The notes under the pieces are model-generated. The model searched no databases, was not told the origin of the DNA, and saw only the letters and a program-made list of their open reading frames with translations. The position numbers and the translations under genes are program-made. Below are positions 1-64,000 of a DNA stretch of 64,000 bases, piece by piece (position 1 is the first letter of the stretch; every line of letters starts with the position of its first letter). The stretch is from Micromonospora sediminicola (GTDB lineage: Bacteria; Actinomycetota; Actinomycetes; Mycobacteriales; Micromonosporaceae): contig NZ_FLRH01000004.1 of the NCBI RefSeq assembly GCF_900089585.1, positions 675,001 to 739,000 on the forward strand, read 5' to 3'.

Positions 1-704
1 CGGACGTGGTGGCCCGGCTGGTGCCCGACGTGCCGCGCCGGCCCACCCCGACCGAGCAGAGCCTGTACGCGGCGATCGGCCGCCGGTTCAGCAACCGGGC
101 CCCGTTCTGGCCCGACCCGGTGCCGGCCGAGGCCCGCTGGCGCCTCGGCGAGGCGGCCCGGGCCGAGCAGTGCTGGCTGGAACTGGTCATCGGCACCAGC
201 GCGGTCAACGCGCTCGCCGAGGTGGCCCGCAGCGCGCACCGGGTGCTGGAACGCGACCCGGCGTACGTCGCCGAGCGGGTGGAGTGGATCCGCTCGGAGC
301 CCTCGCCCGACGGGGTGCCCGCCGTGGCCGGCGGGCCGCAGAGCGAGCCGCAGGACCTGCTGCCGCAACGCGGATTCGGCGGCCGCAACCGCGCCCCGGG
401 GCGGGACTTCGAGCCGGAGCCGCTGGTCGCCGTGCTCGGCACCGCCGGCAACACCGCCACCGACCAGGTCGTCGCCGGGCAGGCGTTGCAACGGGTGCTG
501 CTCACCGCCACCGACGCCGGGCTCAGCGCCTCGATGCTCTCCCAGCCGATCGAGGTCCCGGCGGCGCGGGAGGCGCTGCGGCTGTCCCTGGGCCGCTTCG
601 GCACCCCGCAGATGGTGATGCGGGTCGGGTACGGCCAGCCGGGCCGCGCCACCCCGCGCCGCCCGGTCGAGGAGGTGCTCGACCTGCCGGTCGTGCCGGC
701 CTGA
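1..704 (+). CDS. Acg-type nitroreductase family protein, C-terminal part (5' end outside window)
   Basis: The reading frame is open from the first bases of the window and there is no convincing start, so this is the last ~233 residues of a protein that begins upstream; full-length members of this family are about 330 residues. The pattern, with an FSNRAPF stretch near residue 30, a central GTAGNT/DQVVAGQALQ segment and a closing TPQMVMRVGYG segment, resembles the Acg (Rv2032-like) nitroreductase branch, which binds FMN in a degenerate fashion and in mycobacteria belongs to the dormancy regulon. Family assignment rests on recognised motifs only. It ends 57 bp before a SARP regulator on the same strand. 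Whether it is an active nitroreductase or an FMN-storing protein cannot be judged from the fragment. Confidence 0.72.
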   Translation, partial: DVVARLVPDVPRRPTPTEQSLYAAIGRRFSNRAPFWPDPVPAEARWRLGEAARAEQCWLELVIGTSAVNALAEVARSAHRVLERDPAYVAERVEWIRSEPSPDGVPAVAGGPQSEPQDLLPQRGFGGRNRAPGRDFEPEPLVAVLGTAGNTATDQVVAGQALQRVLLTATDAGLSASMLSQPIEVPAAREALRLSLGRFGTPQMVMRVGYGQPGRATPRRPVEEVLDLPVVPA

Positions 705-760
705 CCCGCGCCACCCGACCGCAGCGACAGCGGTCGATCCGGTGGTACGGTGACGCCGGC

Positions 761-3697
761 ATGGTCAGTTATCGGATCCTGGGCCCGCTCGAGGTGACCC
801 GGGCCGGGCAGCCGGTCCCGCTGCGCAGCCCCCGACAGCGGGCGGTCCTGGCCGTCCTGCTGGTGCACGCCGGCCGCGTCGCCTCGTTGGACGTGCTGCT
901 CGCCGCGCTCTGGGGCGACGACCCGCCGGAGACCGCCGTCGGCCAGGTGCAGACGCTGATCTGGCGGTTACGCGGCGCGCTCGGCGACGCCATCGACACC
1001 CGACCCGGCGGCTACCGCCTCACCGTCGCCCCCGCCGACCTCGACGCCACCGTGTTCACCGCCACCGCCGCCGAGGCCGCCGCGCTGGCCGCCGCCGGGC
1101 AACCGGCCGAGGCGTCCCGCCGCTACGGCGACGCGCTCGACGCCTGGCGCGGGCCGGTGCTGGCCGACGTGCGACTGCCCGCCCACCCGGGGGTCGCGGG
1201 CTTCCACGCCGCCGTGGCCGAGCTGACCGAGCAGCGACTCGCCGTCGAGCGGGACCGGATCGACGTCGAGTTCGGCCTCGGCCGGCACGTCGAGCTGATC
1301 CCCCGGCTGTACCGCATGGTGCGCGACGAACCACTCCGGGAGGAGCTGCGGGAACGACTGATGCGGGCGCTGCACCTGGCCGGTCGGCGGGCCGAGGCGC
1401 TGGAGGTCTACCGGCAGGGTCGCGCCGCCGGTGTCGCCGCCCTGGGCCTGGAACCCGGCCCGTCGTTGCGGGCGCTGCACGGGCGCATCCTCGACGGGGA
1501 CCCGCTGCTCGACGACGCCCGCCCGCCCCCACCCCCCGCCGCCCAGCTGCCGATGGACGCCCCCGACTTCGTCGACCGGGGCGAGGTGGCCGCCGGCCTG
1601 GTGGCCCGGCTGACCGCCGAGCCGGGCACCGCGCCGCGGGTCGTCGCCGTGTCCGGCGTCGCCGGCGGCGGCAAGACCACCCTCGCCGTCCACGTGGGAC
1701 ACCGGGCCCGGGCGGCCTTCCCCGACGGGCAGCTCTTCGTCGACCTGCGGGGCGGCGGCGAGCCTCTCGACCCGGGCGCGGTGCTCGGCCGGTTCCTCCA
1801 GGCCCTCGGCGAGGAACCCCGCGCCGTGCCCGCCGGCACGGACGACCGGGCCGCGCTGTTCCGCGCCCGCACCGCCGGGCGACGACTGCTGGTGGTGCTG
1901 GACAACGCGGCCGGCGAGAACCAGGTCCGCCACCTGCTGCCCGCCGAACCCGCCTGCGCGGTGCTGATCACCGCACGGCGCCGGCTCACCGCCCTGCCCG
2001 GCGCCGTCCACGTCGACCTGGGCATCTTCACCCCCGAACAGGCCGTGGACCTGCTCCGGCACGCCCTCGGCCCGGCCCGGGTGGCCGGCGAGCACGCCGA
2101 CTGCCTGCGCGTCGCCGAACGCTGCGGCCACCTGCCGCTGGCCATCCGCATCGCCGCCGCCCGGCTCGCCGCCCGCCCGCACTGGCCGGTACGGCGGCTC
2201 GCCGACCAGCTCGCCGACGAACGCGCCCGGCTGGACGTGCTGCGCACCGGCGACCTGGCCGTCCGGTCCAGCCTGGCCACCAGCTACCAGGAGCTGACCG
2301 CCGAGGAACGCCGGCTGCTGCGCCTGCTCGGCGCGGTCAACCTGCCCCGGGTGCCACCGTGGGCCGCCGCCGCCCTGCTCGACCTGCCGCCGGCCGCCGC
2401 CGAGGAACTCACCGAACGGCTGGTCGAGGCGCGGGTGGTCGACGTCGACCCGACCGGCTACCGGCTGCACGACCTGGTCCGGGCGTACGCCGGGGAACTC
2501 GGCGCCGTGGAGGAGCCGGCCGAGGCCCGCCGGGCGGCGCTGGGCCGGCTGGTCGGCGGCTGGCTCACGCTGACCGACGAGGCGTACCGGCGTACCCCTG
2601 GCGGTTTCCGGCGCGGCGCGGCCGGCACCGCCCCGCGCTGGTCCGGATGGACGCCGGCCGACCTGGAGGTGTTGCTCGCCGACCCGGTGGCCTGGTTCGA
2701 GGCGGCGCGCGGCCACCTCACCGGCGCGGTCCGCCGGGCCGCGTCCGCCGGGCTCGACGAGGCCGCCTGGAACCTGGCGAACACCCTCGGCCGCTTCCAC
2801 GAACTGCGGGAGCACCTGGACGACTGGGACGTCACCACCCGCCTGGCCCTCGACGCGTGCGAGGCCGCCGGCAACGAGACCGGACGGGCCTGGCTGCTCC
2901 GCGCCCGCGGCGAGCGACATCTCAACCTCGACCGGCTGGACGACGCGCTGGACTGCCTCGACGCGGCGCTGACCGGCTTCGAACGGCTCAACGAACGGGC
3001 CGGGCAGGCGTTGGCGCTCCGCGCCGCCGGCACCGCGCACCGGCTGCGTCACGACGACGCGGCGGCGATGACCGCGCTGGGCCGGGCCGAGACGGTCACC
3101 GTCGAGCTGGGCGACCTGACCGGGCAGGCGCAGGTCCTGTTCGGACTCGGCGCCGCGCACCGGGTCGCCGGGCGCGCCGGCGCGGCCGAGAGCGCCTTCC
3201 GTGCCGCGCTGGCGCTGTTCCGCCGGCTCGACGACCGGTTCGGTGAGGCGTACACCTCCACCAGCCTGGCCCTGGTCCTGGGTCGCGACGGCGCGGACGC
3301 GGACGCGGCCCGCCTGCTGCGCCGCGCGCTGGCGCTCTGCCGGGAGCTGGGCTACCGGCGGGGCGCGGCCATCTCCCTGGGCCACCTCGGCGACCTGCAC
3401 CTGCGCACCGGCGAGTACGACCGCGCGGTGACCGAGCTGACCGAGGCGGTCGCCGGCAGCCGGGAGGTCGGCGACGGCATCGGCGAGCTGATCGCGCTGC
3501 GCCGCCTCGGGGCGGCCCACCTCGCCCTGGGCCGGCTTCCGGCGGCCCGGTCGGCGCTGCACGGCTGCCTGGCCCTGTGCTGCGAGCACGGCGAGGACCA
3601 GGAACGCGAGCGGGCGCTGCGGCTGCTCGGTGAGGCCGGGGCCCGAACCGGGGACGGCGAGGCGGAGCGGAGCGCGAGCGCGGTGAGAGCGGGGTGA
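761..3697 (+). CDS. AfsR/SARP-family transcriptional regulator with NB-ARC and TPR domains
   Basis: This 978-residue protein has the AfsR layout: an OmpR-type winged helix (residues ~1-95, starting YRILGPLEV), a bacterial transcriptional activator domain (~100-245), a Pro-rich linker, an NB-ARC ATPase with P-loop VAGGGKTT near residue 300, and a C-terminal TPR region (~700-950). SARP regulators activate secondary-metabolite or developmental genes; the ATPase/TPR part gates DNA binding. The frame is open further upstream, but ATG 761 gives the canonical SARP N-terminus. Residue 70 is encoded by TTA (968-970), a codon rare at this GC and typical of bldA-dependent regulators. Target genes are not evident; neighbours are a nitroreductase and a Tat-exported glycosidase. 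Confidence 0.9.
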   Translation: MVSYRILGPLEVTRAGQPVPLRSPRQRAVLAVLLVHAGRVASLDVLLAALWGDDPPETAVGQVQTLIWRLRGALGDAIDTRPGGYRLTVAPADLDATVFTATAAEAAALAAAGQPAEASRRYGDALDAWRGPVLADVRLPAHPGVAGFHAAVAELTEQRLAVERDRIDVEFGLGRHVELIPRLYRMVRDEPLREELRERLMRALHLAGRRAEALEVYRQGRAAGVAALGLEPGPSLRALHGRILDGDPLLDDARPPPPPAAQLPMDAPDFVDRGEVAAGLVARLTAEPGTAPRVVAVSGVAGGGKTTLAVHVGHRARAAFPDGQLFVDLRGGGEPLDPGAVLGRFLQALGEEPRAVPAGTDDRAALFRARTAGRRLLVVLDNAAGENQVRHLLPAEPACAVLITARRRLTALPGAVHVDLGIFTPEQAVDLLRHALGPARVAGEHADCLRVAERCGHLPLAIRIAAARLAARPHWPVRRLADQLADERARLDVLRTGDLAVRSSLATSYQELTAEERRLLRLLGAVNLPRVPPWAAAALLDLPPAAAEELTERLVEARVVDVDPTGYRLHDLVRAYAGELGAVEEPAEARRAALGRLVGGWLTLTDEAYRRTPGGFRRGAAGTAPRWSGWTPADLEVLLADPVAWFEAARGHLTGAVRRAASAGLDEAAWNLANTLGRFHELREHLDDWDVTTRLALDACEAAGNETGRAWLLRARGERHLNLDRLDDALDCLDAALTGFERLNERAGQALALRAAGTAHRLRHDDAAAMTALGRAETVTVELGDLTGQAQVLFGLGAAHRVAGRAGAAESAFRAALALFRRLDDRFGEAYTSTSLALVLGRDGADADAARLLRRALALCRELGYRRGAAISLGHLGDLHLRTGEYDRAVTELTEAVAGSREVGDGIGELIALRRLGAAHLALGRLPAARSALHGCLALCCEHGEDQERERALRLLGEAGARTGDGEAERSASAVRAG

Positions 3698-3763
3698 GAG
3701 GACCCGGCGGCCGGCGGACGGCACGGTGAGGGCCGAACCGCATCGGACCAGGGGAGGCTCCCG

Positions 3764-4765
3764 ATGACCGACCGCACCACCACAGCACCGGCCGACGCGA
3801 CCGGGATGTCCCGTCGTCGGTTCCTCGGCGGCGTCGGGGCGTCCGCCGCCGCGCTGAGCGCCGGCGGCGTGCTCGGCGCCGCCACGCCGGCGTCCGCCGC
3901 CTACTACATGAAGTGGGGCGCGGTGGTCTCGCCGGGCAGCGCGACCAACAACATCGACTTCGCCCGCAAGGTGGACCTGCTGCGCCGGATGCGCCCCCAG
4001 ACCGCCCGGATCTCGATGTTCTGGGGCGACCCGAACCGCCGCCAGTTCAGCGACGGGCAGCTCGACGCGCTGCGGGGCACCGGCCTCACCGAAATGATCA
4101 TCCAGTCCTCGGAGGATCCCGACCCGGGCCTGGCGCGCCGCCAGCTGGACCTGCTGCTGCCCTACGTGGACGCGCACCCGGACACGCTCTTCGTCTGGGA
4201 GATCGGCAACGAGCCGGACTGGCACCAGCCGGACAACCCGTGGCTGGCCCGGTGGAACCGGCTGGCGACCATCCGCGACAACAAGCCGGCCCAGGACCGG
4301 GGCAACCTGCTCTGGGCGATCAACATGCCGGCCGGGCGCTGGAACGGCGACGGCTCCGGGTTCACCTTCGGCAGTTCCGGACGCTGGTTCGACGCGTTCG
4401 TCCGGGACACCGGCGACGGGCTGGGCGCGCTGCTCACCGGCCCGTACCGCCCGGACGTGGCCACCGTGCACTGCTACAGCTCCAGCTATCTGACCCGGGG
4501 CGCGGACGGCGGCGGCGAACGCAACCCGTACAAGATGATCGACTACGTCCGGGGCTGGAACCCGGGCATCAGCATGAAGATCACCGAGGCCGGCATCGAC
4601 GGGGCGAAGTCCGACCGCGGCTACCGCTACGTCAACTTCGGCTCGTCCGTGGCGAACGAGACGTCCGGGCAGGTGGACAGCGTCTGCTTCTACGGCCTGC
4701 CCCCGGCCGAACGGGAGTACGGCATCTGGGAGGCCGAGGCCAGCCAGATCGGCACCCACCCCTAG
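3764..4765 (+). CDS. Tat-exported glycoside-hydrolase-like (beta/alpha)8-barrel protein
   Basis: This 333-residue protein opens with a twin-arginine signal (MSRRRFLGGVG, ending near ASAAYY), so it is probably exported folded. The mature part looks like a clan GH-A barrel: LFVWEIGNEPDWH around residue 145 has the Asn-Glu-Pro of the acid/base strand, and KITEAGIDG around residue 275 could carry the nucleophile Glu. A GGGGAGG ribosome site at 3751-3757 supports ATG 3764. The substrate is unknown, and the exact GH family (GH5, GH39 or an unclassified group) cannot be set without a search. It is followed by a hairpin at 4858-4889 that separates it from the convergent epimerase gene. Confidence 0.7.
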   Translation: MTDRTTTAPADATGMSRRRFLGGVGASAAALSAGGVLGAATPASAAYYMKWGAVVSPGSATNNIDFARKVDLLRRMRPQTARISMFWGDPNRRQFSDGQLDALRGTGLTEMIIQSSEDPDPGLARRQLDLLLPYVDAHPDTLFVWEIGNEPDWHQPDNPWLARWNRLATIRDNKPAQDRGNLLWAINMPAGRWNGDGSGFTFGSSGRWFDAFVRDTGDGLGALLTGPYRPDVATVHCYSSSYLTRGADGGGERNPYKMIDYVRGWNPGISMKITEAGIDGAKSDRGYRYVNFGSSVANETSGQVDSVCFYGLPPAEREYGIWEAEASQIGTHP

Positions 4766-4857
4766 CGGCCGTGTCACGGGCCGCGCCGCAGACCGGCCGG
4801 ATCCGATGACACGGACCCCGGGGCGCGCCGCCGGGTGCGACGGCGGCGTGCGGGGAA

Positions 4858-4889
4858 GCGGCGGGGCCGCCGGGACCCGGCCCCGCCGC
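4858..4889. terminator. Hairpin between convergent genes
   Basis: Perfect 11-bp inverted repeat (GCGGCGGGGCC at 4858-4868, complement at 4879-4889) with a 10-nt loop, between the 3' ends of the glycosidase-like and epimerase genes. There is no U-tract, as is usual for actinobacterial terminators, so it could serve both strands. Confidence 0.55.
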
Positions 4890-4926
4890 ACCCGGCCCCT
4901 CGACCCAGGTGACCGGCAGGCGTGCG

Positions 4927-5928
4927 TCAGGCCGCCGGGGTGGCCAGCAGTGCCGCCTCCCGCTCGGGTGCCAGACCCACCGGTGCGCGCGCCGGCCGGC
5001 CCGCCCGAGCCGGGACCCGGCCGACCTCGCGCAGCCACCGCCAGGTGTCGGCGACGGTCTCGGTGACCGGCCGGCAGACCAGACCCGCCGCGTACGACCG
5101 CTCGACGTCGCGCTCCTGCAACCAGCGGTACTCGTGCCCGCGCGGCACCCAGATCGGCAGGTCGTTCCACGGCTCCACGCCCGCCGCGAGGATCGGCTCC
5201 GGCTGCGTCCAGCGCAACGTCGCCCCCGACCCGGTCACCGCCACCGCCGCGTCGAGCAGCTCACCCATCGTCGCGTGCCCGGTGCGACCGACCACGTTGT
5301 ACGCCCCGCCGACGCCCTCGACCCCCCGATCCAGCATCCACACCGCCAGGTCGCGGACGTCGACGTACTGCACCGGGAGGTCCCGCGGCCCCGGCGCCAG
5401 CACGTCGCCGCCCCGCGCCACCCGGTGCAGCCACCACGGCAGCCGCCCGATGTCCTCCCCCGGCCCGAGGATCAGGCCGGCCCGCACCAACAGCGCCCGG
5501 TCCCCGAACACCCGCACCGCGGCCCGCTCCCCGCCGGCCTTGTTCCGCGGGTAGTCACCGTCGTCCGCGTCCGGCTCGGCCGCGACGGTCGGCGCCTCCT
5601 CACCGGTGCCGAGTCCGACCGGCGGCGCGTACACCGAGCCGCTGGAGACGTAGACGTAGTGCGGCACCGCCCCGACCAGGGCCCGCGCCGCGTCCCCGAC
5701 CGCCCGGGGCGCGCCGTCCCAGGTGTCCACCACCAGGTCCCACTCGCCGCCGGCGAGCGCGGCCAGACCGTCCGGCGCGGTGCGGTCACCCCGCAACCGG
5801 TGCACGCCGGCCGGCACGTCCCCGTGGATCCCCCGGTTGAACACGGTCACCGACCAGCCCCGGCGCACCGCCTCGGCCACCACCGCTCCACCGACGAATC
5901 CCGTACCACCCAGCATCAGCAGTCGCAT
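4927..5928 (-). CDS. NAD-dependent epimerase/dehydratase family protein
   Basis: This 333-residue protein begins MRLLMLGGTGFVGGAV, the GxxGxxG Rossmann motif of extended short-chain dehydrogenases, followed by YVYVSSGSVYAPP near residue 95, typical of the Ser and Tyr active-site area of NAD-dependent epimerases and reductases. The frame is open 51 bp upstream, but ATG 5928 starts directly at the first beta strand, the usual position. Members act on nucleotide sugars or related small substrates in the cytoplasm; the substrate here is unknown. It is convergent with the glycosidase-like gene, and its 5' side faces a repeat-rich kilobase with no gene. Confidence 0.85.
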   Translation of the reverse strand: MRLLMLGGTGFVGGAVVAEAVRRGWSVTVFNRGIHGDVPAGVHRLRGDRTAPDGLAALAGGEWDLVVDTWDGAPRAVGDAARALVGAVPHYVYVSSGSVYAPPVGLGTGEEAPTVAAEPDADDGDYPRNKAGGERAAVRVFGDRALLVRAGLILGPGEDIGRLPWWLHRVARGGDVLAPGPRDLPVQYVDVRDLAVWMLDRGVEGVGGAYNVVGRTGHATMGELLDAAVAVTGSGATLRWTQPEPILAAGVEPWNDLPIWVPRGHEYRWLQERDVERSYAAGLVCRPVTETVADTWRWLREVGRVPARAGRPARAPVGLAPEREAALLATPAA

Positions 5929-6243
5929 GCGTCCCAGCCTGCCCGCCGGTCCCCCGTTCCGGACAGTCGCGTCTGCCAACGGCAGAACACGAGATCACGC
6001 CCACCACCCACGCCCACCGGGCGGTGACCTTCCCTGTCCGGGCGGCGTGCATCCCGGGGACCTGCGGCACCGGGACCTGCCGTCTCCTGACGACGCCCCT
6101 TTCCGGGCCCGGTGTTGGGTTGATCGACTTCATCGCGGGGAGGTGGCGACATCAAGGCCCCGCCCGACCCGCCACCTCCCCGACCTGGCGGTCCATCCGT
6201 GCCTGCGGGCGCAGATTTTGTGTGCGGCTGTCCGTTTCTGTGG

Positions 6244-6295
6244 GAGATCTTGGAAGTTCGGGGTCCCTCTGGGGGCCGTTTTCTTCCAAGATCTC
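6244..6295. repeat. 52-bp hairpin element, copy A
   Basis: Perfect 13-bp arms, GAGATCTTGGAAG at 6244-6256 and its complement at 6283-6295, around a GC-rich core containing GGTCCCTCTGGGGGCCGTTT. A related element with longer arms lies at 47352-47403: the GAGATCTTGG end and the core are shared while the inner arm bases differ in a compensatory way. The copy is separated by one base from an 8-bp tandem array. Confidence 0.85.
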
Positions 6296-6296
6296 G

Positions 6297-6340
6297 GCGA
6301 GCGGGCAGGCGAGCGGGCGAGCGGGCGAGCGGGCGAGCGG
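6297..6340. repeat. 8-bp tandem repeat (GCGAGCGG)
   Basis: One copy of GCGAGCGG at 6297-6304, a 4-nt interruption, then four perfect consecutive copies at 6309-6340. It starts one base after the right arm of hairpin copy A. It lies outside any gene and looks like a slippage-prone, strain-variable array. Confidence 0.85.
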
Positions 6341-6411
6341 TGGGGAGGGAAGGGAGCGCACAGGCAGTGCGTCCGTGTTCCGGAGATGTCCCGGCGCCGG
6401 TGGTAGGTGAG

Positions 6412-6577
6412 GGGTGTCTGCCAGGTCGGGAGGCACCCATGGCGTTCCACTGACGGGGTTGGCGGGCGCTGGGTGGAACGTGGTGGGTGTCTCCGCGGCC
6501 GGGAGGCACCCATGGTGTTCCACTCGCGGGGTTGGCGGCCGGTGGGTGGAACGTCATGGGTGTCTGCGGGGTCGGGA
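6412..6577. repeat. 73-bp direct repeat with internal inverted repeat
   Basis: Units start with GGGTGTCT at 6412, 6485 and 6558, an exact 73-bp period; the third is truncated after about 20 bp. Each full unit includes CACCCATGG(C/T)GTTCCAC (6434-6450, 6507-6523) and, 22 bp later, a near-complement (6473-6489, 6546-6562; 14 to 15 of 17 positions pair), so each could form a hairpin. It is not a CRISPR: there are no unique spacers of even length. Confidence 0.8.
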
Positions 6578-6947
6578 TGCGCGCGGTCTCCACCCGCCCG
6601 GGTGCGTGGACTGGGGTGGCTTGTCCGGTTCAGCGGTGGTGGGCGGCACCCCGGGCGCGGAATTGGCGGCGGGTCGGCGGCGTTGTAGACGGGTGAACGA
6701 CCGAGCAGGCAGCGAACCCCTGAGCCGCCACCCCCGTCCCCGGCGGAATGACGGCAGGCCGCCGGTCGTTACACATCATCCCGGCGCCGCGTGCAGGCCC
6801 CCCGCCCCGCGAGCCAGCCGGACATCCCCGGCCCCGTGAGCTGGCCCCCAGCCCTCACGAGCGTGCCGGATCCCCCTTCAAGACTTTTCGCGCGCCTGAC
6901 GGTGCCCACACCCCCCCGGGTGTGTTGACCCCCGAATGGAGCCCCTC

Positions 6948-7499
6948 ATGAACACGATCCTGCGCAAGAGCATCCTCGGTATCGCTGGTCTGGCCTTCAC
7001 CGGTGGCGTGTTCGCCGGTCCGGTCGCCGCCCACACCGACACCCCCGCCCACGCCGCCGCCAAGCCCGTCGCGGTCGCCACCGTGCAGGGTGAGCAGTCG
7101 CGCATCACCCTGAACGACGAGCAGCTGGCCAACGCGAAGGCGATCATCGCCGCGACGAAGAAGGCCGGCCTGCCCGAGCGGGCCGCGGTCATCTCGATCG
7201 CCACCGCCCTGCAGGAGTCGAAGCTGGAAAACCTCGGCCACCTCGGCGACCGCAACGACCACGACTCGCTGGGCCTGTTCCAGCAGCGCCCCTCCTCCGG
7301 TTGGGGCACGCCGGAGCAGATCACCGACCCCGAGTACTCCACCCTGGCGTTCCTCAAGGGCCTGAAGCAGGTCGACGGCTGGGAGAAGATGCCCCTGACC
7401 GACGCCGCCCAGACCGTCCAGGTCTCCGCCTACCCCGACGCCTACGCGCAGTGGGAGAAGCAGGCCACCGACATCGTGAACCAGCACTGGACCAAGTAA
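6948..7499 (+). CDS. Secreted protein with lysozyme-like (transglycosylase-type) fold
   Basis: A 183-residue exported protein with a Sec signal peptide (hydrophobic LGIAGLAFTGGVFAG, likely cleaved near VAAHT). The C-terminal ~120 residues have the pattern of small actinobacterial lysozyme-like proteins: ALQESKL near residue 88, whose Glu would be the catalytic acid, then DSLGLFQQRPS and a WEKM segment. This suggests cleavage or remodelling of peptidoglycan outside the membrane, though the family is often left unnamed. An ATG also occurs at 6936, but GGAG at 6938-6941 sits 6 nt before ATG 6948, so that start is preferred. It is followed by a strong terminator shared with a convergent gene. Confidence 0.75.
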   Translation: MNTILRKSILGIAGLAFTGGVFAGPVAAHTDTPAHAAAKPVAVATVQGEQSRITLNDEQLANAKAIIAATKKAGLPERAAVISIATALQESKLENLGHLGDRNDHDSLGLFQQRPSSGWGTPEQITDPEYSTLAFLKGLKQVDGWEKMPLTDAAQTVQVSAYPDAYAQWEKQATDIVNQHWTK

Positions 7500-7510
7500 G
7501 ACCAACGCGA

Positions 7511-7543
7511 AAGGCCGGCACCCCGAACGGGGGTGCCGGCCTT
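7511..7543. terminator. Bidirectional terminator
   Basis: Perfect 14-bp stem (AAGGCCGGCACCCC at 7511-7524, complement at 7530-7543) with a 5-nt loop, 11 bp after the lysozyme-like gene and 20 bp before the stop of the convergent LamG/PKD gene. The AA/TT ends make it usable in both directions. Confidence 0.85.
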
Positions 7544-7562
7544 CACGCGTACCGGAAAGGGG

Positions 7563-9209
7563 TCAGGCCGGCGGCAGGACGAACGTCCACGTGGTGGTGG
7601 TCGTGCTGGCGGCGGCGGCCGTGGCGGTCAGACCGCCGTAGCTGCCCACCGGCACGCTGCTGCCCGAGTCGGCGAGCAGCCCGGTCACCCGGCCCCCGCC
7701 GCTCTGCGAGCTGTTGCTGCGGACCGCGACGCCGGCCGGCGGGGTGAGGCTGGTGGAGGTGCCGTCACCGTGCAGCCAGTACGACACGGCCCAGCTCTGC
7801 GCGACGGTCACCGGCGCGTACGGGGTGATCCGGCTGGCGCTGCTGGCCGGGTCGGTGGCCCGGGCGAAGACCGGCGCGCCCGGCCGGACGCCCCGGTAGG
7901 CGGCCACCACCAGGTTGCCCTTCGCCTGGCCGTCGAGGGTCACCTTGACCGGTGTCCCCGCGTCCCCGGCGACCGCGGTCTTCGACCAGGCGGTCGTGGT
8001 GGCGAAACCGCCGTCGAGCCGGTCCAGACGGGTCCAGCCGGTCACGCCGGTCGGCTCGCCGGTGCCGGTGTGGGTGTTCTGGCTGAGCAGGAGCAGCAGC
8101 GTGTCACCCGGCTGCACGGACGCCGGGACGGTCACCGTGTGGCTGGTCCAGTTGGTGTTCGCGGTGGCCTGGCCGACGAAGGAGATCCGCTCGGCGACCG
8201 GCGCGACGGTGACATCGACGGTCGCCGTGCCGGTGGCGCCCCGGTCGTCGGTGACCGTGAGCGTGACCGGGTAGGTGCCGGCCGTCGCGTACGTGTGGGA
8301 GGTGGTCGGCACGGAGACGGTGTCGGCGGTCCCGCCGTCGCCGAAGTCCCAGCGGTGGTCCTGGATCGCGCCGTCTGCGTCGGTGGAGCCCGCGCCGGAG
8401 AACGTGCACACCAGCCCGGAGCAGGACGGCGCCAGGTCGGCCACCGGCGCCTGGTTGGCCGGACCGCCGGAACCCTTCAGGATCTTGATGTAGTCGATGT
8501 CGCCGGCGAAGTAGTCGCAGGTGACCTTCGTACCGTCGCACTGGCTCTTGCCACCGACGGAGACCTGCCACGTGTTGGCGATGGTGCCGGTCGGCCCGGT
8601 CAGCCGGCTGGTCCGGACACCGTCGACGTACATCTCCACGTACGTGGACGTGCGGTTGCAGGTCACCGTGTGCCACTGGCCGTCGGCGATCGACACTCCG
8701 GTGTAGCCGGCGCGCGAGGCGCCGTCACCGCCCCGGAACAGGCACCTCGGCTTGCCGCTGGGCGCCTCGAACTTCCAGTAGCCGCCGACCGCGTTGCCCT
8801 GTCCCTTCTGGAGGATGTTGCCGAAGGAGTGGGTGGTGCGGTAGCGGATGGTCACCGAGAAGTCCCCGGCGTCGGGGTTGAAGTCGGTGCTGTGCGGCAC
8901 CAGGTCCACGTGCTCCGGCACGTACTCCTGGTCGGGCGGCAGGTGGGTGGCGAACCGGTGGGCGGTGGCGCCGGCGTAGAGCGCGCCGGTGACCACCTCG
9001 CCGCCCACCGCGCCGTGCCGGCCGTTGCCGCTGCTGTCCCTCAGCACGGTCGACGACGCCGGCTCGTCCATGCTCCAGAACGCCACGGTGCGGGTCGCGG
9101 TGGCCTGCGCCGGCGCGGCCCCCACCGTCACCCCGGCCGCCGCGACGACCACCGCCACGCCCAGCCGGGCGGCCGTGCGCCGCCATCGTCCCTGCCCGAT
9201 CGTCCCCAT
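7563..9209 (-). CDS. Secreted LamG-PKD domain protein
   Basis: A 548-residue exported protein. Residues 1-37 are a Sec signal (cleavage near PAQA-TATR). Residues ~41-247 form a LamG/concanavalin-like jelly roll (RTVAFWSMDEP, WHTVTCNRT, MYVDGV motifs), residues ~255-337 a PKD domain (RWDFGDGGTAD, HTYATAGTYPVTLTVTD), and residues ~340-548 an unassigned beta-rich domain. Such modules usually bind carbohydrate or mediate contact outside the cell. No catalytic domain is recognised. The frame is open far upstream, but ATG 9209 with AGGGAGG just before it gives a proper signal peptide. Confidence 0.85.
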   Translation of the reverse strand: MGTIGQGRWRRTAARLGVAVVVAAAGVTVGAAPAQATATRTVAFWSMDEPASSTVLRDSSGNGRHGAVGGEVVTGALYAGATAHRFATHLPPDQEYVPEHVDLVPHSTDFNPDAGDFSVTIRYRTTHSFGNILQKGQGNAVGGYWKFEAPSGKPRCLFRGGDGASRAGYTGVSIADGQWHTVTCNRTSTYVEMYVDGVRTSRLTGPTGTIANTWQVSVGGKSQCDGTKVTCDYFAGDIDYIKILKGSGGPANQAPVADLAPSCSGLVCTFSGAGSTDADGAIQDHRWDFGDGGTADTVSVPTTSHTYATAGTYPVTLTVTDDRGATGTATVDVTVAPVAERISFVGQATANTNWTSHTVTVPASVQPGDTLLLLLSQNTHTGTGEPTGVTGWTRLDRLDGGFATTTAWSKTAVAGDAGTPVKVTLDGQAKGNLVVAAYRGVRPGAPVFARATDPASSASRITPYAPVTVAQSWAVSYWLHGDGTSTSLTPPAGVAVRSNSSQSGGGRVTGLLADSGSSVPVGSYGGLTATAAAASTTTTTWTFVLPPA

Positions 9210-9382
9210 GTGACCGCCTCCCTGCGTATCGGGCCTCACCCTGACACGCGGCGGTCGAGCGCTCCATAATCCGCACGGTGGACCCGTACCGGGTCCTCGG
9301 TGGGTTGGGCTGACCGATGTGGCCGGTCTTGTCCGGCCGGTGGGAGATGTCCGCCGGTCGAGCGGCGGTCGGGGAGAACGAG

Positions 9383-9454
9383 TGGGCGATACTGGGTTTG
9401 AACCAGTGACCTCTTCCGTGTCAAGGAAGCGCGCTCCCACTGCGCCAATCGCCC
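9383..9454 (-). tRNA. tRNA-Val (GAC), copy 1
   Basis: 72-nt cloverleaf on the minus strand: GGGCGAT acceptor pairing with ATCGCCC, anticodon loop TTGACAC (anticodon GAC), T-arm GGTTCAAAC, discriminator A, no encoded CCA. Identical in sequence to the copy at 11939-12010. Confidence 0.95.
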
Positions 9455-9466
9455 GGGCGGTTCGCG

Positions 9467-9539
9467 AGCGGACGACGGGATTCGAACCCGCGACCCTCAC
9501 CTTGGCAAGGTGATGCGCTACCAGCTGCGCTACGTCCGC
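9467..9539 (-). tRNA. tRNA-Gly (GCC), copy 1
   Basis: 73-nt cloverleaf on the minus strand: GCGGACG acceptor, D-arm with AGCTGGTAGCGC, anticodon loop TTGCCAA (anticodon GCC), T-arm GGTTCGAAT, no encoded CCA. It lies 12 bp upstream of the Val gene in the same transcription direction and is identical to the copy at 12129-12201. Confidence 0.95.
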
Positions 9540-9687
9540 GTCGTCACCGGCTGCGCCGGCGACGGGGGAAACTCTACCCGATGCCAAGATCGCCCTGCGG
9601 CAGCCCCCCGGCCACGGTGATTGCGCTGCTCGACCCCGGGGTACTGGGCGATGCGACAGCACAACCATCCCCCCGAAGGAGGCTGTC

Positions 9688-9930
9688 ATGGGTATCGGTA
9701 CGAGCATCTTCCTGATCGCGGTCGGCGCGATCCTCACCTTCGCGCTCAACGCCAACGTCGGCGGGGTCGACCTCGACGTCGTCGGTTGGATCCTGATGGC
9801 GGCCGGCGTGCTCGGCCTCATCATGACCACGCTGGTCTGGGGCCGGCGCCGCCAGGTGGTCACCACCACCGAGCAGCCGGTCGAGTACCGCCGGGTCGAG
9901 GAGCGCCGGGACGTCGCCCCGCCGATGTGA
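9688..9930 (+). CDS. Small membrane protein, DUF6458-like
   Basis: An 80-residue protein with two hydrophobic spans (SIFLIAVGAILTFAL, residues ~4-20, and WILMAAGVLGLIMTTLVW, ~33-50) joined by a short GGVDLDV loop, and a charged cytoplasmic tail rich in Arg and Glu. The pattern matches the actinobacterial DUF6458 family of unknown function. AAGGAGG at 9676-9682 supports ATG 9688. It stands alone between the first tRNA pair and a terminator. Confidence 0.85.
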   Translation: MGIGTSIFLIAVGAILTFALNANVGGVDLDVVGWILMAAGVLGLIMTTLVWGRRRQVVTTTEQPVEYRRVEERRDVAPPM

Positions 9931-9975
9931 GGCGAGCCGGGGGCCGACGGAGCTGATCGGTCCCCGGACCGGCCC

Positions 9976-10005
9976 GGACGGGGGCGCCAGATGGCGCCCC
10001 CGTCC
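9976..10005. terminator. Terminator after the DUF6458-like gene
   Basis: Complementary arms GGACGGGGGCGCCA (9976-9989) and 9992-10005 form a very stable GC hairpin between the 3' ends of the small membrane protein and the convergent PEP-mutase-family gene. Confidence 0.75.
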
Positions 10006-10016
10006 GCGTGCCGGGA

Positions 10017-10835
10017 TCAGTCCCGCATCAGCTCGTTGATCGTCCCGTAGTCGAGCGCGTCGGCCAGCGCCCCGTACGTGCCGTCGCCGAGGGCCTCCAC
10101 GGCCGCGCGCCGGGCCACCGCGTACGCCGCCTCGGCCACCGCCGAGCCGAGGCTGACCCGGGCCACCCCGAGACGCGCCAACTCCGCCACCGGCGGCGCG
10201 CCCGGCCCGGCCAGCACGTTCAGGGGCGCGGGGATCGCCGCCACCAGCGCCGCCACGGTCTGCGGGTCGACCGTCCCCGGCACGAAGACACCGTCCGCGC
10301 CGGCGGCCAGGTAGGCGTCGGCCCGCGCCACGGTCTCCGGCACCCCGCCGACGCCCCGGAGGAAGGTGTCCACCCGCGCGTTCAGGTACAGCGGAACGCC
10401 GGCGCGGTCGGCCGCGGCGCGGACCGCGGCGAGCCGGGCGCACTGCTCGTCGACCGGGCGCAGCGGCCCACCGCCGTCGTGTCGGGCGTCCTCGACGTTG
10501 ACGCCGACGGCGCCGGCCGCGAGCACCGCGGTGACGGTCTCGGCGACGTCGTCGGGGCGGGCGCCGTAGCCGGACTCGATGTCGGCGGTGACGGGCAGGC
10601 GTACCGCGGCGGCGACCCGGCGGATCACGTCGACGGCGGTCTCCCGGGCGAGCGCGTCGCCGTCGGGCGCGCCGCGACTCCACGCCACGCCGGCGCTGGT
10701 GGTGGCGACCGCGCGGGCGCCGGCGTCGGCCACGATCCGGGCGCTCGCCGCGTCCCAGGAGTTGACCAGGACCAGCGGCTCGCCGGGCACGTGCAGGCCG
10801 CGGAACTGTCGGGCTCGGATGTGCTGTTCGTTCAC
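10017..10835 (-). CDS. Isocitrate lyase/PEP mutase family enzyme
   Basis: A 272-residue (beta/alpha)8-barrel protein of the PEP mutase/isocitrate lyase superfamily. Seen motifs are LVLVNSWDAASARI near residue 22, the metal-binding PVTADIESGYG near residue 85, and GVNVEDA followed by NARVDTFL around residues 118-158. The isocitrate-lyase KKCGH signature is absent, so a C-C or P-C lyase/hydrolase of the short branch (2-methylisocitrate lyase-like, oxaloacetate hydrolase-like) is more likely; the substrate is not known. The start is GTG 10835. It is divergent from an ArsR-type regulator 70 bp away, and an inverted repeat lies in the gap, so that regulator may control it. Confidence 0.8.
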   Translation of the reverse strand: MNEQHIRARQFRGLHVPGEPLVLVNSWDAASARIVADAGARAVATTSAGVAWSRGAPDGDALARETAVDVIRRVAAAVRLPVTADIESGYGARPDDVAETVTAVLAAGAVGVNVEDARHDGGGPLRPVDEQCARLAAVRAAADRAGVPLYLNARVDTFLRGVGGVPETVARADAYLAAGADGVFVPGTVDPQTVAALVAAIPAPLNVLAGPGAPPVAELARLGVARVSLGSAVAEAAYAVARRAAVEALGDGTYGALADALDYGTINELMRD

Positions 10836-10873
10836 CCGGTCAGTCTCGGTGGGGGTCGGCCGGTCGCCGTATT

Positions 10874-10893
10874 GTTTCAGTCCTGGCTGAAAC
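10874..10893. promoter_or_regulatory. Operator-like palindrome between divergent genes
   Basis: GTTTCAG-6 nt-CTGAAAC, a perfect 7-bp inverted repeat in the 70-bp gap between the PEP-mutase-family gene and the winged-helix regulator. Its size and spacing fit an ArsR/MarR-type dimer site. Confidence 0.6.
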
Positions 10894-10905
10894 GAAGGGG
10901 GCGGT

Positions 10906-11886
10906 GTGGTCGCGATCGGCCTGTCGGCGGGCGCCGTGGCGCGGGTCCGGTTCGCGCTGTCCGGCCTGTGGGAGGTGATGGCCGGCGTCCGGGTGCTCCG
11001 CGATCCCGGCCGGCACGCGATCCACCTGCCCTGGGCCGCCCGGGTCCGGCCGCGGTTGGCCGACGCGGGGCTGCTCGACCCGGAGGCCGGCCTGCTGTGG
11101 CGTCTGGTGCCGGCGGCCCCGGGCTACCTGCCGGACTTTCTCACCCCGCCGCCGGCCGGCCTGGACCCGGACCTGGCCGAGGAACTGGCCACGCTGCGCG
11201 CCACCCGCCCCGAGGTGGTCCGCGCCCACCTGGACCTGCTGCCCGGTCCCCGCCCGGCGGTGGTGGCCGCCCTGTACGCCGATCCGGTCGCCGGGCTGGC
11301 CCGGCTGGCCGCCGAGATCGACGCCTACTGGCGGCTGGCCGTCGCCGACGACTGGCCCCGGATCCGGGCGGTGCTCGACGCGGAGGTCTTCCACCGGGCC
11401 CGCCGGATGGCCGAGGACGGCACCGCCGGCCTTCTCAACGACCTGCACGAGTTGGTCCGCTGGGAGGGCGACGCGCTGCTGGTCAGCCAGCGGCACTGCC
11501 CGGCGCCGGACGTACCCGAGGGGGGTGGTCTGGTCCTGGTGCCCTCGGTGTTCGTCTGGCCGTCGGTGCTGAGCATCGCGGCCGGGGACGTCTCCCAGCT
11601 GGCCTATCCGGCGCGCGGTGTCGGCACGCTGTGGGAGACCCCGGTGCGCGCGCCGGACGCGCTGGGCGCGGTGCTGGGCCGGGGCCGGGCGCGGCTGCTG
11701 GCGGCGCTGGACGCGCCCCGGTCGACGACGGAGCTGGCCCGACGGACCGGGCTCTCCCCGGCCGGGGTGTCGCAGCACCTCACCGCGCTGCGGGCCGCCG
11801 GCCTGGTGGTGACCCGGCGCCAGGGCCGGTCGCTGCTGAGCAGTCGGACCCCGGTGGCGGAGGCGTTGCTGGGCGCGTCGGCCTGA
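10906..11886 (+). CDS. ArsR-type winged-helix transcriptional regulator (DUF5937-like)
   Basis: A 326-residue protein whose last ~80 residues are a winged helix: LLAALDAPRSTTELARRTGLSPAGVSQHLTALRAAGLV is a classic ArsR-type helix-turn-helix. The first ~240 residues form a long actinobacterial domain of unknown function (DUF5937-like) that may bind a ligand. The start is GTG 10906 after GAAGGGGGCGGT. It lacks an obvious cysteine metal site, so metal sensing is unlikely. It is divergent from the PEP-mutase-family enzyme, with a palindrome between them, and is closed by a terminator 14 bp after its stop. Confidence 0.82.
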   Translation: MVAIGLSAGAVARVRFALSGLWEVMAGVRVLRDPGRHAIHLPWAARVRPRLADAGLLDPEAGLLWRLVPAAPGYLPDFLTPPPAGLDPDLAEELATLRATRPEVVRAHLDLLPGPRPAVVAALYADPVAGLARLAAEIDAYWRLAVADDWPRIRAVLDAEVFHRARRMAEDGTAGLLNDLHELVRWEGDALLVSQRHCPAPDVPEGGGLVLVPSVFVWPSVLSIAAGDVSQLAYPARGVGTLWETPVRAPDALGAVLGRGRARLLAALDAPRSTTELARRTGLSPAGVSQHLTALRAAGLVVTRRQGRSLLSSRTPVAEALLGASA

Positions 11887-11899
11887 CCGAGGGAACGAG

Positions 11900-11931
11900 A
11901 AAGGCCGTGTCGAGTGTTCGACACGGCCTTT
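11900..11931 (+). terminator. Terminator after the ArsR-type gene
   Basis: Perfect 14-bp stem AAAGGCCGTGTCGA (11900-11913) with complement 11918-11931 and a GTGT tetraloop, ending in TTTCC. It lies directly between the regulator and the tRNA genes. Confidence 0.85.
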
Positions 11932-11938
11932 CCGATGG

Positions 11939-12010
11939 TGGGCGATACTGGGTTTGAACCAGTGACCTCTTCCGTGTCAAGGAAGCGCGCTCCCACTGCG
12001 CCAATCGCCC
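11939..12010 (-). tRNA. tRNA-Val (GAC), copy 2
   Basis: 72 nt, identical to copy 1 (9383-9454), with anticodon GAC. Third gene of the Gly-Cys-Val cluster read on the minus strand. Confidence 0.95.
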
Positions 12011-12023
12011 TCGTCAACTGCCG

Positions 12024-12094
12024 AGGTGGAGACGGGATTTGAACCCGTGTACACGGCTTTGCAGGCCGTTGCCTCGCCTCTCGGCCACTCCACC
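12024..12094 (-). tRNA. tRNA-Cys (GCA)
   Basis: 71-nt cloverleaf on the minus strand: GGTGGAG acceptor, D-arm TGGCCGAGAGGC, anticodon loop CTGCAAA (anticodon GCA), T-arm GGTTCAAAT. It sits between the Gly and Val genes of the second cluster and has no counterpart in the first. Confidence 0.95.
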
Positions 12095-12128
12095 GAGGTT
12101 GCCCCCGACATGCGTGGCGGCATCTCCG

Positions 12129-12201
12129 AGCGGACGACGGGATTCGAACCCGCGACCCTCACCTTGGCAAGGTGATGCGCTACCAGCTGCGCTACGTCCG
12201 C
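12129..12201 (-). tRNA. tRNA-Gly (GCC), copy 2
   Basis: 73 nt, identical to copy 1 (9467-9539), with anticodon GCC. First gene of the Gly-Cys-Val cluster on the minus strand. Confidence 0.95.
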
Positions 12202-12462
12202 ACGCCCCCGGTTGTTTTCCGGTGACGGATGAGAACTTTAGCCGAGCCCGGGAACGGTTGCCAAATCGGGTCCCCTCCCGGCGCGTCCGGGGCGGTGACG
12301 TCGAACCTCCCGTAGGGCTTCCTAGGAGCCTGGGCAAGCCGCCGCCGAGTCGGCCGGGAAGCGCGTCCACCTGCGGATCCAGACCGGCGGGTGGAGTGTC
12401 CGGCATCCGACTGTCCCACCGCCGACCGGCCGCTCCGGTAACTCCTCGTGGTCATTCGGATG

Positions 12463-12475
12463 GGTTACGGTAACC
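12463..12475. promoter_or_regulatory. Perfect 13-bp palindrome at a TetR gene start
   Basis: GGTTACGGTAACC, a perfect palindrome about a central G, ends 2 bp before the proposed GTG start at 12478. It would cover the promoter or initiation site, as expected for TetR autorepression. Confidence 0.6.
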
Positions 12476-12477
12476 GC

Positions 12478-13080
12478 GTGACGAGACGTGCCGCCGAGAT
12501 CCGCCTGGACGCGCTGCTGCGCACGGCCTGCGAGGTGATCGCGGAACGAGGGCTCGCCAACACCCGCACCGCCGACGTGGCCGAGGCCGCCGGGGTGAGC
12601 CAGGCGCTGGTGTTCTACCACTTCGCGACGAAGGACCGGCTGCTCGCGCAGGCCTTCGCGTACGCGGTGGAGCAGGACCTGGCCCGGCTGGACGCGGTGC
12701 TTCGCTCCTCCGCCCCGCCGTTGGCGAAGCTGCGGCGGATGCTCCGGCTCTACGCGCCGACCGGCCGCTCCACCTCCTGGTCCATGTGGATCGACGGCTG
12801 GTCCGAGTCGCTGCGGACGCCGGAGCTGGAGAAGCTCTCCCGCCGGCTGGACCTGCGGTGGCGGCAGGACCTGGCGTCGGTGATCAGCGACGGGGTCGCC
12901 GACGGCACCTTCGACTGCCCCGACCCGGCCGGCGCCGCCTGGCGGATCAGCGCGGTGATGGACGGCCTGGCGGTGCAGCTCGCGGTGCACGAGCGGGTGA
13001 TCACCCGCCGGCAGATCGCCGAGTGGATCCGCCTGGTCGCCGCCCGCGAGCTGGGCCTGGAACCCAGCCAGCTCGATTGA
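12478..13080 (+). CDS. TetR-family transcriptional regulator
   Basis: A 200-residue regulator. Residues ~5-55 form the TetR DNA-binding domain (LLRTACEVIAERGLANTRT, then AEAAGVSQALVFYHFATKDRL); the C-terminal part is an all-helical ligand/dimer domain resembling the BetI-like TetR_C_6 group. GTG 12478 is chosen because it starts just before the first helix; the frame is open 30 bp further up, but that would place a likely operator palindrome inside the gene. It is convergent with alkB, which could be a target, although the inverted repeat upstream of alkB differs from this palindrome. The effector is unknown. Confidence 0.85.
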   Translation: MTRRAAEIRLDALLRTACEVIAERGLANTRTADVAEAAGVSQALVFYHFATKDRLLAQAFAYAVEQDLARLDAVLRSSAPPLAKLRRMLRLYAPTGRSTSWSMWIDGWSESLRTPELEKLSRRLDLRWRQDLASVISDGVADGTFDCPDPAGAAWRISAVMDGLAVQLAVHERVITRRQIAEWIRLVAARELGLEPSQLD

Positions 13081-13099
13081 ACCGCCCCGACCCCGAGTC

Positions 13100-13130
13100 C
13101 GCGTCCGCGTCGCACCGGAACGCGGACGCG
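13100..13130. terminator. Hairpin between tetR and alkB 3' ends
   Basis: 11-bp perfect stem (CGCGTCCGCGT at 13100-13110, complement 13120-13130) with a 9-nt loop in the 60-bp gap between convergent genes. Confidence 0.6.
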
Positions 13131-13140
13131 AACTCCCCGG

Positions 13141-14331
13141 TCACCCCTGGGAGCGCGGGGCGGGCGCGGGGGGTTCGGGGAACGCGGGGCGGGCCGGGGA
13201 CCGGGAGAGACGGGCGCGGGCCGGCGGGTGGACGTTGGCGGCGGAGAGGTCGCCGTCGTAGTGGGCCAGCACGCGGTGGTCCATGATCCGACGCCAGACC
13301 GGGGGCACCAGCGCGGCGACCACCATGGTGGCGTAGCCGGCGGGCAGCTGCGGCGAGGCGTCGAAGCTGCGCAGCGTCTGGTAGCGGCGCAGCGGGTTGG
13401 CGTGGTGGTCGCTGTGCCGCTGGAGCTGGAAGAGGAAGACGTTGGTGACCGTCCGGTCGCTGTTCCAGCTGTGCCGGGGATCCACCTTCTCGTAGCGACC
13501 CGCGGCGGTGCGCTGTCGGGCCAGCCCGTAGTGCTCCAGGTAGTTGACCACCTCCAGCAGGGAGAAGCCGACCACCGCCTGGAGGACGAGGAACACCAGC
13601 ACGCCGGGGCCGAACGCCACCGCCAGCGCGGCGTAGAGCAGCACGGTCATGGCCCAGGCGTTGAGCACGTCGTTGCGCCACGTCCACGGGTTGCGGCCGC
13701 GCAGGCGAAACCGCCCGGTCTCCAGCCGCCAGGCCGAGCGCAGGCTGCCCCAGACCGTCCGCGGCCAGAACCTCCAGAACGTCTCGCCCAGCCGTGAGCT
13801 GGCCGGGTCCTCGGGGGTGGCGACCCGGGTGTGGTGGCCGCGGTTGTGCTCGACGTAGAAGTGCCCGTACCCGGTCGGCGCCAGGGCGATCTTGGACAGC
13901 CAGCGTTCCGCCCGCTCCCGCTTGTGGCCCAGCTCGTGCGCGGTGTTGATGGCGATGCCGTCCACCACCCCGACGGTGGCGACGAGTCCGGCGGCCGCCC
14001 ACCAGGAGAGCCCGCCGGCGGCCCACACGGCGCAGCACAGCACCAGGGCGGCGTACTGGGCGGGCAGGTAGAGGTAGGTGAGCCAGCGGTAGTAGCCGTC
14101 CGCCTGCAACGCCGGCACCGCCTCGTCCGGCGGGTTCTCCCGGTCGTCGCCGATCAGCAGGTCGATCACGGGGATGAGGCCGAAGACCACGGCGGGGGTT
14201 AGCCACCAGGCCCACCCCGCGTCCGTGGCGCGCCAGACCGACCAGGCCACGAACGGCAGCACCGGGACGAGCAGGGCGAGCGGCCAGAGCGGTTTGCGGG
14301 TGTCCCGCCACGGAACGGTGTCGGTGCGCAT
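13141..14331 (-). CDS. alkB: Alkane 1-monooxygenase (AlkB-type membrane diiron hydroxylase)
   Basis: This 396-residue integral membrane protein hydroxylates the terminal carbon of medium- to long-chain alkanes using a diiron centre, with electrons from rubredoxin. The eight-histidine signature is present: AHELGHK, EHNRGHH and LQRHSDHH in order, plus the AlkB-specific NYLEHYG motif; the Asn-Pro-Leu-Arg-Arg-Tyr-Gln segment follows the last His box. Several hydrophobic spans precede and separate the boxes. ATG 14331 is used; a TTG one codon upstream is less likely. No rubredoxin gene is adjacent and no C-terminal rubredoxin domain is fused, so the electron partners must be elsewhere. The Pro/Arg-rich tail of ~35 residues is unremarkable. 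Confidence 0.93.
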   Translation of the reverse strand: MRTDTVPWRDTRKPLWPLALLVPVLPFVAWSVWRATDAGWAWWLTPAVVFGLIPVIDLLIGDDRENPPDEAVPALQADGYYRWLTYLYLPAQYAALVLCCAVWAAGGLSWWAAAGLVATVGVVDGIAINTAHELGHKRERAERWLSKIALAPTGYGHFYVEHNRGHHTRVATPEDPASSRLGETFWRFWPRTVWGSLRSAWRLETGRFRLRGRNPWTWRNDVLNAWAMTVLLYAALAVAFGPGVLVFLVLQAVVGFSLLEVVNYLEHYGLARQRTAAGRYEKVDPRHSWNSDRTVTNVFLFQLQRHSDHHANPLRRYQTLRSFDASPQLPAGYATMVVAALVPPVWRRIMDHRVLAHYDGDLSAANVHPPARARLSRSPARPAFPEPPAPAPRSQG

Positions 14332-14385
14332 CAACGGACTCCGATCGGTCGACTCCTGAACCGACTGTGGCAGCCGTCACGCATT

Positions 14386-14410
14386 TTTACAAGGGCGAGT
14401 TTTTTGTAAA
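14386..14410. promoter_or_regulatory. Inverted repeat upstream of alkB
   Basis: TTTACAA (14386-14392) and TTGTAAA (14404-14410), 11 nt apart, 55 bp upstream of the alkB start in an AT-rich patch that stands out from the flanks. Size and symmetry fit a regulator site; TTGTAAA-like bases could also form part of the promoter. Confidence 0.55.
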
Positions 14411-14613
14411 GCGGATCACCCCTAGCGACCCCTACCTTCAGTGACGGTTAACTATGCGTACGGTTATCGTCGGACCATCCCGGAGAGCGCTCCCGGCCCC
14501 ACCCCACGGCCGGCCCTTCCCGCACGCCCGCGCCGGCGGCCCGCAACGTACCCGCCGCGCCCGTGGCCCGGCGGCGCACGCCCGCCGCGGTCCGACGAAC
14601 GGAGACCGAACGC

Positions 14614-15972
14614 ATGTCGCTGCAGACCACCGGCACCCCCGAGCTGAGCGTGGTGATGCCGACCTTCCAGGACCCGCACTGCCTGGAGCTGACCCTGCGG
14701 GCGCTGGCCCGCCAGACCCTTCCGCCGGACCGCTTCGAGGTCGTCGTGGTGCGCGACGGCGGATCCCCCGACGGCTACCCGGAGGCGCTGGCCGCCGGCG
14801 CGGGCCTGCGCCTGCGGCTGGTGGAACTCGCCGAGCGACGCGGCCGCGCGGGCGTGCGCAACGAGGGCGTCCGGCACGCCGCCGCGCCGCTGCTCGTCTT
14901 CCTCGACGCCGACTCCTGGTCCCTGCCCGACCTGCTGGAACGGCACCTGACCCACCACCGGGAGCCGGGCCACCCGGAGGTGCTGATCGGACGCCGGGAC
15001 GACATCGGGCTGGCGCACCTGCCCGCCGTGTTGCGCGACGACCCGGCCGCGATCCCCCGCCTCTCCCCGCACGGCGGCGACATGCGGTTCCCTCCCGACG
15101 GCGTGCCGGACCAGCGGCGGGACTGGCTGGAGGTGGGCTGGACCGTCGCGTACACCCACAACATCTCGCTGAGCCGGGAGCTGTTCGACCGGGTCGGCGG
15201 CTTCCGCGAGGAGTTCGCGCTGAGCTACGGCATGGAGGACATCGAGCTGTTCTACCGGGTGGACCGGGCCGGGGCGAGCTTCGGGTACGACGACGACGCC
15301 CGCGTCGTCCACCTGCCGCACCACCGCAACATGGGTCGCAACTGGGCCGAGATGATGGCGAACACGCGCTCGATCACCGCGCTCTACCCGTGCCTGGAGT
15401 GGGAGTTCCTCAGCGTCATCGTCGGCCCCGAGGCGGTCAAGCGGATCCTGCTCTTCCGCTCGCTGGTGCGCGCCTGCGTCGAACGGTCGACCTGCGCGAT
15501 CGGACCCGCCGTGGCCCGGCTCGCCGACCGGCTCCCCGGCCCCCGGGTGCTCTGGGTGGGCACCGGGTCCGCCGACGCCGGACTGAGCGCGTCCGCGGTG
15601 ACCTTCGACTACGCCGCGCCGGTCGGCCCGACCAACTTCCACCTGATCGGCCTCGCGCCGCCGCTCGCGCCGGGCAGCCTCGACGCGGTGGTCAGCGTGG
15701 ACTTCTGGCGCTACCTGCTCTGGCCGGAGCTGTGCCAGTTCGTCAACTCGTCGCTGCTGCTGGCCGGCGAGGTGCACCTGGTCGCCACCGACGCGAGCGC
15801 GCCGCAGATGTGCGCCACCGACGCGGACACCCTGGCGTACCTCGGTCGGTCGCTGGCCGCGGAGTTCGCCGTCGAGCGGCAGGAGGTCGAAGGGCTGGGC
15901 ACGGTGCTGTCGCTGCGGCCGGCGGCGACCGTCGGCGCGCCCGCGTACGCCGGGGCGGCGGCGTCCGGCTGA
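14614..15972 (+). CDS. Glycosyltransferase family 2 protein with C-terminal extension
   Basis: A 452-residue protein. Residues ~8-230 are a GT-A glycosyltransferase fold: LSVVMPTFQDP, VVVVRDGGSPDGYP, a metal-binding LVFLDADSW, and a GMEDIELFYRVDRAG acceptor-side motif of the GT2/GT27-like type. The C-terminal ~200 residues have no recognised fold; they contain a Rossmann-like stretch (VLWVGTGSADAGL) suggestive of a second nucleotide-binding or methyltransferase-like domain. The role is transfer of a sugar from a nucleotide donor to an unknown acceptor at the cytoplasmic face. ATG 14614 has CGGAG 10 nt upstream; the longer frame starts in low-complexity Arg/Pro codons. Confidence 0.8.
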   Translation: MSLQTTGTPELSVVMPTFQDPHCLELTLRALARQTLPPDRFEVVVVRDGGSPDGYPEALAAGAGLRLRLVELAERRGRAGVRNEGVRHAAAPLLVFLDADSWSLPDLLERHLTHHREPGHPEVLIGRRDDIGLAHLPAVLRDDPAAIPRLSPHGGDMRFPPDGVPDQRRDWLEVGWTVAYTHNISLSRELFDRVGGFREEFALSYGMEDIELFYRVDRAGASFGYDDDARVVHLPHHRNMGRNWAEMMANTRSITALYPCLEWEFLSVIVGPEAVKRILLFRSLVRACVERSTCAIGPAVARLADRLPGPRVLWVGTGSADAGLSASAVTFDYAAPVGPTNFHLIGLAPPLAPGSLDAVVSVDFWRYLLWPELCQFVNSSLLLAGEVHLVATDASAPQMCATDADTLAYLGRSLAAEFAVERQEVEGLGTVLSLRPAATVGAPAYAGAAASG

Positions 15973-15978
15973 GGCCGG

Positions 15979-16821
15979 TCAGCGCCAGCGTCGCCGGGTC
16001 CGCCGCCGCTCGAACGACGGCGGCAGGTCCTCCTCCACCCCGTCGGCGGTACGCAGCAGGCGGCGCATCCGCAGCAGGAGTCCGGCCCCGAGGAAGAGCA
16101 GCAGGCCACCGAGCAGGAAGGCGGCCTGCACCACGCCGAACCCTCCGGTGGCGGCGACCGGACGGCCGGCCGCGCCCGGCGGTGGCGGCTCGACCACCGC
16201 CGCGTCGGTCGGCTCCTCCGTCACCGGGTCCTCGGTGGCCGGTTCCTCGCTGGGCGGGTCGGTCGGCTCGGCGCTCGTCGGGGTCGGCTCCGGCGTCGGC
16301 TCGGCCGCCTCGCCCACCACCTGGCGCGAGGCGGTCCGCCGGGCCAGCAGCCGCGACTGCGGGTCGTACGCCTCCGCGGCGAAGCTGACCCGGCCGCGCC
16401 CGACGTCCTCGGCGAAGGCCACCCGGTAGCGGGCGGTCACCGTGCGCCCCGGACAGAGCACCCCCGGGTCCAGCTCCCGGTCGGTCAGCCGGGCGGTGTC
16501 ACCGTCGGCGCGGATCTCCAGCGGGAACGAGCCGGTCTCCTCGACCCGGTCCACCTTCACCTGGTCCAGCCGCAGGCCGTCCACCCGCAGCAGCATCGAC
16601 CAGCGCACCTTGACGCACTCCGAGCGGGCGCCCCGGTCGGACCGGGACACCACCGCGGAGAGCGTCTCCACCCGGTCGCCGGCGGTGAACTCGTCGGGCA
16701 GGCCGCTCAACTCCGTGGAGAACGCGGCCGCCGCCCGTGCCGGCGCCGCCCCGCCGTAGCCGGCTCCCGCCAGACAGGTCAGCACCAGCCCGATCCGCAG
16801 CGCGTGCCGCCACCCGCTCAC
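15979..16821 (-). CDS. Secreted, C-terminally membrane-anchored surface protein
   Basis: About 280 residues: Sec signal peptide (IGLVLTCLAGAGYGGAAPARA), a ~140-residue beta-rich ectodomain containing two Cys that could form a disulphide, a Pro/Glu/Thr-rich stalk, a GRPVAATGG motif, one membrane span (AAFLLGGLLLFLGAGLLL) and an Arg-rich tail. PVAATG resembles a degenerate sortase motif, but the ~30-residue tail is longer than usual, so simple membrane anchoring is more likely. Two adjacent GTG codons (16824, 16821) could start it; the second leaves more room after GAGGGAGG. No function is known. It is convergent with the glycosyltransferase gene. Confidence 0.7.
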   Translation of the reverse strand: MSGWRHALRIGLVLTCLAGAGYGGAAPARAAAAFSTELSGLPDEFTAGDRVETLSAVVSRSDRGARSECVKVRWSMLLRVDGLRLDQVKVDRVEETGSFPLEIRADGDTARLTDRELDPGVLCPGRTVTARYRVAFAEDVGRGRVSFAAEAYDPQSRLLARRTASRQVVGEAAEPTPEPTPTSAEPTDPPSEEPATEDPVTEEPTDAAVVEPPPPGAAGRPVAATGGFGVVQAAFLLGGLLLFLGAGLLLRMRRLLRTADGVEEDLPPSFERRRTRRRWR

Positions 16822-17010
16822 CACGCCTCCCTCACCTCGGTCGTATCCACCCGCAACGCTAGGAGCGGCCCCGGCCGGCCGGTAGACGGGCGTGTTCGCA
16901 CCGGTCGGCAACATCGGGGGTCCCTTTCACCGAGGGTGGTGAACCGGTCACCGCCGACCGGCGACACGCCCGGGATCGGCGCGTCGACCGCGGTGGGACA
17001 CAATCGGTCG

Positions 17011-17679
17011 GTGTCCGAACTGTCCGCCGCGTTCGTCCGGCTGCACGCCCGCCTGGCCCCGGTCGCCTTCGTCCCCGAGGTGCGGTTGCACCAGGCCGAC
17101 GAGCCGATCGGCCTCTGGGAGCTGACCGAGGGCGAGTTCCGCAGCGCCCAGCCGCCGCCGTTCTGGGCCTTCGCCTGGGCCGGCGGCCAGGGCCTGGCCC
17201 GCTATGTGACCGACCACCCCGAGCTGGTCGCCGGCCGCCGGGTCCTCGACCTGGCCTCCGGCTCCGGCCTGGTCGCCATCGCCGCCGCCCGGGCCGGCGC
17301 GGCCGCCGTCCGGGCGGTCGAGGTGGACGAGCGGGCCGTCGCGGCGGTCGCGCTCAACGCCGAGGCCAACGGGGTACGCGTCGACGCCGAACTCGGCGAC
17401 ATCCTCGACTCCGACGCCGGCGACGCCGAGGTGGTGCTGGCCGGGGACGTCTTCTACAGCGAGGCGATGGCCCGTCGGATGCTGCGCTTCCTGCTCCGGG
17501 CCGCCCGGGCCGGAGCGCGGGTGCTGGTGGGCGACCCGGGCCGGGCGGTCCTGCCCCGCGAGCGTTTCCACGAACTGGCCGCGTACGACGTGCCGGTGTC
17601 GGAGGCGCTGGAGAGCGTGCGGGTGAAGCGCACCACCGTCTGGGAGCTGGACCCGAACCCGCCGGGAGCGCGCCGGTAG
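17011..17679 (+). CDS. Class I SAM-dependent methyltransferase, protein-lysine type
   Basis: A 222-residue methyltransferase. PPFWAFAWAGGQGLARYV precedes the SAM-binding motif VLDLASGSGLVAIAAARAGA, followed by AVEVDERAVAAVALNAEANGV and the post-II motif AEVVLAGDVFYSEAMA. This arrangement matches the METTL20/ETFB-lysine methyltransferase-like group (also called Nnt1-like), which methylates protein lysines or small amines in the cytoplasm. GTG 17011 is chosen because it begins just ahead of the first recognisable helix; the frame is open further upstream but without coding character. A P450 gene starts 9 bp after its stop, so the two probably form an operon. Confidence 0.85.
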   Translation: MSELSAAFVRLHARLAPVAFVPEVRLHQADEPIGLWELTEGEFRSAQPPPFWAFAWAGGQGLARYVTDHPELVAGRRVLDLASGSGLVAIAAARAGAAAVRAVEVDERAVAAVALNAEANGVRVDAELGDILDSDAGDAEVVLAGDVFYSEAMARRMLRFLLRAARAGARVLVGDPGRAVLPRERFHELAAYDVPVSEALESVRVKRTTVWELDPNPPGARR

Positions 17680-17688
17680 CGTCGGCGC

Positions 17689-18852
17689 GTGCTGTTCCGG
17701 GGCTGGGGGAGGTCCGTCGACGGACCGTGGCCGGACCTGGCCACGGTGGTCGACCACGTCGGCGTGCCGCACCTGGTGGTGACCCGGCACGCGCTGGTGC
17801 GCCGGGTGCTCGCCGACCCGGTGACGTTCCGGCCGGACAACGCGCTCGACGCGGTGACCCCGATCCCGGTGGCCGCGCTGCGGGTGCTCGCCGGGCACCG
17901 GTTCCGGTTGCCGCCGACGCTGGCGAACAACGGCGGCGCCAGCCATCCGGAGATCCGGGGCATCGTCGCCGACGCGCTGCACCCGCACCGGGTGGCCGCC
18001 CAACGTCAGTGGCTGACCGCGCTGGTCCGCGAGCGGGTGGCCGGGCTGACGGCCGCGCTCGACGCCGGCCGGCCGGTCGACCTGTACGCCGACCTCGCCG
18101 CCGACCTGCCGCTGCTGGTGCTGGCCCGGCTGGTCGAGCTGCCGGACGCGCCGGTCGGCGCGGTCAAGGACTTCGCCCGGGCCGCGCTGGAGCTGTTCTG
18201 GGCGCCGCTGGACGCCTCCCGGCAGCTCGCGCTGGCCGCCGAGGTGGGCCGGTTCCACACCGTGCTGCGCGGGTTCGCCGCCACCGGAGGCGGGCTCGCC
18301 GCGCGGCTGCGTACCGCCGGGCACTCCCCCGACGTGGTGGTCGGCGCGCTGTTCTTCCTGCTCGTCGCCGGCCAGGAGACCACCTCGCAGTTCCTCACCC
18401 TGCTGCTGCACCGGCTCGCCGGCGAACCGGCGGTACGGGCCGGGCTGCGCGCCGGCGAGATCGGCGTGGACGACGTGGTCGAGGAGGGGCTGCGGCTGGA
18501 GCCGCCGATCGTCACCTGGCGGCGGGTGGCCGCCGTCGACACCTCGCTGGGCGAGACGCCGGTGGCGGCGGGCACCAGCGTGGTGGCCTGGCTGGCCCGC
18601 GCCGGCCGGGACCCGGCCGTGGTCGCCGCGCCGGGCGAGTTCCGCCCGGGACAGCCCGGTTCCCGCCGGCACCTGGCCTTCGGCGCCGGCCCGCACCGCT
18701 GCGTCGGCGCGCAACTCGCCCGGATGGAGGCCGCCGTGGTGGTCGCCGAGGCCACGCCGCTGCTCGACGGCGTGACAGTGGTCCGTCCACCGTGGTGCCC
18801 GGACAACCTCACCTTCCGGATGCCGGACGCGTTCGTGGTCCGCCGCGCCTGA
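17689..18852 (+). CDS. Cytochrome P450
   Basis: A 387-residue soluble P450. Hallmarks: I-helix oxygen-activation motif AGQETT near residue 228, K-helix ExxR in EEGLRLEPP near residue 266, and the haem loop FGAGPHRCVGAQLAR with Cys338 as the thiolate ligand. It needs a ferredoxin and reductase, neither of which is adjacent. The substrate is unknown. It starts at GTG 17689, 9 bp after the methyltransferase, and both may modify the same compound. Its stop codon lies inside the first of three 22-bp tandem repeats (18845-18910), so those repeats arose by duplicating the gene end. Confidence 0.92.
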   Translation: MLFRGWGRSVDGPWPDLATVVDHVGVPHLVVTRHALVRRVLADPVTFRPDNALDAVTPIPVAALRVLAGHRFRLPPTLANNGGASHPEIRGIVADALHPHRVAAQRQWLTALVRERVAGLTAALDAGRPVDLYADLAADLPLLVLARLVELPDAPVGAVKDFARAALELFWAPLDASRQLALAAEVGRFHTVLRGFAATGGGLAARLRTAGHSPDVVVGALFFLLVAGQETTSQFLTLLLHRLAGEPAVRAGLRAGEIGVDDVVEEGLRLEPPIVTWRRVAAVDTSLGETPVAAGTSVVAWLARAGRDPAVVAAPGEFRPGQPGSRRHLAFGAGPHRCVGAQLARMEAAVVVAEATPLLDGVTVVRPPWCPDNLTFRMPDAFVVRRA

Positions 18853-18910
18853 CCGCGCGGCGTTCCGCGCCTGACCCCGCGGCGTTCCGCGCCTGACCCT
18901 GCGGCGTTAA
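18845..18910. repeat. Three 22-bp tandem repeats over the P450 stop codon
   Basis: Units at 18845-18866, 18867-18888 and 18889-18910 follow GCGCCTGACC(G/C/C)(C/C/T)GCGGCGTT. The first contains the P450 stop TGA (18850-18852). The last runs straight into the palindromic repeats that follow. Confidence 0.85.
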
Positions 18911-18959
18911 GAGGGGGCCCTTCCTCTACCGGAGGCGTTAAGAAGGGGCCCTTCCTTAC
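18904..18959. repeat. Two GTTAAG-GGGCCC palindromic repeats
   Basis: GCGTTAAGAGGGGGCCCTTC (from 18904) and GCGTTAAGAAGGGGCCCTTC (from 18935), each continuing CTCT or CTTAC, form an interrupted palindrome about GGGCCC. From general familiarity this resembles a dispersed palindrome common in Micromonosporaceae intergenic regions; its function is unknown. It could act as a terminator between the P450 and the ABC exporter genes. Confidence 0.75.
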
Positions 18960-19027
18960 AAAAGTCAGGGTGGGCGCCCGCCCTTCGGCAGCGGCGCCGC
19001 TCCGCCGCCGCCGCATAGCGTCCCCGC

Positions 19028-19960
19028 ATGATCACACTTCGTGGGTTGACGAAACGGTTCGGCGGGGTGACCGCCGTCGACGACCTGACCGTCGAGATCC
19101 GCCCCGGCCAGGTCACCGGGTTCCTCGGCCCGAACGGCGCCGGCAAGTCCACCACCATGCGGATGGTGCTCGGCCTGGACCGGCCCACCGCCGGGACGGC
19201 GCTGGTGAACGGCCGGGACTACCGCACCCTGCGGCACCCGCTGTACGAGGTCGGCGCGCTGCTCGACGCCACCGGCGTGCACCCGGCCCGTTCCGGGGTG
19301 GCGCACCTGCGGGCGATGGCGCGCAGCAACGGCGTACCGGCCCGGCGGGTGGCCGAGGTGCTCGACCTGGTGGGCCTGGACGACCGCGCCGCCGGCAAGC
19401 CGGGACGGGCGCTGTCGCTGGGCATGGGCCAGCGGCTCGGCATCGCCGGCGCGTTGCTCGGCGACCCGCCGGTGCTGCTGCTCGACGAGCCGGTCAACGG
19501 GCTCGACCCGGACGGCGTGCGGTGGATCCGCGGGTTCACCCGGCGCCTCGCCGACGAGGGACGCACCGTGCTGATCTCCAGCCACCTGATGAGCGAGATG
19601 CAGCAGACCGCCGACCGGGTGGTGGTGCTCGGCCGGGGCCGGCTGGTCGCGGACGCGCCGCTGGCCGAGCTGATCGCCGCGCGACCCGCCGCCTCGGTCC
19701 GGGTACGCGGGCCCGAGCCGGCCGCGCTCGCCGCGCTGGGCGACCGGCTGGCCGCCGAGGGCGCCACGGTCACCGCCGACGGGGACACGCTGACCGTGGT
19801 CGGCAGCACCGCCGGCCGGGTCGGCGACCTCGCGTACGAGCGGGGGGTGCGGCTGCACGAGCTGACCCCGATCGCGCCCTCCCTGGAGGAGGCGTTCCTG
19901 GAGCTGACCGCCGACAGCGTCGAGTACGCCGCCGGCCCGACCGAAGGCGGAACCCGATGA
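19028..19960 (+). CDS. ABC transporter ATP-binding protein (exporter type)
   Basis: A 310-residue ATPase of the DrrA/multidrug exporter class: Walker A FLGPNGAGKSTT near residue 38, signature LSLGMGQRLG near residue 132 (SLGMG in place of SGGQ), Walker B LLLDEPVNGLDPDG near residue 153, and switch His in ISSHLMSEMQ. The C-terminal ~90 residues form the regulatory extension common in this class. It powers the membrane protein encoded next, with which it overlaps by 4 bp (ATGA). A two-component system is convergent with this pair and is a plausible but unproven regulator. ATG 19028. Confidence 0.92.
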   Translation: MITLRGLTKRFGGVTAVDDLTVEIRPGQVTGFLGPNGAGKSTTMRMVLGLDRPTAGTALVNGRDYRTLRHPLYEVGALLDATGVHPARSGVAHLRAMARSNGVPARRVAEVLDLVGLDDRAAGKPGRALSLGMGQRLGIAGALLGDPPVLLLDEPVNGLDPDGVRWIRGFTRRLADEGRTVLISSHLMSEMQQTADRVVVLGRGRLVADAPLAELIAARPAASVRVRGPEPAALAALGDRLAAEGATVTADGDTLTVVGSTAGRVGDLAYERGVRLHELTPIAPSLEEAFLELTADSVEYAAGPTEGGTR

Positions 19961-20778
19961 CCACGCTGCCCACGCTCGACCCGACCCGCCCGGCGTCCCG
20001 ACCGGCCCCGGCCGGCCACCCGCTCGCCGGCGCGGTGGCCGCCGAGTGGACGAAGCTCTGGTCGGTCCGCTCCACCTGGTGGACCCTGCTCGCGGCGGCG
20101 CTGACCATGGCGGCCACCAGCGCCCAGCTCGCCATCTACGCGGTCAACGCCAACACCGACGACGACCCGACGGTGAACCCGGGGGTGCTCGACGTCGGCG
20201 AGGTGGTGGCCGGCTCGCTGGAGCTGACCCAGTACGTCGTGCTGGCCCTGGGCCTGTTCACGATCACCAGCGAGTTCGCCACCGGCACCATCCGCACCAC
20301 GCTGCGCTGCACCCCGTCCCGGGGCCGGGTGCTCGCGGCCAAGGCGCTCGTGGTCGGCGCGGTGACGTTCGGGGTGGGGCTGCTGCTCGGTGCCCTGGGC
20401 GCGGTGGTGGCCCGGCCGGTGCTGGGCGGATGGGGCCGGGCCCCGCTGGGCGGCACCGTGGCGGACGTGTTCGCCTGCGCCGCGTACCTGGCGCTGCTGG
20501 GCGTGCTGGCGCTCGGGCTGGCCGCGGCGCTGCGCGGCGCGGTGCTGACCCTGACCGTGCTGTTCGCCGCGCTGATGATCGTGCCGCTGTCGTTGCAGGA
20601 GCCGGACATCACCGTGCTCACCCGGATCGCCGACGCGTTCCCCGGCGTCGCGGGCAACCACTTCCTGGCCGGGGACACCGAGCCCTACCCGGCGGCCGTG
20701 GGGCTGCTGCTGCTCGCCGGCTGGGCCGCCGCCGCGCTGGCGCTGGGCCGGTGGGCACTGGCCCGGCGCGACGCCTGA
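19957..20778 (+). CDS. ABC transporter permease (ABC-2 type)
   Basis: A 273-residue membrane protein with about six spans, beginning after a Pro-rich cytoplasmic start at AEWTKLWSVRSTWWTLLAA, the typical N-terminal motif of actinobacterial ABC-2 permeases that partner DrrA-type ATPases. A conserved EFATGTIRTTLRCTPSRGRVLAAK loop links spans 2 and 3 (cited here for its EFATGTIR core). It starts within the stop codon of the ATPase gene, so translation is coupled. The exported substrate is unknown; such pairs often give resistance to antibiotics or lipids. Confidence 0.9.
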   Translation: MTTLPTLDPTRPASRPAPAGHPLAGAVAAEWTKLWSVRSTWWTLLAAALTMAATSAQLAIYAVNANTDDDPTVNPGVLDVGEVVAGSLELTQYVVLALGLFTITSEFATGTIRTTLRCTPSRGRVLAAKALVVGAVTFGVGLLLGALGAVVARPVLGGWGRAPLGGTVADVFACAAYLALLGVLALGLAAALRGAVLTLTVLFAALMIVPLSLQEPDITVLTRIADAFPGVAGNHFLAGDTEPYPAAVGLLLLAGWAAAALALGRWALARRDA

Positions 20779-20782
20779 GCGG

Positions 20783-20821
20783 GGCGGGGCTGGTCAGCCG
20801 GACGGCGGGACCAGCCCCGCC
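20783..20821. terminator. Bidirectional hairpin overlapping a 3' end
   Basis: Perfect 13-bp stem (GGCGGGGCTGGTC at 20783-20795, complement 20809-20821) with a 13-nt loop. It spans the 15-bp gap of the convergent permease and response-regulator genes and reaches into the end of the latter. Confidence 0.65.
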
Positions 20822-21471
20822 TCGTACGCGAGGATCGCCGCCTGCACCCGGTTGCGCACGTCCAGCCGGGTGAAGACGCTGGTCAGGTAGCTCTTCACGG
20901 TGCCCTCGACCAGGTGCAGCCGACGGGCGATCTCGGCGTTGGACAGCCCCGCCCCGACCAGCGCGAGCACCTCCCGTTCCCGGTCGGTCAACCCGGCCAG
21001 GCGGTCCCGCGCGTACGGGCCGCGGGCGAGCCGGCCGCCGCTCAGCTCGATCACCCGGCGGGCCACCCGCGGCGACAGGTACGCCCCGCCGTCGGCGACC
21101 GCCCGGACGCCGGCCAGCAGCTCCCTCGGGTCGCCGGACTTCAGCAGGAACCCGGCGGCGCCGTGGCCGAGCGCCCGGGCGATCAGGTCGTCGTCGCCGA
21201 ACGTGGTGAGCATGACCGCGGCGGTCTCCGGCACCAGCCGGCGGATCTGCGCCGCCGCGCTCAGCCCGTCACAGCGGGGCATCCGGACGTCCAGCAGCGC
21301 CACCCGGGGGCGGTGCGCGCGGACCAGCTCGACCGCGGCGTGGCCGTCGCCCGCCTCGCCGACCACCTCGATGCCCGGGTCGGCGGCCAGGATCGCCCGG
21401 ACCCCGGCCCGGACCATCGCCTCGTCGTCGGCGAGCACCACCCGCAGCGGGCGCCCGTGGTCGTCGCTCAT
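20794..21471 (-). CDS. NarL/FixJ-type response regulator
   Basis: A 225-residue regulator. The receiver domain (residues ~9-125) has the acidic pair in VVLADDEAM, phospho-acceptor Asp61 in LLDVRMP, Thr in VMLTTF and Lys in LLKSGD. The LuxR-type helix-turn-helix is at ~155-215 (LTDREREVLALVGAGLSNAEIA). Phosphorylation by the histidine kinase encoded just upstream should trigger DNA binding. The start ATG (21471) overlaps the kinase stop by 4 bp. The target genes are likely nearby, with the convergent ABC exporter the obvious candidate. Confidence 0.94.
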   Translation of the reverse strand: MSDDHGRPLRVVLADDEAMVRAGVRAILAADPGIEVVGEAGDGHAAVELVRAHRPRVALLDVRMPRCDGLSAAAQIRRLVPETAAVMLTTFGDDDLIARALGHGAAGFLLKSGDPRELLAGVRAVADGGAYLSPRVARRVIELSGGRLARGPYARDRLAGLTDREREVLALVGAGLSNAEIARRLHLVEGTVKSYLTSVFTRLDVRNRVQAAILAYEAGLVPPSG

Positions 21472-23117
21472 TCCTCGATCCGCTCCTTGCTGGTCAACCG
21501 TCCGTCGGTGAAGCAGAGCCGCCAGGTCGCCTCGGCGAACGGGAAGTTACCGTCGGTGTAGAACTCGCAGCCCGGTGCGGCGCCGGACGCCGGCGGGTCG
21601 GCCTGCCGGCGGGGCAGCCCGAGCGTGTCGCGCTGCTCGCCCAGCCGCAGCCGGTCGTAGCCGGACCGGTCCAGCACCGCGCCGGCCGTGGCCATCGGGT
21701 AGTAGACCAGCGCGAGCGCCAGGGCCAGCCCGGCCGGCGCGCCGAACGCGACGAGCAGGCTGCGCCGCAGCCGCCGGCGCGCCTCCCGCAGCCGCCGCGC
21801 CTCGACGCCGGACCGGTCGGCGTCGTGCGGCTCGCCGATGCCGTCGACCGGCACCGGGGCGGCGTCCGTTTCCCCGCCGACCGGCACCAGGGCCGCGTCC
21901 GTTCCGCTGTCGCGCCGAGCGCCGTCCGGCGGAACGGCCGCCGTCGGGCGGCGGCCGAGGGCCGGAGCGGCAGCGACGCCGGTCAGCGGCAGGTGGGCCG
22001 TGACCGCCCAGCCGCCGCCGTCCCGGGCGCCGGCGTCCAGGGTGCCGCCGGCCAGGCGTACCCGCTCGCGCAGCGCCAGCAGCCCCGAGCCGTGCGACAC
22101 CGGGCCGGGCAGCGGGCCGGCCGGGGACGGCGGGTTGACCACCGTGACGGTGACCGCGCCGGCCGCCCGCCGCACCGCGACCGTGACCGGGGCGCCCGGG
22201 GCGTAGCGGGCGGCGTTGGTCAGCGCCTCCCGCACCACTCGGTGCACGGCGTGCGCGACGAGCGGCGGCAGACCGGCCTCCGTGCCCGCGTCCCCGGGAC
22301 GCAGGTCGATCGCCATGCCGGCGTCGCGGGCGCCGGAGACCAGGTCGGCGACCGTCTCCCCCGGCGGTCGCCGGGGGCGTTCCTCGCGCAGCACGCCGAT
22401 CACCTCGTGCAGTCGCTCGGTGGCGGCGGCGACGCTGGCCCGTAGCTCCCCGGCCGCCGTGCGGTGGGCCGGGGACAGCTCGGGCGCCAGTTCCAACGCG
22501 CCGGCCCGCAGCGCGATGAGGCTCAGGTCGTGCCCGAGCGAGTCGTGCATGTCCTGGGCGATCCGGGCCCGCTCGCGCAGGCGTACCCGCTCCACCACGC
22601 TGCGCCGCTCGGCCTCGGCGTGCCGCCGCCCGGCGTCGGCGAGCGCCCGGTGCTGCCGTCGCAGCCGACCCAGCAGCCAGGGGAACACGCCGGCGAAGAG
22701 CAGCACCGAGGCGAGCTGGAACCAGACCGCCGGCTCGGTGCCGAGCAGCCCGAGGTTGAGCCCGGTGCCGGTGACCGCGATGGCGGCGAACACGACCGCC
22801 GCCGGGGCCGCCCGGGCGCTGCGCAGCCCGGCCAGGTAGCCGAAGACCGGGATGGCGAACACCATGTTGCCGTCGACCAGCGAGCCGGCCACCACCGCCA
22901 GCACCGCCACGAGCGGCCACCGGCGAGCCACCACGACCGAGCCGCCGAGCAGCGCCAGCACGACGGCCAACAGCGGCACGTCGTACGGCTGCCATGGCGG
23001 GCTGAGCCGGGCCGACGTCGCCGGCGCGGCGAGAACGGCCAGGAGCAGCAGGTCACCGGCCCGGCGTCGGGCCACGGGCGACAGCGGGCGCGGTTCCACG
23101 GCGGTCACGCTACCCAC
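21468..23117 (-). CDS. Sensor histidine kinase with an unusual C-terminal membrane span and outer domain
   Basis: A 549-residue kinase. Residues ~20-150 contain about five membrane spans without a large extracellular loop. Residues ~185-250 are the HisKA_3 dimerisation domain with His191 (ARIAQDMHDSLGH), followed by an ATPase domain to ~400 (REALTNAARYAPG, GSGLLALRERVRLAGG). After a charged linker there is an extra membrane span (~LLVAFGAPAGLALALALVYY) and a ~65-residue tail: LRLGEQRDTLGLPRRQ, then a Cys pair flanking CEFYTDGNF and WRLCFTDGRL. The tail resembles small SmpA/BamE-like folds and would lie outside the cell. This terminal layout is atypical. The start is GTG 23117 (GTG 23108 also possible). 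It pairs with the following response regulator. Confidence 0.88.
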   Translation of the reverse strand: MGSVTAVEPRPLSPVARRRAGDLLLLAVLAAPATSARLSPPWQPYDVPLLAVVLALLGGSVVVARRWPLVAVLAVVAGSLVDGNMVFAIPVFGYLAGLRSARAAPAAVVFAAIAVTGTGLNLGLLGTEPAVWFQLASVLLFAGVFPWLLGRLRRQHRALADAGRRHAEAERRSVVERVRLRERARIAQDMHDSLGHDLSLIALRAGALELAPELSPAHRTAAGELRASVAAATERLHEVIGVLREERPRRPPGETVADLVSGARDAGMAIDLRPGDAGTEAGLPPLVAHAVHRVVREALTNAARYAPGAPVTVAVRRAAGAVTVTVVNPPSPAGPLPGPVSHGSGLLALRERVRLAGGTLDAGARDGGGWAVTAHLPLTGVAAAPALGRRPTAAVPPDGARRDSGTDAALVPVGGETDAAPVPVDGIGEPHDADRSGVEARRLREARRRLRRSLLVAFGAPAGLALALALVYYPMATAGAVLDRSGYDRLRLGEQRDTLGLPRRQADPPASGAAPGCEFYTDGNFPFAEATWRLCFTDGRLTSKERIEE

Positions 23118-23145
23118 CGGCGGGAGGCCCGGACACCGACGAAGG

Positions 23146-23871
23146 TCAGGTCTCCTCGGCCCACGCCCGCCAGTCGTCGAGCACCCCGTAGAGGGCGGGC
23201 GTGAGCCACCCGGGGGCGGACCGGCGGAACACGCCCGGGTCCATGCCGCCGGCGCCGGCCGGGACCGCGCCGAGCAGGTTCGGCACCAGCTCGGACAGGT
23301 TGAGCCAGTGCACCAGCTCCGGCTCCGCCGGCCAGGCGCCGATCACCACGCCGGCCGGGACCGCCCGTCGCTCCAGCGCCTCCAGCGTCAACGCGGTGTG
23401 GTTGAGCGTGCCCAGCCCGGCCCGGGTCACCACCACCGCCGGCGCGCCCAGGGACACGGCCAGGTCGGCCACCGTCCAGGGCTCGCCGGACGGACGCAAC
23501 CCCATCGGTACGAGCAGCCCGCCGGCGCCCTCGACCAGCACCAGGTCGTGCTTGTCGGCCTCCTCGCGGATCGCGTCGACGGCGGTGTAGAGCTCCAGCG
23601 GCGGCAGCTCGGCGACCCGGGCGGCGGCGAGCGGGGCGAGCGGGTCCGGGTAGCTGGCCAGCGTCCGGCCGGTGAGCGGGGCGGCCAGCCGGGTCACCGA
23701 GTCGACGTCGCCGGGCTCACCGGTGGCCGTACCGGTCTGGCCGGGTTTGACCACCGCGACCCGCAGGCCGGCCGCCTGCGCGGCGGCGGCGACGGCCGCG
23801 GTCACCACGGTCTTGCCGATCTCGGTGTCCGTGCCGGTCACCAGCACCGGTCCGGTCCAGCCGTCGCTCAT
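23146..23871 (-). CDS. bioD: Dethiobiotin synthetase
   Basis: This 241-residue enzyme closes the ureido ring of biotin: it carboxylates 7,8-diaminopelargonic acid with CO2 and ATP. The P-loop VTGTDTEIGKTVVT near residue 12 is diagnostic, followed by VVKPGQTG and the active-site LVEGAGGLLVPMG near residue 125. ATG 23871 overlaps the bioF stop by 4 bp, so bioF and bioD are translationally coupled. The bioA transaminase that should supply its substrate is not in this window. The pair is divergent from bioB. Confidence 0.95.
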   Translation of the reverse strand: MSDGWTGPVLVTGTDTEIGKTVVTAAVAAAAQAAGLRVAVVKPGQTGTATGEPGDVDSVTRLAAPLTGRTLASYPDPLAPLAAARVAELPPLELYTAVDAIREEADKHDLVLVEGAGGLLVPMGLRPSGEPWTVADLAVSLGAPAVVVTRAGLGTLNHTALTLEALERRAVPAGVVIGAWPAEPELVHWLNLSELVPNLLGAVPAGAGGMDPGVFRRSAPGWLTPALYGVLDDWRAWAEET

Positions 23872-25013
23872 GAGACCTCCCGCGCACACGCCACGATCAC
23901 GTCCAGGGCCCGGGCGAATTCGGCCCGGTCCACCCCGGCGCCGATGGTCAGCCGCAGCCGGGACCGGCTGTCCGGCGTGGACGGGGGTCGGAAGCAGCCG
24001 ACCGCCACCCCCCGGGCGCGGCAGGCGGCGGCCCAGGCGGTGGCCGCCTCCGGGCCGGGCGCGGTCACCGACACCACCGCCGCGTCCGGGGCGGAGACCG
24101 ACAGCCCCGCCTCGCCCAGCACCCGCACCGCGAGCGCGGCCCGGTCGGCCAGCTCGGCGCGGAGCGCGTCCCCGGCGCGGGCCAGCCGCACCGCGGCGCG
24201 TACCCCGGCCGCCACCGCCGGCGGCAACGCGGTGTCGAAGATGAACGTGCGCCCGGTCTCCACCAGGTGCCGGACGAACTCGGCCGGCCCGGCGACCACG
24301 CCGCCCGCCCCGCCGAGCGCCTTGGACAGCGTCGCCGTGACCACCACGTCCGGCGCGCCGGCCAGCCCGGCGGCGGCCACCCCACCGGCCCCCGCCGGAC
24401 CGGTGACGCCCAGCGCGTGCGCGTCGTCGACCAGCAGCAGCGCGCCGTGCCGGCGGGCCACCGCGTGCAGCCGCGCGAGCGGGGCCAGGTCGCCGTCGAC
24501 CGAGAAGACCGACTCGGTCACCACCACCGCCGGCCGACCCGGCGCGGCGGCCAGCGCCGCCTCCACCGCCGCCACGTCCGCGTGCGGCGTCACCACGGTC
24601 TCCGCGCCGGAGATGCGGCAGCCGTCGATCAGCGAGGCGTGGTTGTGGGCGTCGGAGACGAGCAGCGTGCGCGGCTGCGTCAGGCCCCGGACCGCGGCGA
24701 GGTTGGCCAGGTAGCCGGAGGAGAACACCAGCGCCCGGTCGACACCGAGCCAGCCGGCCAGGTCGTCCTCCAGCGCGTGGTGCAGGTCGGTGGAGCCGCG
24801 CACCAGGCGCGACCCGGTGGCGCCCAGCCCGTACCCGGACAGGGCCCGCGCGGCGGCGGCGGTGACCTGCGGGTGGGTGGCCAGGCCGAGGTAGTCGTTG
24901 CCGGCCAGGTCGACCACGGCGTCGTCGGCGGCCCGCGGGCGCAGCGTGCGGGTCAGACCGGCCCGGGCCCGCAGCTCGGCCCGGCGGTCCAGGGCCGCCA
25001 GCCAGTCCGCCAC
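23868..25013 (-). CDS. bioF: 8-amino-7-oxononanoate synthase
   Basis: A 381-residue PLP enzyme of the alpha-oxoamine synthase family that condenses pimeloyl thioester with alanine in biotin synthesis. Seen: [12 protein letters not shown] near residue 38, [34 protein letters not shown], the [12 protein letters not shown] loop with the cofactor Asp, and [11 protein letters not shown] with the PLP-binding Lys. The start is GTG 25013 after GGGAGGGG. It is the first gene of bioF-bioD, 144 bp from the divergent bioB start, so one intergenic region probably serves both directions. Confidence 0.95.
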
Positions 25014-25157
25014 CTGCCGTCCCCTCCCGCCGACTCCCCGCCCCGCCGGGCGCTTCCGCGGGGCGAAGTTACCACCCGGGCGGACCGCCCCGGCGTGGCG
25101 CGGTCCCGGCTCGCCAGCGGTTTCCCGGTGTCTCGGCGGCCTGTTAGGTTACGAGCC

Positions 25158-26153
25158 ATGCCAGAGATCCTCGACCAGGCCCGGACCCGGGTGCTGGAGA
25201 ACGGCGTCGGCCTCGACGAGGCCGGCATCCTCGCCGTGCTGAACCTGCCCGACGAGCACCTGCCCGCCGCCCTCCAGCTCGCCCACGAGGTCCGGATGCG
25301 GTGGTGCGGCCCGGAGGTCGAGGTCGAGGGCATCGTCTCGCTCAAGACCGGCGGCTGCCCGGAGGACTGCCACTTCTGCTCCCAGTCCGGCCTGTTCACC
25401 TCGCCGGTGCGCTCGGTCTGGCTGGACATCCCGGCACTGGTCGAGGCCGCGAAGCAGACCGCGGCGACCGGGGCGACCGAGTTCTGCATCGTGGCCGCCG
25501 TGCGGGGCCCCGACGCCCGGCTGATGACCCAGATGCGCGAGGGCGTGGCCGCCATCCGCGCCGCCGTCGACATCCAGGTCGCCGCCTCGCTCGGCATGCT
25601 CACCCAGGAGCAGGTCGACGAGCTGGTCGAGATGGGCGTGCACCGCTACAACCACAACCTGGAGACCTGCCGCTCCTACTTCCCCAACGTGGTCACCACG
25701 CACTCCTGGGAGGAGCGCTGGGAGACGCTGCGGATGGTCCGCGAGTCCGGCATGGAGGTCTGCTGCGGCGGCATCCTCGGGCTCGGCGAGACGGTCGAGC
25801 AGCGCGCCGAGTTCGCCGCCCAGCTCGCCGAGCTGGACCCGCACGAGGTGCCGCTGAACTTCCTCAACCCGCGTCCGGGCACGCCGCTGGGTGACCGCCC
25901 GACGGTCGAGGGCAAGGACGCGCTGCGGGCCATCGCCGCGTTCCGGCTGGCCATGCCCCGCACCATCCTGCGCTACGCGGGCGGCCGCGAACTGACCCTC
26001 GGTGACCTCGGCACCCGCGAGGGCCTGCTCGGCGGCATCAACGCGGTCATCGTCGGCAACTACCTGACCACGCTCGGTCGGCCGGCGACCGACGACCTGA
26101 AGCTGCTGGAAGACCTGAAGATGCCGGTGAAGGCGCTCTCGGCGACCCTGTGA
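25158..26153 (+). CDS. bioB: Biotin synthase (radical SAM)
   Basis: This 331-residue radical-SAM enzyme inserts sulphur into dethiobiotin to make biotin. The CxxxCxxC motif binding the SAM-cleaving 4Fe-4S cluster is at Cys67, Cys71 and Cys74 ([12 protein letters not shown]). Residues for the sacrificial cluster fall within [13 protein letters not shown] and [14 protein letters not shown], and [11 protein letters not shown] is conserved. It is followed 7 bp later by bsaP, whose product supports the Fe-S clusters of this type of BioB. ATG 25158. The frame is open far upstream through the antisense of bioF, which is not coding. Confidence 0.96.
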
Positions 26154-26160
26154 GGCAGCG

Positions 26161-26376
26161 GTGACCGAACTCTCCCCCGCCACGGCCCTCCCCGCCGCGC
26201 TCTGGTGCGACAGGTGCGGCGAGTCGGTGGCGGCCGGCCCGCACCCGGCGTGCGCGGCGGCCCGGGCGCTGGAGCCGCCGCGCTGGTGCGCGTCCTGCCG
26301 GCGGCGGATGAAGGTGCAGGTCGTGCCGACCGGCTGGTCGGCGGTCTGCGTCGAGCACGGCGAGCGGCGGGGCTGA
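26161..26376 (+). CDS. bsaP: Biotin synthase auxiliary protein BsaP
   Basis: A 71-residue cysteine-rich protein directly after bioB. It has a CDRCGES motif near residue 16, then a C in the middle, [12 protein letters not shown] near residue 43 and a final Cys in [10 protein letters not shown], with a conserved W-C-D start and VPTGWSAVC. This pattern and position match BsaP (mycobacterial Rv1590), reported to be needed for biotin synthesis by the actinobacterial form of BioB, probably by sustaining its Fe-S cluster. The start is GTG 26161, 7 bp after the bioB stop, clearly co-transcribed. Many annotations leave it hypothetical. Confidence 0.85.
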
Positions 26377-26379
26377 GGC

Positions 26380-26886
26380 GTGCTGCGGGGACGGGCGGTG
26401 ACGCTGCGACCGGCGACGGACGACGACGTGCCCGCGCTGGCCGCGATCCGGGCCACCCCGGAGGTGCGCCGCTGGTGGCGCGGCGGGGACGACCTGGTCG
26501 AGGCGGTCCGCGCCGACCTGGCCGACGAGGCGCTGACCGTCTACGCGATCGAGCACTCCGGCCGGCTGGTCGGCGCGATCCAGTGGTACGCCGAGACCGA
26601 CCCGGACTACCGCCACGCCAGCCTGGACATCTTCCTCGACCCGGCGGCGCGCGGCGCCGGGCTGGGCGGGGACGCCGTGCGCACGCTGGCCCGGCACCTG
26701 GTCGACGAGTACGGCCACCACCGGTTCACCATCGACCCGGCGGCGGCGAACACGGCGGCGATCCGGGCGTACGCGAAGGTGGGGTTCCGTCCGGTGGGCA
26801 TCATGCGCCGCTACGAGCGCGGGGCGGACGGGCGCTGGCACGACGCGCTGCTGATGGACCTGCTCGCGGAGGACCTGCCCGGCTGA
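26380..26886 (+). CDS. GNAT N-acetyltransferase, aminoglycoside 6'-acetyltransferase-like
   Basis: A 168-residue GNAT enzyme: TLRPATDDD start, GAIQWYAETDPDYRHASLDIF (WYxE..D core), acetyl-CoA loop ARGAGLGGDAVRTL, and an AAANTAAIRAYAKVGFRPVG tail (NxxAIxxYxKxGF). The layout is that of AAC(6')-type and RimJ-like acetyltransferases. A resistance role is possible but cannot be inferred from sequence alone; many chromosomal relatives have other amine substrates. GTG 26380 lies 3 bp after the bsaP stop, so it is probably the third gene of the bioB transcript. It converges with another GNAT gene, leaving 1 bp between stops. Confidence 0.82.
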   Translation: MLRGRAVTLRPATDDDVPALAAIRATPEVRRWWRGGDDLVEAVRADLADEALTVYAIEHSGRLVGAIQWYAETDPDYRHASLDIFLDPAARGAGLGGDAVRTLARHLVDEYGHHRFTIDPAAANTAAIRAYAKVGFRPVGIMRRYERGADGRWHDALLMDLLAEDLPG

Positions 26887-26887
26887 G

Positions 26888-27412
26888 TCAGCGGGTGGCG
26901 ATCCAGTACCGGCGCAGCCGGCCCAGTTCGGTGTCGCGGACGTCCTCCAGCACCCCGCCGTGCCGCTCGATGGTCCGCGCCGAGGCGGTGTTCTCCACGT
27001 CGCAGGTGACCAGCACCGGGTCGATGCCGCGCCGGGCCGCCTCGGCGAGCGCGGCGCCGAGCGCGAAGGTGGCCAGCCCACGCCGCCGGGCCGAGGGGCG
27101 CACCCCGTAGCCGATGTGGCCGCCGGCCTCGCGCAGGAAGTCGTTGAGGCGCAGCCGCAGCGAGATCGCCCCGAGCACCTCGTCCTCCTCGACGATCCAC
27201 CAGTACAGCGCCGGCACCATGCCCTCGGGCAGTCGGGACTCGTCCTCCCCGGCGCGCAGCCCGTCCACCCAGGCGGCGAAGCCGGCCGGGGTGTCGACGT
27301 CGTCGGTGGGGCGCAGCCCCGCGCCGTCCTGGTGCACGCCACGCCCCCACTCGTCCCGGGCGGCCAGCCAGGACCGGTGCAGGCGGGTGGTCGGGGTGAT
27401 CAGCTCGGGCAT
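26888..27412 (-). CDS. GNAT N-acetyltransferase
   Basis: A 174-residue acetyltransferase. HRSWLAARDEWG start, [43 protein letters not shown] contains the beta4 strand and the R/Q-x-x-G-x-G/A acetyl-CoA loop (ARRRGLA), then VTCDVENTASARTIERHGG, the classic alpha4 segment. It resembles the predicted acetyltransferases of the YycN/COG3981 type that act on small amines. It stands alone, with a terminator-rich region upstream and a convergent GNAT gene downstream. ATG 27412. Confidence 0.85.
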   Translation of the reverse strand: MPELITPTTRLHRSWLAARDEWGRGVHQDGAGLRPTDDVDTPAGFAAWVDGLRAGEDESRLPEGMVPALYWWIVEEDEVLGAISLRLRLNDFLREAGGHIGYGVRPSARRRGLATFALGAALAEAARRGIDPVLVTCDVENTASARTIERHGGVLEDVRDTELGRLRRYWIATR

Positions 27413-27489
27413 GCCGGGAGGCTACCGGGGTGGCCGGTCGGCGGTCGCCCCGAATTCGGCCGTCCGGCCGGGACGTCACTCGTCGCCAG

Positions 27490-27522
27490 GCGTGCCCGGC
27501 ACCGCACGGGTGCCGGGCACGC
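27490..27522 (-). terminator. Terminator downstream of the xylanase gene
   Basis: Perfect 14-bp stem (GCGTGCCCGGCACC at 27490-27503, complement 27509-27522) with a 5-nt loop, 22 bp beyond the stop of the minus-strand GH10-GH62 gene. Confidence 0.8.
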
Positions 27523-27543
27523 TGTCCTCGAACGGTGTGGCGC

Positions 27544-30039
<2,496 letters not shown>

Positions 30040-30092
30040 TTAAAAATCGATCATTGTCGATGCTTACATCGAGTCCCGGTCCGGGACAACAG

Positions 30093-30114
30093 GTTTCGGA
30101 AAAGTTTCGGAAAC
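30093..30114. promoter_or_regulatory. 11-bp tandem direct repeat upstream of the xylanase
   Basis: GTTTCGGAAAA (30093-30103) is followed at once by GTTTCGGAAAC (30104-30114). An 11-bp period places two identical half-sites on one DNA face, 114 bp from the xylanase start, as for a regulator or promoter element. It could also read as CCGAAAC half-sites in the minus direction. Confidence 0.5.
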
Positions 30115-30159
30115 GTGTGCGCCGAGCCTCCCGTCCCGCGCTGCGGAAGAGGCGGCGTG

Positions 30160-30196
30160 GCGTGGTCGGCCACCCGGGTACGGTGACCGACCACGC
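30160..30196 (-). terminator. Terminator downstream of the cellulase gene
   Basis: 15-bp stem with one G-T pair (GCGTGGTCGGCCACC at 30160-30174 with 30182-30196), 7-nt loop, 15 bp after the stop of the minus-strand GH9 gene. Confidence 0.75.
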
Positions 30197-30211
30197 CCGC
30201 CGGGCCGGCGC

Positions 30212-33512
<3,301 letters not shown>

Positions 33513-35078
33513 ATGGCCCTTCGACTCGCCGACGGCACCTCCTGGTCCGACACCCTCGCCCGGGCCGTGGCCGCCACCCCCGAGGCCTTCGACACGAGCG
33601 CCGACGGCGGCGCCACGCTGCACAACCTCGTGGAGGGCCAGTGGCGGGCGCTCGGCACGCCCACCGCGGTCCGCAGCCCGGTCGACAACACCACGCTGGT
33701 GAACCTGGCCCGGCTCGACGCCGACGCCGCCCGGGCCGCGGTCGCCCACGCCGCCGCCGCGCACCGGGAGTGGGCCCGGACCCCGCTGGCCGAGCGCACC
33801 GCCCGGGTCACCGACGCGCTGGACGCGCTCACCGCGCACCGCGACCTGCTCGCCCTGCTGCTGGTCTGGGAGATCGGCAAGCCGTGGCGGCTCGCCTGCG
33901 CCGACGTGGACCGGGCGCTCGACGGCGTGCGCTGGTACGTCGGTGAGATAGAGCGGATGCTCGCCGACGGCCGCGAGCCGCTGCCCGGCCCGGTCAGCAA
34001 CATCGCCTCCTGGAACTACCCGATGAGCGTGCTCGTGCACGCCGAACTGGTGCAGCTCCTGGCCGGCAACGCGGTCATCGCCAAGACCCCGTCCCAGGGC
34101 GGCGCGGTCTGCCTCACCGTCGCGCACGCGCTGATGCGCCGGGCCGGGCTGCCCGCCACGCTGGTCTCCGGCAGCGGCGAGGAACTGTCCGAGGTGCTGG
34201 TCCGCGCGCCCGAGATCGGCGCGGTGGCGTTCGTCGGCGGGCGCTCCAACGGCGGCAAGGTCGCCGCGGCACTGCTCGACTCCGACAAGCGGCACTTCAT
34301 CGAGCAGGAGGGCCTCAACGCCTGGGGCATCTGGAACTTCTCCCAGTGGGACACGCTCGCGGCGCACCTGAAGAAGGGCTTCGAGTACGGCAAGCAGCGC
34401 TGCACCGCGTACCCCCGGTTCGTGGTCCAGCGGGACCTGGTCGACGAGTTCCTCGACATGTACCTGCCGGTCGTCCGCTCGGTCCGCTTCGGCCACCCGC
34501 TCGCCGTCGGCGACGACTGGTCGGCCGGCGACCCGCTGCCGGAGTTGGACTTCGGCCCGCTGATCAGCGCGGCCAAGGCCGACGAGCTGCGGCGCAAGGT
34601 CGACGAGGCGGTACGCGGCGGCGCCGTGCCGCTGCACCGGGGCAAGCTCGACGGGGCGCCGTTCCTCGACGGGCAGGACACCTCGGCGTACGTGGCCCCC
34701 GCCGTGCTGCTGGCCCCGCCCGGCCGGTCCCGCCTGATGCACGCCGAGCCGTTCGGCCCGGTGGACACCATCGTCGTGGTGGACACCACCGACGAGCTGC
34801 TGGCCCAGATGAACGCCTCCAACGGCGCGCTGGTCGCGTCGCTGGCCTGCGACGACGAGGAGCTGGCCGGCAAGCTGGCGGTCGACCTGCAGGCCTTCAA
34901 GGTGGGCATCAACAAGCCCCGCTCCCGGGGCGACCGGGACGAGGCGTTCGGCGGCCGGGGCGCGTCCTGGAAGGGCGCGTTCGTCGGCGGCGACCTGCTG
35001 GTCCAGGCGGTCACCGTGGGCGGCGACCGACGCCTCTACGGCAACTTCCCGGACTACAGCAGCTACCCGGCCACCTGA
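33513..35078 (+). CDS. Aldehyde dehydrogenase family protein
   Basis: A 521-residue NAD(P)-dependent aldehyde dehydrogenase. SNIASWNYPMS with TPSQGG forms the coenzyme site, IEQEGLNAWGI carries the general-base Glu, and GKQRCTAYPR the catalytic Cys. EPFGPVDTIVV near the C-terminus is also typical. The catalytic-loop sequences diverge from the common betaine and succinate-semialdehyde types, so the aldehyde cannot be named. GAGGAG at 33501-33506 supports ATG 33513. It is divergent from the cellulase gene and closed by a terminator shared with the next, convergent gene. Confidence 0.88.
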   Translation: MALRLADGTSWSDTLARAVAATPEAFDTSADGGATLHNLVEGQWRALGTPTAVRSPVDNTTLVNLARLDADAARAAVAHAAAAHREWARTPLAERTARVTDALDALTAHRDLLALLLVWEIGKPWRLACADVDRALDGVRWYVGEIERMLADGREPLPGPVSNIASWNYPMSVLVHAELVQLLAGNAVIAKTPSQGGAVCLTVAHALMRRAGLPATLVSGSGEELSEVLVRAPEIGAVAFVGGRSNGGKVAAALLDSDKRHFIEQEGLNAWGIWNFSQWDTLAAHLKKGFEYGKQRCTAYPRFVVQRDLVDEFLDMYLPVVRSVRFGHPLAVGDDWSAGDPLPELDFGPLISAAKADELRRKVDEAVRGGAVPLHRGKLDGAPFLDGQDTSAYVAPAVLLAPPGRSRLMHAEPFGPVDTIVVVDTTDELLAQMNASNGALVASLACDDEELAGKLAVDLQAFKVGINKPRSRGDRDEAFGGRGASWKGAFVGGDLLVQAVTVGGDRRLYGNFPDYSSYPAT

Positions 35079-35096
35079 ACCGTCCCGACACACGAA

Positions 35097-35122
35097 CGGG
35101 GCCCCCGCACCGGGGGGCCCCG
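35097..35122. terminator. Terminator after the aldehyde dehydrogenase
   Basis: 10-bp stem CGGGGCCCCC (35097-35106) with complement 35113-35122 and a 6-nt loop, 18 bp after the stop, between convergent genes. Confidence 0.8.
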
Positions 35123-35257
35123 CCGTGTCACCGCCCCCCGCATCGGGAGTCGGTCCGGGTGGCGCGCCGGGCGCCGGTTGCGGCCGTCCGGTCGTGCCCC
35201 TCGGGCGCGCCGCGCCGTTGCGGCTCACCTCCGTGGTCGGACCGGACGACCGTCAGC

Positions 35258-36400
35258 TCAATCCGACCGCTGCGCCGGCACGACCGCGCCGGCACCCGCG
35301 CCGCGACCGGCCGTCGCCGGTCCGCCGGTCACCGCGCCCGCCGCACCGCCGGCCGCCGGCCACCCGGCCGTCGCCGGGACCAGCGGGAGCGTCGCGGTCA
35401 GCACCGCGCCGTCGCGCTCCACCGCCACCGGCCGGTCCAGCCGGCGCAGCGTCCGCAGCATCGGGGTGTTCTCCGCCTGCACGTGCAGCAGCACGGCGGC
35501 GTAGCCGGCCCGGTCGGCGTGCCCGACCAGGCGGCGCAGCAGCGCCGAGCCGAGACCCCGGCGCTGCCAGTCGTCGCGGACCAGCAGCGCCGCCTCGGCC
35601 TCGTCCCCCTCGCCGAGCAGGTTGGCCATGGCCACGACCGGCTCCGCCGCCCCGCCGGAGCCCGCCGTGGCGAGCACTGTCACCCCCCGGGCCGGCTCCA
35701 GCAGTCGGCGCAGCCGCGCCGGCGACGGGTCCGCCGCCCCGCTCAGGTAGCGCCGCTGCCGGCTTCGCGCCGAGCAGGCCACGTGCAGCTCGCGTACGGC
35801 CGGCACGTCCTCGACGGTGGCCGGCCGCACCGTCACCTCCGCGCCGTCCGGCAGCACCAGCGTGACCCGGTCGACGTCCCGGCGGGCCAGCGTCGCCGCC
35901 AGCTCGACCAGGGCCTGCGCCCGGGCGTACTCGGCCGGGGTGAAGCTCGGCTCCCGCCGGCGCAGCTCGTAGCCGCCGCCGGCCGGGTCGGTGAGCAGCA
36001 TGGTGGTGCCGCCCACGCCGCCGGGCGCGGCGGCCGGGGTCGGGCGCCAGGTCACCGCGTCGGCGCCGAGCAGCGTCCGCAGTGTCGCGCCGGCCGCCTC
36101 CGGGTCGCGCACCAGCCGGCCGGCCAGGCCGAGCACCCGGGTCGGCTCGTCGGCCAGCCCGCGCGCCTCGCTGCGCGCCACCCAGCAGTCCCGGCCCCGC
36201 CCGCGCGCCACGGCGGCCCGCAGCTCGGCCTCGGTGACCTGCTCGGGCGCGTCGACCAGGAAGTCGTCGACCGCGCCGACCTCGGTGGTGTGCACCTGCA
36301 CGGTGAGGATGTTGACCCCGCGCAACGCGAGGCTCGCCGTGAGCACCGACAGGTAACCCGGCCGGTCGTCCACGGTGGCTCGGATCCGCCAGAGCGCCAT
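35258..36400 (-). CDS. ACT domain - GNAT acetyltransferase fusion
   Basis: A 380-residue fusion. Residues ~1-75 are an ACT domain (RIRATVDDRPGYLSVLTASLALRGVNI holds the ligand-binding DxPGxL motif), residues ~80-180 a linker with a degenerate second ACT-like repeat, and residues ~185-345 a GNAT domain (VTVRPATVEDVPAVREL, then VRDDWQRRGLGSALLRRLVGHA with the acetyl-CoA loop). ACT domains bind amino acids, so acetylation of a protein or metabolite may be under amino-acid control, as for actinobacterial Pat-type fusions. The C-terminal ~35 residues are Ala/Gly-rich. ATG 36400. A second ACT protein is encoded 80 bp upstream on the same strand. Confidence 0.85.
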   Translation of the reverse strand: MALWRIRATVDDRPGYLSVLTASLALRGVNILTVQVHTTEVGAVDDFLVDAPEQVTEAELRAAVARGRGRDCWVARSEARGLADEPTRVLGLAGRLVRDPEAAGATLRTLLGADAVTWRPTPAAAPGGVGGTTMLLTDPAGGGYELRRREPSFTPAEYARAQALVELAATLARRDVDRVTLVLPDGAEVTVRPATVEDVPAVRELHVACSARSRQRRYLSGAADPSPARLRRLLEPARGVTVLATAGSGGAAEPVVAMANLLGEGDEAEAALLVRDDWQRRGLGSALLRRLVGHADRAGYAAVLLHVQAENTPMLRTLRRLDRPVAVERDGAVLTATLPLVPATAGWPAAGGAAGAVTGGPATAGRGAGAGAVVPAQRSD

Positions 36401-36480
36401 GGTTGTCTCCCTTCCTCACCCCCGACCATGCCGGCCGCCTGTTGCGCCCCCGTTGCCCCGGGGTGACGCGGCGCGACCGG

Positions 36481-37185
36481 TCAGGTGATGGTGGTCACCG
36501 GTGGCGCGCCGACCAGGTCCAGCCGGTCGCCGAGGATCACCGCGCTGGCCCGGACCAGCTGGGCGAGCCGGTCCACCTCGGTGGAGTGGAACCCGGCGGC
36601 CGCGAGCGGTTCGCTGTGGTCGCGGGCGACCACCAGCACCAGGCCGGCCCGACCGAACGGCGCGACCGCGTAGTGGTGCCCGTCCGGCGCGGTCAGGGCG
36701 CGGGCCCGCAGCGGGGTCACCTCGGGCAGCCGGGGCGGGCTCGGGGCCCGCCAGCTCGCGTGCCCGACCGCGGCCGTGCCGCACCCGCCGCTGCGCGAGG
36801 CCCAGTCCAGCGGGACCACGGCGGCCACCGCCCAGTCCGCCGCGAGCAGCCCGGGCACGGCGTCGACGAGCGTGGCCACCCCGTCGGTCGGGTTGGCCGC
36901 CACCTGGGCGAGCAGCTCGGCGTCCTGGCCGGTGGTGGTGGGCGCGCCGATCGCCCGCCACACCCCGTCCACCCGGACACCGGGGATCGCGGCCAGCCCG
37001 GCGAGCAGCCGCTCCACCCGCGCCGCGCCCGGCCAGACCACGGTGAAGTCGTCGACCGCCCGCCCGCCGAGCCGTTCCAGGACCACCACCTGCACGATGT
37101 CGGCGCCGGAGACGCCGAGCGTCCGGGCCACCTGGCCGAGCGTGCCCGGTCGGTCCGGCAGGGTCACCCGAACTCTCAGCAGCAT
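36481..37185 (-). CDS. ACT-domain amino-acid-binding protein
   Basis: A 234-residue protein. Residues 1-75 are an ACT domain (LLRVRVTLPDRPGTLGQVARTLGVSGADI); the remainder is a second domain with LARALTAPDGHHYAVAPFGRAGLVLVVAR-like strands (RAGLVLVVAR cited) of GAF-like appearance. ATG 37185 has GGAGGGG 9 nt upstream; the frame is open further up but without coding character. It lies just upstream of the ACT-GNAT gene on the same strand, so both may sense amino acids in one circuit. The ligand is unknown. It is divergent from the kinase/acyl-CoA dehydrogenase pair. Confidence 0.75.
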   Translation of the reverse strand: MLLRVRVTLPDRPGTLGQVARTLGVSGADIVQVVVLERLGGRAVDDFTVVWPGAARVERLLAGLAAIPGVRVDGVWRAIGAPTTTGQDAELLAQVAANPTDGVATLVDAVPGLLAADWAVAAVVPLDWASRSGGCGTAAVGHASWRAPSPPRLPEVTPLRARALTAPDGHHYAVAPFGRAGLVLVVARDHSEPLAAAGFHSTEVDRLAQLVRASAVILGDRLDLVGAPPVTTIT

Positions 37186-37300
37186 GTCTGATCCCCTCCG
37201 CTCGGCGGGCCGGCCCGACGGCCGGCAGGCTGGGGCCCAGCCTGCCGGCTGACCATTTCGCCCCCGTTGCAGCGGCATGTCCCGGCGGGAAAATCCGACC

Positions 37301-37330
37301 TTGACAAGAAAGCTGAGCTGCCATCAACTA
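37301..37330 (+). promoter_or_regulatory. Candidate housekeeping promoter, leaderless
   Basis: TTGACA (37301-37306) matches the -35 consensus exactly; a weak -10 (CAACTA or AACTAT, about 37325-37331) lies 18 to 19 nt further on. Transcription would start at about ATG 37336, which has no ribosome site, so the mRNA may be leaderless. Confidence 0.5.
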
Positions 37331-37335
37331 TTCGG

Positions 37336-38409
37336 ATGACCGATCCGGCCGTCGACGCTGCCCGGCCCCCGACCGGTCCGGCCCCACGCGGGCTCGACCT
37401 CGACCGGCTCGCCACCCACCTCGCCACGCACCGGCCGGATCTGGCCGGGCCGCTGTCGGCGCGGCTGATCGCCGGTGGCAAGTCCAACCTCACCTACCTG
37501 CTGCGCGCCGGTGACCGCGAGGTCGTGCTGCGCCGGCCGCCACTCGGGCACGTGCTGGCCACCGCGCACGACATGGCCCGCGAGCACCGGGTGATCTCGG
37601 CGCTCGCCCCGACCGGGGTGCCGGTCCCCGAGGCGCTGCTGCTCTGCCCGGACGACAGCGTGATCGGCGCGCCGTTCTACCTGATGGCGAAGGTCGACGG
37701 TGAGGTCTACCGGCGGCGGGAGCAGACCGACGCGCTCACCGCCGACCAGCGGCGTGACCTGGCCATGGCGATGATGGACACGCTCGCCACCCTGCACCGG
37801 GTGGAGCCGGCCGAGGTCGGGCTGGCCGACTTCGGCCGACCGGAGGGCTACCTGGCCCGGCAGGTGCGCCGCTGGGCCGGCCAGCTCGACCGCTCCCGCA
37901 GCCGCCCGCTGCCCGGCATCGACGAGCTGCGCGACGCGCTGGCCGGCAGCGTGCCGGAGGGCGCGAACGCGGGTCGGATCGTGCACGGCGACTACCGGCT
38001 GGACAACCTGCTCGCCACGGTCGACCCGGTGGCGGTGCGGGCCGTGCTCGACTGGGAGATGGCCACGCTCGGCGACCCGCTCGCCGACCTCGGCCTGCTG
38101 CTGACCTACTGGGAGGTGCTCGGCGACAGCGACCAGGCCGAGGGCAACCCGGTGGCCGACGGCATCGGCCCCCGGGCTGGCTTCCCCACCGGCGCCGAGC
38201 TGATCGAACGCTACGCCGGGCGCAGCGACGTGGACGTCGGCCCGCTGCACTGGCACGTGGCGCTCGGCTGTTTCAAGCTGGCGGTGATCTGCGAGGGCAT
38301 CCACTACCGGCACACCCTCGGGCAGACGCTCGGCGAGGGGTTCGACCGGATCGGCGAGATGGTGGCGCCGCTGGTCGCGCACGGTCTGCACGCGGTGAGG
38401 GAGAAGTAG
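37336..38409 (+). CDS. APH-family phosphotransferase (ACAD10/11 kinase-domain type)
   Basis: A 357-residue kinase-fold protein of the aminoglycoside phosphotransferase family: GGKSNLTYLLRAGDREVVLRRPP nucleotide-loop region near residue 50, catalytic HGDYRLDNLL near residue 217 and metal-binding LDWEMATLGDPLADLG. This is the subgroup fused to acyl-CoA dehydrogenase in animal ACAD10/ACAD11, recently linked to phosphorylation of 4-hydroxyacyl-CoAs before dephosphorylating elimination. It is not an antibiotic-resistance kinase by this pattern. Its stop codon is immediately followed by the start of an acyl-CoA dehydrogenase, so both act together. ATG 37336 has no ribosome site and likely starts a leaderless mRNA. 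Confidence 0.88.
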   Translation: MTDPAVDAARPPTGPAPRGLDLDRLATHLATHRPDLAGPLSARLIAGGKSNLTYLLRAGDREVVLRRPPLGHVLATAHDMAREHRVISALAPTGVPVPEALLLCPDDSVIGAPFYLMAKVDGEVYRRREQTDALTADQRRDLAMAMMDTLATLHRVEPAEVGLADFGRPEGYLARQVRRWAGQLDRSRSRPLPGIDELRDALAGSVPEGANAGRIVHGDYRLDNLLATVDPVAVRAVLDWEMATLGDPLADLGLLLTYWEVLGDSDQAEGNPVADGIGPRAGFPTGAELIERYAGRSDVDVGPLHWHVALGCFKLAVICEGIHYRHTLGQTLGEGFDRIGEMVAPLVAHGLHAVREK

Positions 38410-39621
38410 ATGGAGTTCGCGTACGACGACCGGACGGTCGAGCTGCGGCAGCGGCTGGAGGCGTTCCTCACCGAGTGCGTCCACCCGGCCGAGCCGGTGC
38501 ACCACGAGCAGGTGCTCGCGGCCGGCGACCCGTGGGCCCGCCCGCCGGTGATGGACGAGCTGAAGGCCGAGGCGCGGGCCCGGGGCCTGTGGAACCTGTT
38601 CCTGCCCGACGCCCGCTACGGCGCCGGCCTGACCAACCTCCAGTACGCGCCGCTGGCCGAACTGACCGGCCGCAGCCCGCACCTGGCCCCGGAGGCGCTC
38701 AACTGCGCCGCGCCGGACACCGGCAACATGGAGCTGCTCGCCGAGTTCGGCTCGGACGCGCAGCGGGAACGCTGGCTCGCGCCGCTGCTGGCCGGCGAGA
38801 TCCGCTCCGCGTTCTGCATGACCGAGCCGGAGGTCGCCTCCTCGGACGCGACGAACATCGCCACCCGGATCACCCGCGACGGCGACGACTACGTGGTCGA
38901 CGGCCGCAAGTGGTGGTCCTCCGGTGCGATGGACCCGCGCTGCGAGATCTTCATCGTGATGGGCAAGACCGACCCGGACGCCGACCGGCACCGCCAGCAG
39001 AGCATGATCCTGGTCCCCCGGGACACCCCGGGCGTGACGGTACGGCGCGGGATGACGGTCTTCGGCTACAGCGACGCCCCGCACGGCGGGCACGCCGAGA
39101 TCGACTTTTCCGGCGTCCGGGTGCCGGCGGAGAACCTGGTCGGGGCCGAGGGCGCCGGTTTCGCCATCGCCCAGGCCCGCCTCGGTCCCGGCCGGATCCA
39201 CCACTGCATGCGGCTGGTCGGCATGGCCGAGCGGGCCCTGGAGCTGCTCTGCCGGCGCGCTCTCGACCGGGTGGCGTTCGGCCGTCCGCTCGCCGAGCAG
39301 GGCGTGGTGCGGGAGTGGATCGCCGAGTCCCGGGTCCGGATCGAGCAGGCCCGCCTGCTGGTGCTCAAGACCGCCTGGCTGATGGACACCGTCGGCAACA
39401 AGGGCGCGCACACCGAGATCCAGGCCATCAAGATCGCCACCCCGGCCATGGCCGAGTGGGTGATCGACAAGGCGATCCAGGCGTACGGCGGGGCCGGCGT
39501 CAGCCAGGACACCCCGCTCGCCGCGCTCTGGGCCCAGGCCCGGACGCTGCGCCTGGCCGACGGCCCCGACGAGGTCCACCGGGCGTCCCTGGCCCGCCGC
39601 GAACTGCGTCGCTGGTCCTGA
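38410..39621 (+). CDS. Acyl-CoA dehydrogenase (ACAD10/11-like)
   Basis: A 403-residue FAD enzyme. Seen: [16 protein letters not shown] (flavin and substrate contact), [50 protein letters not shown] and [14 protein letters not shown] with DGPDEVHR near the C-terminus, the last being typical of the ACAD10/11 branch rather than of straight-chain fatty-acid dehydrogenases. It starts the base after the phosphotransferase stop, forming a two-gene counterpart of the fused animal enzymes. The predicted role is degradation of hydroxylated fatty acids. ATG 38410. It is convergent with cebR. Confidence 0.92.
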
Positions 39622-39651
39622 CCACGCCGGCCGCCCGCGCGGCGGTCGGGG

Positions 39652-40698
39652 TCAGGCGGAGGCGCGGTGGATGAGCTTGGTGTCCAGCAGCACGTGCGGC
39701 GAGGGCACCTCGTCGCCCCGGATGCGGGAGACCAGCAGGCGGGCCATCTGCCGGCCCATCTCCTCCACCGGCTGGAACACCGTGGTCAGCGGCGGCTCGG
39801 CCTGGCGCGCGATCGGGGCGTCGTCGAAGCCGATCACCGCCACGTCCTCGGGGACCCGCCGGCCGGCCTCGCGCAGCGCGCGCAACGCGCCGAACGCCAT
39901 CAGGTCGGAGGCGACGAAGACGGCGTCCAGATCCGGGCACGTCTCCAGCAGCCGGCGCATGGCGGCGGTGCCGCTGCCCTCGCTGAAGTCCCCGTACCCG
40001 ATCAGGCCGGGGTCGACGGTGCCCCCGGCGGCCCGCACCGCCTCCTGGTAGCCGGAGAGCCGCGCCAGGCCGGCGCCCATGTCCTGCGGGCCGGCGATGG
40101 TGGCGACCCGGCGGCGCCCCTGGGCGAACAGGTGCTCCACCGCCTGCCGGGCCCCGCCGACGTTGTCCACGTCGACGAACCACGCCGGCTGCGCGTTCGG
40201 GTGCAGCATCCGGGCCGGCCGGCCGCCGAGCACCGCGGGCAGGCCACGCTCCTCCAGCAGCGTGGGCAGCGGGTCGGAGTCGTGCAGGGAGAGCAGCAGC
40301 ACGCCGTCGACGTGCTGGTTGGTGAGGTGGTGCTCGACCCGCTCCCGCTCGATCGGCGACTGCACCATGGCCAGCCAGAGCTGCATGGGCGTCTCCACCA
40401 GCCCGGAGCTGACGCCCCGGACGATGGCCGCGAAGAACGGCTCGGTGAAGACCCGCTCCCCGGACTCGGAGACCACCAGCGCCACCGAGTCGGTCCGCTG
40501 GGTGACCAACGCCCGGGCGGCCCGGTTGGGCACGTATCCCAGCTCGGCGATGGCCTGCTGGACGGCGGCCCGGGCCTCCGGGCTGACCTGCGGCGAGCCG
40601 TTGACCACGCGGGATACCGTGCCGCGCCCGACGCCGGCGCGGGCCGCGACCGCGTCGAGGGTCGGGCGCCCGAGCGAGCGGGTGCGCTGCGTTGTCAT
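39652..40698 (-). CDS. cebR: LacI-family repressor CebR
   Basis: A 348-residue LacI-type regulator. The helix-turn-helix and hinge are at ~13-68 (LDAVAARAGVGRGTVSRVVNGSPQVSPEARAAV cited in part: GVGRGTVSRVVNGS); the rest is a periplasmic-binding-protein fold for the sugar effector (VALVVSESGERVF, GVLLLSLHDSD, AVFVASDLMAFGAL, VIGFDDAPIA). In Streptomyces CebR represses cellulase and cebEFG genes until cellobiose binds. Position behind bglC and GGGAGCGCTCCC sites at cebE and the cellulase gene support this identity. GGAGGAG at 40708-40714 precedes ATG 40698. A terminator in the 83-bp gap after bglC suggests a reduced or separate level of expression. Confidence 0.93.
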   Translation of the reverse strand: MTTQRTRSLGRPTLDAVAARAGVGRGTVSRVVNGSPQVSPEARAAVQQAIAELGYVPNRAARALVTQRTDSVALVVSESGERVFTEPFFAAIVRGVSSGLVETPMQLWLAMVQSPIERERVEHHLTNQHVDGVLLLSLHDSDPLPTLLEERGLPAVLGGRPARMLHPNAQPAWFVDVDNVGGARQAVEHLFAQGRRRVATIAGPQDMGAGLARLSGYQEAVRAAGGTVDPGLIGYGDFSEGSGTAAMRRLLETCPDLDAVFVASDLMAFGALRALREAGRRVPEDVAVIGFDDAPIARQAEPPLTTVFQPVEEMGRQMARLLVSRIRGDEVPSPHVLLDTKLIHRASA

Positions 40699-40720
40699 CG
40701 TCTGTGCTCCTCCGACGGTC

Positions 40721-40763
40721 GGGCGGGCCCGGCACCGATTGAGGCGTCGGTGCCGGGCCGCCC
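40721..40763 (-). terminator. Terminator between bglC and cebR
   Basis: GGCCCGGCACCGA (40726-40738) pairs perfectly with 40747-40759, extended outward by a further GGGC/GCCC pairing with one bulge. It lies between the bglC stop and the cebR ribosome site and should limit read-through into the repressor gene. Confidence 0.75.
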
Positions 40764-40781
40764 GTTACTGGCTGGCCCAGC

Positions 40782-42215
40782 TTATTGTGCGGCCAGGCCG
40801 TTGCGTCGGATCACGTCGGCGTACCACCTGGCGCTGGACTTCGCGATCCGGGCCTGGTTGTCGTAGTCGACGTAGACCATGCCGAACCGCTTCGTGTAGC
40901 CCCAGGCCCACTCGAAGTTGTCCATCAGTGACCAGGCGAAGTAGCCCTTGAGCGGCACCCCGGCCTCGATCGCGGCGTGCGCCGCGCGCAGGTGCGAGGC
41001 GAAGTAGGCCAGCCGGTCCGGGTCGTCCACCCGGCCGTCGACCACCGTGTCGACGAACGCCGACCCGTTCTCGGTGACGTAGAGCGGCAGGTCGGTGTAT
41101 TCCCGGTGCACCCGCTCCAACGTCTCCACCAGGCCCGGGGCGTCGATCTCCCAGTCCATGTCGGTGACCGGCACGCCGCGGGTGACGAACCGCACGTCCT
41201 CGCTGCCCGGCCAGCAGGACGGCGCCCGCCAGTAGGGCTCCGGCTCCGCGCCCTCGACCGGCGCGGCGACCACGTGCCGGCTGTAGTAGTTGACGCCGAC
41301 CATGTCCAGCGGGGTCGAGATGGTCGCCAGGTCGCCGTCGCGGACGTGCCCGAGGTCGGTGATCCCGCGCAGGTCGGCGACCAGGTCCGCCGGGTACGCG
41401 CCGCGCAGCACCGGGTCCAGGAAGAACCGGTTCGCCAGCGCGTCGATCCGGCGGGCCGCGTCGGCGTCCGCCGCCGACCCGGAGGCCGGGGTGACCGGGT
41501 AGAGGTTCACCGTGATGCCGAGCTGCGCCTGCGGGCGGGACGCCCGCACCGCCTGCACGGCCAGGCCGTGCCCGAGCATCAGGTGGTGCCCGGCCCGGAC
41601 CGCGTCCGCGCCGTCGCTGCGGCCCGGCGCGTGCACGCCGGAGCCGTAGCCGAGGAACGCCGAGCACCACGGCTCGTTCAGCGTGGTGAAGTACGTCACC
41701 CGGTCGCCGAGCGCGTCGGCGACCAGCTGCGCGTACTCGGCGAACCGGCCGGCGGTGTCGCGGGCCGGCCAGCCGCCGGCGTCCTCCAGCGGCTGGGGCA
41801 GGTCCCAGTGGTAGAGCGTCACCCACGGCTCGATGCCGTGGCCGAGCAGCTCGTCGACCAGGCGGTGGTAGAAGTCCATCCCCTCCTGGTTGACCCCGCC
41901 GACGCCGCCCGGCTGCACCCGGGGCCAGGACACGGAGAAGCGGTAGGACCGCAGCCCCAGGTCGGCCATCAGCCGCACGTCGTCCGGCATCCGGTGGTAG
42001 TGGTCGCAGGCCACGTCGCCGGTGTGCCCGGCCACCGTCCGGCCCTCGGTGTGGCTGAAGGTGTCCCAGATCGACGGCGTACGGCCACCCTCCGCCGCGG
42101 CGCCCTCGATCTGGTACGCGGCGGTGGCCGCGCCCCAGAGGAAACCGGGCGGGAAGGTCAGGGCCGGGCCCCCGTCGAGGACGCCGACGGCGGGCGGGCT
42201 GGCTGGGTTGCTCAC
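40782..42215 (-). CDS. bglC: GH1 beta-glucosidase BglC
   Basis: This 477-residue cytoplasmic enzyme splits imported cellobiose into glucose. GH1 landmarks: [15 protein letters not shown] near residue 25, acid/base Glu181 in TTLNEPW, nucleophile Glu382 in YVTENGSA, and the [20 protein letters not shown] glucose-binding region. There is no signal peptide. GTG 42215 overlaps the cebG stop by 4 bp (GTGA), so the gene is translationally coupled to the transporter. The frame stays open far into cebG antisense frames but that is not coding. Confidence 0.95.
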
Positions 42216-43108
42216 GACTTGACGGCGCCTTCCATGATGCCGCCGATGATCTGGCGGCCGAACAGAACGAACACGACGAACAGGGGCAGGGTCGCGATCA
42301 ACGTACCGGCGAAGATCTGCGAGTTGTCGGCGAAGTAGGCGGTGTTGAGGCTGCGCAGCGAGATCTGGACGGTGGGGTTGGACGGGTCGGCCAACACCAC
42401 GAACGGCCAGAAGAACTGGTTCCACTGTTCCATGAAGGTGAGCAGGCCGAGCACCGCGGCGGCGGGCCGCAGCGCGGGCGCCACCACGTGCCAGTAGACC
42501 CGCCAGGTGGAGCAGCCGTCCACCCGGGCGGCCTCGATCAGCTCGTTCGGGACCGCCTGTTCGGCGTACTGGCGCATCATGAAGATCCCGAAGCCGCCGA
42601 TGAGGAACGGCACGGTCACCGACGGCATGGTGTTCAGCCACTCGAGCTTGGCCATCAGGATGTAGAGCGGGAGCACGCCGAGCTGGATCGGCACCATCAT
42701 CGAGGCGAGGATGATCAGCAGCAGCGCGTTCTTGCCCCGGAAGCGGAGCTTGGCGAACGCGAAGCCGGCCAGCGAGCCGAAGAAGACCGTGGCGACGGTG
42801 ATCGTCCCGGAGACCAGGAACGAGTTCAGCAGCCCCTTGACGATGTTGGCGTCGCCGTTGGCGAGCACCCGCTCGACGTTCTCGCCGAGCTTTCCGCCGG
42901 GCAGGAACGGCGGCGGCCAGGAGTTGGCCGCGTCGTTCGTCCGGGAGGCGATCACGATCATCCAGTAGAACGGGAACAGCGACAGGATCACGCCGAGGAC
43001 CAGGCCGAACCAGGTGAGCGGGCTGGCCTTCCAGAGCCGCTCGGCCTGGTGGGTGGCCTTCGCCGGCGCGGTCGGCCGGGTGGGTGGGCGAAGCGTGGTG
43101 GTCGTCAT
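42212..43108 (-). CDS. cebG: Cellobiose ABC transporter permease CebG
   Basis: A 298-residue inner-membrane permease of the MalG type with six spans. The EAA loop is [23 protein letters not shown] (EAARVDG...P, near residue 205) contacting the ATPase, which in this class is the shared MsiK encoded elsewhere; none is present in the operon. It forms the channel with CebF, whose gene precedes it by 9 bp, and receives cello-oligosaccharides from CebE. ATG 43108. Confidence 0.93.
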
Positions 43109-43117
43109 CTCGTCACC

Positions 43118-44098
43118 TCACTTGTCGGAGCTGATGCGGCGGGCCAGCAGGTAGTTGACCGTCGACATCAGCGCGATGAGCACGAAGAGCACGAGCGCGA
43201 CCGCCCCGGCGTACCCCCACCGGAAGCGCTGGTTCATCACGTCGAGCAGGTACATCGTGATGGTCTGGAACTGCCCCTCCGAGCCGCCGGAGAGGCCGCC
43301 CGAGCCGCTGGTGAACAGCAACGGCTCGGTGAAGAGCTGGAGCCCGCCGATGGTCGAGATGATCAGCGTGAAGATGATCGTCGGACGCAGCTGCGGGACG
43401 GTGATCGACCAGAACTGGCGCCGCCGGGAGGCCCCGTCCAGCGCCGCGGCCTCGTACATGTCCTTGCTGATCGACTGCATGGCGGCCAGGTAGATCAGCG
43501 CGTTGTAGCCGACCCAGCGCCAGTCGACCATGGTGGAGATGGCGAACCAGGAGGCGAAGCGGTTCGCCCGCCAGTCGATCGGGTCCAGGCCGATGCTGTC
43601 GAGCAGCCAGTTGACCAGGCCGAAGTCCTTGGCGTAGATCATCGAGAAGATCAGCGCCACCACCGCGGTCGAGGTGATGATCGGCATCGCGATGGCCATC
43701 CGGAAGAACGTCTGCGCGCGCAGCTTCCGGTTCAGCGCGTTGGCCAGCATCAGCGCCAGCAGCAGCTGGGGCACGGTGGAGAGCACGAACATGCCGAACG
43801 TGTTCACCACCGCGTTCCAGAACTGCGGGTCGTCGGTGATCAGTTCGACGAAGTTGTCCAGCCCGACGAACGAGATCGTCGGGTTCAGCGGGGACCGGTC
43901 GGTCAACGCGATCCAGACCGTGTACGCGATGGGATACGCGCTGAACACCGCGAAGATCAGGAAGAACGGCAGGACGTACAGGTAGGGCGAGTACTTCAGG
44001 TCCAGCTTGGTCGCGGAGGCGGCGCGACGGTGCGCGGGACGGGCGGCGCGCGGCGGACCGGGCTCGGGCGGCGCCGTGGCGTGCAGGTCGAGGCTCAT
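43118..44098 (-). CDS. cebF: Cellobiose ABC transporter permease CebF
   Basis: A 326-residue MalF-type permease: LYVLPFFLIFAVFSAYPIAYTVWIAL first span near residue 45 after a Pro/Arg-rich cytoplasmic start, several further spans, and the EAA loop YEAAALDGASRRRQFWSITVPQLRP near residue 205 (EAAALDGA...P cited). It pairs with CebG. ATG 44098 is chosen over a longer frame that runs back through the strong hairpin at 44161-44205. That hairpin lies just upstream and may lower expression relative to cebE. Confidence 0.93.
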   Translation of the reverse strand: MSLDLHATAPPEPGPPRAARPAHRRAASATKLDLKYSPYLYVLPFFLIFAVFSAYPIAYTVWIALTDRSPLNPTISFVGLDNFVELITDDPQFWNAVVNTFGMFVLSTVPQLLLALMLANALNRKLRAQTFFRMAIAMPIITSTAVVALIFSMIYAKDFGLVNWLLDSIGLDPIDWRANRFASWFAISTMVDWRWVGYNALIYLAAMQSISKDMYEAAALDGASRRRQFWSITVPQLRPTIIFTLIISTIGGLQLFTEPLLFTSGSGGLSGGSEGQFQTITMYLLDVMNQRFRWGYAGAVALVLFVLIALMSTVNYLLARRISSDK

Positions 44099-44160
44099 GG
44101 GGAGTCCTTCTCCTCGGCCGGCGTCACCCGCCACACGGGCGACGCCGGGCTCTGCGGGCA

Positions 44161-44205
44161 CCGCGGGTGGCGCCGGCAGCGCGGGGCTGCCGGCGCCACC
44201 CGCGG
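44161..44205 (-). terminator. Perfect 20-bp hairpin between cebE and cebF (attenuator)
   Basis: Arms 44161-44180 and 44186-44205 are perfectly complementary over 20 bp with a 5-nt loop. It lies in the 121-bp gap between the solute-binding protein gene and the permease genes of one operon. Such hairpins stabilise the upstream mRNA and cut read-through, giving more binding protein than permease. Confidence 0.8.
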
Positions 44206-44219
44206 GCGGCTCAGCCGGG

Positions 44220-45539
44220 TCACTTACCGGCGGCCGCACCGTTCTTCAGGGCCGCCTGCCACTGCTCGTCGGCCGACTTGCCCTGCTCGACGGCGCGCAG
44301 CGTGTTCTCCACGGCGGTGCGGACCGCGTTGTTCTTCGGGCCGAGGTAGACCGGCTTCAGGTCGGTGGCGCCGGCGGCGAAGATCTTGCCGACCGGGGCC
44401 TTGCTGAAGTAGTCGTTGGTCGAGTCGGCCACGGCCGGGTCGGTCAGCGCCTGCGGGTTCGACGGCAGGTTGCCGACCGCCTTGAACGCGCCGATCTGGC
44501 CCTGCGCGCTGGTCAGGAACTTGGCCAGCTCGGCGGCCTCCTTCTGGTGCTTGCTCGACTTCGGCACGCCGAGGAACGAACCGCCCCAGTTGCCGCCGTT
44601 GCCCGGGGCCTTGGCGACGTCCCACTTGCCGGCCGCCGCGTCACCGGCCTGGCCCTTGATGACACCGGTCATCCACGCCGGGCAGGCGATGGTGGCGAAG
44701 GTGCCGTTCTTGAACCCGGCGTTCCACTCGTTGGAGAAGGACTGCAGGTTGTTCGACAGCCCGGCGGCGATCATCTTGGTGGTCAGCTGGTAGGCCGCCT
44801 GCACGTCCGGGTTCTGGTCGATGACCATCTTGTTGCTCTTGTCGTAGTACGTGTAGCCGGTGCCCTGGCCCGCGATCTGCATCAGCACCACGTTGTAGAA
44901 GTTGGTCGCCGAGTCGACGAACTTGTGCTTCTTGTCGGCGGCGGCGAACTTCTGGCCGGTGGCGATGAACTGGTCCCAGGTGGGCCAGAGCGCGCCGACC
45001 TGCTCGCGGTCGGTGGGCAGGCCGGCGGCCTTGAACAGGTCGCTGCGGTAGCACAGCGCCATCGAGCCGACGTCGGTGCCGAGGCCCAGCACCTTGCCGT
45101 CGGGGGTGGTGCCCTGCTCCCACTTCCACGGCAGGAAGTTGCCCTTGAGGTCGTTCGCGCCGTGGTCGGCGAGGTTCACGAACTTGTCGGCCTGCGCGTA
45201 GAACTGGACGATGGTGCCCTCCTCCAGGGCCACCACGTCGCCGGCGCCCGACCCGGCGGTGATCTGCTGGGTCAGGCGGGTGTTGTAGTCACCCAGGCCG
45301 AGACCCTTGCCGCGCTCCTGGATCTTGACGTTCGGGTGGTCGGCTTCGTACTGCTTGTACAGCTCTTCGTAGCCGAAGCCCTGGTCGCCGAAGACGTCGA
45401 CGACCAGGGTCACCGGACCGCTGCTGTCGCCGCTGCCCGACGAGTCGTCGTCGCTGCCGCAGGCGGTGGCGGTGGCGAGCACCATGGCGGACGCGAGCGC
45501 GATGGCCGCGAGCTGCCGACGGCGGATTGGGACGCTCAT
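44220..45539 (-). CDS. cebE: Cellobiose-binding lipoprotein CebE
   Basis: A 439-residue solute-binding lipoprotein of family SBP_bac_1. The lipobox is at LATATACGSDDD (lipidated Cys near residue 27), followed by a Ser/Gly/Asp linker and a two-lobed sugar-binding fold (VTLVVDVFGDQGFGYEELYKQ start, many Trp such as WPTWDQF and NWGGSFLG suited to stacking on glucose rings). It captures cellobiose and cellotriose outside the membrane for CebF/CebG. It is the first gene of cebEFG-bglC-cebR, and two CebR-type sites lie 98 and 150 bp upstream. ATG 45539 has GAGGGG just upstream. Confidence 0.93.
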   Translation of the reverse strand: MSVPIRRRQLAAIALASAMVLATATACGSDDDSSGSGDSSGPVTLVVDVFGDQGFGYEELYKQYEADHPNVKIQERGKGLGLGDYNTRLTQQITAGSGAGDVVALEEGTIVQFYAQADKFVNLADHGANDLKGNFLPWKWEQGTTPDGKVLGLGTDVGSMALCYRSDLFKAAGLPTDREQVGALWPTWDQFIATGQKFAAADKKHKFVDSATNFYNVVLMQIAGQGTGYTYYDKSNKMVIDQNPDVQAAYQLTTKMIAAGLSNNLQSFSNEWNAGFKNGTFATIACPAWMTGVIKGQAGDAAAGKWDVAKAPGNGGNWGGSFLGVPKSSKHQKEAAELAKFLTSAQGQIGAFKAVGNLPSNPQALTDPAVADSTNDYFSKAPVGKIFAAGATDLKPVYLGPKNNAVRTAVENTLRAVEQGKSADEQWQAALKNGAAAGK

Positions 45540-45636
45540 CCGAGACCCCTCTTTCGGTGGTGAGGCGATATCTGTGTGGTGGGGGGTGCGTGTCGCGCGA
45601 ACCGGAGGAGGCAGGGATGAGACCGACGCCACTCTC

Positions 45637-45648
45637 GGGAGCGCTCCC
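45637..45648. promoter_or_regulatory. CebR-type operator 1 upstream of cebE
   Basis: GGGAGCGCTCCC, perfect palindrome, identical in its 12-bp core to the cellulase-gene site at 33186-33197. Confidence 0.88.
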
Positions 45649-45688
45649 ATGAGATTGCCGGCAGGTGTCAGGGGTGTCAATAGACCGG

Positions 45689-45702
45689 TGGGAGCGTTCC
45701 CA
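45689..45702. promoter_or_regulatory. CebR-type operator 2 upstream of cebE
   Basis: TGGGAGCGTTCCCA, one mismatch from the consensus box, 53 bp (about five helical turns) from operator 1. The two may cooperate through a DNA loop. Confidence 0.8.
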
Positions 45703-45751
45703 TTTCGTTACCGCGCCATCTCCCGGGACGGGAATCCCAGGGGGCGCGCGG

Positions 45752-46297
45752 TCAGCAGCAGCGGCGCAGCAGGACGGTCGCGCGGTCCGGGTCGAACCCG
45801 GCCGGGTCGAACGCCGGACCGGCCCATTCGCGCATGGCCGCGTGCTCGGGGTGCGCCGGGTCGGCGAGCGCGGCCAGCAGGACGGCGTATCCGCCCGGGC
45901 CGCCCACGTCCTCCGGCGGGCAGGCCCGCTCGCCGTCCAGGCACAGCGGGTAACGCTCGTCCGGGTCGGCGGCGCAGACGTCCTCCACCACCAGGTCGTG
46001 CTCCCACCAGTCGCCGAAGTCGTAGGTGTAGCGGAACCGGTCGCCCTTGCCCACCACCGCGTCCAGCCGGACGTCCAACTCGTCGCGCAGCGCCAGCTCG
46101 CCGTCCGGATCGGGCTCGCCGTACTGCCGCCCGTCGACGTCGAACGAGTGCAGGTGGCAGTCGCGCCAGCCCATCGCGTGCTGGAGCACCCGGTGCAGCC
46201 GGTCCAGGGTGTAGCCGCCGGGCACCAGCACCCGCCGCCACACCCGCGGCCGGACCCCGGCCAGCGACACCATCAGCTGGAAGATCTGACGCGACAC
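45752..46297 (-). CDS. Plasmid pRiA4b ORF-3 family protein
   Basis: A 181-residue protein of the pRiA4b ORF-3 family, a cytoplasmic fold common in mobile elements and chromosomes and of unknown function. Diagnostic segments are VSLAGVRPRVWRRVLVPGGYTLDRLHRVLQHAMGW (cited: RPRVWRRVLVP), WRDCHLHSFDV, RFRYTYDFGDWWEHDL and YPLCLDGERACPPEDVGGPGGY. Those Asp, His and Cys residues might bind a metal. The start is GTG 46297 with AGGAAGG upstream. It lies between the ceb promoter region and the 39-residue microprotein gene, divergent from the latter. Confidence 0.85.
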   Translation of the reverse strand: MSRQIFQLMVSLAGVRPRVWRRVLVPGGYTLDRLHRVLQHAMGWRDCHLHSFDVDGRQYGEPDPDGELALRDELDVRLDAVVGKGDRFRYTYDFGDWWEHDLVVEDVCAADPDERYPLCLDGERACPPEDVGGPGGYAVLLAALADPAHPEHAAMREWAGPAFDPAGFDPDRATVLLRRCC

Positions 46298-46331
46298 GCG
46301 GTCCCATCCTTCCTCGGCATAGGCTGCCGGC

Positions 46332-46451
46332 ATGATCTGCCGAGCCTGCCGGGAGCGGCGGCACGACGACTGTCCTGGCCGGAAGTGGTGCGACTGCCAG
46401 CACCGTACCGCCGAACCCACCCCTCCGGTCACCGGTCCGGCCGGCGAATGA
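46332..46451 (+). CDS. 39-residue Cys-rich microprotein coupled to a RibD-type gene
   Basis: A 39-residue protein with CxxC near the N-terminus (MICRACRE), a DDCPG segment and a WCDCQH motif: five Cys and two His in the first 25 residues suggest a single zinc (or Fe-S) site. The rest is Pro/Thr-rich. Its TGA overlaps the next ATG by 4 bp (ATGA), so it is translated together with the RibD-type reductase and is unlikely to be chance. Similar short proteins occur in other actinobacteria, in my recollection, without known function. Confidence 0.7.
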   Translation: MICRACRERRHDDCPGRKWCDCQHRTAEPTPPVTGPAGE

Positions 46452-47233
46452 GCGTCGGAAGCCCGATCGAACGGATCTGGCCCGCACCCGTCACCGGCGC
46501 GCTGACCGACCCACAGCTCACCGCGCTCTACGGCCGCGCCGACCACCCGCGCCTGCGGGTCAACTTCGTCGCCAGCGCGGACGGAGCGGTCACCCTGGAG
46601 GGCTACTCGGCCGGGCTCTCCGGCGAGCCGGACAAGCGCGTGTTCGGGCTGCTGCGGATGCTCTGCGACGGCCTCCTGGTGGCCGCCGGCACGCTGCGCC
46701 ACGAGGGCTACCGCGCGGTCCGGCTGAGCGCCGAGCGACGGGCCTGGCGTCGCGAGCGGGGGCTGGCCGAGTTCCCCACCCTGGTGGTGGTCTCCGGGTC
46801 GCTCGACCTCGACCCGGCCCAGGCCTGCTTCGCCGACGCCCCGGTCCGGCCGCTGGTGCTCACCCGCTCCGGCGCGGAGGCACCGGCCGGACTGACCGAG
46901 GTGGCCGACCTGCTCCGGTACGGCGACGAGCGCGTCGACCTGGCCGCCGGCCTGGCCGAGCTGCGCCGTCGCGGGCTGGGGCAGGTGCTCTGCGAGGGCG
47001 GCCCGCACCTGTTCGGCGCGCTCACCGCGGCCGACCTGGTCGACGAGCTGTGCCTGACCGTGGCGCCGCTGCTCGCCGGCGCCGGGCCCGGGCGGATCAC
47101 CGCCGGGGACGGCAGCGTCCCGCGCCACCTGCCGCTGCGCCACGTGTTGGCCGCCGGCGACGGCACGCTGATGCTGCGCTACGCCCGCGACCCGGGCGAC
47201 CCGCCGCCCGCCGGGGCCGCACCCGCCGCCTGA
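46448..47233 (+). CDS. RibD C-terminal-type pyrimidine/dihydrofolate reductase family protein
   Basis: A 261-residue NADPH-dependent reductase domain: LRVNFVASADGAVTLEGYSAGLS near residue 35, CDGLLVAAGTLRHEGYRAVR, LPTLVVVSGSLDL-like strands and GLGQVLCEGGPHLFGALTAADLVDELCLTVAPLLAG, the typical EGGPxL and P-L-hydrophobic-G motifs of RibD_C. Free-standing proteins of this kind reduce pteridine or pyrimidine substrates, but the actual substrate is unknown. ATG 46448 overlaps the stop of the microprotein gene. A 7-bp tandem array starts 14 bp after its stop. Confidence 0.88.
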   Translation: MSVGSPIERIWPAPVTGALTDPQLTALYGRADHPRLRVNFVASADGAVTLEGYSAGLSGEPDKRVFGLLRMLCDGLLVAAGTLRHEGYRAVRLSAERRAWRRERGLAEFPTLVVVSGSLDLDPAQACFADAPVRPLVLTRSGAEAPAGLTEVADLLRYGDERVDLAAGLAELRRRGLGQVLCEGGPHLFGALTAADLVDELCLTVAPLLAGAGPGRITAGDGSVPRHLPLRHVLAAGDGTLMLRYARDPGDPPPAGAAPAA

Positions 47234-47246
47234 GCAGCCCTCCGCC

Positions 47247-47351
47247 GGCTGGCGGCTGGCGGCTGGCGGCTGGCGGCTGGCGGCTGGCGGCTGGCGGCTG
47301 GCGGCTGGCGGCTGGCGGCTGGCGGCTGGCGGCTGGCGGCTGGCGGCTGGC
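47247..47351. repeat. Perfect 15-copy tandem array of a 7-bp unit
   Basis: Fifteen uninterrupted, identical copies of GGCTGGC, flush with the left arm of a hairpin element that begins at 47352. The array is outside any real gene. On the minus strand it would encode repeated SRQPPAA, which is an artefact. Confidence 0.95.
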
Positions 47352-47403
47352 GAGATCTTGGTACGAAAGGGCCCCTCTGAGGGCCGTTTCGTACCAAGAT
47401 CTC
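47352..47403. repeat. 52-bp hairpin element, copy B
   Basis: Perfect 17-bp arms, GAGATCTTGGTACGAAA at 47352-47368 and complement at 47387-47403, round a core GGGCCCCTCTGAGGGCCG that can itself pair. Same length, ends and core as copy A (6244-6295) but different inner arm bases with matching changes on both arms. Confidence 0.9.
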
Positions 47404-47858
47404 CGCGCTTCCCAATAGGCGGGACATTCTTCTCGAAGTTCGGAAACCTCTCGCCGACGAAACGGCAATCCCGGACCGGGCGGTTCGACAGGCGCAGCCC
47501 CGGGCGCCTGCGGGGCACGTGGTCGCCATGGCGGGACCGCCGCAACTGATGACCTCCGTGGCCAACGCCACCCGTGGCAGGCGGCCCCGTCGACCACGTC
47601 GATGAGCGGCCGGGCACGTCCAGGGCGGGTAGCCACCGCAGCGACCCGACCGGGCGGAGAACAGTCGAGCCCGTTCGCCCGGGACGCCGCCGAGGCGGAC
47701 CAGACGGCACGCACCGTGGTCGGTCGGATCCGGGGGGCGACCGCCGGGCGCACGACCGGCGTGGCGTCCGCCGCGTCGCGTGGCAACCTGTCGCATCCCT
47801 CGGGCAGGATGCACGACGTGCACCGCCAACGGTACGACCAGCCGACCGGAGACAGCCG
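47404..47858. other. 455-bp interval upstream of the herA operon
   Basis: No convincing gene. An 86-codon frame at 47602-47862 runs into the herA start but has no ribosome site or recognised family. The interval presumably holds the operon promoter. Confidence 0.55.
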
Positions 47859-49607
47859 ATGACCGACGACCAGCTCGACGGGCCCGGCGAGGGGGTCGGC
47901 CGGGTGCTCGGCACCGCCGACGCCACCCCGCTCACCTTCTGGACGGCCGTCGCCCCCGGCAGCTACCTGCAACTCGACGACGTGGTGGTGACCCGCCGCG
48001 AGCTGCCCGACCGCGAGCCGGTGACCATCGCCGGCGTGGTGACCCAGGTGCGCGCCCGGCACGAGGGCGCGCAGTTCGACTCCGACGTCTTCGCCATCGC
48101 CGACGGCACGCTGCCGGCCCAGGTGCAGGAGGCCGCCGAGGTCACCACCACCCGGGTCGACCCCGAGTTCTACGTCCCGCCGACCCCCGGCGCGGTGGTG
48201 CACCGGGCCGAGGGTGACGCCCGGGCCCGGGCGCTGCACTTCGACCGGATGGAGCGGCGGATCCCGATGGGGATGGGCCGCGACGGGGTGCCGGTCTACC
48301 TCAACGCCGACTTCCTCGACGGCACCCGGGGCGCGCACGTCTCGATCTCCGGCATCTCCGGTGTCGCCACCAAGACCAGCTTCGCCACCTTCCTGCTCTA
48401 CTCGGTGTTCCGCTCCGGTGTGCTCGGCGGCGACGCGGTCAACGCCAAGGCGCTGATCTTCAACGTCAAGGGCGAGGACCTGCTCTTCCTCGACCACCCG
48501 AACAGCCGGCTCGACGACCCGACCCGGGCGGCGTACGCGAAGCTCGGCCTCGACGCCGGCGCGTTCCCGGACGTGCGGGTCTACGCGCCGCCCCGGGTCG
48601 GCGACTCCTCCGGCACCCCCGACGTGAGCAGCCGGCTCACCGGGGTGGACAGCTTCTACTGGACGCTGACCGAGTTCTGCGCCGACCGCCTGCTGCCCTA
48701 CGTGTTCGCCGACGCCGACGACGAGCGCCAGCAGTACACGATGGTGGTCCACTCGGTCGCCGCCCACCTGGCCCGGTACGCCCAGCCGGCCGACGGCGGG
48801 GTGAGCATCGACGGGGTGCGGCTCGGCTCCTACGCGGATCTGGTCGACCACGTGGTCGAGCAGCTCAACGACGACGAGACCCGGGGCGACTGGGCCGGCA
48901 GCGCGGTCGGGCTGGGCACCGTCAACGCGTTCGCCCGCCGGTTGATCGGCAGCAAGAAGGACCTGGGCCGGCTGATCCGGGGCGATCTGGCCACCCGCCG
49001 CCCGCACTCGATCAACACCGCGGAGAGCGCCCAGGTCACCGTGGTCGACCTGCACAACCTGCCGGACCGCGCGCAGCGCTTCGTGGTCGGCGTGACGCTC
49101 AAGAGTGAGTTCGAGCGCAAGGAGAAGGCCGGCACCGCCAAGCCGTTGCTCTTCGTCGTGCTCGACGAGCTGAACAAGTACGCCCCGCGCGAGGGCTCGT
49201 CACCGATCAAGGAGGTGCTGCTCGACATCGCCGAGCGGGGCCGCTCGCTGGGCGTGATCCTGGTCGGCGCGCAGCAGACCGCCAGCGAGGTCGAGCGGCG
49301 GATCGTCACCAACTCGGCGATCCGGGTGGTCGGTCGGCTCGACCCGGCCGAGGCGTCCCGCCCGGAATACGGCTTCCTCCCGCCCGCCCAGCGGCAGCGG
49401 GCGCTGCTGGCCAAGCCGGGCACAATGTTCGTCAACCAGCCCGACATCCCGGTGCCGCTCTGCCTGGAGTTCCCGTTCCCGGCCTGGGCCACCCGGGTCT
49501 CCGAGGCGGGCCGCGCGCCGTCGGAGACGCTACGGTCGATCACCCAGGCCGCCGACCCGTTCGCGGTGGTCGGTTCCGGCTCCTCCGACGACGACATCCC
49601 GTTCTAG
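47859..49607 (+). CDS. herA: HerA-like ATPase/DNA translocase (DUF87)
   Basis: A 582-residue ATPase of the HerA/FtsK class. After an N-terminal HAS-barrel-like part (~20-135), the ATP site reads HVSISGISGVATKTSF: the P-loop is GVATKTS at residues 168-174, lacking the usual Gly before Lys172. The Walker B is LLFVVLDELNKYAP with Asp436-Glu437, followed by LGVILVGAQQTASEVERRIVTNSAIRVVGRLD, the sensor and arginine-finger area. HerA hexamers pump DNA for the NurA nuclease during end resection. CGGAG at 47847 precedes ATG 47859. It heads an operon with sbcD (12 bp gap), sbcC, a NurA-like gene and a spermidine-synthase-like gene. Confidence 0.85.
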   Translation: MTDDQLDGPGEGVGRVLGTADATPLTFWTAVAPGSYLQLDDVVVTRRELPDREPVTIAGVVTQVRARHEGAQFDSDVFAIADGTLPAQVQEAAEVTTTRVDPEFYVPPTPGAVVHRAEGDARARALHFDRMERRIPMGMGRDGVPVYLNADFLDGTRGAHVSISGISGVATKTSFATFLLYSVFRSGVLGGDAVNAKALIFNVKGEDLLFLDHPNSRLDDPTRAAYAKLGLDAGAFPDVRVYAPPRVGDSSGTPDVSSRLTGVDSFYWTLTEFCADRLLPYVFADADDERQQYTMVVHSVAAHLARYAQPADGGVSIDGVRLGSYADLVDHVVEQLNDDETRGDWAGSAVGLGTVNAFARRLIGSKKDLGRLIRGDLATRRPHSINTAESAQVTVVDLHNLPDRAQRFVVGVTLKSEFERKEKAGTAKPLLFVVLDELNKYAPREGSSPIKEVLLDIAERGRSLGVILVGAQQTASEVERRIVTNSAIRVVGRLDPAEASRPEYGFLPPAQRQRALLAKPGTMFVNQPDIPVPLCLEFPFPAWATRVSEAGRAPSETLRSITQAADPFAVVGSGSSDDDIPF

Positions 49608-49619
49608 GCGGCACCCACC

Positions 49620-50768
49620 ATGAAGATCCTGCACACCTCGGACTGGCACGTCGGCAAGGTCCTGAAGGGGCAGTCCCGGACCGAGGAGCACACACAGGTC
49701 CTCGCCCAGGTGATCGACATCGCCCGGGACGAGCGGCCCGACCTGGTCATCGTCGCCGGTGACCTCTACGACACCGCCGCGCCGACGCCGGAGGCGACCC
49801 GACTGGTGACCCGGGCGCTGACCGCGCTGCGGCGCACCGGGGCCGACGTGGTGGTGATCGGCGGCAACCACGACAACGGCGCGGCGCTGGACGCGTTGCG
49901 GCCGTGGGCCGACGCCGCCGGCATCACGCTGCGCGGCAGCGTCCGGGAGAACCCGGCCGAGCACGTCGTCGACGGGGTGACCCGCGACGGCGAGCGGTGG
50001 CAGGTCGCCGCGCTGCCGTTCCTGTCCCAGCGCTACGCCGTCCGCGCGGTGGAGATGTACTCGCTCACCCCCGCCGAGGCCAACCAGACCTACGCCGACC
50101 ACCTCGGCCGGGTGCTCGGCAAGCTGGCCGAGGGGTTCACCGAGCCGGACCGGGTGCACCTGGTCACCGCCCACCTCACCGTGGTCGGGGCGAGCACCGG
50201 CGGTGGCGAGCGGGACGCGCACACCGTGCTCGGCTACGCGGTGCCGGCCACCGTGTTCCCCGGCAACGCGCACTACGTGGCCCTGGGCCACCTGCACCGC
50301 TCGCAGCGGGTCGTCGGGCCCTGCCCGATCCGCTACAGCGGCAGCCCGCTCGCTGTCGACTTCGGTGAGCAGGAGAACGTCGGCTCGGTGACGATCGTGG
50401 AGGTGACCGCGACGACGGCCGCCCGGATCCGGGAGGTGCCGGTGCCCGGCGCGGTGCCGCTGCGCACGGTGCGCGGCACCCTCGCCCAGCTCGCCGAGAT
50501 CGAGCCGCCGGAGGGCTGGCTGCGCGTCTACGTCCGGGAGCAGCCCCGGGCCGGGCTGCGCGAGGAGGTGCAGGAGCTGCTGCCCCGGGCGCTGGAGATC
50601 CGGATCGACCCGGAGCTGGTGCCGACGCCGGGCAGCGGCACCCGCACCGCCCAGCGGGCCGGCCGCTCGCCGCGCGACCTGTTCGCCGACTACCTGGGCA
50701 GCCGCGGGCACGCCGACGAGGACGTCCGGGAACTCTTCGACGAGCTGCTCGAGGAGGTCGACCACTGA
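49620..50768 (+). CDS. sbcD: Exonuclease SbcD (Mre11-type)
   Basis: A 382-residue calcineurin-like phosphoesterase, the nuclease subunit of SbcCD. All metal motifs are present: Asp8 and His10 in TSDWHVGK, Asp48 in VAGDLYDT, Asn83-His84-Asp85 in GGNHDN, His in VTAHLTVVG and the GH motif in ALGHLHRS. With SbcC it cuts hairpins and DNA ends. Its stop overlaps the sbcC start by one base (TGATG). It lies between herA and sbcC, the same partners as Mre11 in archaea. ATG 49620. Confidence 0.96.
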   Translation: MKILHTSDWHVGKVLKGQSRTEEHTQVLAQVIDIARDERPDLVIVAGDLYDTAAPTPEATRLVTRALTALRRTGADVVVIGGNHDNGAALDALRPWADAAGITLRGSVRENPAEHVVDGVTRDGERWQVAALPFLSQRYAVRAVEMYSLTPAEANQTYADHLGRVLGKLAEGFTEPDRVHLVTAHLTVVGASTGGGERDAHTVLGYAVPATVFPGNAHYVALGHLHRSQRVVGPCPIRYSGSPLAVDFGEQENVGSVTIVEVTATTAARIREVPVPGAVPLRTVRGTLAQLAEIEPPEGWLRVYVREQPRAGLREEVQELLPRALEIRIDPELVPTPGSGTRTAQRAGRSPRDLFADYLGSRGHADEDVRELFDELLEEVDH

Positions 50769-53242
50769 TGCGGCCGATGCGACTGGACATGGCCGGCTTC
50801 ACCGTCTTCCGCGACGAGACCACCGTCGACTTCACCGACGCCGACTTCTTCGCGCTGGTCGGCCCGACCGGCTCCGGCAAGTCCACGGTGCTCGACGCGA
50901 TCTGTTTCGCCCTCTACGGCACGGTCCCCCGCTGGGGCGGCGCGCGAGGGCTGGCCAACGCGCTGGCGCCGTCGGCGACCGAGGCGCGGGTCCGGCTGGT
51001 CTTCGAGTCCGCCGGCGACCGTTACGTCGCCACCCGGGTGGTCCGTCGCGACGGCCGGGGCACGGTGAAGACGGCCAACGCCGGGCTCCAGCTCATGCCG
51101 CCGGGGTTCGACGTCACCAAGCTCGACACCGGGCTCAGCCCGGAGGACCTGGGCGAGGTGGTGGCCGGCACCCCGGCCGAGATGGAGCAGGCGGTGCTGG
51201 ACGCGGTCGGGCTGCCGTACGAGCAGTTCACCTCCTGCGTGGTGCTGCCGCAGGGGCAGTTCGCCGACTTCCTGCACGCCAAGCCGGCCACCCGTCAGCA
51301 GATCCTGGTCAACCTGCTGGGCCTGGGCGTCTACGAGGAGGTCCAGAAGAAGGCGGTCGAACGCGCCGGGCAGGCCGAGGCGAAGCTGGAGGCGGTCGAC
51401 AAGATGCTCGGCGGGCTCGCCGACGTCGACGACGAGAGTCTGACCGCCGCCCGGGAGCGGGTGGACGCGATGCGGGAGCTGGCCGCCGCGGTCGCTGCCG
51501 CCGTACCCGAATGGGAGCAGGCCCGGGCCACGGCGGGTGAGCGGGCCGCGGCGCTGGCCGACCTCGACGCCGAGCTGGGTGTGCTGGCCGGGGTGCGGCC
51601 GCCGGAGGGCACCGCCGAGCTGGCGCGGGCGGTGGCGCAGGCCCGGGTCGCCGCCGACGAGGCGGCAACCGCGGTCGGGCTGGCCGAGGAGCGCGAGGAG
51701 AAGCTGCGCGGGGAGCTGGCCGCCGCCGGTGACGAGAGCGCGCTGCGGCTGCACCTGAAGGCGTACGCGGACCGGGACCGGCTGACCGCGGAGGCGGCGA
51801 CGGTCCGCGCGGCGGTGGACGCGGCGCGGACCGAGCACGACGCGGCGGTGGCGGCGCTGGCGGCGGCGCGGGCGGACGCGCAGCGGGCCGAGACGGAGCT
51901 GGAGTCGGCGTTCCGCGCGCACGAGGAGGCGAAGGCCGCCGACCAGGCGGTGGCGCTGCGAGCGCACCTGGTCGGCGGCGCGCCGTGCCCGGTGTGCGAG
52001 CAGACGGTCACCACGGTGCCGGCGGTGCCGAAGGGTTCGGCGGTGAGCCGGGCGATCGAGGCGGGCAAGGCGGCGCGGGCGGCGAGCGAGGTGGCCAAGC
52101 GGGTCGTGCAGGACCGCGACACCACGGCGCGTGATCTGGATCGGGTGCTGCTGCGTGCCCGGACCCAGCACGACCAGCTCGGCGCGCGCCTGGCCGAGCT
52201 GGACGAGCAGCTCGCGGACGCGCCGGCGCCGGAGCGGCTGCGCGAGTCGCTGGCCGAGCACGCGCGGCTGCGGACCGCGTTGGAGGAGGCGGCCGGTGCG
52301 GTGCGGGCCGGCCGGGAGGCGGCCCGGCGGGCGCGGGGCGCACTCGACGCCGCGCAGGAGCGGCTGCGTCGGGCCTGGCGTGACTTCGACGCGGTACGCG
52401 ACGGGCTGGCCCGGTTCGGTCCGCCGGCCGCCGACCGGGACGACGTGGCGGCGGCCTGGGCAGCGCTGGCCGGCTGGGCGGGTGAGCAGGCGCAGGCGCG
52501 GCGCGCGGACCGCGACGGGCTGGCCGACTCGGTGGAGGCGGCGCAGCGGGCCGCGACCGAGGTCGCCGACGGGATCGCCGCGTTGTTCACCGCCGCCGGG
52601 CTGGACGCGCCGCAGGACGCGCCGCGCGACGTGGCGGTGGCCGTGGAGCGGGCCGAGGCGGAGCTGCGCCGCCTCGACGAGCGCCGCGAGCAGGCCGCCG
52701 ACCTGCGGGAGCAGCGGGCCGGCCACGAGCGCCAGGCGCGGGTGGCCCGCGCGCTCGCCGGGCACCTGCGGGCCAACAACTTCGAGCGGTGGCTGCTCAC
52801 CGAGGCGCTGGACCTGCTGGTCGACGGCGCGTCGCGGATCCTGCGGGAGCTGTCCGGCGGGCAGTACGACCTGGTCCACGACAAGGGCGAGTTCTTCGTG
52901 GTCGACCATCACGACGCCGGGCTGCGCCGGGGCGTGCGGACGCTGTCCGGCGGGGAGACGTTCCAGGCGTCGCTGGCCCTGGCGCTGGCGCTGTCGGAGC
53001 AACTGGCCGGCATGTCGACGAGCGCCGCGAGCCTGGAGTCCATCGTCCTGGACGAGGGCTTCGGCACGTTGGACGCGGCGACGCTGGACACGGTCGCGGC
53101 CACGCTGGAGAACCTGGCCGCCCGGGGTGACCGGATGGTGGGTGTGGTCACCCACGTGCCGGCCCTGGCGGAGCGGATCCCGGTCCGCTTCGAGGTCCGC
53201 AAGGACGCGCGCACGGCCCGCGTCGAGCGGACCGGCCTGTGA
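50768..53242 (+). CDS. sbcC: SbcC/Rad50-type SMC ATPase
   Basis: An 824-residue Rad50-like protein: Walker A GPTGSGKST at residues 32-40, Q-loop LPQGQFADFLHAKP, two long coiled-coil arms rich in Ala, Glu and Arg, the zinc hook Cys-Pro-Val-Cys at 407-410, signature LSGGE at 726-730 and Walker B IVLDEGFGTLD with Asp762-Glu763. It clamps DNA ends and drives SbcD. The arms are short compared with E. coli SbcC (about 1050 residues). ATG 50768 overlaps the sbcD stop, and the stop overlaps the NurA-like start by 4 bp. Confidence 0.96.
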   Translation: MRPMRLDMAGFTVFRDETTVDFTDADFFALVGPTGSGKSTVLDAICFALYGTVPRWGGARGLANALAPSATEARVRLVFESAGDRYVATRVVRRDGRGTVKTANAGLQLMPPGFDVTKLDTGLSPEDLGEVVAGTPAEMEQAVLDAVGLPYEQFTSCVVLPQGQFADFLHAKPATRQQILVNLLGLGVYEEVQKKAVERAGQAEAKLEAVDKMLGGLADVDDESLTAARERVDAMRELAAAVAAAVPEWEQARATAGERAAALADLDAELGVLAGVRPPEGTAELARAVAQARVAADEAATAVGLAEEREEKLRGELAAAGDESALRLHLKAYADRDRLTAEAATVRAAVDAARTEHDAAVAALAAARADAQRAETELESAFRAHEEAKAADQAVALRAHLVGGAPCPVCEQTVTTVPAVPKGSAVSRAIEAGKAARAASEVAKRVVQDRDTTARDLDRVLLRARTQHDQLGARLAELDEQLADAPAPERLRESLAEHARLRTALEEAAGAVRAGREAARRARGALDAAQERLRRAWRDFDAVRDGLARFGPPAADRDDVAAAWAALAGWAGEQAQARRADRDGLADSVEAAQRAATEVADGIAALFTAAGLDAPQDAPRDVAVAVERAEAELRRLDERREQAADLREQRAGHERQARVARALAGHLRANNFERWLLTEALDLLVDGASRILRELSGGQYDLVHDKGEFFVVDHHDAGLRRGVRTLSGGETFQASLALALALSEQLAGMSTSAASLESIVLDEGFGTLDAATLDTVAATLENLAARGDRMVGVVTHVPALAERIPVRFEVRKDARTARVERTGL

Positions 53243-54201
53243 CCCCGAAGTTCTTCGTCGACACGTGGGACCCGGCGTACGGCGCGTCGTTCGAGGCGGC
53301 GGGTGGGTCCGGTCCGGCCGCGCCGAGCAGCGCCCAGGTCGACGCGGAGGTCGAGCTGCCGGCGACGGACTGGCGGGCGATCGACGCCCGCCCGGACGTG
53401 CGCGCGCCGGACGTGGTGCTGCTGGTCGACGGCGTGCGCCGGATCGACGCCAGCGTGTGGACCGCCGAGGAGGACGGCGGCTCGTTCCCCGGCATCGCCG
53501 CCTCGTACGCCGCCGGGGTGGTCCGCTGCGACCTGGACCGGGGCGCCGCCGAGCTGGCCGGCGCCCGGGTGGGCCGAGGGCTGTTCACGGCCAGCCCGTC
53601 GGCGCAGGACGTGGTGGCCGGGGCGATCCGCTACCCGGTGCACCGGGTCTCCGGCACCGGCGAGCTGAGCAAGTTGCCCGCGGCGGTGCAGGCCCCGCTC
53701 ACCGCGCTGGAGGTGGCCGTCTCGGACGCGGTCCGCACCGACGGCGACCTGCTGGTGGTGGACGGCCCGCTGCGCAGCCGGCGCAACCTGCCGCGCACGC
53801 TCGGCTACATCAAGACCCAGCACAGCCAGTACCTGGACGCCCGGCTCACCGCGGTGGTGACCGGGCTGGCGCCGGGCCAGCGCTGCCCGGTGTTCCGGCT
53901 GGGCACGGCGTGGGGCGGCTGGTCCTGGTACCTGCGACTGCCGGTGTCCGCCGGGGCACCGTGGGCGGGCATCGTGCGGATGGAGTGCTCGGCCGACCTG
54001 ACCGTCCCGGAGGCGGTCGCGCTGGCCGACCTGTCGCTGGTCACGCTGCCCCGGTTCGCGTCCACCCCGTACAAGGACCCGCGCGCCCCGCAGAACCTGG
54101 TGCCGATCGCCGGGCTGGAGCGCCGGCTGCGCGGGATGCTCGGCGACGCCCGGCTGCTGCACCGGGTGCTCACCGCGGCGGCGCGCGGGATCCGGCGCTG
54201 A
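53239..54201 (+). CDS. nurA: NurA-like 5'-3' nuclease
   Basis: A 320-residue protein with the NurA order of motifs: first acidic motif VVLLVDGVRRID (Asp64), second LLVVDGPL (Asp175), the GYIKTQHSQYL helix (Lys192), IVRMEC (Glu249, the conserved Arg-x-Glu) and the closing TLPRFASTPYKDPRAPQNL with R, P and L at the expected places. NurA nucleases work with HerA to resect DNA ends 5' to 3', using Mn2+. The GTG 53239 start overlaps the sbcC stop by 4 bp (GTGA). The identity is by motif reading; overall similarity to archaeal NurA is likely low. Confidence 0.72.
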   Translation: MTPKFFVDTWDPAYGASFEAAGGSGPAAPSSAQVDAEVELPATDWRAIDARPDVRAPDVVLLVDGVRRIDASVWTAEEDGGSFPGIAASYAAGVVRCDLDRGAAELAGARVGRGLFTASPSAQDVVAGAIRYPVHRVSGTGELSKLPAAVQAPLTALEVAVSDAVRTDGDLLVVDGPLRSRRNLPRTLGYIKTQHSQYLDARLTAVVTGLAPGQRCPVFRLGTAWGGWSWYLRLPVSAGAPWAGIVRMECSADLTVPEAVALADLSLVTLPRFASTPYKDPRAPQNLVPIAGLERRLRGMLGDARLLHRVLTAAARGIRR

Positions 54202-55058
54202 TGGGCCGGCGACGCGACGACGACCGGGTGGTGGCCGACGTCGACACCGGCCGGGCCGACCTGGTGCCGGACCGGGACCGCCCGGGCTCCTGGACGCTGC
54301 TGCTGGACGGCGCGCCGCAGTCCCACGTGGACCTGGGTGACCCGACCCACCTGGAGTTCGAGTACGTCCGGCGACTGGCCGCCGCGCTCGACGTGGTGGC
54401 GCCGGCGGGCGCGCCGCTGCGGGTGCTGCACCTGGGCGGCGGCGCGCTCACCCTGCCCCGGTACGTGCAGGCCACCCGGCCCGGCTCGACGCAACGTGTG
54501 TCCGAGGTGGACGGCGCGTTGGTGGACCTGGTCCGCCGCGCCCTGCCCTGGCCGTCCGACCCCCGCCTGAAGGTGCGGGTGGCGGACGCCCGCGCGACGC
54601 TGACGTCCAGCCGGGACGGGGCGTACGACGTGATCGTGGCGGACGTGTTCGCCGGCGCCCGCACCCCGGCGCACCTGACCTCCGTCGAGTTCGCCGCGCA
54701 GGTGGCCCGGGTGCTCGCGCCCGACGGCTGCTACCTGGCGAACATCGCCGACGGGCCGCCGCTGCGGCACGCCCGTGGCCAGGTCGCCACCGTGCGTACC
54801 GTGTTGCCCCGGGCCTGCCTGGTGGCCGACGCGGCGGTGCTGCGCGGCCGGAGGTACGGCAACCTGGTGCTGGTGGCGTCCCGGGTGGAGCCGCCGGTGC
54901 CGGAGCTGACCCGACGCGCGGCCGGCGACTGGTTCCCCGGTCGGGTGGTGGCCGGCGCGGACCTGGACCGGTTCGCCGGCGGTGTCGCGGTGGTGCGCGA
55001 CGCGGACGCCGTCGACTCCACTCCGCCCCCGCCGGGAATTTTTTCGGTCGATCGTTGA
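54201..55058 (+). CDS. Spermidine-synthase-like SAM-binding protein, fifth gene of the resection operon
   Basis: A 285-residue Rossmann protein of the spermidine synthase/methyltransferase superfamily: LLLDGAPQSHVDLGDPTHLEFEYVRRL resembles the substrate-side beta-hairpin of spermidine synthases, VLHLGGGALTLPRYV is the SAM/dcSAM loop, and DVIVADVFAGARTP stands for the catalytic DxxxD strand. The key polyamine-binding Asp and Glu cannot all be matched, so a methyltransferase or polyamine-related enzyme is open. ATG 54201 overlaps the NurA-like stop by one base, so it is translated with the repair genes. Such spermidine-synthase-like genes are widespread in actinobacteria, often without known role. 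Confidence 0.8.
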   Translation: MGRRRDDDRVVADVDTGRADLVPDRDRPGSWTLLLDGAPQSHVDLGDPTHLEFEYVRRLAAALDVVAPAGAPLRVLHLGGGALTLPRYVQATRPGSTQRVSEVDGALVDLVRRALPWPSDPRLKVRVADARATLTSSRDGAYDVIVADVFAGARTPAHLTSVEFAAQVARVLAPDGCYLANIADGPPLRHARGQVATVRTVLPRACLVADAAVLRGRRYGNLVLVASRVEPPVPELTRRAAGDWFPGRVVAGADLDRFAGGVAVVRDADAVDSTPPPPGIFSVDR

Positions 55059-55140
55059 TCCGATCGGCGGGTCGCTGCGTATCACCGGGCGGCCATGCCC
55101 GTGGGGGGCCGGCTGATGTCATTGGACACCGGAGGTCTGC

Positions 55141-55842
55141 ATGCATGCGGTGGCGGCCGGCTGGCACGGCGAGGTGGCGAGGCCCGAGTGGATGTTCGCC
55201 CGGGCGCAGCCACACTCGCGCGCGTCGCGCTCGGGACGGGGGGTCGACGCCCGCCCCGCGGATCGCCAGAATGACCCGGTGCCGCCGCGACCCGCCCCCG
55301 GACGCCACCAGGCGACCTCCGCCGAGGCCAGCCACTCGGACCAGCTGATCCGGCTGCTCTACGCGGAGCACGCCGGGCCGCTGCTGATGTTCGTGATGCG
55401 GCTGACCGGCGGGGACCGGCAGCGCGCCGAGGACATCGTGCAGGAGACGCTGCTGCGGGCCTGGCGCAACGCGCACCGCCTCGGCGTGCAGGGTGGTCAG
55501 GGCTCGCTGCGGCCGTGGCTGGTGACGGTGGCCCGGCGGATCGCGATCGACGAGCACCGCAGCGAGCAGGCCCGGCCGGCGGAGACGTACGACCGGGACC
55601 TGACCGCGTTCGCGGAGGCGGACAGCACCGACCGGGTGTTGCGCACGATGACCGTGGCGGACGCGCTGCGTACGCTGAGCCAGTCCCACCGGGAGATCCT
55701 GGTGGCGACGTACTTCCGGGGTCGTACCGTGCCCGAGGCGGCCGAGGAGCTGGGCCTTCCGCTCGGCACCGCGAAGTCACGGGTCTACTACGCGCTGCGC
55801 GCGCTGCGCACGGCTCTGCAGGAGAGGGGGGTGACGGAATGA
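55141..55842 (+). CDS. ECF sigma factor, SigL-like
   Basis: A 233-residue ECF sigma factor. Region 2 is LIRLLYAEHAGPLLMFVMRLTGG...AEDIVQETLLRAWRN (cited: AEDIVQETLLRAW, near residue 110); region 4 is LRTLSQSHREILVATYFRGRTVPEAAEELGLPLGTAKSRVYYALRAL (cited: LGLPLGTAKSRVYYAL). It matches the SigL/SigK-like group held by a zinc anti-sigma. GGAGG lies 5 nt before ATG 55141 and the N-terminal ~46 codons keep actinobacterial codon bias; GTG 55279 would give a more typical 187-residue length. Its stop overlaps the anti-sigma start (ATGA). Confidence 0.9.
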   Translation: MHAVAAGWHGEVARPEWMFARAQPHSRASRSGRGVDARPADRQNDPVPPRPAPGRHQATSAEASHSDQLIRLLYAEHAGPLLMFVMRLTGGDRQRAEDIVQETLLRAWRNAHRLGVQGGQGSLRPWLVTVARRIAIDEHRSEQARPAETYDRDLTAFAEADSTDRVLRTMTVADALRTLSQSHREILVATYFRGRTVPEAAEELGLPLGTAKSRVYYALRALRTALQERGVTE

Positions 55843-56621
55843 GCCGGGCCGACCACATGGACGTCGCCGCGTACGCGCTCGGCGTGCTGGACCCGCAGGA
55901 CACGGAGCGGTTCGAGGAGCACCTGGCCACCTGCTGGGCGTGCGCGGCGGAGCTGGAGACGATGGTCCCCGTGGTGGGGCTGCTCTCCGGCATCGACGGC
56001 GAGGCGATGGCCGCGTTGGAGCAGACCCACACCGACCCGGCGCTGCTGGACCGGACGCTGGTCGCGGTGCGACGGGACCGCCGGCGTACCCGGGTCCGGC
56101 AGTTGCTGGCCACGGCGGCGGCCGTGGTGGTGTTCGGCGGCCTGAGCGGTGTCGCGGCCGGGATGCTCGGCGACGACTCGCCGTCCGTGCCGCAGGCCGA
56201 GCCGACGCCGCCCGTGCCGACCTCGGCGCCGAGCAGCGGTCCGGCCGACCCGAACGCCCCGGGCGTCGGCGGCGACAAGGAGATCGAGGGCGACGAGCAC
56301 CGCGCGACCGACCCCGGCACCGGCGTGCAGACCACCATGTGGCTGGCGAAGAAGGAGTACGGCACGCAGATCGCGGTGCAGCTCGGCCGCCTGCCCGGGC
56401 CGCGCACCTGCCGGCTGGTGGTGTGGCGCAAGAACGCCACCAGTGAGGTGGTGAGCACCTGGTCGGTGCCGGGCAACGGCTACGGCACCAACCAGAACCC
56501 GCTCACGCTGCAGCTGAGCGCGTCCACCTCGGCCCCGCTCGGCGACATCGAGAAGGTCCAGGTGCAGTCGGTCGACGTCAACGGGGTGGCGAGCCCGCTG
56601 GTGACCGTCTCCGACCTCTGA
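55839..56621 (+). CDS. Zinc-finger anti-sigma factor, RslA-like
   Basis: A 260-residue anti-sigma factor. The N-terminal zinc anti-sigma domain has HLATCWACAAEL (HxxxCxxC) near residue 31, followed by a single membrane span (LLATAAAVVVFGGLSGVAAG, ~88-108) and an extracytoplasmic RskA-like domain to the end. It binds and silences the sigma factor encoded before it, releasing it on an extracytoplasmic or redox signal. The ATG 55839 start is coupled to the sigma stop. A strong terminator follows. Confidence 0.92.
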   Translation: MSRADHMDVAAYALGVLDPQDTERFEEHLATCWACAAELETMVPVVGLLSGIDGEAMAALEQTHTDPALLDRTLVAVRRDRRRTRVRQLLATAAAVVVFGGLSGVAAGMLGDDSPSVPQAEPTPPVPTSAPSSGPADPNAPGVGGDKEIEGDEHRATDPGTGVQTTMWLAKKEYGTQIAVQLGRLPGPRTCRLVVWRKNATSEVVSTWSVPGNGYGTNQNPLTLQLSASTSAPLGDIEKVQVQSVDVNGVASPLVTVSDL

Positions 56622-56632
56622 GGTGACCGCGC

Positions 56633-56669
56633 CGACGGCGCCGGGCGGCCTGGCCGCCCGGCGCCGTCG
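56633..56669 (+). terminator. Terminator after the anti-sigma gene
   Basis: Perfect 17-bp stem (56633-56649 with 56653-56669) and a 3-nt loop, 12 bp after the anti-sigma stop. It separates that operon from the lipoprotein gene. Confidence 0.85.
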
Positions 56670-56823
56670 CGTCGTTTCCGCCACCGGCCCTCGCGGTGCC
56701 GCACGCGCGGCGGCGCGGAACGGTTCAACCGGTCCACTGTGAAATGGACCACCCTTTCGACTTCAACCTTGACAGCGCCGCCGCCCGTACTACTCGACGA
56801 ACTGCCAGAATCGAGGAGGGCAC

Positions 56824-57477
56824 GTGGCACACCACAAGCGGACGACCGTCATCGTCGCGAGCGCGATGGTCGCACTGACGGCCTGCGCCCCCGCGGGCTA
56901 CAACGGCGCGAACTCGGGCGCGGCGGAGCCGGTGGCCGTCGCCGCGGCCGAACCGACCGCGGCGGCCGAACCGGAGGCGTCGGCGGCACCGGAGGAGCCC
57001 ACCGCCGACCAGGCGCCCCCGTCCGACGTGAAGCTCACCGACGAGCTGGTCGGCAAGAAGCTGCCCCGGATGGGCAAGGTCGTCACCGACCAGGACGGCT
57101 GGGTGCTGTACCGGTTCGACAAGGACACGGCCACCCCGCCGCAGTCCAACTGCGTGGACAAGTGCGCCGAGGTGTGGCCGCCGGCGCTGACCGACGGCAA
57201 CCCGCAGCTGCAGGGCGTCTCGGACGACAAGGTCGGCACGGTCACCCGGCAGGACGGCACCCGGCAGATCACCATCGGGGGCTGGCCGGTCTACCGCTAC
57301 ATCGGGGACAAGAAGCCGGGCCAGTGGAAGGGTCAGGGCGTCGGTGGCACCTGGTTCGTGGTCGACCCGAACGGCAAGAAGAACCTGACCTGCCTGCCGA
57401 CCGGCACGCCGAAGGCGGTCGCCCCGCCGGCGTCGGGCGGCGGCGACTCGGGCGGCGGGTCGACCTACTCGTACTGA
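56824..57477 (+). CDS. Secreted-repeat lipoprotein (Lipoprotein_15-like)
   Basis: A 217-residue lipoprotein. The lipobox is at MVALTACAPAG (Cys near residue 21), followed by an Ala/Glu/Pro linker and two copies of the 'secreted repeat of unknown function' fold: GWVLYRFDKDTATPPQSNCVDKCAEVWPPAL and the later WPVYRYIGDKKPGQW...TWFVVDPNGK (cited: GGWPVYRYIGDKKPGQW). The Cys pair in SNCVDKCAEVWPP is typical and these proteins are thought to handle haem, copper or redox stress at the outer membrane surface. The start is GTG 56824 with GAGGAG upstream. It follows the SigL-like operon and may be a target of that sigma factor. Confidence 0.87.
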   Translation: MAHHKRTTVIVASAMVALTACAPAGYNGANSGAAEPVAVAAAEPTAAAEPEASAAPEEPTADQAPPSDVKLTDELVGKKLPRMGKVVTDQDGWVLYRFDKDTATPPQSNCVDKCAEVWPPALTDGNPQLQGVSDDKVGTVTRQDGTRQITIGGWPVYRYIGDKKPGQWKGQGVGGTWFVVDPNGKKNLTCLPTGTPKAVAPPASGGGDSGGGSTYSY

Positions 57478-57538
57478 CGCACCTGGTCACGGTGACCGGT
57501 CGCCGCCGGGGAGGGCGCGGCCGGTCACCGTCGTGGAC

Positions 57539-57577
57539 CCGGAAGGTGGGGCGTACCGGCATCGCCCCGCCTTCCGG
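57539..57577. terminator. Terminator after the lipoprotein gene
   Basis: 15-bp stem with one G-T pair (57539-57553 with 57563-57577) and a 9-nt loop, 61 bp after the stop. A weaker 11-bp pairing lies just before it (57489-57499 with 57521-57531). Confidence 0.65.
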
Positions 57578-57646
57578 CACGAGCACCGCCGCGCCCCGCG
57601 CGGCGGTGTCGGCCGTCACGACGGGGCCGCGTGGCAGAGTGGCGTA

Positions 57647-58561
57647 GTGACCTCGCCCGCCGCCCGCCGGACGCTGCGCCCTCCGGCCGGCTACCGACTG
57701 GCCGCCTCGGTGCGCGCGCTGACCTTCAGCCCGTACGACCCGTGCGCGCGGATCGCCGCCGGGAGCTTCTGGTGGGCCACCCGCACCCCGGACGGGCCGG
57801 CCACCCTGGCGCTGCGTCCGGAGGCCGGCGACCTGGTCGCCGAGGGGTACGGGCCGGGCGCGGCGTGGGTCCTCGAGCGGGCCGACCGGGTGGCCGGGCT
57901 GCGCGACGACCTGACCGGGTTCGCCGCGCTGGCCGCCGCGCACCCGCTGGTCGCCCGGCTGGCCCACGAGCACCACGGGCTGCGGATGCCCGCCACCGGC
58001 CAGGTCTTCCCCCGGCTGCTGCGGGCGGTGTTCGAGCAGAAGGTCACCGGCAAGGAGGCCTACCGGGCGTACGCGGCGACCGTGCGGCACTTCCGCGAGG
58101 CGGCGCCCGGCCCGCTGCAACCACTGCTGCTGCCGCCCGAGCCGGCCGCGGTGGCGGCCACGCCGTACTGGGTCTTCCACCCGTTCGGGGTGGAGCAGCG
58201 GCGGGCGGACACGCTGCGCCGCGCCGCCGCCGTCGCGGACCGGCTCGAACGCTGCGCCGACGCGGCCGAGGCCACCCGCCGGCTCACCGCCGTCCCCGGC
58301 ATCGGCCCGTGGACCGCCGCCGAGGTGGTGCGGATCGCGTACGGGGACCCGGACGCGGTCAGCGTCGGCGACTACCACGTGCCGAACACGGTGGCCTGGG
58401 CGCTGGCCGGGGAACCGCGCGGCGACGACGCCCGGATGCTGGCGCTGCTGGAGCCGTTCCGGGGGCACCGGGGTCGGGTGTGCGTGCTGCTGGAGGCGGC
58501 CGGGATCCAGGCGCCGAAGTACGGCCCACGCGCCCCGATCCGCTCCTTCGCCCGCTACTGA
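57647..58561 (+). CDS. AlkA-type DNA-3-methyladenine glycosylase
   Basis: A 304-residue helix-hairpin-helix DNA glycosylase: LTAVPGIGPWTAAEVVRIAYGDPDAVSVGDYHVPN contains the HhH (GIGPWTA) and the catalytic Asp (cited: VGDYHVPN). VFEQKVTGKEAYRA precedes it, as in AlkA. It removes alkylated bases in base-excision repair. The N-terminal ~100 residues form the AlkA_N-like domain. The start is GTG 57647. It is convergent with the DUF1990 gene, and with the LigC-type ligase nearby it adds to the repair content of this stretch. Confidence 0.9.
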   Translation: MTSPAARRTLRPPAGYRLAASVRALTFSPYDPCARIAAGSFWWATRTPDGPATLALRPEAGDLVAEGYGPGAAWVLERADRVAGLRDDLTGFAALAAAHPLVARLAHEHHGLRMPATGQVFPRLLRAVFEQKVTGKEAYRAYAATVRHFREAAPGPLQPLLLPPEPAAVAATPYWVFHPFGVEQRRADTLRRAAAVADRLERCADAAEATRRLTAVPGIGPWTAAEVVRIAYGDPDAVSVGDYHVPNTVAWALAGEPRGDDARMLALLEPFRGHRGRVCVLLEAAGIQAPKYGPRAPIRSFARY

Positions 58562-58565
58562 CCGC

Positions 58566-59072
58566 TCACCGGCGGGCGCACAGCCGGCGCAGCGTGCGCC
58601 CCAGCCACCAGGCGTACCCCAGCTGGAAGCCCCGGGTGACCGGGCCGGCGGCGCGCACGTACCACCGGGCCGGCCGGCTGAACGCGGTCACCTCGAACCA
58701 AGTGCCGTCGGGGCCCCGGGTGACCACGAACGCCTCCTCGCCGACCTCCGGGTGCCCGGGCAGGGTGCCGTAGCCGAACCCGGCCCGGTCCGGCTCGTCC
58801 ACCGTCCAGACCACCTCGGTCGGCCCCCAGACCCGCGCCGGGCCGACGCCCAGCCCCGGGGTGACCCGGACGCCGGGGGCGGCGCGCGGGGCGTCGGTGC
58901 GCATCACCACGCCGGCGGCGCGGTGCAGCCGCCAGCCGAGCACCGCGTCCGCCGCGAGCGGGAAGCCGCCATCGGGCAGCCGGACCCGGTGGCGCAGGTG
59001 GTGGTAACCGGCCGGCAGGTCGCCGCCGCGGGTCGCACCCACCTCGGCGTACGTCAGTTCGGGCCTCTGCAC
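58566..59072 (-). CDS. DUF1990 family protein
   Basis: A 168-residue protein of the DUF1990 family: LTYAEVGATRGGDLPAGYHHLRHRVRLPDG (cited: TYAEVGATRGGDLP), GFGYGTLPGHPEVGEEAF and FSRPARWYVRAAGPVTRGFQ are its recurring segments. The fold is thought to resemble START/SRPBCC lipid-binding domains; no function is established. The start is GTG 59072. It is divergent from the GNAT gene by 47 bp and convergent with the glycosylase gene. Confidence 0.85.
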   Translation of the reverse strand: MQRPELTYAEVGATRGGDLPAGYHHLRHRVRLPDGGFPLAADAVLGWRLHRAAGVVMRTDAPRAAPGVRVTPGLGVGPARVWGPTEVVWTVDEPDRAGFGYGTLPGHPEVGEEAFVVTRGPDGTWFEVTAFSRPARWYVRAAGPVTRGFQLGYAWWLGRTLRRLCARR

Positions 59073-59119
59073 ACCCGCCAGGGTACGACCGTCCGGGCCG
59101 GTTGTGGTGAGCTGAGCCG

Positions 59120-59605
59120 GTGACCGACGTGACCATCGCCCCCGCCGTCGTCGCCGACGCCGGCGAGATCCTCACCGTGCAACGCGCCGCCTACCTGGTC
59201 GAGGCGCAGCGCTACCGGGACGTGTTCCTGCCCCCGCTCACCGAGACGCTGGACGAGGTCCGGGCGGCGCTGACCGGCCCGGACGTGGTGCTCGCCGCCC
59301 GCCGCGGCCCGCGCCTGGTCGGCTCGGTGCGGGCCCGCATCGACGGGGACACCGCCCACGTCGGCCGCCTCTCGGTGGCCCCGGACCAGCAGGGGCACGG
59401 CGTCGGCGGCCGGCTGCTCGCCGCGGTCGAGCAGGCCTGCGCCGGCCGGGTGGCCCGGTTCGCGCTGTTCACCGGCGCGCAGAGCGCGGAGAACCTGGGG
59501 CTGTACACCCGGCGCGGCTACCGGGTGGTGACGCACCGCCCGGACGAGAACGGCAACCGCCTGGCGGTGCTGGAGAAGCTCAGCCCCGCTCGCAGCGACG
59601 CCTGA
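59120..59605 (+). CDS. GNAT N-acetyltransferase
   Basis: A 161-residue GNAT enzyme: VGRLSVAPDQQGHGVGGRLLAAVEQ contains the acetyl-CoA loop (QQGHGVG), and AENLGLYTRRGYRVV the C-terminal half. Substrate unknown; the group includes tRNA, protein and amine acetylases. GTG 59120. Its last 26 bp overlap the 3' end of the convergent SRPBCC gene. Confidence 0.87.
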   Translation: MTDVTIAPAVVADAGEILTVQRAAYLVEAQRYRDVFLPPLTETLDEVRAALTGPDVVLAARRGPRLVGSVRARIDGDTAHVGRLSVAPDQQGHGVGGRLLAAVEQACAGRVARFALFTGAQSAENLGLYTRRGYRVVTHRPDENGNRLAVLEKLSPARSDA

Positions 59606-60002
59606 GCCCGTCCGCCTCCTGCCGCAGGTAGCGGCGCATCGTCGAGCCGCCGAGCAGCCCGACCAGCGCGGCCAGCGGGCCGCTCTGCGTCAGCGTCAGC
59701 TCGGCCCGGGTCCGTCCGTCGTCGAGGCGCACCAGGCGGTGCTCGCCCCGACTGCGCACGCCCGGGCTCGCGGACTCCCAGACGAACGCGTACGGCGGGT
59801 CGATCTCGGTGACCCGCCAGACCGCCGGCCGCAGCCGGGGCTGGGTCAACCGGGCGGTCGCACCGAGGGCGAGCGGGCCGGGCTCCAGGCGCCGGGCGGC
59901 GGTGACCGAGGGCGTCCACTCCGGCCAGCGCTCGACGTCGCTCTGCACCGCCCAGACCTGGTCGACGTCGGCGGCGATCTCGACGGACTCGACGAACCGC
60001 AT
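59580..60002 (-). CDS. SRPBCC family protein
   Basis: A 140-residue helix-grip protein: MRFVESVEIAADVDQVWAVQSDVERWPEWTPSV (cited: WAVQSDVERWPEWTPSV) and WRVTEIDPPYAFVW are typical of small polyketide-cyclase/START-like proteins that bind hydrophobic ligands. It ends in LRRRCERG. ATG 60002 has GGGAGGGAC upstream. The substrate is unknown. Confidence 0.88.
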   Translation of the reverse strand: MRFVESVEIAADVDQVWAVQSDVERWPEWTPSVTAARRLEPGPLALGATARLTQPRLRPAVWRVTEIDPPYAFVWESASPGVRSRGEHRLVRLDDGRTRAELTLTQSGPLAALVGLLGGSTMRRYLRQEADGLRRRCERG

Positions 60003-60114
60003 GGCGTCCCTCCCCCATGGACAGTCCACCCCACCCTACGCCGCCCACTCGCACGACGTATCCCGCACGGCCGACGGCGGGAGCGCGCGGCGACAGCCCG
60101 GGGCGGCGGGCGGG

Positions 60115-60327
60115 TCAGGCGGCCTCGTGGAGGTCGGCCAGGCCGACCGGGGCGTACCGGCGGAGCAGCCGTTCCAGCTCGGCCACCGAGCCGACCTCGC
60201 CGACGACGTTCGCGCCGCCGCCGTGCTCCGGCGGGTAGCGGTGCGCCAGCCGGTAGCGGTAGCGCCCGCGCACCAGCTCGACGCTGACCCGCCAGCGCCC
60301 GCAGCATCCGCAACTCCACTCCGGCAC
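60115..60327 (-). CDS. Small Cys-containing protein of unknown function
   Basis: About 70 residues: WSCGCCGRWRVSVELVRGRYRYRLAHRYPPEHGGG (cited: EWSCGCCGRWRVSVEL), a possible Cys cluster near the N-terminus, and SVAELERLLRRYAPVGLADL. GTG 60327 is preferred; the longer frame is Arg/Pro-rich. No family is recognised, but the composition looks coding, and it is divergent from the ligase gene. Confidence 0.6.
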   Translation of the reverse strand: MPEWSCGCCGRWRVSVELVRGRYRYRLAHRYPPEHGGGANVVGEVGSVAELERLLRRYAPVGLADLHEAA

Positions 60328-60462
60328 GCCGCGACGGTAGCTCTGACCTGCGGTTTCATCATCCGGTCGGCGGGGACGAAGGGGGCCGGGGCGGGACACG
60401 CCGCCCGGCCCGGGCGGTGATCTGGCTCACCAGCGTCGGTGGGGTCTGGTTGACTGGTCGCC

Positions 60463-61575
60463 GTGGACCTGCCGATCAACCCGCCGGTCGAGCCGATGCT
60501 GGCCAAGAGCGTGGCCGAGCTGCCCACCGATCCCGGTCTGACGTACGAGCCGAAGTGGGACGGCTTCCGCTGCATCATCTTCCGCGACGGCGACGAGGTC
60601 GAGCTGGCCAGCCGGGGCGGGAAGTCGATGACCCGCTACTTCCCCGAGGTGGTCGAGCAGGCGCTCCGTCAGCTCCCGCCCCGGTGCGCGGTCGACGGCG
60701 AGCTGATCGTGATCCGCCGGGACGGCCCCGGCGGGCAGCCACGGCTCGACTTCGAGCTGCTGGCCCAGCGGATCCACCCCGCCGCCTCCCGGGTGAAGCT
60801 GCTCGCCGAGACCACCCCGGCCGACTTCGTCGCGTTCGACCTGCTCGCCCTGGACGACGAGCTGCTCACCGACCGGCCCTACCCGCGGCGCCGGGAGCGG
60901 TTGGAGCGGGCCCTGGCCGGGGTCCGCCCGCCGGTGCACGTGACGCAGGTGACCACCGACCCGGAGACGGCCCGGCGCTGGTTCGAGGTGTTCGAGGGCG
61001 CCGGGCTGGACGGTCTCATCGTCAAACCGGCCGACCTGCCCTACGAGCCGGGCAAGCGGTTGATGGCCAAGGTCAAGCACGCGCGCACCATGGACGCGGT
61101 GGTGGCCGGCTTCCGCTGGCACAAGTCCGGTCCGGTGGTGGGCTCGCTGCTGCTCGGCCTCCACGACGACGACGGGGTGCTGCACCACATCGGCGTCAGC
61201 TCCTCGTTCACCATGGCCCGCCGCCAGGAGCTGCTCGACGAGTTGGAGCCCTACCGCGAGGTGGGCGGCGGCCACCCTTGGGTGCACGGCGACCACGAGC
61301 GGGGGCAACGCATCCCGGGCGGGGTGAGCCGGTGGACCGGCGGCAAGAACCTGGAGTGGGAGCCGTTGCGCCCCGAGCTGGTGGTGGAGGTGGCCTACGA
61401 CGCGATGGAGGGCGATCGGCTGCGGCACACCGCGCGGTTCCTGCGCTGGCGGCCCGACCGCGACCCGCGCTCCTGCGACTACGGCCAGCTCGACCGGCCG
61501 ATCCGCTACGACGTCGACGAGGTGCTGCGCGGGGATCCGGCGGCGACGGTCAGCGACGCCCACGGCCGGGCGTAG
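60463..61575 (+). CDS. ligC: ATP-dependent DNA ligase, LigC-type
   Basis: A 370-residue ATP-dependent ligase. The adenylation motif is EPKWDGFR with Lys31; further nucleotidyltransferase motifs are CAVDGELIV, DFVAFDLLALDD, GLDGLIVKP and LMAKVKHARTMDAVV, followed by the OB-fold (VVEVAYDAMEGDRLRHTARFLRWRPDRD, in part). Length and layout match mycobacterial LigC, which acts in repair alongside or instead of NHEJ LigD; no polymerase or nuclease domain is fused. The start is GTG 60463. Confidence 0.92.
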   Translation: MDLPINPPVEPMLAKSVAELPTDPGLTYEPKWDGFRCIIFRDGDEVELASRGGKSMTRYFPEVVEQALRQLPPRCAVDGELIVIRRDGPGGQPRLDFELLAQRIHPAASRVKLLAETTPADFVAFDLLALDDELLTDRPYPRRRERLERALAGVRPPVHVTQVTTDPETARRWFEVFEGAGLDGLIVKPADLPYEPGKRLMAKVKHARTMDAVVAGFRWHKSGPVVGSLLLGLHDDDGVLHHIGVSSSFTMARRQELLDELEPYREVGGGHPWVHGDHERGQRIPGGVSRWTGGKNLEWEPLRPELVVEVAYDAMEGDRLRHTARFLRWRPDRDPRSCDYGQLDRPIRYDVDEVLRGDPAATVSDAHGRA

Positions 61576-61609
61576 CCTGGCGGTCGACACGATCATGGAA
61601 GGCGCCCAC

Positions 61610-63199
61610 GTGACAGGCTTCCCCGACCGGACCCGCCGGTTCCGGCCCACAGTGGCCGCGTTCGTGGCTGCGGTCGTCCTCACCGCCGGCTGCACGCTGC
61701 CGGCGTTCGCCCCGCGCGCCGAGAGCGAGGGCGAGGCGGCCCCGCCGGGCAGCACGCCCACCTGGCGGTCCTGCCCGGAGGTGCCCGACGAGCTGGTCGG
61801 CCGGGGCGCGGCCGACATGCGCTACGAGTGCGCCCGGATCGCCGTGCCCCGCAACTGGGGCACCGGGGCGACGACCGGCGCCACCGCCGGGCCGGGCACC
61901 GGCGAGACGTTCGAGATCGCGCTGATCCGGATCCGCTCCACCAAGCAGCGCGACCGGATCGGGTCGCTGGTGGTGAACCCGGGCGGCCCCGGCGCGTCCG
62001 GCGTCGACACGGCGGTCTACCTCTCCTTCGGCCCGGCGTTCGGCGGTCTGCCGGCGGCGGTCACCGACCGGTTCGACATCGTCGGCTTCGACCCGCGCGG
62101 GGTGGCCCGGTCCAGCCCGGTGAAGTGCATCCCCGACGCCGACCTGGACGCCAGCTTCGGCTACGACCCCGATCCGGAGAGCCAGGCGTCCTTCGACGGC
62201 TTCGTCGACCTCAACCGGCGCATCGGTCAGCGGTGCGGCGCCAAGTACGGCGACCAGCTCCCGCTCTACGGCACCGAGCAGGCCGCGCGGGACATGGACG
62301 CGGTGCGCGCGGCGGTCGGCGACGACAAGCTCACCTACCTCGGCTACTCCTACGGCACCCTGCTCGGCGCCACCTACGCCCAGCTCTACCCGCAGCGGGT
62401 CCGGGCCCTGGTGCTCGACGGCGCGGTCGACCCCCGGCAGAAGCTGATCGCCGGGTCGGAGAGCCAGGCGAAGGGCTTCGAGCGGGCGTTCGACAACTTC
62501 TCCCGGTGGTGCGCGGCGAACGCCGGCCGCTGCCCGATCGCGCCGGACGCCCGCGGCGCGGTCACCGCCGCGATCGACAAGGCCACCACCTCCCCGGTAC
62601 GCGGCCAGGGCGGCCGGGAGGCCACCGCCGGCTGGGTGTTCTACGCGGTGATCTCCTCCCTCTACACGGAGCAGGGTTGGCAGGAGCTGGCCCGGGCGAT
62701 CGACGACCTGCAGGGCGGCGACCCGGACGGGGTGTTCAAGCTGGCCGACGCGTACGCGGGTCGCGAGGACGACGGCCACTACTCCAACCTGTTCGACGCC
62801 AACATGGCGGTCAACTGCGCGGACGAGACCGAGAAGCCGACCCGGGAGCAGGTGCGGTCGTTGCAGTCGCAGTGGCGGCAGAAATACCCGCTGTTCGGTC
62901 CGGCGCTGGCCGTGGGGATGCTCGGCTGTGTGGAGTGGCCCGGCGGGCGCGACCCCTACCCGACCGGGCGGGCGACCGGCGCGCCGCCGATCCTGGTGGT
63001 CGGCACCACCGGCGACCCGGCCACGCCCTATGAGCAGACCGCCGCGCTGGCCTCGATGCTGGGCGTCGGTCGGGTGCTCACCTGGGAGGGCGAGGGGCAC
63101 ACCGCCTACCCGCAGACCTCGTGCGTGACCGCGGCCGTCGACGCGTACCTGATCTCGCTCACCGTCCCCCGGGAGGGGCTGCGCTGCCCCGCCCGGTGA
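61610..63199 (+). CDS. TAP-like alpha/beta-hydrolase lipoprotein
   Basis: A 529-residue secreted serine hydrolase of the tripeptidyl-aminopeptidase (SlpD/TAP) family. A lipobox (VLTAGCTLP) follows the signal. GxSxG is in LGYSYGTLLG; the oxyanion region is VVNPGGPGASG; the Asp lies near VVGTTGDPATPYE and the His in EGEGHTAYPQTS. The C-terminal TAP-like domain has the expected Cys residues. It probably trims peptides outside the cell. GGAAGG 7 nt before GTG 61610 favours that start over ATG 61595. Confidence 0.9.
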   Translation: MTGFPDRTRRFRPTVAAFVAAVVLTAGCTLPAFAPRAESEGEAAPPGSTPTWRSCPEVPDELVGRGAADMRYECARIAVPRNWGTGATTGATAGPGTGETFEIALIRIRSTKQRDRIGSLVVNPGGPGASGVDTAVYLSFGPAFGGLPAAVTDRFDIVGFDPRGVARSSPVKCIPDADLDASFGYDPDPESQASFDGFVDLNRRIGQRCGAKYGDQLPLYGTEQAARDMDAVRAAVGDDKLTYLGYSYGTLLGATYAQLYPQRVRALVLDGAVDPRQKLIAGSESQAKGFERAFDNFSRWCAANAGRCPIAPDARGAVTAAIDKATTSPVRGQGGREATAGWVFYAVISSLYTEQGWQELARAIDDLQGGDPDGVFKLADAYAGREDDGHYSNLFDANMAVNCADETEKPTREQVRSLQSQWRQKYPLFGPALAVGMLGCVEWPGGRDPYPTGRATGAPPILVVGTTGDPATPYEQTAALASMLGVGRVLTWEGEGHTAYPQTSCVTAAVDAYLISLTVPREGLRCPAR

Positions 63200-63214
63200 C
63201 GGCGTGGCGGCCGG

Positions 63215-64000
63215 TCAGCCGGTCACCGGCGGGGTCCAGCCCTCCGGCAGGTGCCCGATGCGGACCCGCTGCGGGTGGTCGCCGACCGGGACGCTGGCCA
63301 CCTTCTGCCCGGTGGCGAAGGTGATCGCGGTGACCCGGTCCGCGCCGGACTCGGAGATCACGCAGTCCCGGCCGTCGCCGCTGACCGTGGCCCAGTACGG
63401 CTTGCTGGCCGGCACCAGCGGGCCCTCCCGCAGCGTGGCCCGGTCCACCACCATCGCGTAGTCGTCCATGGTGCCGGCGACGCAGAGCCGCGTGCCGTCG
63501 GGGCTGACCGACAGGCCGTGGTGCCGCGAGTCGTTCACCCAGGTGGTGCGGTCGTCGCTGGTCGCCGGGTTCTTCGGCAGCGTGGTGACCCGGGTGATCC
63601 GGTCGGTGGCAACGTCGTACTCGACCAGGCCGTTGAAGAACGAGACCTGGAAGTAGAGCGTGCCGCCGTCCGGGGTGAACACCGCCGGGCGGACCGCGTC
63701 GGAGAGGTCCCGGCGGCCCGCGGCGTCCAGCCGGTCACGCATGTCGATCACCTTGACCACCTGGTACGTGGTGGCGTCGGCGACGGTGATCCGCCGGTCG
63801 CCCTTGGTCCAGTCGAGCCAGGGCGCGTCCAGGTCGGTGTTGACCTCGCCGATGGACATGTTCCACAGCCGCCCGTCGCGGGTGAAGACGTTCTCGTGCG
63901 GCTTGTCGCCGGTGCCGAACGAGCCGAGCTGCGCCCCGGTGCGGATGTCCAGCACGTGCACCGTGTTCGAGGTGGAGGCGGAGACCGCGACCCGGGTGCC
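63215..64000 (-). CDS. Beta-propeller (YVTN/WD-like) protein, partial
   Basis: The stop is at 63215 and the frame stays open to the window edge, so the N-terminus is missing. The ~260 visible residues show repeated blades: HVLDIRTGAQLGSF, FTPDGGTLYFQVS, LSVSPDGTRLCVAGT and ATVSGDGRDCVISESGADRVTAI (cited in part), the pattern of YVTN/quinoprotein-like propellers often found in secreted proteins. It could bind a cofactor or ligand; none is identifiable from this part. Confidence 0.75.
   Translation of the reverse strand, partial: GTRVAVSASTSNTVHVLDIRTGAQLGSFGTGDKPHENVFTRDGRLWNMSIGEVNTDLDAPWLDWTKGDRRITVADATTYQVVKVIDMRDRLDAAGRRDLSDAVRPAVFTPDGGTLYFQVSFFNGLVEYDVATDRITRVTTLPKNPATSDDRTTWVNDSRHHGLSVSPDGTRLCVAGTMDDYAMVVDRATLREGPLVPASKPYWATVSGDGRDCVISESGADRVTAITFATGQKVASVPVGDHPQRVRIGHLPEGWTPPVTG

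Follow-up and report, generated by a model that had tools for sequence, protein, structure and literature searches.

A conserved HerA–SbcD–SbcC–NurA operon in Micromonosporaceae as a probable DNA-end processing module

A 64,000-nucleotide stretch of the Micromonospora sediminicola genome (the window) contains a run of genes initially annotated as an archaeal-type HerA–Mre11–Rad50–NurA set, which raises the question of what these genes are, how widely they are kept together and what they do for an actinobacterium. Most studies of bacterial HerA–NurA concern Deinococcus and Thermus, in which its role is disputed. We consider it probable (about 0.72) that four of the genes form a DNA-end processing operon, encoding a dedicated HerA–SbcD–SbcC–NurA resection module beside AdnAB.

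Composition of the operon

ORF coordinates confirmed a run of five plus-strand genes (47859–55058) with successive gaps of 12, −1, −4 and −1 bp (Table 1), and the identities first assigned to HerA, SbcD (Mre11), SbcC (Rad50) and NurA held up through PDB matches, family models and the NurA fold. HerA gave no match over cut-off to a curated Pfam or NCBIfam family (its score fell below the NCBIfam cut-offs); its best solved match in a PDB sequence search was drHerA of the Deinococcus radiodurans drHerA–NurA complex (E 1e-149), compared with E 0.01 or worse for other solved HerA proteins. The two belong to one HerA type and both have the shifted Walker A, GISGVATKTS (PDB 7F6D, 7WRW, 7WRX). In the alignment to 7f6d_B, drHerA K175, T176, K217, D220, D487, E488, R495, R513 and R552 are all identical in the window protein, which has the Walker A K/T, the Walker B D/E, the trans-acting R513 and the pore residues R495 and R552 (roles as given in the available part of PMC9960219). 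Mutation of K175, D487/E488, R495 or R552 impairs or abolishes drNurA–HerA activity according to the same partial text (PMC9960219). Of the acidic NurA-binding triad D78, E80 and D81 of drHerA, only D78 is kept (E80 is replaced by F and D81 by A), and the second trans-acting arginine, R154, aligns with Asp, with an Arg a few residues on; the HerA–NurA interface therefore differs in detail from that of drHerA–NurA. We did not count these residues as family-defining, because the triad aligns poorly outside Deinococcus and no R154 mutation was found in the portion of PMC9960219 available. The herA frame stays open upstream of 47859, with a possible earlier start at 47574; in 76 of 80 loci (the best 80 of 520 relatives), the alignment of the homologue begins at the first residue of the protein read from 47859, which would also fit a longer protein.

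Table 1 Features of the operon and its upstream region
Feature	Position	Strand	Description and evidence
Conserved non-coding block	47761..47813	+	Possibly promoter-like; upstream alignment
herA	47859..49607	+	582 aa, ATG; HerA/FtsK-type DNA translocase, bacterial (Deinococcus) type; PDB 7f6d_B/7wrw/7wrx, E 1.2e-149
sbcD	49620..50768	+	382 aa, ATG; Mre11 family nuclease, HerA-linked SbcD lineage; TIGR00619 and tree
sbcC	50768..53242	+	824 aa, ATG; Rad50 family ATPase; PF13476 and PF13558 over cut-off
nurA	53239..54201	+	320 aa, GTG; RNase H-fold nuclease, bacterial NurA type; PDB 7f6d_H and model fold
Gene 5, spermidine-synthase-like	54201..55058	+	285 aa, ATG; NF037959; neighbour, probably outside the module

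NurA matched no Pfam, NCBIfam or PADLOC model. For PF09376, the check originally proposed, there was no match at E 0.001 across the whole genome (7 of 14 control genomes do match), and the identity of NurA was taken instead from PDB sequences and fold. A sequence search matched PDB 7f6d_H (E 3.6e-20), and the structural model (pLDDT 70.3) aligned with drNurA 7f6d_G (Z 19.6, 282 residues, 3.6 Å) and 1zup_A (Z 19.1, 260 residues, 3.5 Å) far better than with archaeal NurA (Z 11.5 for Sulfolobus and 9.0 for Pyrococcus), confirming an RNase H-like NurA fold of the bacterial type (drNurA, TM1739). We read the lower rows of the fold tables (argonautes, endonuclease V) as the common RNase H arrangement. 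The label 'archaeal-type' thus has to be dropped, given that the closest solved relatives of both HerA and NurA are the Deinococcus pair.

Among 116 homologues, D64, E158, D175, K192 and R282 of NurA are invariant, as is R247-x-E249, the Arg-x-Glu segment noticed at the outset. D64, K192 and R282 align with D53, K201 and R309, which are essential in drNurA according to the available text of PMC9960219 (by our own count, numbering in the PDB chain is 20 higher than in the paper). The NurA fold and the alignable catalytic residues on which the initial annotation depended were both present, and the catalytic and translocation residues are common to the window and D. radiodurans pairs. W10, which we looked at as a counterpart of the N-terminal arm W8 and pin motif of bacterial-type NurA, is kept in 114 of 116 homologues (the model is poor over residues 12–30, and residue 17 is the first in the structural alignment). 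From the homologue set, 4 of 119 loci with a NurA match were left out (L151, with a frame of 548 aa, and L008, L018 and L055, cut by the locus end); one row set used 55 of 64 available rows (63 loci and the window).

SbcD scored 177.1 bits against TIGR00619 (cut-off 77.65). SbcC exceeded the cut-offs of AAA_23 (PF13476) and SbcC_Walker_B (PF13558) and stayed below that of TIGR00618 (273.9 bits against 478.5; E 2.8e-81), and was for this reason filed as a Rad50/SbcC-type ATPase rather than a member of the TIGR00618 subfamily; it carries a CPVC motif, which we take to be the zinc hook. Gene 5 is spermidine-synthase-like, as first described (NF037959, 105 bits; cut-off 40). Among the best 80 loci of 520 relatives, which come from Micromonospora and its close kin, 62 carry it and the other 18 are cut before it; in other Micromonosporaceae genera, it was seen at just one of 17 uncut loci (at L178, coverage ends 0.7 kb past nurA). 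Of the five-gene set originally proposed, the four-gene HerA–SbcD–SbcC–NurA core stands; gene 5 was rejected as a conserved member and is probably a neighbour outside it.

Upstream of herA, we aligned 150 bp from 78 loci (of the best 80 of 520 relatives) with the window. The aligned loci shared with it, per 10 bp, a mean identity of 0.76–0.96 in the block at 47761–47813 and of 0.35–0.49 at 47709–47758; from its conservation, the block may act as a promoter. We also scanned for two kinds of damage motif, GAACN4GTTC (SOS-type) and a RecA-NDp-like pattern. Neither lies in the 300-bp region preceding herA, either in the window or in 78 of the best 80 loci of 520; GAACN4GTTC had no match in the whole window, and the RecA-NDp-like pattern had one, at chance level and far away.

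Distribution, gene order and a HerA-linked SbcD lineage

Of 121 Micromonosporaceae genomes, 120 contained HerA and 118 contained NurA, with the misses at contig ends, and HerA occurred in all 44 sampled genera of the family. Outside the family, 14 of 294 genomes in the class sample carried HerA, as did many from other actinobacterial classes, in most cases with SbcD, SbcC and NurA alongside, and it was frequent in the phylum sample. The set is thus not the oddity in an actinobacterium that was first implied. Conservation of gene order, left to be checked by the initial annotation, held in 66/66 uncut loci among the best 80 of 520 relatives, 17/17 uncut loci from other family genera and 13/13 loci from other families in the class. 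This is far beyond chance. In a HerA tree (6 of the best 80 of 520 loci, the window and 60 further loci), which follows taxonomy, a branch with SH-aLRT 100 keeps the class rows together on a single side, as another (98) does the family rows. Micromonosporaceae carry the gene set as an old and standard part of their genomes.

The arrangement is not rigid. nurA comes last in Micromonosporaceae and first in 12 of 27 loci from other actinobacterial classes, having switched sides of the cluster yet remained in it. In some genera other genes separate herA from sbcD, by as much as 9.7 kb in L178; one locus (L143) has herA without sbcD, sbcC or nurA within the stretch covered; and the 4-bp sbcC–nurA overlap often gives way to a spacer, close to 100 bp long at several loci. 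Archaeal herA–mre11–rad50–nurA operons cluster the same four functions, and a bacterial cluster in which sbcD and sbcC come after herA has already been published for Oceanithermus profundus (hepA–sbcD–sbcC; available part of PMC5448004). In Thermus, nurA precedes herA (PMC5448004, same part), unlike in Micromonosporaceae.

The operon SbcD and the usual stand-alone SbcD are separate lineages, a distinction that is new here. Among 296 genomes of the class, a window-like SbcD (E below 1e-100) was found in 16/16 with HerA (E 1e-30) and in 0/280 others. The SbcD tree comprised the HerA-tree rows, minus L143 (which lacks SbcD), and 20 hand-chosen stand-alone SbcD loci. The usual SbcD was not found in any of 61 Micromonosporaceae examined, and the only SbcD found in the genome studied is that of the operon.

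Proposed function beside AdnAB

The genome also carries an AdnAB-like pair, the second protein of which matched 6ppu_B (E 6.8e-136; the PDB check covered this member only), which bears out the early suggestion of a second end-processing pathway. The co-occurrence with adnAB raised at the outset extends to 27 of 35 HerA carriers examined, in which a tandem AdnAB-like pair was counted by hand (two of the 27 lie at contig edges and one has a 731-aa first frame); the pair is absent from the other eight (G226, G203, G051, G284, G097, G197, G010 and G247). We looked for a trade-off between HerA–NurA and AdnAB among these 35 carriers and saw none. Mycobacterial AdnAB is likewise a helicase-nuclease for DNA ends, although its proteins are unrelated to HerA–NurA.

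Our reading of a dedicated resection module builds on the identity of the four components, their intact catalytic residues, their conserved linkage and the HerA-tied SbcD lineage. By analogy with D. radiodurans and archaea, HerA and NurA would form a 6:2 complex taking over from SbcCD in 5′ resection during repair. SbcCD would bind DNA ends, blocked and hairpin ones among them, and open or clean them; HerA, loaded on the end as a hexamer, would use ATP hydrolysis to pump the duplex into a NurA dimer on its exit face; and NurA would cut the strands, mainly the 5′ strand, so that a 3′ tail remains for RecA. The module would act alongside AdnAB and not as its replacement. Some published data oppose these roles: D. 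radiodurans survived UV and mitomycin C better, not worse, once nurA/herA had been deleted (PMC9960219, in the part available), and HerA–NurA of T. kodakarensis degrades both strands, leading its authors to doubt a resection role (PMC12977600, likewise in part). We also counted against a four-gene module the herA–sbcD insertions, L143, the sbcC–nurA gaps, the carriers without an AdnAB-like pair, the lack of a damage motif upstream of herA and the partly changed drHerA interface residues.

The setting differs from that of D. radiodurans, whose nurA and herA were taken as one operon and removed jointly (PMC9960219, partial text), whereas sbcD and sbcC lie between herA and nurA in the window; a 2026 paper describes D. 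radiodurans as lacking Mre11–Rad50 (PMC12977600, partial text), whereas the genome studied has SbcCD and an AdnAB-like pair. Tentatively, actinobacteria may possess two kinds of SbcCD—the usual stand-alone form and an ancient, obligate partner of HerA–NurA in a four-subunit machine—of which Micromonosporaceae would have lost the former and would run the latter parallel to AdnAB. If so, one bacterial family keeps two complete helicase-nuclease resection machines side by side. In this mesophilic family (Micromonospora, Salinispora), HerA–NurA occurs throughout the sample, coupled to an SbcCD lineage of its own, and an AdnAB-like machine accompanies it in the genome studied, so its role in that setting can be tested by gene deletion. 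Current family models leave both genes unnamed, NurA being without a match and HerA below the NCBIfam cut-offs.

Alternative explanations

The cluster could instead be a nuclease–translocase defence module, as was also suggested initially, in which HerA feeds phage or plasmid DNA to NurA and both strands are destroyed. The NurA model resembles the nuclease of TdpAB, a defence system (Foldseek E 5e-4, Z 10.6), which shares a NurA-like fold. Defence genes are usually patchy in distribution, in contrast to the family-wide presence of HerA (44/44 genera, 120/121 genomes), and the HerA tree follows taxonomy. Three of the five proteins gave matches to PADLOC MADS models (SbcC to mad3, E 4.7e-27; HerA to mad8, 2.7e-8; gene 5 to mad2, 1.1e-7) and SbcC also matched LmuB (E 3.5e-19), with no matches of this type to NurA or SbcD. 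These look like shared ATPase and methyltransferase folds: mad8 also matches SbcC, and SbcD, SbcC and gene 5 obtain far higher scores from the models of their ordinary families (SbcD, SbcC and spermidine synthase, respectively). HerA does pair with Sir2 or DUF4297 in defence (available parts of PMC12977600 and PMC11291478), and the degradation of both strands in T. kodakarensis would fit destruction. HerA–Sir2, HerA–DUF4297 and TdpAB resemble the window set in combining a HerA-type ATPase with a nuclease or effector; they differ from its bacterial-type NurA partner, SbcCD and family-wide spread. With HerA so much closer to drHerA than to other solved HerA proteins, and with its neighbour being the one SbcD detected in this genome, we regard a defence role as poorly supported and unlikely.

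It is similarly improbable that HerA–NurA is simply parked beside an ordinary SbcCD, the linkage being historical and the two complexes acting apart. Precedents exist in Thermus, where nurA–herA lies in an unrelated gene context (PMC5448004, in part), and in D. radiodurans, where nurA–herA is treated as a two-gene operon (PMC9960219, in part), and the herA–sbcD insertions and the solitary herA of L143 point the same way; an SbcD lineage confined to HerA carriers, and a nurA that changed sides yet stayed, argue against it. Recent transfer of the genes from archaea, suggested by the likeness to the archaeal cluster, was rejected as very improbable: the closest solved relatives by PDB sequence and fold, drHerA and drNurA, are bacterial, and class and family rows each keep to one side of their branches in the HerA tree.

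Products of the first and fourth genes

We recovered the five plus-strand genes of the initial annotation at their stated positions in the window, which lies in a 6.9-Mb genome, with the same gaps of 12, −1, −4 and −1 bp. The naming of gene 1 as herA was borne out by a search of PDB sequences, in which its product, P0001, matched the HerA of Deinococcus radiodurans (drHerA; complex 7F6D) with an E value of 1.2e-149, as against 0.01 or worse for four other solved HerA-like proteins. P0001 shares with drHerA a shifted Walker A motif (GISGVATKTS) and the residues K217, D220, D487, E488, R495, R513 and R552, and is 99–100% identical to the HerA of several named Micromonospora species. In drHerA, K175 and T176 bind nucleotide and Mg, and D78, E80 and D81 bind NurA (available part of PMC9960219); P0001 keeps only D78 of these three acids and has Asp at the position of R154. 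Profile models recognized the protein poorly (NCBIfam HerA models, far under cut-off; PADLOC HerA models, E of 5e-6 or worse; mad8, 2.7e-8).

The gene 4 product, P0004, had no match in Pfam, NCBIfam or PADLOC at an E value of 1, and PF09376, the NurA family proposed as its check, matched nothing in the genome at 0.001. A search of PDB sequences paired P0004 with the D. radiodurans NurA chain 7f6d_H at E = 3.6e-20; the match to Thermotoga TM1739 was weak (E = 0.1). An AlphaFold model built from 55 close homologues (pLDDT 70.3, pTM 0.67; mean pLDDT over five models 70, 67, 50, 50 and 48) resembled 7f6d_G (Foldseek E = 2.2e-14, Z = 19.6), 1zup_A (Z = 19.1), the NurA of Sulfolobus (Z = 11.5) and Pyrococcus (Z = 9.0), and the TdpAB nuclease (Z = 10.6). 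D64, E158, D175, K192, R247, E249 and R282 are invariant across 116 NurA sequences, including 35 from outside the Micromonosporaceae, and D64, K192 and R282 align with D53, K201 and R309 of D. radiodurans NurA, each of which is needed for nuclease activity (available part of PMC9960219). Given these sequence and fold matches and the alignment with essential residues, gene 4 encodes a nuclease of the bacterial NurA type that looks active; NurA was also the reading of the initial annotation.

Coordinates of the operon and of features in and around homologous loci
Sequence	Coordinates	Feature
Window	47246–47403	15.3 perfect tandem copies of the 7-bp unit CGGCTGG, then immediately a palindrome with 16-bp arms
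Window	47859–55058	herA, sbcD, sbcC, nurA and spermidine-synthase-like gene 5
Window	47859–49607	herA (P0001)
Window	53239–54201	nurA (P0004)
Window	55141–55842	ECF-type sigma factor gene (Sigma70_r2, r4), same strand, directly 3′ of gene 5
Locus L178	4543–14221	About 9.7 kb between herA and sbcD
Locus L017	12908–14470	sbcD–sbcC junction: insertion, about 1.56 kb
Locus L042	12944–14507	sbcD–sbcC junction: insertion, about 1.56 kb

Upstream of herA, the palindrome (DNA fold z-score −8.5) is a dispersed palindromic repeat: a 16-base pattern taken from its arm has 11 genomic copies, three convergent pairs among them (reversed control, 0).

Gene order, distribution and descent

The order herA–sbcD–sbcC–nurA on a single strand, expected to persist in related genomes, was indeed kept at 66 of 80 loci, the best-matching among 520 relatives. 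These 80 come almost entirely from Micromonospora, Salinispora and Plantactinospora, and the other 14 loci stop at a contig end, within sbcC or shortly past herA. It was also kept at 17 of 20 loci from other Micromonosporaceae genera (3 cut) and at 13/13 fetched from other families of the Actinomycetes. The 27 loci from other classes comprised 11 with this order, 12 with nurA–herA–sbcD–sbcC, 3 cut and one (L143, genome G051) with herA alone, a HerA of this type around which no sbcD, sbcC or nurA was found within the 19.5 kb fetched. Individual loci vary: sbcC is in three pieces in L021 and two in L138, the sbcC–nurA spacing is about 100 bp in several Micromonospora (start codons chosen by script), and genes intervene between herA and sbcD in L148, L157 and L174–L178 (up to 9.7 kb). 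Those in L178 appear by eye to be metabolic and regulatory, and sbcD–sbcC–nurA is unbroken there. The L017 and L042 insertions, from two Micromonospora strains, are 83% identical and carry a frame of 512–514 aa that is TnpB-like in appearance; its zinc-ribbon and RuvC-like motifs presumably mark a TnpB-type protein.

HerA was found in 120/121 sampled Micromonosporaceae genomes (107/107 of good quality; 44/44 genera) and NurA in 118/121 (106/107 of good quality). The herA contigs of the three genomes without NurA (G319, G327 and G353) stop within sbcC, and in G383, the one without HerA, NurA sits 232 bases from the contig start; we therefore read these absences as assembly gaps. Across the Actinomycetes, 16/296 sampled genomes had HerA at 1e-30 or better (two of the same genus, 14 of other families). 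In the phylum sample, 107/296 had some match at 0.001, and 65, by hand count among the matches listed, were better than 1e-60, all but two outside the class. In a midpoint-rooted HerA tree from a short search without bootstrap, some of whose branches are long, one branch (SH-aLRT 100) set all rows of the class apart and a further branch inside this group (SH-aLRT 98) did the same for the Micromonosporaceae; only two changes explained nurA-first versus nurA-last. These branches and order changes suggest that the genes descended vertically and were lost many times within the class, rather than having been acquired recently.

A HerA-linked SbcD lineage

With the SbcD of the window as query, 171/296 genomes of the class sample had matches at 1e-15; only 16 were better than 1e-100, exactly the 16 HerA genomes, and the next best reached 9.3e-44 (34% identity). 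In a tree of 66 operon and 20 stand-alone SbcD (short search), 18 stand-alone rows were separated from all 66 operon rows by a long branch (drawn length 1.52, SH-aLRT 100); three genomes (G579, G520 and G664) have both kinds. A usual stand-alone SbcD (L213), which scores 284–626 bits against the 17 other usual stand-alone rows and at most 134 bits against operon rows, found only distant matches, of at most 139.7 bits, in 61/61 Micromonosporaceae: two in G324 and a single one in each other genome. Because of this, and because the only sbcD found by TIGR00619 in the M. sediminicola genome is that of the operon, the family seems, from sequence comparison, to have no usual SbcD and to depend on the HerA-linked one. 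The remaining two stand-alone rows, L198 and L201, are long-branched and placed among operon rows; these SbcD–SbcC pairs come from genomes (G632 and G629) that each have a second SbcD match, and are perhaps a third, mobile kind.

Repair, defence and AdnAB

By analogy with D. radiodurans (available part of PMC9960219), HerA would pump duplex into a NurA dimer, which would cut chiefly the 5′ strand as translocation proceeds; preparing the DNA end may fall to SbcCD. Real doubts about such end resection come from the higher survival of a D. radiodurans nurA/herA deletion mutant after UV and mitomycin C, reported in the same text, and from degradation of both strands by Thermococcus HerA–NurA, in which its authors see a possible sign of antiviral work (available part of PMC12977600). 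The latter result would fit a defence module, an option raised in the initial annotation, and PADLOC MADS models touch 3/5 operon proteins, matches that we attribute to folds shared among ATPases and among methyltransferases. We nevertheless favour housekeeping repair over defence, because HerA is present in every genus sampled and is linked to the family's SbcD.

A comparable bacterial cluster has already been published: in Oceanithermus profundus, sbcD and sbcC lie downstream of herA (available part of PMC5448004). Titles and abstract openings of the open PMC papers surveyed gave no account of an actinobacterial HerA–SbcCD–NurA operon, nor did the open literature sampled on SbcD with HerA and NurA describe a HerA-linked SbcD lineage; an earlier mention of the operon in subscription literature, such as the 2004 herA paper, is possible.

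The proposed check for co-occurring adnAB gave two large open frames with RecB-type nuclease domains, 3 kb apart, in the M. sediminicola genome, the second matching a chain of 6ppu (E = 6.8e-136), which we take to be mycobacterial AdnAB. The three members of family f16, that of the L143 genome, in the AdnAB survey (G051, G226 and G097) lacked such a pair, and all three added HerA-less control genomes had one. By hand count, it was present in 27/35 chosen HerA carriers outside the Micromonosporaceae; HerA–NurA is therefore not a simple substitute for AdnAB.
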